Source of the DNA: Ianthella basta
Taxonomy: Eukaryota; Porifera; Demospongiae; Verongiida; Ianthellidae
Direction of reading: 5' to 3'
DNA length: 64,000 bases
Assembly: GCA_964019415.1 (NCBI GenBank)
Contig: OZ025871.1
Span: 1,139,629-1,203,628 of the forward strand
Below are positions 1 to 64,000 of the stretch, piece after piece (position 1 is the first letter of the stretch; each line of letters begins with the position of its first letter). The position numbers and the translations under genes are program-made. The notes under the pieces are model-generated. The model saw only the letters and a list, made by a program, of their open reading frames with translations, did no database searches and was not told the origin of the DNA.

Positions 1-59
1 GAAAAACGATTACTGATAAGGCAAGAGACCCGATATCGGCCAATAGCAATTGCTGATCC

Positions 60-2702
<2,643 letters not shown>

Positions 2703-3100
2703 ACCGTCTGGTGTATTGGAGCATGGCAGTGTGTTGTGGTAGGAACTAGTTATCTCTCTTTAATCATTTCCACTATAATGGTTTTTGACATTTTTGTACT
2801 AAATAATGTAATGTAATGTATTACAGCACTTGGTGCTGTGTGTGTGAAATGTTTGAATAGAGTGTTAAGTGTTGTAGAATGGCTGCAGGTCACAAATGTC
2901 AAATTACCTGCAACACACTAGCTATGGACTTTGGCCTCTCTCTTTGGCAAGTGGATGACTAACACCCAAACTGCTTAGGTCCCTGTCTATGGGGTCAAGT
3001 GAGGTCAGAGGTCAGTGGTAGTTTGTGTGAGTCAAACAACATCAGAGACAAGCATTTTACAAAACGCTCTAGTGTAATTGTGTCCACATGTTCTTGTGTG

Positions 3101-3173
<73 letters not shown>

Positions 3174-3420
3174 GTAAGTACACTCAGGATGCTCCCATAT
3201 ATAGCTATACTATACTGCTTGTAAACGAAACCTTATTGGTTGAGACCTCAAATTGCTCCCTTGTTCTGTCAATGTGTGGCCTGTGTTAGTGCCAACACAG
3301 CCATAGATGTGTCCCTGAAACTATAATAGGCTGCATATTTAGATGGCAAGGTTACTACTGCTGTTTTCACATCGCTGAATTCCCCATTGACGGGCTAAAA
3401 TTCCAATACACTCGCATACA
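2703..3420. other. TDH 3' flank and intergenic spacer
   Basis: No coding signal was found. The stretch holds the TDH 3' region, a (TG)n microsatellite at about 3103-3171 and otherwise unique AT-leaning sequence up to the GC-rich stretch preceding GREB1. Confidence 0.6.
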
Positions 3421-3817
3421 GTGCGCGGGCGTTTGTATGGCTCCTTTGATACGGAGGAATCCAAAGTTATCCGAACCAGTCTGACACTTCCTGTCACAGA
3501 CAGCAGACACCATTTTCGGTCTGTCTGGCGGGTACGTGACCGCCAGTGGATGGTAGGCGTGGGCCGGGACTTGATTGGGTTTGCTTGCGGCTAGACGTGC
3601 ATCCGATCCGTGCGAGCAGGAAGCCGAATGACGTCTGGACTCCTGCGGGTCGTTTACACGTAGAGTGGAGAGGTCAGCCGCCAGTCACCGCTGTCAGACG
3701 CCCGCGAGACTACCGGTCTCCCATCGTAATCCGGCTACTGCATACTCGGCAGAACAGTTCAACTCGCAGGAGACGGCGATCTTCCAGTGGTTAGACGGTC
3801 CAGACAGGTCTGGAACG
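3420..3817 (+). promoter_or_regulatory. Likely GREB1 promoter and 5'UTR exon
   Basis: A GC- and CpG-rich island-like stretch in AT-leaning surroundings ends in a strong donor (GTGAGT) at 3818. Its open frames match nothing recognisable. It lies 0.6 kb upstream of the first GREB1 coding exon, so a promoter plus non-coding first exon is the simplest reading. The transcription start and the next acceptor are not defined from sequence. Confidence 0.45.
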
Positions 3818-4429
3818 GTGAGTATCAAGGCCGCTTGGCGGTTGTGCCTGCTCCGACGGGCCGATCCCTTCCCGTCGCTCTTTTGGCGGGAAGACGGGCA
3901 GATACCATTAGACGCGTTTTTGAATATTTGTGTCAGCGCATTTTGTGTGGCATGTCGCTCAGCCCTTAGCCACTGATGGTCTTGCTCCCTTCCCTGCGGC
4001 CTTGTTGTGTATTGGGTGTGCACTGGGGTGTTTAGACTAGAGGGTGAGTCGGCCTAATGCGGTGACTGGGACAGCGACCAGAAGAGGGTGGAGGCAATTG
4101 TTTGGTCCTCTGTCGACCTGTCTCCGGGAGAAGGAGAATGGGACTAGCTAGCCGTCTTCTTTCCGTTGTTCGGAGCGTCTTTTGTAGATTGCCACACCCT
4201 TTGTGTGTGCATGCGTGTGCGTTTGTGCATTGTGCGCGTGTGTGTGGTGGGTATGTGTGTGTGTAGCGCGTGTGGTGTGGTGTACATGTATGTGCGGCAT
4301 GTGTCTGCGAGTGGTGGGTGGAAGACAGAAAATAGTGAGTTGATGTGGTCATCTGTCTCCCTCTGCTATACGTAGTTATTTCATTGTTCTGAGAGGCTTC
4401 ACTTACCGTGATGTCTGCTTGTCTTGGTC

Positions 4430-19863
<15,434 letters not shown>

Positions 19864-21182
19864 CCCATATTGGGCATTCCCCTAATTAGTGTCCATCTGT
19901 AACCATAGCAACAGGTAACAGCTCACTGCACCATGCATGTTGTTTGTTTGTCATGTGTTTATTTCCACTCCTGCCTAATTATTTCACATGATGCATTTGT
20001 GAACCGTCAGTGTGACATGACGTGACATGACATGATGTGACGTCCAGCAGTGTTGAGGTGAAGTTCCTTGAATTGCATGGGCCCGTTCTCCAAACTAGCA
20101 TGCAGATGTTGGAATTAGGTATGGTGTGACAGTAAACCACTGCTTTTGCGTGCAGTAAATTTAGGTGCATTTAATTATTACATTATGTGTATTGCTTGGT
20201 TGTGGCGATTTGGGATCTGGTACGTATACATTAAGTATTTACCAATACATTTAATTGAGAAGGGTAACGCTCTGCATTACTTCTGTGAAGCTAACGAAGG
20301 AAGGCCTATCATCCTGATCAATTATCAAACAAGACATTAATGAGCATTTGTGCATTAATTACTGCTCTGCATCAGGTATTGGATAATTAATGGTGCACAG
20401 ACTGCTCGTTGGCCTCCCATTGCTTGTCACATTACAGTTAGAATCATCTGCACAGGATGAGCATTTGGGAATTACATCAATGTCATTATCACTCTTCAAG
20501 AATTGGTGTCTTGACTTGTACCATTGTGTCCGATCCTTTAATTCTATGCCATTTTATACAATGTACAATGTGTCATGAAAATGCTGTCAACCCTTCCCAT
20601 GGTGAAACCCATGCAGTTTGAGCATGCATGCATATGGGAGCGGGGCACTTGTTAAACTAGACTATATGGGCTAATTAACAGTAAAACCTTGTATCCTGTA
20701 TCTTCTATCTTAATTGATGACACACAGCTAAATTGACTGCAATAACACAATATGTATGTTCCTTAAGTGTAGAGTTATTGCATAACACAGTCCAAGAATA
20801 ATGCAACTAATCCCTTAATTCAGTGTCTATGCCTATTCCAACAAAATGTTATTCACAAATGTCAATTGGCTCACAACTCAACCCGCATTGGCACGTGCAG
20901 CTGAAAACCCATTGCATCCCAGCAACTCATTCACTGGACAAATATGTCACCAAAGTGCATGTGACAATACATGTAGTTTGGTTTAGAGGTGAGTTGTGAG
21001 TTAATTGACATCCAAGCAACCAGTTTGTAACCATCACTGCTGTGTGCTTTTGACACAGCTTGACATCGCCAAATTGCATGGGGGATTCCAATTACTATGA
21101 AAAGGTGTGCTTTGAAATGTATGCACTAACATATACGCTAATACATAGAGACAAGTTACACTTTAGATTTGTCTGGTGCAAG
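19864..21182. other. Spacer between convergent GREB1 and BUB3
   Basis: About 1.3 kb of AT-leaning, apparently unique sequence holding the 3' regions of both genes. No gene or repeat array is recognised. Confidence 0.55.
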
Positions 21183-22166
21183 TCAGGTCTTTGGGGCACA
21201 CTCCGCCTCGCTAATGCTTCTAATGATGATTGCTGGTGGGCTATTCTCTTGAGCTTCTTCTGGTAATACCTCAGACACTGCCACTGCCATCATATCCCCA
21301 TCATGGTTGAAGGAAAGCGCTGACACCTCATTGGAGAATCGGTGGAACTGACAGAGTCGCTTCTTGTTGAACGGGTCCCACACATTGACGAAACCGTCCC
21401 TCCCCCCTGTGGCAAAGGTGTTGTGAGTGGTATGGAAGGAGACCCCCATTACGGGGTAAATCCGCTCAGTTCCATCCTCTCCCTTGATACGGTGGCACTT
21501 GAACGCATACTTCTTCTTCTGAACCTCCTGATCTGGCTCCATGAACTCCACCGCCACACGACCTTCAATTGACCCAAGAACATACCCCTGCTGGTTGGGG
21601 AAGCATTCAATCACTCGTGTCTGATACTTAAGGCTGGAGAGACGCCGCTGCTCGGCAAACTGCATGTTTCGTAAGTTCCAGACAATCACCTTCCTGTTTG
21701 CAGTGCCAACAACCACACGTTCGCCACACATGGACATGGCATATACGGCCTCGTTGTTCTGGTCGTACGTCCCAATGCAGCTCTTCTGTCGAATGTCCCA
21801 CAGTTTGATGGACTTGTCCCAAGACCCTGTCACAATCAAGTCCAACTCAGGACTGTATACCACGCAGCGAATGGCGCTATCGTGAGACCCCACAGGACTC
21901 TCTTGCTTGGTCTCAAAATCGTACAACTTCAGCACTCGATCCAAACCGCCGCTTGCAACGCGTACTTGGTCCAGAAAGCAAGCATCCAGCACAGCACCTT
22001 TGTGTTGGAAACTCCCTTTAAGTTGGTTGGCTTTGACGTCGTATAGCCTCAATCCTCTGTCCCATGATGACGCGATCAGGAGGGGTGAACCAGAGACGGG
22101 CTTGAAGGCTACACGTGTAATCCCATCCGTGGGAGGGTTCGTCAAGTTGTACTCGTTGGCAGACAT
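21183..22166 (-). CDS. BUB3: Mitotic checkpoint protein BUB3 (WD40 propeller)
   Basis: A single uninterrupted frame of 327 aa, the size of human BUB3 (328). The WD-repeat seven-bladed propeller is plain: SSWDRGLRLYDV, GGLDRVLKLYD, TGSWDKSIKLWDIR, VGTANRKVIVWNLRNM, then RRLSSLKYQTR, EVQKKKYAFKCHR and the diagnostic NTFATGGRDGFVNVWDPFNK close to the C-terminus. BUB3 binds GLEBS motifs of BUB1 and BUBR1 and brings them to phosphorylated KNL1 at unattached kinetochores in the spindle checkpoint. The start ATG at 22166 gives MSANEYNL, aligned with the vertebrate N-terminus. Lack of introns is notable beside many-exon neighbours, but the frame is intact with no poly-A tail or target duplication seen, so a functional gene is likely. 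It is divergent from the DEK-like gene. Confidence 0.97.
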   Translation of the reverse strand: MSANEYNLTNPPTDGITRVAFKPVSGSPLLIASSWDRGLRLYDVKANQLKGSFQHKGAVLDACFLDQVRVASGGLDRVLKLYDFETKQESPVGSHDSAIRCVVYSPELDLIVTGSWDKSIKLWDIRQKSCIGTYDQNNEAVYAMSMCGERVVVGTANRKVIVWNLRNMQFAEQRRLSSLKYQTRVIECFPNQQGYVLGSIEGRVAVEFMEPDQEVQKKKYAFKCHRIKGEDGTERIYPVMGVSFHTTHNTFATGGRDGFVNVWDPFNKKRLCQFHRFSNEVSALSFNHDGDMMAVAVSEVLPEEAQENSPPAIIIRSISEAECAPKT

Positions 22167-22303
22167 TTTTCTGGACCCGCCAAAAGAGGGACCCTGTCAA
22201 TTAGCAGTGGGCGTATCCCTGTGCGCGCGCCAGCGGGTACAAGAAGTTTCCATTGAGTGTTTTGTTACTGCCTTTTTTCCCTAGCAGGAGCGCTGCCGAG
22301 AGA
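22167..22303. promoter_or_regulatory. Bidirectional promoter BUB3 / DEK-like
   Basis: The start codons of two divergent genes are 137 bp apart, so this short stretch with CpG-containing sequence (GTGCGCGCGCCAGCG) must hold both 5'UTRs and core promoters. No TATA box is seen. Confidence 0.65.
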
Positions 22304-27979
<5,676 letters not shown>

Positions 27980-29480
27980 ATGTCTCTAACCAAACATCAA
28001 TGTCAAGTGACTACTCACCCTAATCCCGCTATCCCACTCTCTTGTACTCAGCAGCTCATGTAATGACTTTCTGCCCTTCGTGTGTGTGCACAGCGGCGAC
28101 TTAATTACAGGAAAGTTGTGGTTTATGCTGCTTTGAATTTTGGCGGGAAGTGGGCGTGGTACATGCCGATCTGAGCATGCGTATGAAGCATTATATTAGT
28201 ATACATATTTGCTCGTGGCTTGCAGTACAAATTAAAGTGGGTGTTGTGTTCGGCCGAGGGAACAAGAAGGTTGCGACTTTGGAGAAGCTTGGAAGGAAAG
28301 CTGTTCGGTAAGTTCACAGACCAGTGGCTTTGGTGATGTGGTTAAAGTGAAGCTGCATTGTATTTAGTACCCGTGGAGGCTGCGATTGTCCGTACCCCGT
28401 GCCCGAAGCACAGTCTCCGTCCGTTGATAGCAGGATCATCCCGCGTGTTAAAGCAACTGCTTGTTTTGGCTCATCTTGCGAAGCGCGCGACTGTGTCGAT
28501 TTCTACTTAGAATTTGGGCGGAGCAGTATAGTCCGCTTGCGCGCCAAAGCTAATCGGCGGTGCGATGTGTGTGAACCGGAAAAGGCGGGCGTGATCGCCA
28601 GTGCGTGTTACTGTGCTGTGAGTGCGATTGGCGGTAGCTACGCGCACCTCCTCTTGCGAACACCAGTAGGCTGGTTCTGTTCTTTCGCTTTATCTCCGCA
28701 CTTCCGTCTGTTGTTCCTTTCGCAGTGCGGTGATGTTGTCTGTGCGGCGAAAGAATGGACCACAGTTGCATGGTTTCTGTGTTGTCCCAACTTGGGCATG
28801 ATTGGTCTAATGCCCGATGGCTGCATGGTGGGACACCTTTAGGGTCAGTACTCTGAAATAAGGACACCTCTCTAATGAGGGCAGTGCCTGCTGTCCCGGC
28901 TGCTTGGAGATGTGTACAAACTAAGGTAGGATAGGGGGATTCTGGACAAGATGGGGGCTTCGAACGCTGCACTGCTTTTTGCCTGTACACAGTTAGAGCA
29001 GGAGCCAATGTTATGACTGATGTGGTGAGAAGCTGTTTCTTCAAGTACAGGCAAAACGAGGCACTGCATTCGGAAACACCATCTTGTTTGGAAACCCCCT
29101 ACTATATCGTACTTACCTCTGTATTCAGGACACCTCTCTAATGAGGACGGTGGCTACTGTCCATGCTACACAGAGATGTGTACAAAACCACTAAAGGGTT
29201 GTCTGTAATAGAGAGGTGTCCCACTAGGATAAGGCGGCACTGAATAGCCCCATTCATAAGAATGAAGTGATGTATAAGATGATAGTGTTGTTCTGCAGTG
29301 TGTGTGGGGTTTGGAGGTAGGAGGGAGAGTGTCGTGTTGTGTGGTGGCGAGTAGTGTGTGTTGTGTGTGATACCACTTATTGCATTGCGTGAGTCCTGTG
29401 ATAGTGGGAGGGGTGGGTGGGTGGACAAAGGGATGGTTGCTTTGTGAGGATTATTAGGAGGCTAAGTGTGGTGAGAATGT

Positions 29481-29515
<35 letters not shown>

Positions 29516-29557
29516 GGCTAGTGTTTCAACTCTCTCCCTCTCCTTCCTCCCTAGATA
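27980..29557. other. CYRI promoter region, probable 5'UTR exon and repeats
   Basis: A CpG-rich stretch at about 28230-28850 includes a good donor (TTCG/GTAAGT at 28309), so a non-coding first exon of CYRI may end at 28308. The 147-aa open frame there matches nothing. Two 75-bp-family pieces (28853-28926, 29106-29215) flank an inverted-repeat element. A (TG)n array at 29482-29512 precedes the acceptor. Confidence 0.45.
28927..29105. mobile_element. MITE with ~60-bp inverted ends inserted in a 75-bp repeat
   Basis: Arms 28927-28987 and 29045-29105 are inverted repeats of each other (outer part GGGGGATTC...CAAGATG against CATCTTG...GAAACCCCC; inner part TTTTTGCCTGTAC against GTACAGGCAAAA). The loop is about 57 bp. 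The flanking 75-bp satellite unit resumes on the other side, so the insertion is later than the satellite. There is no coding capacity. A TA or TTA-type target duplication is possible but ambiguous. Confidence 0.8.
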
Positions 29558-30552
29558 ATGGGTAACCTGCTGCGAGTTCTGCAAGACAAACCTTTGGGAC
29601 CAAAGGTCGACTTCTACATGGACTTTGAGCGCGCTGAGCCAACTGAAGGGGAGAAGGAAGTGTATCAGAAGGTGGCAACATGCTTGGGGAAGGCTCCTCA
29701 GATGCTAGAAGCCATGAAAGTGTACAAAGGGGCGGGGCAGGAAATTAGGGAGGTGTGTCTGCATGTATGTCAGCTGTGGGGCATGTGATGGGCAGCACCT
29801 TCTAATGGGTAGGTGCAGTAATTATGCCCCCATTTGCTCGGTGGTGTTTGGCCCACATTGAAAATGAGGGAGCTCAGAAGGAAATGGTTGTGCACTCCTC
29901 ACCATGTGGTGTTGTCTGGGACCAATCACAGCCACTTAGACAAGATGTGAAGTTACTAACTTTATGATATGCGCTGTGACCGAACTCATCACCTCTTCGG
30001 TATCCCTCCCTCCCTCGCTCCCTCACTCCCATCTTCCTCCTTCCTTCCCCCTCGCTCCCTCCTCCCATCTTCCTCCTTCCTTCCCCCTCGCTCCCTCCCT
30101 CCCATCTTCCTCCTTCCTTCCCCCTCACTCCCTCCCTCCCATCTTCCTCCTTCCTTCGCCCTCACTCCCTCCCTCCCATCTTCCTACTTTCTCCCCTCCC
30201 TCCCTCCTCGTCCCTTCTACCTCTCAGGCCATTGGTCAAGGCTCCAGTGAGCAACACCAGCTGCGTGCGTGGGAGGCTGTTACTCCCCTTGTTCAGCAGC
30301 TCAGGGAGTTCTATGAGTTCAGTACTGAGCTGGAGGATAGTGTTGTCCGCCTCCTGGCCGCTCTTACGAGTGATGACATGGCCCCCTCCCAACACCTGGA
30401 GACCCAGCAGGCTCTGGCCAAGCAATTTGCAGAAATACTACATTTCACTTTGTCTTTTGATGACTTGAAAGTGGGTATTTCCCTGTAAACACACACACAC
30501 AAACACACATGCAAAGCAGAAATGCACACACACCCATACATACACACATGTG

Positions 30553-30613
<61 letters not shown>

Positions 30614-32062
30614 ACATGCACATTCCCAAGTCAGCTCACGATAAGCATGCCGAGAATGGGCCGTAGAATAACACTACTCGGGAGATGAGTCATTTGGTGC
30701 GTATGTCAATTTGGAACAGACATTGAATGCTGTGTGTTTGTACATGGCTGCTGATGTCATAGAAATGTGACAGTTACTATAATTAGCCTGCATCATTGCC
30801 ATATATGGTAACCCATTACCAGGCTTCTCTTTGGTTCATGGCATGAATCGCCATTGGTTACTCAATGATGTCATCTTCACTGCTCACCCCAGATGAACAA
30901 CCCTGCCATTCAGAATGACCTTAGTTATTACAGACGCACAAGAAACAGACTGAAGATGGAAGAGAACCCCGGGGCGATGGCCAATGGGGACATTGCGCTC
31001 CCTGACGATGTAGGGAATAGGATGTCTCTGTTCTATGCCAACCCCACCCCCATGTTGAACACCATCTCCATGGCAACCACAAAGTTCACTAAGGAGGTGT
31101 GTGTGTTTGTGTACATGTGGATATATGTATGTGGTGGGGGAGATGTATACATGTGTATGTATATGTGTGTGTATGTATGTATAATGTGTGTTTGTACTTG
31201 TGTATGTGTACATGTGTGTGTGTACATGTGTATGTATGTGGGTATGTGTGTGTACCAAGTGCCTTTCGTCAGTTATGTAATCACCTCCGTCCCCTCCACT
31301 CTTCTCCTCATCTCCTCCCCTCCCCTCCCCTCCCCTCCCCTCCCCTCCCCTCCCCACCCCTCAGCACCCTGCAGCTGCACTTGACAACACCACTGACGTG
31401 TTGAGTACGATGTCAGCCGTCTGTAGAGTAATGATTGAGAACCCGTAAGTGTTTGGACCAGGGGAGGCTGGCTGCTTTAGAGAAGGGGCTGCAATGTTTT
31501 AGTGCTATGTTAGTGCTACTTGGGGACAGGGAGGCTGGCTGCTTTAGACAGGTGGCTGCATTATACAGTGACCACTATAGACAGGTTTCACTGTACGTCA
31601 AATGTTTGGACCAGGGGAGGCTGGCTGCTTTAGCCAGGTGGCTTCATTATACAGTGACCACTATAGACAGGTTTCACTGTACGTCAAATGTTTGGACCAG
31701 GGGAGGCTGGCTACTTTAGCCAGGTGGCTTCATTATACAGTGACCACTATAGACAGGTTTCACTGTACGTCAAATGTTTGGACCAGGGGAGGCTGGCTGC
31801 TTTAGACAGTGACCACTGTAGACAGATTCCACTAGTCCATTCCCATACAGTGCCTCTTCCTAAACTGCCGTCTTTGGTTGTCTCGACTGAGTGCTATGAA
31901 GAATGTTGGCCCTTCTCTTTTCCTCTCTGAGTGCAGGCAGTACTCCTCTCGCTTTGAGCTGGAGGACACCACACTCTTCTGTCTCCGTGTGATGGTAGGT
32001 GTGATCATTCTCTATGACCACATTCACCCAGTCGGAGCCTTTGCAAAGACAACTAATATCGA

Positions 32063-32151
<89 letters not shown>

Positions 32152-32914
32152 ACGTTTGTGTGTGTGTGTGCACGTGTGTGTGTGTGTGTGTGTGCACGTG
32201 TGCACGTGTGTGTGTGTGTGTGTTCATATCATTACAACTCATGTGTTACTCTGTATTACAGCTGTGTGTTGTGTTGTGCAGTGTCTAATGGTATGCCTAG
32301 TATCACTGTACCTTACCATACAGGTCTATGGACCTCTGAAACTGCTAAAGGAACACCCGAAGAGTTCAGAGTCACTTCTCAATGCGTTACGGTATGCATA
32401 GCGAGGAGTTGTGTGAGGGGTGTGCTCCGTTAGTTTGCATGCAAGCTCCACACCAAGCCCCTTCAGCTCCCCCCACACACCACACCCCTCACACACTCCA
32501 CACACACCACACCCCTCACACACTCCACACACATCCCACACACACCACACCACACACACACACCCCTCACACACTCCACACACACCCCACACACACACCT
32601 CACTATTCATGTCTCCCTACATCATGCCTTACTTCACTCCTTTCCCCACCACCAATCACCCTCCCCTCTCCTCCCCTCTCTTCACCTCCCCACTCCTCTC
32701 CCCTCTCCTCCCCTCTCTTCACCTCCCCTCCCCTCTCCCCTCCCCTCTCTTTCCCTCCCCTCTTCCCTCTCTTCCCCTCCTCACCCCTCACCTCCCTTCC
32801 CCTCTCCCCCTCCCCTCCCCTCCCCTTCCCTCCTCCCCACCTCATCACAGATACAACACAAAACATTTGAATGACGAGGCCACTCCGAAGTCAATCCAAC
32901 ACATACTCTCCTAA
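29558..32914 (+). CDS. CYRI: CYRI (FAM49) Rac1-binding CYFIP-related protein
   Basis: Eight coding exons: 29558-29752, 30228-30470, 30893-31096, 31365-31444, 31937-32063, 32324-32391, 32851-32914 join in frame with the last ending in TAA, giving about 326 aa (human CYRIA/B 323-324). MGNLL at the N-terminus is the N-myristoylation site of the family. Strong matches: RGAGxEIRE-type [31 protein letters not shown], the Rac-binding basic pair in [62 protein letters not shown] proteins bind active Rac1 at the plasma membrane and restrain the Scar/WAVE complex, so limiting lamellipodia. The listed set is seven exons after the presumed non-coding exon near 28308. Several introns carry TG arrays abutting the donor or pyrimidine tracts at the acceptor. 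Confidence 0.96.
30000..30226. repeat. C/T-rich ~33-bp minisatellite at a CYRI acceptor
   Basis: Four to six tandem units of CTCCCTCCCATCTTCCTCCT type run up to the acceptor, providing an extremely long polypyrimidine tract for the exon at 30228. Confidence 0.9.
30546..30610. repeat. (CA)n microsatellite
   Basis: Pure CA array in the CYRI intron that starts at 30471. Confidence 0.95.
31480..31835. repeat. 86-bp tandem repeat derived from the GGGAGGCTGGCTG element
   Basis: Three near-identical units of 86 bp (GTTTGGACCAGGGGAGGCTG ... TTTCACTGTACGTCAAAT) in a CYRI intron, with partial units at both ends. They are parts of the inverted-end element seen at 7755-7945. Confidence 0.9.
32064..32222. 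repeat. (GT)n microsatellite fused to a CYRI splice donor
   Basis: The exon ending GAT at 32063 is followed by GTGAGTGTGTGTG and then about 150 bp of TG with GCACGT interruptions. Confidence 0.95.
32450..32850. repeat. CA-rich and C/T-rich minisatellites before the last CYRI exon
   Basis: CACACCACACCCCTCACACACTC-type units (about 32470-32600) are followed by CTCCCCTCT-type pyrimidine units to the acceptor at 32850. Confidence 0.85.
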
Positions 32915-33843
32915 CAGCACAGCTTGCGCACAACCAGGCTAGCCTGACCCTTTGATGTGAAGTATCATCACACACAAGTAATTTTTATACTGTCCAAATG
33001 ATGTACAGGGGACTAATTTAATATAGATTTGATAGAAGTGTATTTGATGTGTGTGTTCACTTTTCATGATAACAATAAACCCTTTGTACGGATGCATGTA
33101 ACACTGAAGAGTTGTTCCTTTGAAGTCATGTGATATCACATGATCATTTCACGAGATATCTATATATAGCATGCATAAGTGATGTAATCAATGCAGTGTG
33201 TTGTATTGGTCAGTTTGGACTTTTGTTTGGCTTTGTGCATTTGAAGAGACAACTGAGGACAGGGGAGTCTCTGCAACTAAATCAAGAAGCATCAAACGAT
33301 TGATTGGATCCTAGTTTTGTTGCTGGTCCACACACAGTGTAGCTGAATGACTTGCACACGACTCACCTTCACTCAATTGGCTGCAAATGTTTTGCAATCC
33401 CTTGTTAACCCTCGGCTCACCCAACTGTGGTAAGCTCCACCAACTCAGCTAGAATGGAAGTGCTACTAGCTGTTGTGTGCTGGCTCGTTGCTGTGTTGAG
33501 GGGTGTGATTATACTAACAGTAAACAAGTCATTGAGAGCAGCTGCTACTGCTGCAATGGACTGCAGTGACTTGATACGTACTGTCTCCAGTTCGTTGCAC
33601 CAGTTGTGATCCATCACCAGATCAAAGCATTTTGGATATTGATGTGTGTTGCGAACATTGTCAACAGGATTAGACAAGTGGCAACAATTATAGATGAAAA
33701 CACTTTAATAGGTGTGATACATGTGAAATCAAAAAAGGTATACCACACACAAATAGCTATATTTAATGTGTGCAGAAAAGACAACCAATGTTACTATATA
33801 TAGCAACGGGTGGTGTCATGTGATGGCATGTGAAGTGCTATTT
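32915..33843. other. Spacer between convergent CYRI and elongin C
   Basis: 3' regions only. The candidate elongin C poly-A hexamer ATTAAA on the minus strand is at about 33762-33767. No gene is recognised. Confidence 0.5.
33074..33079 (+). terminator. Poly-A signal of CYRI
   Basis: A canonical AATAAA lies 160 bp after the CYRI stop codon, the nearest in the sense direction. Confidence 0.6.
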
Positions 33844-35905
<2,062 letters not shown>

Positions 35906-36028
35906 TGCACCTCACCTAAGTGGCATGTTGGTCGTCAGCATTGATATACTCATTTGAGACTTAGTGATATGCGGATGTATTCAGGCACATAGGGACAGGT
36001 TGAGGCCAGTGTGTGCACACACATACAC

Positions 36029-36059
<31 letters not shown>

Positions 36060-36305
36060 AACACGAGGGATTGCCAATCCTTCAATTAAAGCTCATACCT
36101 TACATAGTACGCACTTCCCTTCCTACTCAAACAAGTCGTTCTCACCTAACCAGTAGCTCACTTCTTCAAGTGTACTGAGAGCGGAGAGTGACAGTGACTG
36201 GTGCAGTCTGCGGGCGGGCTTCAGTCCCAATTCCAGTTTCAATTCAAATTTATAGAACTGAACCCTGGCCGCCCTACCAACTGTTACCTTGGGAACGGTC
36301 ACAAA
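35906..36305. promoter_or_regulatory. Bidirectional promoter elongin C / STPG1
   Basis: The 400 bp between divergent start codons contain a short CA array (about 36030-36058) and, next to the STPG1 start, an X-box-like site (36283-36296). Confidence 0.6.
36283..36296 (+). promoter_or_regulatory. RFX X-box-like site upstream of STPG1
   Basis: GTTACC-TT-GGGAAC: two imperfect inverted half sites with a 2-bp spacer, matching the RFX pattern (GTNRCC, 1-3 bases, RGNAAC), 10 bp upstream of the STPG1 ATG. RFX factors drive cilium genes in animals. Confidence 0.55.
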
Positions 36306-36845
36306 ATGGCCGTAGCATTACGGACAACGGACTCTCCTTTTGTGTCCAGGGAAGGGAGAACTGGAGGGAGTTCGGCAGCGAGCATACGCCGAAGGTTGTG
36401 TGAGTTTGTACCGGAGTTCGATATAGCTAATTGTTGTTGACTGTTCAGTTGATTTATTATTAGGCCCAGCCATTTCGGATCTGTAGAGAAAGGCCGCAAG
36501 TAGTAAAGAGGAAATGAGAATTCTAGATGTTGATGACATGTGACTTCATGGTCACCTCAAGTATGCATTCTTAATCTCCATCCACCTCCCCCTCCTCAGC
36601 TCACCGTAAGCACACGACTGTCCCTTCCACTAATGCGTCCATTCCTTCAAAGTACCAAGTCTTCTTCACCCGTCACAATGAAAAGAAAGGGTTCACCTCA
36701 CAGGCACCTCGCTTCACTAGCGCCACCACTGGTGTGAGTGTGTGTGTGTGTGTGAGTGCTGGTGTGTGTGAGTGCTAGTGTGTGAGTGCCAGTGTGTGTG
36801 TGTGAGTGCTGGTGTGTGTGAGTGTCGGTGTGTGTGTGTGAGTGC

Positions 36846-36886
<41 letters not shown>

Positions 36887-38698
36887 CATGCACACCTCTT
36901 GAATATGGTAATCCTGTTGGTATTCACTGCAGAATGACAACCCTGGCCCCGGTAAATATGCCAGTATGTCTGGCCCTCTGGAAGGCCAAAGTACTTCAAG
37001 CTCTCAGCGTGGAACAGGTGGATTTGCCTCAAAGGTACAGTGGAACCTGTCTAAGATGGTCACTGTGTTAGGCAGTTGCCTCTCTAAAACAGTCAACCTC
37101 CCCAACCCCAAATAGCACTAATGCATCACATTCTACCTATGTATGGCAGCCACCTCTCTATAAAGGCCAGTTAGAGCTGACCCACAGGTGGCTACTGTAT
37201 CATGAACACAATGGTGGTGTGTGTTTTTGTGTAGTTAGCATCAGGTGGTTCATGTTACCTAATTCCAACAGCTCTGCTGTGATGTGTCCCATTTGCTGAT
37301 AAAATCTCAAGTGACACGCAAATCACACGCACTGACATCATGCAGCATCTTGCAGCATCTTGCAGCATTCTTGTGACAAATGACATTCAACCAACGCCTC
37401 ACCTCTGAACCCTGGCCTCACCATAATACATACCTGAATGGTTTATGTCCCCACCTTATGTTGCCAAATGAGGTCAATGTTCCAAGGTGATTTGTGAGTC
37501 AAAGGACATTTATGATAACCAATTCGCAAAATGCTATAAATTTGCTGGTACGTACGTATATGTATTTGCTTAGTTGCTTGCATCAATATAAACCGGAATG
37601 CAGCAGGGCAGTGCTCGGCACTTCCTCCCCAGATGACTTTGACTTAATCTAGTCCCGATGACATTCATTTTTACATGCAAGTGCACTAGTTATTAATTGC
37701 TCTATAGAGTGGCCTACATGATTTTTTAGGATTTTATCGTGCTTCAATCATTGTTATTAATTATAATTTTGTATTATGTTACTCACCAGTACACTTAGCA
37801 TTTGTTGTTGTAAACAACACATTTAGCAGCTGTTCTCCGCAATATAAATTGTACGTAAAATAAACCGTATTATTATTCAACGTGAAGTACAAGGCCATGT
37901 ACATACTTACTAAGTAATGTCAAGGAATGAAGCTTGGCAGCTGTGGAAAGTTGTGGCAGGTGGTCCCACACCTCCTGCGGCAGACATCAATAGCTGTTGG
38001 TATTATGTATAGTGTCTGTTGTTTATTAAATGCTGTTTGTATCCGCAGACGAGGCGATTTGGCCGTGATAAGCTGTCCTCCCTTGGTCCTGGCAAGTATA
38101 GCCCACACCTACCAACGTCAAAACTGGATTTCAGCAAGGGAGGGAGTAGGTGGGTGTGGGGGAAGGTGGAAGGGGAGAAGGTGCATATGTGTGGGTGCAT
38201 GTGCTTTTGAGGTGCTCTTGTGCATTAGCTCTAGATCTTGTATTGCTCGCAATGTACTTTTCACCTGTTTCTCTCTCTTCAACGTGTCTCCTGTGCAGCA
38301 ACTTCCAGAAGCCCCTTATTGATAGGTCCTCCATTCCCCTCAACTCCCTCCCTGCACCAAACTCCTACGAGGTGAGAGGGACTGCCTCACATTGCACGTT
38401 GTATGTATGTAGCTGTCACTGACCAGGGAGCTAGCAGTAGTCTGTGTGATGTGTGTGTGTGTAGGTTCTTATTCAGATTCTAATTGCTATTGTCAGAGTT
38501 TTTACCTATTTTTGTGGATATTGTACACTTGTCTATGGTATGCATGTACTCCTTAAGAAATGCTGTATCTGTACGTGTACGTGTATGTGTTGCTTGTTAA
38601 GAGTGGTACCTCCTTCCATGTCCTACAGTTGAGTGAGGGGCTGAACAGACACAGTGTGGCTGCCTCAGCGGCTTTTAGATCAAAGTGGGTGTCTGCCA

Positions 38699-38794
<96 letters not shown>

Positions 38795-40248
38795 ATGTGC
38801 ATTTTGTGTTAGCATTGCATTGTGTATTAATTTTTATGCACTGCTGAGCAATTAGCAGCAGAATGAGTTATGTGGAATGTGAAAGTCACTAGACCATGTC
38901 CGCTTGTGTTCAGAACAAAGCGTGGGCTCTTCAACCCCAGCGAGAAGGCCCTCCCCGCCCCTGGTGAGTGATACTGAGCACACAACAGGCATTAGAGTCA
39001 CGGCCTCTCTCAAGGCCCACCATGAAGTGCATGTTGTGTGCAGGGCAGTAAGGGGAATAAGGTGTTGTCCAGTGGACGCTGCAATATTTCTCACTCGCTT
39101 GATGAACTGTTATGAAGTTGACTATGAGACATTGAAAATGTGATTGGTTAATTTGCATCACTGGTCACTGATTTGGCCTGTGCAGGTCAGTACTCTGTCA
39201 ACGATACACTGGTCAAACAAAGGGCGCCCTCCCACTCGGGAGTTTTCAAGTCCAAAGTTGATCGTGGGAAGTTCCTGCAAGGCTTGAAGGTGAGTTGTTC
39301 TCCTACTGGATGTGATCATGAGTATATGTAGCGAGTGCAGTGTGTGCCTTTGGTGCCCAAGTCACATGCTAGCCGCTATAATTCATTTGCTACTGGACAT
39401 GAATGTGTGCAGGTGCATGTCCGCCTTAGCTAATATAGTCCTCCAGTGGAACCCACACCTTGAGATACGTACGTAGGTCATTCTTCACTGATTCCCTCCC
39501 CTCCCTCCCCTCCCCTCCCCTCCCTCCCTTCCCTCCCCTCCCCTCCCCTCCCTCCCTTCCCTTCCCCCAGGGTCCTGGGCCTGGTGCCTACTCTCCCTTT
39601 GACACTCCCACTCATACCTCACGGCAAACAGACAAGACACATTTAAAGTGAGTTGTCCTATGAAGACAGGGTGGACCCACACACAAGCACATTGGCATCC
39701 ATTTATACAGAGCCACATCCAGCAGTGTTTACACTCAAGAATCGTGTTAGCAGTGTTCTCTCTAGGCTGTTGAAGGGTTTATATGCTCTGAAGCCCTTCT
39801 TGCTCCTTGAGGCTACAAACATAAGCTGTACCCTCCTTGAATGGTATTCTCCTGTCCTGTGTTTGTAGGAGAAAGCACTACTTGTGCCTGTCGGCGCCTG
39901 CTGTCCCTCCTCTTCCCGACCCGCCCCCTCCTGGGCCTGGTGCCTATGAGATGGTTGACTACTCTGGAGGCAGGAAGATGCCCTCAGACGGAGCAATGTT
40001 TCGCTCTACCACAGCTCGCTGGGAGGCACCCATCCTTGATGAGGATGCCCCAGGACCAGGTGGGCGGGGCACAAGGGCGTGGCACACAAAATGACACCAA
40101 TTTGGAGGATTGTGTGTGTTGTATTTAGCTACTGTTTGCAGTTTGTTGACAGACTACCATTCTCCTTCTGCATACTGCAGGCAGCTACTTCCCCAGTGCA
40201 CCAGCAAAACAATCATTCTTGTACAATGTCCACAAACAATGGGTTTAG
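36306..40248 (+). CDS. STPG1: STPG1, sperm-tail PG-rich repeat protein
   Basis: Eleven exons: 36306-36399, 36600-36733, 36933-37034, 38049-38149, 38299-38371, 38629-38684, 38914-38963, 39186-39289, 39571-39647, 39869-40059, 40181-40248 (TAG); all phases agree, 349 aa (human STPG1 334). Repeated STPG motifs of P-G-P-G-x-Y form are plain: NPGPGKY, GPGKYSP, APNSYE, APGQYSVND, GPGPGAYSP, GPGAYEMVDY, APGPGSY, each followed by an F-x-S-K-type block such as GFASK, AFRSK, FKSK, FRSTTARW. EKKGFTSQAPRF near the N-terminus and KQSFLYNVHKQWV at the C-terminus align with vertebrate STPG1. STPG proteins sit inside or along axonemal microtubules; STPG1 (MAPO2) was also linked to apoptosis. The ATG at 36306 is chosen because phase and the human N-terminal length fit. 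Confidence 0.94.
36734..36884. repeat. (GTGAGTGTGT)n degenerate array at STPG1 donor
   Basis: Starts at the splice donor (GGT/GTGAGTGTGTG) and repeats GTGAGTGCTGGTGTGTGTGA-type units, so many copies of a GTGAGT donor consensus follow each other. Confidence 0.9.
37035..38048. other. STPG1 intron 3
   Basis: It opens with the MITE-like repeat (37035-37200, starting CAGTGGAACCTGTCTAAG). The rest is AT-rich unique sequence with no recognisable exon. Confidence 0.55.
38699..38793. repeat. (GT)n microsatellite near STPG1 donor
   Basis: Nearly pure TG array beginning 14 bp after the donor of exon 6. Confidence 0.95.
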
Positions 40249-40394
40249 CTCTCTCTCCCTCTCTCCCAACCCACCCACCCACTGCTACTTTCTATTTCCT
40301 AATGTTGCATGTGTGTATTTATATTTAATTCTTAAGTGTACTTGTTTGTTTGTTTGTTTGTTTATGTACGTATCTGTGTAGAGGTCATTGGGCC

Positions 40395-40400
40395 AATAAA
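40395..40400 (+). terminator. Poly-A signal of STPG1
   Basis: AATAAA 147 bp after the STPG1 stop codon, in the 307-bp spacer to the convergent MAPK15 stop. Confidence 0.6.
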
Positions 40401-40555
40401 TATTCTGCCCAAAATACAAACTTGATTAAATAAAGGTCGGTGATTGATATTATTGGTTATAGGATAAGTGAGGAATGAATGGCTGTCAACAAGCTTGTCA
40501 CAAATATGACAATGTTTGTCACCTGTGCCTGACACTGTCACTAACATGACATCTG

Positions 40556-45860
<5,305 letters not shown>

Positions 45861-46039
45861 TTTGTTTCTGTTGCTAGGTTACTGTTTGCGTGCGTTCACG
45901 GCTTCATGCCCTCAGTTTCGATATTGAAAATTCAGGTGGTCCCCCGCCTCCCCTTTCATGTGCATGATCGTGACCAGGTTCGCTATTTGCGGCAACAGTG
46001 GTTGGGAGAGTGCGTGCGAGTATCCCGAAGCACTGAAGC
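45861..46039. promoter_or_regulatory. Bidirectional promoter MAPK15 / MOXD1-like
   Basis: Divergent start codons are 179 bp apart. An X-box-like site (45870-45882) lies immediately upstream of the MAPK15 ATG. Confidence 0.65.
45870..45882 (-). promoter_or_regulatory. RFX X-box upstream of MAPK15
   Basis: On the minus strand GTAACC-T-AGCAAC, a full match to the RFX half sites GTNRCC and RGYAAC with a 1-bp spacer, 10 bp from the MAPK15 start codon. MAPK15 is a cilium gene, so the context is apt. Confidence 0.65.
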
Positions 46040-47839
46040 ATGGACAAGGTAGTATTCCTGGCCATCATTTTTGGATTGGTGTTTTGGGAGGCGGCTCTAG
46101 CCCAGGACGCGGTTTTGCAGACTGAATATGATTTCTTCACTCAACTGGGAACGAGTGGCAAGTACGAGCTGTACTGGAGCTTCGACGACTCAGCGAGCAA
46201 GATTTCGTTTGCTGTGCGCGTACAAACCACGGGATGGGTTGGATTCGGCGTGTCTCCGTTCGGCGGGATGAACCGAGCCGACGTTATAATTGGCTGGGTG
46301 AACGAGACGGGAACAGCGGTATTCCACGACAGGTTCGCAGAGACCACGGCGCTCCCTGAAATAGACCCCTCTCAGGACTGGACGCTTACTGAAGGCAGCG
46401 AAGCTTCAGGGTGGACCGTATTGAAGTTTGAGCGGCTCTACGACACCGGAGATACCGAGAGAGACCACCCTATTCTTCGTGGAACGACCAGACTCATTTT
46501 CAGTTGGAATGACGCTGAACCGGCCGAAGGTGGTAACCCCGACTACCACGGTAACAACAGAGGCACTCAGAGCATCAACTTGTTTGGAATGCTACAAGAC
46601 GTGCCTGATATTCCTCCAGATGCCATCAATCGCACCTTTCTTGTTAATAACATTCTCATCCCTCCCATCGACACCACCTACTGGTGCACCGCATTTGATG
46701 GGGGAGCGATTATCGGTCAGAAGGTCCACCACATCATCGGCTATGATGCTGTCGTTCAGCAGAACAGTAGCGAGCAGGTCCATCACATTGTCCTGTATCA
46801 CTGCGAGCCAGAAGACTTTGAGGGCCTCTCTGTGTCTGACGTTAACCGGCCATGTTCGGAGATCCCATCAGCAGCACGAGGTTGCCTAGCAAGGACTATT
46901 ATAGCAGCATGGGCCGTGGGTGGGTTGCCATTTTATTACCCAAACGATGTCAGCTACTCCATCGGAGGTCCAGGGAGTTCCCCATATTTCGTCATGCAAA
47001 TGCACTATGACAATCCGAGGATGTTGTCTGGTGTGGTGGACAGCTCTGGAATAATCGTTGTGTTGACTGAAACACCTAGGCAGCACGATGCTGGGTTGCT
47101 ATTGGTTGGGCAGGTTCTTCAAGGAATGTTCATCCCTCCACGGGCAACCAACTACTCCCTCGTTGCTGAATGCCCCTCAGATTGTACCTCCAGCATCCTT
47201 CCTTCATCAGGCATCACCTTCGTCGCCAGTCTTTTGCACACACACGAGGCAGGGCGGGGGCTTGTGGTCCGTCAATTCCGTGATGGTAACGAAATCCAGC
47301 CTCCCGTCGACATCAATTTGAACTATGACTTTGACTACCAGCAAATCAACATTATTCCTCGGCGTGTCTTACTTCCGAGTGACAGGTTGATAGTGGAGTG
47401 CTTCTATGACAATGTTCACAACGTGACTATTATAGGAGGGGAATCGACTCAGCAAGAGATGTGCTTTGGGTTCATGTACTACTATCCTCGGTTGCCCATC
47501 ACGGGCTGCTACAGCACAGCCTCCTCGACATCGTACAAGACTTTCTTGTCCCAGCAGGGGCCAGAAACACAGCTGGAAATTGTCGGGAACCTTAGTCGTT
47601 TCGGGTTTGACTTGAAGAGGTTTGTTGACAACTATCCGTGGAGCGATCAGCAATACACGATCTTCCAGGACTCTCTGATGGCTCACCAGACCCACTTCTG
47701 CCGCATTCCAAGAGAAGACGAAACAGCTTCACCCGTTAATTTGGAAGATCTGGAAGGTGGCAGCATTGTATTGCGTGTGGATGTGTTCGTTCTGATTGTG
47801 TGTGCAGTGTGTGCAGCGCTGTCACTGCGCACTGCTTGA
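46040..47839 (+). CDS. MOXD1: DBH/MOXD1-like copper monooxygenase with DOMON domain
   Basis: Intronless frame of 599 aa. Residues 1-21 look like a signal peptide. A DOMON domain follows (about 35-180, GWVGFGVSPFGGMNRADVIIGW), then the two copper type II monooxygenase domains. Predicted Cu-H ligands are His230-His231 (KVHHIIGYDAV) and His322 (MQMHYDNP); Cu-M ligands are His400 and His402 (LLHTHEAGRG) and Met474 (QQEMCFGF), all present, so the enzyme should be active. Family members hydroxylate with O2 and ascorbate in the secretory pathway. The C-terminus (about 576-596) is hydrophobic and could be a membrane or GPI-anchor signal. Vertebrate MOXD1 and DBH share this layout; orthology to one of them cannot be settled here, and the substrate is unknown. 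Confidence 0.92.
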   Translation: MDKVVFLAIIFGLVFWEAALAQDAVLQTEYDFFTQLGTSGKYELYWSFDDSASKISFAVRVQTTGWVGFGVSPFGGMNRADVIIGWVNETGTAVFHDRFAETTALPEIDPSQDWTLTEGSEASGWTVLKFERLYDTGDTERDHPILRGTTRLIFSWNDAEPAEGGNPDYHGNNRGTQSINLFGMLQDVPDIPPDAINRTFLVNNILIPPIDTTYWCTAFDGGAIIGQKVHHIIGYDAVVQQNSSEQVHHIVLYHCEPEDFEGLSVSDVNRPCSEIPSAARGCLARTIIAAWAVGGLPFYYPNDVSYSIGGPGSSPYFVMQMHYDNPRMLSGVVDSSGIIVVLTETPRQHDAGLLLVGQVLQGMFIPPRATNYSLVAECPSDCTSSILPSSGITFVASLLHTHEAGRGLVVRQFRDGNEIQPPVDINLNYDFDYQQINIIPRRVLLPSDRLIVECFYDNVHNVTIIGGESTQQEMCFGFMYYYPRLPITGCYSTASSTSYKTFLSQQGPETQLEIVGNLSRFGFDLKRFVDNYPWSDQQYTIFQDSLMAHQTHFCRIPREDETASPVNLEDLEGGSIVLRVDVFVLIVCAVCAALSLRTA

Positions 47840-47914
47840 GAAACTCCCCTCTGTCCATAATATGTTCTCTGCAGACTCACTGTAGACTGTTCTGTATGTA
47901 CCATGTACATTAAT

Positions 47915-47920
47915 ATTAAA
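47915..47920 (+). terminator. Candidate poly-A signal (ATTAAA) of MOXD1-like gene
   Basis: The variant hexamer ATTAAA lies 76 bp after the stop codon; no AATAAA is nearer. Confidence 0.45.
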
Positions 47921-48986
47921 GTATGGTATATGCATTATGTATAAAGCATAATTATCTGTGTGTACAATACAAGTTAGCATGCTATGCATATGTATACAGA
48001 TAGTGTTAACTTCATGTCAACAATCACTCGTGCAATTTGATGTACCATAATTGAGTGGCAGTTGATTATAATAATTCAATGCCTTGCAACTGATCACAAG
48101 TGAATTTGCAGCTCAAAGCGAAGGAGATTGTACAGACGACCTCCGCCCCCACAGTGTGTTGAGTTCTGAAGTGCTCACAGCTGTGATCACATCTGCCTGT
48201 GATGACATTCCTCCAGCTGTCACGAGCCCATGTGCTGTGTGCACAGCTGTTACTGTGTGTGTACATTGCATGCTCTACTGCCAATACCATAGCCGCCAGG
48301 AATGCGTGTTGGGCACAGATCGTCACGGACACTCTGCAGTAGTGTACTGTTTTTGATGTTTTAAATATCTGGAGCCATTACATGCACATACACATGGAGT
48401 CAGTGGCGGATCTAGGGAGGATCCAGGGGTGCTAAGAACCCCCCTTTTTGCTAGTCTATGTAGGATATTGGGCAGTTTTTACACCAAAAACAGGTGTAGT
48501 AGCAATACTTTGGGGCAATGTGCATATCCAAGCAACTTTGGAACCCCCCTTTCAGAAATCCTATAGATCCGCCAGTGGGAGTGAAGGCTTCTCAGCTGGC
48601 TCTCAAACCAGGGGAACATTATCCTAATACCAGTATGCAGGGGAGGAAACATGCCTTAATACATAATTACAATGCATACATATGTGCTGGTATGTATATA
48701 AACTACTACTGCATGAGTATATATAGCAAACTAGCCACAACACATTCAAATTTCATCAAGAGGAACTCAGAACAAAATGCTTGAGTAAAGGTACACACAT
48801 ATACATATACTCACATATAACATCACATATAACTATATCTGCAACTGTGGCTACAAGAGTTGAGCTCAGCTAGTACAAAAATGTATTGTAGCAATGAAGC
48901 ATGGCTAACTGGAGCAAATTTGAAATATTTGAATGCCTGGAATATACAAATCTTTTTTTAAAGAAAACATTGCATATTGTCAGAAG
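47921..48986. other. Spacer between MOXD1-like and first actin-like gene
   Basis: AT-rich, no gene recognised. It contains a short inverted-end element at 48401-48577. Confidence 0.5.
48401..48577. mobile_element. hAT-type MITE candidate
   Basis: It starts CAGTGGCGGATCTAGG and ends with ATAGATCCGCCAGTG, i.e. inverted termini of about 12-15 bp of the type common in hAT MITEs. The interior has GAACCCCCCTTT near each end in opposite-like positions. GGAGT flanks both sides but a clean 8-bp target duplication is not seen. Confidence 0.65.
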
Positions 48987-50117
48987 TTAAGGGCACTTCT
49001 TATGAACAATAGCTGCTCCGGATTCCTGGTACTCCTTCTTGGTGATCCACATGTCTTTGAAAGTAGTCAGCGCAGCAAGAATAGACCCACCCATCCACGT
49101 GCTCAGGCTGCGGTTCTCTGGAGCTACAATATCAACTGCTGTCTCCTGTGGGCTGAGGGAAGCTATCTCCTTCAGCATGCGCTCCTTGTAGCCAGGGAAC
49201 ATGGTGCTGCCACCAGAGAGCACAATCCTGGAGTGCAGTTCTGAGGATAGTTTGGGATCGCTGGCACTGATCGACTGGTAGATGAGAGATGGCAGGCCAG
49301 GGGTTTGGTGGTCTAGGAGGGAAGGCTGAAATAAGACTTCAGTGCACTGGAATTTCTCAGAACCCACAGAAATCTTACTGCCGTCAGGAAGTTCAAACTC
49401 TGCTGCACCGCTGGAGCCTGCTTTCTCCATCTCCTGCTTTGCATCCACGGAAACATAGCAGAGCTTCTCCTTCAACCTATCCAAGGCTGCTCCTTTGGAA
49501 AGGGCATCGAGCTGAGCCAAAGATCCAGAGTGGCCCGCATCGCTCAACAACTTCTCCAAGTAAGTGTTGACAGTCATTCCACCGATGGTGTCTTTCTTCA
49601 TGCTCTGGGGCATGGCATAGCCCCCAGACACTGGTACGGCAAAAGACACGTCTTCTCCACTGTCCAACACCACTCCAGCCAAGCCGCCAGCTGCGTATAA
49701 GGCAAGAACTGCTCCGATGACGCTGTACATGGCGGGAACGTTGAAGGCTTCGAACATCATCTGAGTCATCTTCTCCCTGTTGGCCTTAGGGTTGAATGGC
49801 ACTTCCGTGAGGAGAACGGGATATTCGTCCGGTGAGACGGAAAGCGAGGTGAACAGGCTCTTCCAAACGTTCTCCATGTCGTCCCAGTTCACAACCAACC
49901 CGTGATTGATGGGACGTGATACCTTGACATTCTCCTTGCTGGCCGCCAGCTGCAGCGCCTCGTCACCAAAGACGAGTTCTTCGCCTGCCGTTCCACGTCC
50001 GACCACTGTCCGGAGCACTGTTTTGGGGGCCTTGTCTCCACACAGCCCAGCGCGGCACGCGTAAGTGCCATTGTCAATGACCACTGAAACTTCTCCACTC
50101 AAACAGGGTTTCTGCAT
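48987..50117 (-). CDS. Divergent actin-like protein, copy 1
   Basis: The frame from ATG 50117 gives 376 aa, actin length, ending IVHKKCP where actin ends IVHRKCF. A candidate 3' splice site (TTTTCAG) at about 50198 suggests a 5'UTR intron, so upstream in-frame codons are probably untranslated. The actin fold is clear: VVIDNGTYACRAG, NHGLVVNWDDMENVW, PFNPKANREKMTQMMFE, VVLDSGEDV, EKLCYV, ELPDGSKISVG, VLSGGSTMFPGYKERM, GGSILAALTTFKDMW. The nucleotide pocket (DNG, DSG, SGG) is kept. Position 137 of actin (catalytic Gln) is Gly135 here, and His161 is Phe159. The D-loop is absent: GRGTAGEELVFGDEA replaces the longer actin segment. It is neither a conventional actin nor a match to ARP1-3. Tandem with the copy at 51443. 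Confidence 0.85.
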   Translation of the reverse strand: MQKPCLSGEVSVVIDNGTYACRAGLCGDKAPKTVLRTVVGRGTAGEELVFGDEALQLAASKENVKVSRPINHGLVVNWDDMENVWKSLFTSLSVSPDEYPVLLTEVPFNPKANREKMTQMMFEAFNVPAMYSVIGAVLALYAAGGLAGVVLDSGEDVSFAVPVSGGYAMPQSMKKDTIGGMTVNTYLEKLLSDAGHSGSLAQLDALSKGAALDRLKEKLCYVSVDAKQEMEKAGSSGAAEFELPDGSKISVGSEKFQCTEVLFQPSLLDHQTPGLPSLIYQSISASDPKLSSELHSRIVLSGGSTMFPGYKERMLKEIASLSPQETAVDIVAPENRSLSTWMGGSILAALTTFKDMWITKKEYQESGAAIVHKKCP

Positions 50118-51442
50118 GCTGCTCGCTACCGGAACGACGTCCTCTCCACTAATCAGAAGAAGAGAATCGGATCGGAGGATCGTTCGTGTCTTGCACCTGA
50201 AAATAGTGGGATAAAGAGGATTCGCGCACGTGATGTTATGCAATTGATCACGTGAGCACAGCGTCATTGGGTGCATTCATTTGAGGTTTACATAGACAGG
50301 AGTAGCTAGCTGTACTGTTGGTCTATAAATGGATTAAAGAGAATAAGAGGAACATAATACAGAACACTGTCACATATACGATTCGCTAGGATGAAAGATA
50401 TAGCTAAATTGTGACCAAGACATTGCTGCTTAGCAGCCATTATGAACTTGAAACATACAGTGAACAATATTATAATTATTGGCCACAATTTTAAGCGATA
50501 TATATCTTCTATCCTACTGCGTTGTATATATGACAGTGTTATGTATTAAGTAGGGGATATCTGCTACAGACACGGACAATACATATGTGACAGTGCACGT
50601 GCAGCAGGCATTCATTCACGGGTTCAAATACTTATTGAATTAGTCAGCCAGTGTGTATGTGAACGACATGCATGACGGCCTCTTGAAACTAGCACACCCT
50701 GACACGCACAGCTGGTGGGGTGCACACACACGTGTACAAGGTGTGAACACTACTGCAGTGTATCTGTGCGTGCGTGTCTGTAATTTAGTTTAAATAATTG
50801 CGATTATGATCATTTAATCACATGCACACACATGCTAAACATTTAATTGCATTGCATTGTATGGGGACCACAGCTAATACTCCACTGCATGCATATGTGT
50901 GAGAGCCTTTCCTTAATAATTGTTTGTGCGTACTTAAAATTTGTACCATGCATTCCTACATCTAGCACATGCAAACACTCCACTTGCAATTGCCTGCACT
51001 TGTATGTGGTGGTAAGGTATAATACTCCATGCAGCTCTTCGCCTTGTGCTGGTGGAACTCTGCATGGATGGTCCCCTATCTGCAGTATGCAGCACTGCTG
51101 CATATAATACACTGCAGTTGCATGCACATATACTTGCACTGTGTGGTGGTACATTTACGTGTAATTATAATATATGTTTGGTTGATGGCTCCAGAAACAC
51201 CAAATTTTCATACAAAAAGAACCCAAACCAATATAAATACACACCTGAGAAGGAATAAGGACTATAGAGATTATACAAACATGTGAAAATACATGCAATG
51301 AAACAGAAGGTTTTGATAAATTAAGAGCAATAAAGCTATCCAAAAACGTCGAACACTGGAGCAGGTCAGCAGAATACATCGGCAAACATCCAAACTCAAA
51401 AAGAATGTTTCAAAGTGTTGATTGCATATTGTCATATGCCAA
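50118..51442. other. Spacer between the two actin-like genes
   Basis: It should hold the 5' exon or promoter of copy 1 and the 3' region of copy 2. No coding signal or array is seen. Confidence 0.5.
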
Positions 51443-52645
51443 TTAATAGCATTTTCTATGTACAATGGCTGGTCCAAATTCCTGGTACTCTTTATTGGTC
51501 ACCCACATGTCTTTGAAGGAAGACAATGAAGCGAGAATAGACCCACCGATCCATGAGCACAGGCTGCGGTCTTCTTGAGCTACAACATTGATTACCGACT
51601 TCTTCTTTGAAGGGAGCGGGCTCAGGGAAGTTATTTCTTTCAGCATGCGCTCCTTGTAGCCGCGGAACATGGTGTTCCCACCAGAGAGCACAATCCGGGA
51701 GTGCAGTTCTGAGGAGAGTTTGGGATCACTGGCAGTGATTGACTGATGGATGAGAGATGGTAGGCCAGGGGTTTGGTGGTCTAGGAGGGAAGGCTGAAAT
51801 AAGACTTCAGTGCATTGGAATCTCTCAGGGCCCACAGAAATCTTACTACCGTCAGGAAGTTCAAACTCTGCTGCACTGCGGGATCCCATTTTCTTCAACT
51901 CCTGCTTTGCATCCATGGAAACATAGCAGAGCTTCTCCTTCAACCTATCCAAGGCTGCTCCTTTGGAAAGGGCATCGAGCTGAGCCAAAGATCCAGAATG
52001 ACCTGCATTGCTCAACATCTTCTCCAAATAGACGTTGACACATGACCCACTGATCATGTCTTTCCTAATCCCCTGGGGCATTGAATAGCCATCAAACACT
52101 GGCACAGCGAAAGTTACATCTTCTCCACTGTCCAACACAACCCCTGTAGTGTCACCAGTTGCGTACAAGGCAAGAACTGCTCCGATGGAGCTGTACATGG
52201 CGGGAACGTTGAAGGCTTCGAACATCATCTGAGTCATCTTCTCCCTGTTGGCCTTAGGGTTGAATGGCACTTCCGTGAGGAGAACGGGATATTCGTCCGG
52301 TGAGACGGAAAGCGAGGTGAACAGGCTCTTCCAAATGCTCTCCATGTCGTCCCAGTTCACAACTAACCCGTGGTTGATAGGACGCGATACCTTGGCATTC
52401 TCCTTGCTGGTCGACAACTGCAGCGCCTCGTCACCAAAGACGAGTTCTTCGCAGCCGTCGTCCGGACCTGCCGTACTGTGTCCAGCCAACGTCCGCAGCA
52501 CTTTGTGGGGCGTCTCGTCTCCGCTGAACCCAGCGCGACACGTGTAAGTGCCGTTGTCGATAACAACTGCAGCTATTCCTCCTTCCTCCTTGGGATCGGT
52601 GCTCGTCACAGGCGCTGAGGCCTTTCGGGCAAGATTGCCGGACAT
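51443..52645 (-). CDS. Divergent actin-like protein, copy 2
   Basis: The frame from ATG 52645 gives 400 aa. A splice-acceptor-like GCTTCGAACAG just upstream suggests the earlier in-frame ATG at 52684 is intronic. The N-terminus is about 20 residues longer than actin, then the fold follows: VVIDNGTYTCRAGF, NHGLVVNWDDMESIW, VVLDSGEDVTF, VLSGGNTMFRGYKERM, GGSILASLSSFKDMW, ending IVHRKCY. As in copy 1, the actin Gln137 position is Gly155 and His161 is Phe179, and the D-loop is replaced by a short unrelated HSTAGPDDGCEE. SGGNTMFRG differs from SGGTTMYPG of actin by a Pro-to-Arg change. Between the copies the proteins are very similar, with a 146-bp stretch identical in DNA. A tandem duplicate of copy 1. 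Confidence 0.85.
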   Translation of the reverse strand: MSGNLARKASAPVTSTDPKEEGGIAAVVIDNGTYTCRAGFSGDETPHKVLRTLAGHSTAGPDDGCEELVFGDEALQLSTSKENAKVSRPINHGLVVNWDDMESIWKSLFTSLSVSPDEYPVLLTEVPFNPKANREKMTQMMFEAFNVPAMYSSIGAVLALYATGDTTGVVLDSGEDVTFAVPVFDGYSMPQGIRKDMISGSCVNVYLEKMLSNAGHSGSLAQLDALSKGAALDRLKEKLCYVSMDAKQELKKMGSRSAAEFELPDGSKISVGPERFQCTEVLFQPSLLDHQTPGLPSLIHQSITASDPKLSSELHSRIVLSGGNTMFRGYKERMLKEITSLSPLPSKKKSVINVVAQEDRSLCSWIGGSILASLSSFKDMWVTNKEYQEFGPAIVHRKCY

Positions 52646-53115
52646 CGCGCTGTGCTTGCCTGTTCGAAGCAAAATCAATTCCAAAGGTTGCTAGATAGCC
52701 TTTTATATATCAAACAGCACCTAGTATTTCAATACTACGTAGTACAAATACTTCCAAAGTACAAAATTCTATTAATATGTGGTCAATGTTACAAAGAATA
52801 GCTCTCCCCTTTCACGGTTCGTGACAATGAGATGGGGACTCACTCGTGTGGACAATCGGGTCTCTCTGTTCTTATCTCAGCCATATACAAAATGACTGTG
52901 GTGGCAGCTGCACTGTGTCACACATGCATAATGTATGATGTCACATAGGTTGGCATGTTAACAGGACACATTTAAATCTCATGCACTTATACACACACAG
53001 TCTACACATCTGCAATACAATGTTCCTTGAGGCAGTATACAGATATCTGATCCCCTATCACTACAGAGTACACTGATCAAATAAAAATTTGGAAGGCAAT
53101 TAGCATCACATTCCT
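52646..53115. other. Spacer between actin-like copy 2 and the Tudor gene
   Basis: It contains the copy 2 promoter side and the Tudor gene 3' flank; no feature beyond that is recognised. Confidence 0.45.
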
Positions 53116-54409
53116 TTACATTTTAGATAAGCGCGGTGATGCGTGTCCCATGGCAACTAGCTTGTCAGCTACGTCCTCATTCCCATTCCCAATCTCAGCT
53201 TGAACACACAGTTGCCCGTCACTCTTGACTGATGTAACCACAGCTTGGAAACTTGCTGATGACCTAATAATGGAGACAAAGTCCTTCACTGCTTCCTCTG
53301 TCCAGCCTTGTGCGGCTTCAACCGGTTCAATGTATGCCAAAGAGCAATGCAAGGCTTGACAGGGAGTAGTTTGGAACTTGGCTGGCAGTGGGCGAAGGGT
53401 TGAAGTGGACACCTGCTCAATGGTACCTCTGTCAACTAGAAGAACATTTGTTGCAAGTGTGCTATCAGTGTCATCTGCGGGAAGGAAGGAAGTGAGAAGA
53501 CATACCAAGGGAGTCAAGTTACCCAAAGAATGACACACCAAATAGATCATGAAGGAGAGAAGCCATGCTTGTGTACTAAAGGACTGTTGATAATGAAGGT
53601 GCAATCCTGTTCACAACACTGAATCAGAATAACAGTGGCTTCAAAATGACCAATGAGCTACAAGCCGACTAATGGCAGCAGTGTGCTATGGATACCGACC
53701 TGGTTGCTAAGAGCAACACACACACTAAATAGCATAATATCAGATTTCATCTCTCAGCAGATAGTGCATGAGCTGATAACCTCTCATTGCACCACCAGCA
53801 CACATATTACAACAGAACCCCTATATAGAGGACACCTCTCTAATGAGGACAGTGCCTACTGTCCATGCTACATAGAGATGTGTACAAAGCTACCTCTGAA
53901 ATAAGGACACCTCTCTAATGAGGACAGTGCCTACTGTCCCAGCTACATAGAGATGTGTACAAAGCTACCTCTGAAATAAGGACACCTCTCTAATGAGGAC
54001 AGTGCCTACTGTCCCAGCTACATAGAGATGTGTACAAAACTACCTCTGAAATAAGGACATCTCACTAATGAGGACACTTGGGCCTGTCTTAATCTTTCCA
54101 CAGATGTCTGGAAAGAACATGTGTCGCTGTATTCCAGGAAACTGACCAGTGGTCTCAAATTAGTGGTCTACCCCAAAACACCTGTAAAATTGCCATTATT
54201 GCAGAAATAAAGGCAGTCTTAAAAGATGCCCAAGACAGCCAGTGGACAGATGCTGTCGGTGAGATCTGCCAATTTACCCACAAGCGCACAGTGAAAGGGT
54301 TTCCTTGCCATTCAATGACATATTCATTTGTGCAATGACAAAATTCACAGCTATTATGTTACCATCACTGACCTAACCACTGTCCAAACAGATTCAGCAA
54401 TAGTAAGGT

Positions 54410-54444
<35 letters not shown>

Positions 54445-54530
54445 ACGCATCCACACACACACGCACACACACGTACACACGTACACACGCACACACACGT
54501 ACACACGTATGCACACACGCACGCGTGCGT

Positions 54531-54593
<63 letters not shown>

Positions 54594-57500
54594 GTCCATA
54601 CAGGCCCACAGAGAAGTGACCTTTGCACCCTAACAATACAACTTTGACCCGTAATGAGATTAAGGTCCAACAATAAGTAGAAGACAGCAACACCACCTCA
54701 CCTTGCAGCACCTCTCCTCTGTACCACTGTCCATCAGAGCTGCACTGCACCAGAACTGGGGTGCCTGGCCCCGCCCCCTCTCCCACCTGCCCCTCCCCTC
54801 CTTCCTCTCTTACGTGTTCTTGAATGGCATGCATTAATGGCTGTAGGATCTGCCCTGAGCCAATCAGATGGCAGATAAACTGCTCAGGGCTGTCAGCACT
54901 GGAAAATAGCAGTTCAAGCCTGTCACCTTGGGTAAACACAAGAGTCTTATACGCAGACAGAGACCTGCCAACATCACTGGAGTAGCTTGACCCTGTTGGA
55001 GGCGTGGTTGGGGGAGGGGAGAACCCTGGAAATCCTCCAACCTGACCCATGTGGTTGTGTGGCGGGGATACAACGTGGCCAAAGGCTAATGAATGCAGCG
55101 AGGCCGGCTGGTATGGGAAAGCGGGCTGCATCAAGTGTTTCGGAGAGGAACCTAGGGAGAAAGAGTAACTGGGTATGGCCTTGTGCAGGGGGCTCACATG
55201 AGGAGACGGCTGGAGAGACCTACTCAGGCCAGACGGCTGTTGGGCTTTGTTCACACCCACTTTGCTGCTGTCACGGAAACCTCTGCCGAGAGGCTTGGGG
55301 TGTGGTGTCGTCTTAGCAGTTGGCACAACAGGACTGCGCTTGGAGTCAACATTAGCAGACAGCGAAGAGAAAGAGTTGGGAGAAATGACCTCCCAGCTTG
55401 CTTCTGGGCTAACGACAGAAGGAGCCTGCTTTGAGTCCTTTGAGCCGCCAGTGCTAGCTGGTACATCCGAAGAATGTGTGGAAACAACCTCCCAGCTGGG
55501 GCTCATTGACATGTTATCCTTTTCACTCCCTTTTGCACCGTCTAGTGGTGGGGTTTGTTCTGCGGGGGAGGAGTCAGTGCCTGTCGGTTCAATCTGGACA
55601 TCTTTGGAAGCATCTGAGAGTTGCCTAGCAACTGACAAGTCGTCTGTCTGGTGGAGCCTTTCATCCTGACCTGTCTGCAAGCCAACTGCATCTCCAGTTT
55701 CATGAGGAAGATCACCTGTCTCTGGTACATCTTCTGGATCCTCCCTAGCACTAATTGCAGGGACTTCCTCCTCCAATGTTGCATCTACTGAGGGTAGGAG
55801 TTGCTCTTTTGGTTGTTCTCTGTTATCCTCAGGGGGAGCCCCTTGCAATTGTTTTGGTACCACCCCCTGCCCATCCCCCTCAGCCAGAGGTGGGTCATCT
55901 CCCTTTGCCTCACCTTCCACAGGTTCTCTGACCTGCAATGCAACTTCTTCCTCATCTTTATCACCCTCAGATATAGCTGTTTGGGGAACAGTGTCCCTTG
56001 CGGGAGACTCTGAAGATGGGGTAGCCTCTGTGGGCGGGGCCAGAGGATTTGTGAACTGGCCATCAGATATAGCGAGCACATATCCAGCGTTGACAATAGC
56101 TTGATTGAGAGATCGACCGTCTGGTGTGGACAGGACAACTCGGGCAACATTGTCTGCTGACATCTGGGAGGATGAGAGGAGAGAGTGACTGGGGAGAGGT
56201 GTAGGGCAGAACAATGTGAGAGCTATGGGGCAGCTGCAATGGATGGACAGTACAATGGAGAGGAGATGAGAGGAGCTCAAGAGTGAGGAGAGGAGTGTGT
56301 GTAGCGAGTGAAGTGACAGAGCAGTGAATGAGATTGAAACAAGATTGTGAGTACCAAATAGCCACTGATTGCTGCTGTTTCAATTGTTCCATGAGTGACT
56401 GGTTGACACACAGAACAAGACTAGAGACACGTGCACAGACTCACTCCCAATACTTGTATCTGCAATTTCATTTCCAAGTAGCTCTCAAGGTACTCAATGC
56501 AGTCTTCACTGAATACACCATCAGCGCTCTTGCTCTCCACACCTATCATTGAACAATGAATCGCAAAGGGAGCTTCTTCTCCAAACTCTTTAGCCAAACG
56601 ACAGAGCTCCTTCAGTGGAATTACATCGGAGCTCCCGTAGTCCACAAACATTACGTCCACCTTCGGATTATTGCCTTCAGAGTAGTCAACTGAGACCACT
56701 TCTCCGCGGTACCAGGTTTCATCTTCTCCAGACTGGAAGCACACAATGTCTTTCTCCTTCGGTACACCTGTGAATTTGAAGTCAAAGAAGCACAGGTCAT
56801 TGTAGAAGTTGTTCAGATCTTCCATGAACCTTTCCAGTTTGTCCTGTCTGCTAGCACGGTGGCAAAAGAAGGAATGGGGACTGTCCACATGGGAGAGGAT
56901 TACGGCTGTTTCAACACCCACTTCCAATGCAACAGAACTGGGAATGGAATCACAGTACTCGGAGGGGTCACACCCAATGGGGTCTCTACCCTCCCCCTCC
57001 CCAGTCAGTGCGGCCAGAGGATCTGTGAACTGTCCATCAGATGTAGCGAGCACATATCCAGCGTTGACAATAGCTTGATTAAGAGATCGGCCATCTGGTG
57101 TGGACAGGACAACTCGAGCAACATTGTCTGTTGACATCTGGGAGGATGAGAGGAGAGAGTGATTGGGGAGAAGAACAGCGTGATGACTAGGGACAGCCAT
57201 GCAGGGTGCTGAGGGCACAAGGGATGTGACAGGATAGACATGAAGTGGGGATTGAGAGGGAGCATGCAAGTGAGGGTGACAAGAAGGGCTAAACAGTGAA
57301 TTAGAAAGGTGCATCCAGTTACATACACACACAATCTCACATACGCATGTAGTGACTATGCTAAACTACACGTGAAACCATGTGTGTACTGAGGTCTCAA
57401 TACATGTAGGACGGCTGTACTTAACAAGAATCGGAACTGGAAGGCCGTGGCTAGTAAATTGTGTTCCATGAGTGACTGGTTGACACACAGAACAAGACTA

Positions 57501-60500
57501 GAGACAAGTGCATAGACTCACTCCCAATACTTGTATCTTCAATTTCGTTTCCAAATAGCTCTCAAGGTACTCAATGCAGTCTTCACTGAATTCATCGTCA
57601 GCACTCTTGCTCTCCACACCTATCATTGAACACTGAATCGCAAAGGGAGCTTCTTCTCCAAACTCTTTAGCCAAACGACAGAGTTCCTTCAGTGGAATTA
57701 CATCGGAGCTCCCGTAGTCCACAAACATTACGTCCACTTTTGGATCATCCTCATCATCATAGTCAATTGAGGCCACTTCTCCTCTGTACCAAGTTTCATC
57801 TTCTCCGGATTGGAAGCACACAATCTCGCCCTCCTCTGGTTCGTCTGTCAACTTGAAATCAAAGAAGCACAGGTCATTGTAGAAGTTGTTCAGATCTTCC
57901 ATGAACTTGTCCAGGTTGTCCTGTCTGCTAGCACGGTGGCAAAAGAAGGAATGGGGACTGTCCACATGGGAGAGGATTACGGCTGTTTCAACACCCACTT
58001 CCAATGTAGCAGAATTGGGAATGGAAATACAGTACTCTGAGGGGTCAAATCCAATAGGGTCTCTATCCTCCTCCTCCTCCTCCTCCTCATCAAACCATTC
58101 ATCATCATCAATCTCATCACCGAGTGAAAGATTGGCTGCTTCTTCAGATAATGGTGCTCCTTCCTCAGCTAGTACATCAACTTCCTTCTCGTCAGTCTGT
58201 TGACTGTCAGCACCAACTTCCTGTTCTGATGCAGTAAGATCTTTCTGCTCTAATGGAGTGGCAGCTTCCTGTTCTGGTGGAGTGGCAACATCCTGTTTTG
58301 GTGGAGTAGGCTCAGATGAAGAAGTAGTTACCACCATTTCTGGTGAAATATCACTTTGCTGTAGAGTAGCATCAACTTCCTGTGGGGTAGCAACTTCCTG
58401 TGGCTCAGAATCAAGCTTGGGCAGAGGGGTTAGGCCAGAATCTTTTTCTGCTTCTACTATTTCAGGAAGTTCATCATCTCCTTGCTCATCTGTTGGCTGT
58501 GCTGGCCTGTCTGTTTTCTGTTCCGGTAAGGTACCTACTTCCTGTTCTGTTGGATTGTCAACATCCTGCTCTAATGAAGTAATGACATTCTGATCGGACC
58601 CAGGCACAACGACTTCCTGTTCAACTGAGGTAATAACGTCTTGTTCTGGTGGAGTATCAAACTCATTTGGTTGGATTGTGGCAGTGTGTTCCACTGCTTC
58701 GGTTTTCTCCAATGAAGGTTCCTCTTCCTGCTCTTGCAACATGACTTCTTTTTCCTGTTTTCGCTCCGGACTACTCCCTGACGATTCACTGTTGCCACAC
58801 TCATCCTCCAGCTGGCAGACTATCTCCTGGGACAAGTTACGTCCTGTTTCCATGTCCATTAGTCTAATGACAGCCCTCTCTCCTGCTGCAGTGGGCAACA
58901 CCACTTCAGCTTGAAGCACCTTACCAGAGACAAATTTGACAACAGTGTTCTGGTATTCAATAGGCCAATTGTCCCTACGTGGAACATCGGCAAGGCAACA
59001 GAGGATGGCTTGTTGAGGCAGCATGAGAAAAGACTTGGGGCAGAACAATATTGAATCCAGAGCTATGTCTTCCGAGTTACCATAATCTACAGAAAATAGC
59101 TGACAAGTGTTATTGACTGGATCGTATTCTCCAAGAACCTCAGCACGGTTCCACACTGTGTCACTAGAGAACCTTGCAAGGACAAACTCCCCCTTCTTGG
59201 GCGGTGCTTCTAGACCATAAAAGGCTCCCTCCATTGAAGAGTCCTCCTGAGAGATTGTACTGGTATATTGGTCAATGTCACTCATCAGTGTGTCAAGCTC
59301 TGACATGCAGTCACAGCGCTGTATGTAGACAATGGATGGGTTGTCAACGGCCACCACTTGCACCTGAAGCACCTCCTTGACTCCGAGAGAGAGCTTGAAA
59401 GGCACAACTGAGGGAGAAATGGGCCCGTCAGTTGATGAACTTGTCTCATCACTGTCAGAAGATTCAGTCTTGCCAAAGAGGGATTGCTTCTCCCTGATGG
59501 GAGGTGATGGAATGGAAGCTATTGTGGTTTGAAACTCATCCCCGGCACTTTCAAACCCTTCCTCCTCCTCTTCTTCACGTTTGTCCCTAAGTTCTTCATC
59601 CACTGTCAAAACTTTGGTTAGTCCATCATCTTCTTCTGCATCTGCCTCACTGGGAAGATTTGAGCTAGCATCTTCCCCAACGATGGTTTCCTCGACCCGA
59701 CCTAGCTGAAGGACAGTTGACATATCCACTTCCACCCCCGCTTCATTACACAATCGAACCAAGTACTTCCCCCTTGAGATTTCCTTCACAACTGTGACAA
59801 TATATTGAGAACCTTCAACTATAACCTCTTTGAATGCCTCTTCCATTTTCTCTGTTCTTCCACTCTTGAGTGGTTCCGCTGCTGGAACACAGGAGCAGTG
59901 GATCAATTGGGCTCTGCCAGAGAGGAGCTGAGAAGGGAGCTCAGCTAACTTCGCCACCGGCACCACCTCCTGGTTCCCGTAGTCAATGAATCTTAGCAAC
60001 ACTTGATCACTGCTGATGACTTCCTCAATTACAGCTCGGTACCAGGAGTCTTCCTGACTAAAGCATCCCGCACAGATGACACCCACCTCAATGCGACTCT
60101 TCTCCATTGGTTGGGCTTCGGCCAGTAGGTCAGCCATTTTTGTCATGATGTCATCCAGCTCAGCAGCCATGTGAAGAGGTTGGCAGAAGAAGGAATCTGC
60201 TGAGTCAATACTGGAAATGTACACATCGATCTTGTCACCAATACCAACCTTGAGCGGCCATTTAAAGGTGGTGGAGGACGTTGTTTGAGCCTTCCCGCTA
60301 TCATCACCATCACCCGGTAACAGTCTCTCTGCTATTCTCTCCAGTTCTTCATCTCCAGAAGACTTTCTGCTTAGCCTATCAGAGAACATTCGACCCACCT
60401 CGGTGCCCTCTTCATCCCACAGGGTGACAACAGCTGTTCTTTCTATTATTTTTCGAACTTCCAATTCAAACACTTGGCCCTTGACGACAGACACAAAGTC

Positions 60501-63500
60501 CTTTATTTCATCCTCTCCAAACTCTCGTTCAAAGTTGGATGTGACAGAGCACCAAAGGGCCTGTACAGGAAGTAAAAGGTGTTCTTCCGTTAGGGGTTTC
60601 AAATTTGTCACAGGAACTTCTTCAGAGTTCCCCCAATCAACAAACTGGACTATGGCTTTTGTGTCAGATGTAATCTCGGTGATTTCTGCTCGGTACCACT
60701 CATCAGTTTCACTGTACACAGCTGCACAGGGCTGGTTTAGGGAGCTCTTAGTAAGTTTGCCTGCAAAAGTTGCCTCGTGTGTGGTTAGGAGGTCCTGCAC
60801 AGCTACCACTGCATCTACATTGTCCAGGACTTGGCAGTAGAAGTCAGTTGGGGAAGAGACATGAGTCACTTGGATGGGTTGGCGAGTGCCAACTCTGGGC
60901 AAACATACTGGCTTGTACGATAGAGTGCTGCTAACTTCACGCTCATTTGAACCTGCTTCTGCCAATTGCTTGATACTTCCTGCTTCACCTTCTAGGTTGC
61001 CACCTCCAGTTAGGTTGTCGCCACTAGTTCCCTGCTGCAAGGTTGACCTATCAACTCCTGTTTCCTGTTCTACATCATTACTTCCTCCTTCTGCAGCACT
61101 CCCTTGGGTGGATGACCGCTTCTTACCGAAACTATGGAAGAGTGAATCACCATTGTCGTCCAACAGCCTGACAACCAAGCAGTCATCTTCCACCTGGACC
61201 ACTTCCATAGTGTAAACATTCTCTGTTGCCTCTTGGCTGAAATCAACACACTCGCTGGCTTCAAATTCACAACTGAAGTCAGAAGTAAGAGAGCACCAGA
61301 TGGCTTGAGCCGGTAGGAGGGCGTGTTTGGGCATCAGTGGGCGGGTCTTGTTGAGGGGCACTTTTTCTGAATTGCCATAGTCAACAAAGAAGACAACAAC
61401 ATAATCTCCACAGACTTCTGTTACTTCTGCCCTGTACCATGCTCCATCCATGGAAGAGGCTGCTGCACACACTTGACCCTCTGTAAGGGGGATACTGTCT
61501 TCAGGAGGCATGCTGTTACAGTGGTCGGCCAGTTCGGCCATGAGGATATCCAGCTGTTCTTTGTTCCCACAAAGCTGGCAGTGGAAGTCTGCAGGAGACA
61601 CAACGTAAGTGATGTACACAACCATTTTGTCTCCAGCATTAAACTTGGGTAGCTTTCCATAAGTAACTGGTTCATTGGAAGGGGCAGATGATGGAACAAC
61701 TGCTGATGTCTCTGGAGCTGTCGAAAGTGGCTCAGGTGCATTTGAAACAGCTTCTTCTTCTTCTACTTCTCTGGGAAACACTTGCTGCCCAGCACTGTCA
61801 AAGAGCTTCACTACCACACTATCTGCCTCTGAAGAACAAGCTTCCATTTCAAAATTCTGGTCCTGAACTGAGTCCGAAAAAGAGGCTATTTCAGATTGGG
61901 AATATACTTTGGTAAAGTCAGTAGTGATGGAGCACCAGATGGCTTGTGGTGGCAATGCAACAAGCTCAGGTTGGAGTGGTCTGATGCTGCCCGAGTCCAC
62001 CAGTTCCGTGTTGCCATAGTCAACAAATTGCACCAGCACCTTCCCAGCTTGGTCATCACTCTCAACAACTTCAGCCCGATACCATTCCCCATCCGCTGAG
62101 AACACAGCGCCGCATGCTTCTCCACTACCAGGAGTAAACTGAGCTGGCTTTGATGCTTTGCTGCAATGCTCCGCAAGGCTGTTCATTACCCTGTCCAGTT
62201 CCTTGGCCTTGGTCGTATCTTGACAGTAGAAGTCGCAAGGAGAAGTGACATATGTCACCATGACTTGTGAGCGTTTGGCCATCTGAGGCTGGGAGTATGT
62301 GAAGTACAGGGGGCTGCCAGATGCATCAGGTGTCTTTTGGGCCCCCAAGGACCTTTTGTGTCCTGGGGGAGCTTCCCCTTTGAAGTATGACTCATCAAAG
62401 ACTTGGCCACTTTGATCTACCACTTCAACAATCACACTCTCTCCATCACACTTTTTCACTGTGATGTTACACTCTTGGTCACAAACAGCAGCCTTGAAGG
62501 CCCCCATGTGCTCATCACTGAACTGTAGCTCAAAGTCATCCGTCACTGAACACCAAATGGCTTGTGCTGGGAGAAGGAGATGCTCAGCTGTCAGTGGCTG
62601 CAGTGCAGTGGGTTCAACTGTTTCAATGTTACCGTAATCAACATACTGGACAGTGACACGTCCATCATCTGTCATGTCCGTCACCTCCGCCCGATACCAT
62701 CCCCCGTCAACCGAGTACTGGGCTGCACATACATCACCCACACTCCACTTCACTCCACACATGGGAGAAGAATCACTGCAGTGAGTCTCCAAATTTGCCA
62801 TGAGTGCATCTAAAGCATCAGAGTGCTTCGTATCCAGACAGAAGAAATCGGCAGGAGAATTCACAAACGTTACCACGGCATTAATTTTGGCCCCAGCTTG
62901 AAGTGGTGGTAGGAGAGCAAATGAGCCACGGTGTGTTTCTGCAGGCAATAGAGTAGATGAAGATGCTGTAGCAGCTTGGCTTTTTCCTCCTCCTCCTCCC
63001 TTCATCTTGCAGCTTGTGTCTGTCACAGTAACCCCATTGCTGTCCTGAAGAGACACTATCATGCTCTCTCCTTCCACTCCCTTCACTACTAATTCAAAGC
63101 ATTCTTCAGTCACCATGGCAACAAAATCAGCAGCTTCTGATTGGCTGTACTGCTTTTCAAAATCATCGGAAAGTGAGCACCAAAGTGCCTGTGCAGGAAG
63201 GGAGATCACGTCACTTGGGAGAGCAACTATGGAAGACAACTCCACTTCTTCTGTGTTACCGAAGTCCACGAATTGAACTAAGACTCGGCTACCTGCGATC
63301 TCCTCTACTACTTCTGCCCTGTACCATCCTCCATCAGCCGAGTAGAGTGCAGCACACGGTTGTCCAGGAGACGCAGACGCAACAGGTGAAGCAGAAGGGC
63401 AGCTCAATGCAAGTTTATCCATCACAACAGTTAGCATTTGGGAACTTTGCATGTCCTGACAAAAGAAGCTGACCGGGGAGGTGGCATAGACAACCACTAC

Positions 63501-64000
63501 TTGCATCTTGGTGCCAACTCCTGGAGGGGTGGGGTAGGTAAATGAAGTGGGTGGGGTCTTTGTAACCATGGCAACATCACCTGCATCTGAGCTGTGCTGT
63601 GAGGAGGGTTGTGCCGACGAGCTGGAGTCAATGTGGCTCGAAGTGGTGGAGAGGTAAAGGTCTTCAGAAGGTGCTTGACTGGTGTGTGTGGAACTATTCT
63701 CATTGCCATTTTCTGAGCGTGAAGTAAATCCTGATCGAACAAGACAGTCTACTGCATCCTCTCCATTCTCCATCCGCAGCTGAACCAGGTGGTTAGCATC
63801 CTTGCTTGTCTTGGTGACAGTAATGGTCACCTCTGTGTCTAATAGGATCTCTTTGAAGGCAGAAACAGTGTGTCTGGACCAGCCTTTTGAGCCCAATGAC
63901 GGGACTATCCCCTGGAGACCACAATGGATAGCTAGCATTGGAGTAGCAAGCAGCTCTGGGGAAAGACGATGGAGATCAGATTGCGAATAGATCTCTTCAT
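53116..64000 (-). CDS. Giant multi-Tudor domain protein (piRNA-pathway scaffold type), 5' end outside window
   Basis: Minus-strand exons: 64000-57522 (open at the window edge), 57137-56445, 56163-54702, 53474-53116; all in phase. The huge first exon encodes the end of one extended Tudor domain and eight further ones. Their conserved WYRAEV strands lie near 63315, 62697, 62082, 61434, 60692, 60041, 59152 (WNRAEV) and 57785. Exon 57137-56445 adds a ninth, and the last two exons add a split tenth. Each unit shows the SND1-like strand (SPADFFCQ), then [14 protein letters not shown] and [10 protein letters not shown]. Extended Tudor domains bind symmetrically dimethylated arginines of PIWI proteins and build germ granules. 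Acidic, proline-rich linkers (58060-58800, 54950-56040) are probably disordered. The architecture is nearest to TDRD1/6/15 or fly Tudor; orthology is not decided. TG-rich and 75-bp repeats fill the introns. Confidence 0.9.
53820..54090 (+). repeat. 75-bp satellite-like array
   Basis: Three to four tandem units, nearly identical, with the core CACCTCTCTAATGAGGACAG and GAGATGTGTACAAA; unit length counted as 75 bp. Lies in the last Tudor-gene intron. Confidence 0.95.
54411..54592. repeat. (CA)n / CACACGTA microsatellite
   Basis: About 180 bp of CA with ACGT interruptions in the last Tudor-gene intron. Confidence 0.95.
56395..57520 (-). repeat. Tandem exon-intron duplication in the Tudor gene
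   Basis: Exon 57137-56445 repeats the 3' part of the giant exon (about 58060-57522) at high identity. The intron bases after both donors share GACTGGTTGACACACAGAAC-type sequence (56398-56440 and 57475-57518). The 5' part of the exon (start, [20 protein letters not shown]) is also repeated at 56163. Confidence 0.9.

What the first reader, a model, noticed from the sequence alone, without database searches (positions are those of the whole stretch)
48987..52645. Tandem actin-like genes that keep the nucleotide pocket but lack the hydrolysis residues and the D-loop
Both copies keep DNG, DSG and SGG phosphate and nucleotide loops and the subdomain 1 NWDDME and KANREKM blocks. Both have Gly at the position of Gln137 and Phe at the position of His161, the residues that position water for ATP hydrolysis in actin. 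Both also lack the DNase-binding loop, the major longitudinal contact of the filament. Seen directly: the substitutions and the deletion. Known: the role of these residues in actin. Inference: ATP-binding proteins that hydrolyse poorly and do not form normal filaments, perhaps caps, inhibitors or a lineage-specific ARP class.
Basis: partly seen in the sequence, partly recalled or inferred. Interest (0 to 1): 0.72.

Follow-up and report, generated by a model that had tools for sequence, protein, structure and literature searches.

The report
Tandem pair of divergent actin-related proteins
Two neighbouring genes, probably from an animal, encode actin-shaped proteins that probably hold ATP without splitting it and probably do not build normal actin filaments; such offshoots of actin are already known as a class, although this pair's ATP pocket resembles that of a nuclear actin relative, Arp4.

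Summary
Two intact minus-strand genes (48987-50117, 376 aa; 51443-52645, 400 aa) encode actin-family proteins, 79% identical to each other and 47-49% identical to conventional actin. Gln137 to Gly and His161 to Phe are real and lie in ungapped alignment blocks. First, the pocket is not simply kept: both copies also have Gly15 to Tyr, Lys18 to Arg, Asp157 to Glu and Gly158 to Asp; Tyr15 with Arg18 is the state of human Arp4 (ACTL6A). Second, only copy 1 lacks the D-loop (10 residues against 18); copy 2 has 15 residues of unrelated sequence. The copies are not fully independent witnesses: a gene-conversion tract ends beside the Gln137 codon; His161 lies outside it.
Losing both residues is not new: Arp4 and Arp10 lack both, as do 4 of 15 actin-like genes fetched here. 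The pair is best read as a non-canonical Arp that holds ATP structurally, hydrolyses it poorly, and has a remodelled pointed face and a kept target-binding cleft. Trees could not settle whether it is a fast-evolving actin or an older Arp branch. Structure prediction failed (pLDDT 29-30) and the own-genome search did not complete.

The parts
48987..50117 (-). Copy 1: actin-like gene, 376 aa from Met53 of the open frame 48987-50276
   Evidence: frame; Pfam Actin 369.8 bits; conventional actins best; homology to copy 2 starts at 50086
51443..52645 (-). Copy 2: actin-like gene, 400 aa
   Evidence: (Pfam Actin 374 bits)
49965..50000 (-). Copy 1 G36-to-G55 stretch: 10 residues in between where actin has 18 (D-loop missing)
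52433..52483 (-). Copy 2 G36-to-G55 stretch: 15 residues in between, sequence unlike actin's D-loop
49713..49715 (-). Copy 1 codon GGA (Gly) at the actin Gln137 position
52181..52183 (-). Copy 2 codon GGA (Gly) at the actin Gln137 position
49641..49643 (-). Copy 1 codon TTT (Phe) at the actin His161 position
52109..52111 (-). Copy 2 codon TTC (Phe) at the actin His161 position
50052..50063 (-). Copy 1 P1 loop with Tyr at Gly15 and Arg at Lys18 (as in ACTL6A)
52535..52546 (-). Copy 2 P1 loop with Tyr at Gly15 and Arg at Lys18
49722..49867 (-). Copy 1 side of the 146-nt tract identical to copy 2 52190-52335: gene conversion
52190..52335 (-). Copy 2 side of the 146-nt identical tract
49449..49529 (-). 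Copy 1, 81-nt identical tract that covers the 5-residue insertion near actin 199-205 (pointed face, subdomain 4)
   Evidence: start, end by counting 81 bases
51917..51997 (-). Copy 2, same 81-nt identical tract and insertion
   Evidence: start, end by counting 81 bases

Best explanation
A tandem pair of non-canonical actin-related proteins, probably in an animal genome. Shown: intact frames, actin-family membership, the residue changes, constraint between the copies and gene conversion between them. Inferred: the proteins fold like actin and bind ATP as a structural cofactor, with Asp11, Gly13, Asp154, Gly156, Lys213, Glu214 and Gly302 kept; they hydrolyse it poorly, because the two residues linked to hydrolysis in actin filaments are gone and the P1 loop carries Tyr15 as in Arp4; they do not extend an ordinary filament, because the pointed face (D-loop, loop 199-206, region 61-64) is rebuilt and Asp288, part of a predicted longitudinal salt bridge and of the site mutated in polymerization-incompetent DVD-actin, is Lys. 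They act through the kept target-binding cleft (15 and 17 of 21 positions as in actin), either docking on actin or holding cleft-binding partners, as a cap, monomer holder or complex subunit.
For: Family and closest relatives. Identity to actin 0.48-0.49, Arp1 0.40, Arp2 0.36-0.37, human Arp4 0.32-0.34, Arp3 0.30-0.31. Actin-unique residues shared: 19 of 75 and 17 of 78, against 10 of 71, 10 of 72 and 8 of 79 for Arp6, Arp10 and yeast Arp4. Pocket sites. Pointed face 6 and 7 of 36 positions as in actin against 114 and 115 of 233 in the rest, Fisher P 0.0002 and 0.001; cleft 15 and 17 of 21, P 0.067 and 0.006 (face lists recalled). Constraint. [quoted passage not shown] Predicted Arg62-Asp288 salt bridge: passage of PMC4132179. 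DVD-actin: passage of PMC12215623. H161 flips toward ATP on filament formation: passages of PMC10643162.
Against: No structure: both AlphaFold models had mean pLDDT of 29-30. No expression data, no biochemistry and no relatives from the same lineage; the own-genome search did not complete. Arp8, with Glu and Ser at these positions, still has low basal ATPase activity (PMC3510490), so losing the two residues need not abolish hydrolysis. Arp3 also has a poorly conserved pointed face (5 of 36, P 0.0025) yet belongs to the filament-nucleating Arp2/3 complex (recalled), so this feature does not show failure to join filaments. The cleft is kept to the same degree in human Arp4 (15 of 21, P 0.004) and Arp1 (16 of 21, P 0.02), so it is not distinctive; copy 1's own value is not significant. 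The barbed face as a whole is only 18 of 40 in each copy. In the trees the pair stands on the Arp4 side, not with actin (95/93, 77/92); pair plus actins gave p-AU 0.0901, 0.0519 and, without pocket columns, 0.174.
Confidence: 0.55

Rival explanations
1. An old, separate Arp class (or a sister branch of Arp4) that happens to keep more actin-like sequence than Arp4 does; Tyr15 and Arg18 would then be inherited, not convergent.
For: Unrooted trees place the pair on the Arp4 side of actin plus Arp1-3 with support 77/92, 95/93 and, with 41 pocket columns removed, 84/89, and 74/90 with 23 rows. Residues found in ACTL6A but not in actin or Arp1-3 that both copies share include Y15, R18, T33, Q173 and K177.
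Against: Identity to human Arp4 is 0.32-0.34 against 0.48-0.49 to actin. Only 9 of 159 and 13 of 161 ACTL6A-unique residues are shared, against 19 of 75 and 17 of 78 actin-unique ones. Human and yeast Arp4 group together without the pair (95/93); pair plus ACTL6A alone gave p-AU 0.0475, and 0.0777 without pocket columns. The Arp4 branches are long and the inner branches short.
Confidence: 0.25
2. A private filament or heteromer: the two copies polymerize or pair with each other, not with actin, through a rebuilt interface.
For: Tandem pair under constraint; of the 22 pointed-face positions that differ from actin in both copies, 20 are identical between the copies; Lys at 288 changes the charge of a predicted longitudinal contact.
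Against: No test of interaction. Position 62 aligns to Glu in one alignment and to Lys in others, so a swapped salt bridge cannot be claimed. The D-loops differ in length (10 and 15). Part of the identity comes from gene conversion.
Confidence: 0.08
3. Degenerating duplicates on the way to pseudogenes, with the pocket changes as decay.
For: Many substitutions at sites that are the same in the three actins compared; no evidence of expression is at hand.
Against: Both frames are open over their whole length (about 10^-8 by chance), dN/dS between copies is about 0.35-0.43, and the internal length differences between the copies are whole codons.
Confidence: 0.05

Closest known systems
Conventional actin (PF00022)
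   Same: The 60 best solved structures shown for each copy (of 161 matched) are actins; kept NWDDME, KANREKM, DNG, DSG, SGG and most cleft residues
   Different: 47-49% identity; Q137G, H161F, G15Y, K18R; shortened or replaced D-loop; 5-residue insertion near 199-205; D288K
Arp4 / ACTL6A
   Same: Tyr15 and Arg18, loss of Gln137 and His161, Gln at His173, kept cleft in the human protein; Arp4 is reported to bind ATP and not to hydrolyse it above background
   Different: Only 32-34% identity; Arp4 has insertions that the pair lacks; the sensor His73 is kept here and is Asn in both Arp4s
Arp10 (Arp11) of dynactin
   Same: No D-loop (2 residues in the alignment), Ser at Gln137, Leu at His161; from recall, caps the pointed end of the Arp1 filament
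   Different: Arp10 is 29% identical to actin; pair plus Arp10 was not rejected (p-AU 0.189), but long branches are in play
Non-canonical Arps such as Drosophila Arp53D
   Same: Divergent actin-fold proteins outside the canonical families (passages of PMC8291977)
   Different: Arp53D has a 40-residue N-terminal extension; no sequence comparison with it was made here; expression of the window pair is unknown

Membership tests
Actin family (PF00022) | Match above the curated cut-off over the whole domain | tested here: met
   369.8 and 374 bits, cut-off 27, profile 6-409 and 4-409 of 410
Conventional actin | Gln137 and His161 and a full D-loop | tested here: not met
   Gly and Phe; 10 and 15 residues instead of 18
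Conventional actin | High sequence identity among actins | tested here: not met
   0.48-0.49 against 0.94-0.98 among three actins
Arp4 / ACTL6A | Closer to Arp4 than to actin, inside the Arp4 clade | tested here: not met
   Identity 0.32-0.34 against 0.48-0.49; human and yeast Arp4 group without the pair, 95/93. The pair is nevertheless their neighbour in the unrooted trees
Arp4 / ACTL6A | Altered P1 loop and loss of Gln137 and His161 | tested here: met
   Tyr15 and Arg18 as in ACTL6A; Gly and Phe where ACTL6A has Thr and Thr
Arp4 / ACTL6A | Subunit of chromatin-remodelling complexes | not testable with these tools
   needs interaction data
Arp10 (Arp11) | Grouping with Arp10 | tested here: inconclusive
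   not in the best tree; p-AU 0.189, long branch
Non-canonical Arp | Actin-fold protein that falls in no canonical Arp family | tested here: inconclusive
   Compared with Arp1, 2, 3, 4, 6 and 10; Arp5 and Arp8 not included; place between actin and Arp4 unresolved
Non-canonical Arp | Restricted to one lineage | not tested
   No collection of animal genomes was at hand; the own-genome search did not complete (13 requests, first, last)
Non-canonical Arp | Restricted, often germline, expression | not testable with these tools
   no RNA data
Non-polymerizing, ATP-holding actin | Binds ATP, no stimulated hydrolysis, no filaments | not testable with these tools
   inferred from residues only

The most novel reading that the evidence does not exclude
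An unrecognised animal Arp class that combines a cytoplasmic-actin body and sensor loop with an Arp4-type structural ATP site, kept as a co-evolving pair by gene conversion and working as a dedicated pointed-end cap or a heteromer outside the actin filament.
Probability: 0.15. Interest if true: 0.6.

Novelty: new member of a known kind. Interest (0 to 1): 0.36.

Why it matters
If confirmed, the pair would be another case in which the residues linked to actin's ATP hydrolysis and its pointed-end interface were given up while the ATP site and partner-binding cleft were kept. Relatives would make it testable which loss comes first and whether ATP is a structural cofactor in such proteins. It does not open a new kind of system: Arp4, Arp8 and Arp10 already show parts of it.

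Tried and rejected
Structure prediction from the two window proteins gave mean pLDDT 29.3 and 29.8; I ran no fold search on such models.

A swapped Arg62-Asp288 salt bridge was considered and dropped: Asp288 to Lys is firm, but position 62 is Glu in the HMMER alignment and Lys in the MAFFT ones.

Membership in Arp4 was considered because of Tyr15 and Arg18 and the trees; rejected as membership on identity and on the Arp4 clade, kept as a functional analogy and as a rival.

Search for relatives: copy 2 alone gave none in viral contigs (1 candidate stretch) or genome contigs (11 candidates); the two copies together gave none in viral contigs (112 candidates). With an actin row added, 12 of 104 candidate stretches in genome contigs and 1 of 45 in viral contigs encoded relatives; each of these 13 loci is nearer to actin than to copy 2 by the tblastn identities.

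Literature: a search for actin-related protein with Gln137, His161 and ATP hydrolysis found 0 papers; the listings of two searches around sponge actin-like genes (sponge was a guess at the source) showed no title on such a pair. Only the open-licence library was searched. No paper was read whole: of those cited I saw passages.

Full report
What is there. Two open frames lie head to tail on the minus strand: 48987-50276 (copy 1; I take Met53 at 50117 as the start, 376 aa) and 51443-52645 (copy 2, 400 aa). Both match Pfam Actin across the profile at 369.8 and 374 bits, and the 60 best solved structures shown for each, of 161 matched, are actins. DNA homology between the copies runs from 50086 to 48969 and from 52569 to 51421, 84% identical over 1151 aligned columns, so it hardly extends beyond the coding parts. 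Frames this long have a chance of about 10^-8 each.

The residues. Actin's Gln137 is Gly (GGA) and His161 is Phe (TTT and TTC) in both copies. Asp11, Gly13, Asp154, Gly156, Lys213, Glu214, Gly302 and the sensor His73 are kept. Over 31 pocket positions that I listed from recall, 16 and 17 match actin; Arp1, Arp2 and Arp3 match 23, 26 and 21, and human and yeast Arp4 15 and 13.

The D-loop. Between Gly36 and Gly55 actin has 18 residues, copy 1 has 10 and copy 2 has 15. So copy 1 lacks the loop and copy 2 has a loop of nearly normal length and unrelated sequence. The frame crosses this region without interruption in both, so no exon is hidden there. There is also a 5-residue insertion near actin 199-205, in subdomain 4, in both copies.

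How independent are the copies. They are 79% identical (298 of 376 aligned residues). Nucleotide identity is patchy. A 146-nt identical run (copy 1 49722-49867) was not reached in 10,000 codon shuffles, and an 81-nt run had P 0.0024. At synonymous sites the first run (55 codons) had P 0.0005 and the second P 0.066, so the second tract is less certain. The first long run ends six bases before the 137 codon, and the synonymous run reaches past it, so Gly137 may have been spread by conversion. Position 161 lies outside, in windows with dS 0.44 and 0.72 and with different Phe codons, so that change was probably already there before the copies diverged. Overall dN is 0.12-0.13 and dS 0.29-0.34 by three methods; conversion lowers both, so the ratio of about 0.35-0.43 is only a rough guide to constraint.

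Place among actins and Arps. I compared the pair with three actins and with verified sequences of Arp1, 2, 3, 4, 6 and 10 and yeast Arp4. Identity is 0.48-0.49 to actin, 0.40 to Arp1, 0.36-0.37 to Arp2, 0.32-0.34 to human Arp4 and 0.30-0.31 to Arp3. Residues unique to actin are shared at 19 of 75 and 17 of 78 positions; Arp6, Arp10 and yeast Arp4 share 10 of 71, 10 of 72 and 8 of 79. This favours actin. The trees do not: unrooted, the pair stands on the Arp4 side with 77/92 (11 rows), 95/93 (10 rows), 84/89 when 41 pocket columns are removed and 74/90 (23 rows). Holding the pair with the actins gave p-AU 0.0901, 0.0519 and, without pocket columns, 0.174. Human and yeast Arp4 stay together without the pair (95/93); pair plus ACTL6A alone gave p-AU 0.0475, or 0.0777 without pocket columns. 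Pair plus Arp1 gave 0.0196 and pair plus Arp10 0.189. Arp5 and Arp8 were not included. The place is unresolved.

Are the losses special. No. Human Arp4 has Thr and Thr at 137 and 161, yeast Arp4 Thr and Ser, Arp10 Ser and Leu; Arp6 has Ala and keeps His. PMC3510490 (passages) reports Glu and Ser at these positions in Arp8, which keeps a low basal ATPase activity, an altered nucleotide site in Arp4, and no hydrolysis by Arp4 above background. Among 15 actin-like genes on 13 fetched loci (two of them partial), Gln137 is lost in 8, His161 in 5 and both in 4. Tyr15 also occurs in Arp6 and yeast Arp4; Tyr15 together with Arg18 occurs only in ACTL6A among the rows compared with the pair.

Likely working. 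From PMC10643162 (passages), His161 flips toward ATP on filament formation and favours hydrolysis; PMC3510490 gives Gln137 a critical role. Losing both, with Tyr in the P1 loop, points to ATP held as a structural cofactor. Against recalled lists of filament contacts, the pointed face keeps 6 and 7 of 36 actin residues and the rest 114 and 115 of 233 (P 0.0002 and 0.001), while the target-binding cleft keeps 15 and 17 of 21 (P 0.067 and 0.006). Controls temper this: Arp1 keeps 16 of 36 pointed-face residues, but Arp3 keeps only 5 (P 0.0025); and the cleft is equally kept in human Arp4 (15 of 21, P 0.004) and Arp1 (16 of 21, P 0.02). Asp288, predicted to pair with Arg62 between subunits (PMC4132179) and one of three residues changed in polymerization-incompetent DVD-actin (PMC12215623), is Lys. 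A protein with a usable cleft and a blocked pointed face could cap pointed ends, as AP-actin is said to do, but the barbed face as a whole is only 18 of 40, so a role as a monomer or complex subunit is as likely.

Setting. Neighbouring frames match DOMON and copper monooxygenase domains, Tudor (three frames, with repeats shared between neighbours) and GREB1 domains, which, from recall of where GREB1 occurs, suggests an animal; the species was not identified. The own-genome search was asked 13 times and never answered.

Verdict. The pair is best filed as a new non-canonical Arp pair with an Arp4-like pocket. The mechanism is inference from residues.

Noticed in passing
L009:2392-6143: Three tandem actin-like genes (401, 414, 413 aa), each with a hydrophobic signal-peptide-like start (by eye), beside what look like bacterial genes in a MAG named Candidatus Finniella inopinata (a protist endosymbiont, per PMC11909080). 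All three lack Gln137 and His161, two have Ser15 and Arg18, and the D-loops are 11, 15 and 16 residues: a parallel to the window pair, perhaps secreted actin mimics. The passages on actin and Finniella shown from PMC11909080 do not mention them.
   Followed up: partly
L001:1041-2141: Actin-like gene on a contig of an Alteromonadaceae MAG, 82-83% identical to actin, also with Gly at Gln137 and a 12-residue D-loop but with His161 kept: the two losses can occur separately.
   Followed up: partly
56385-56684 and 57462-57761; frames 53116-53604, 54394-56379, 56421-57365 (-): Tudor-domain frames next to the actin pair, and a 300-nt repeat 93% identical at a spacing of 1077: a second local tandem duplication.
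   Followed up: partly
53808-54076: Three overlapping copies of a 119-nt match at 75-nt spacing, 87-90% identical: a short tandem repeat.
   Followed up: no
46040-47839 (+): Single long frame, 599 aa, with DOMON and both copper type II monooxygenase domains, dopamine beta-hydroxylase-like.
   Followed up: no
11537-13630, 17451-18506 and 18970-19863 (+): Exon-like frames matching GREB1 helicase-like, TET-associated glycosyltransferase and GREB1 C-terminal domains: probably one GREB1-like gene with introns.
   Followed up: no
52700-52709 (-): TATATAAAAG about 55 bases upstream of the copy 2 ATG, seen directly in the sequence; upstream of copy 1 a splice-acceptor-like tract ends near 50197, which could mean an upstream exon.
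   Followed up: no
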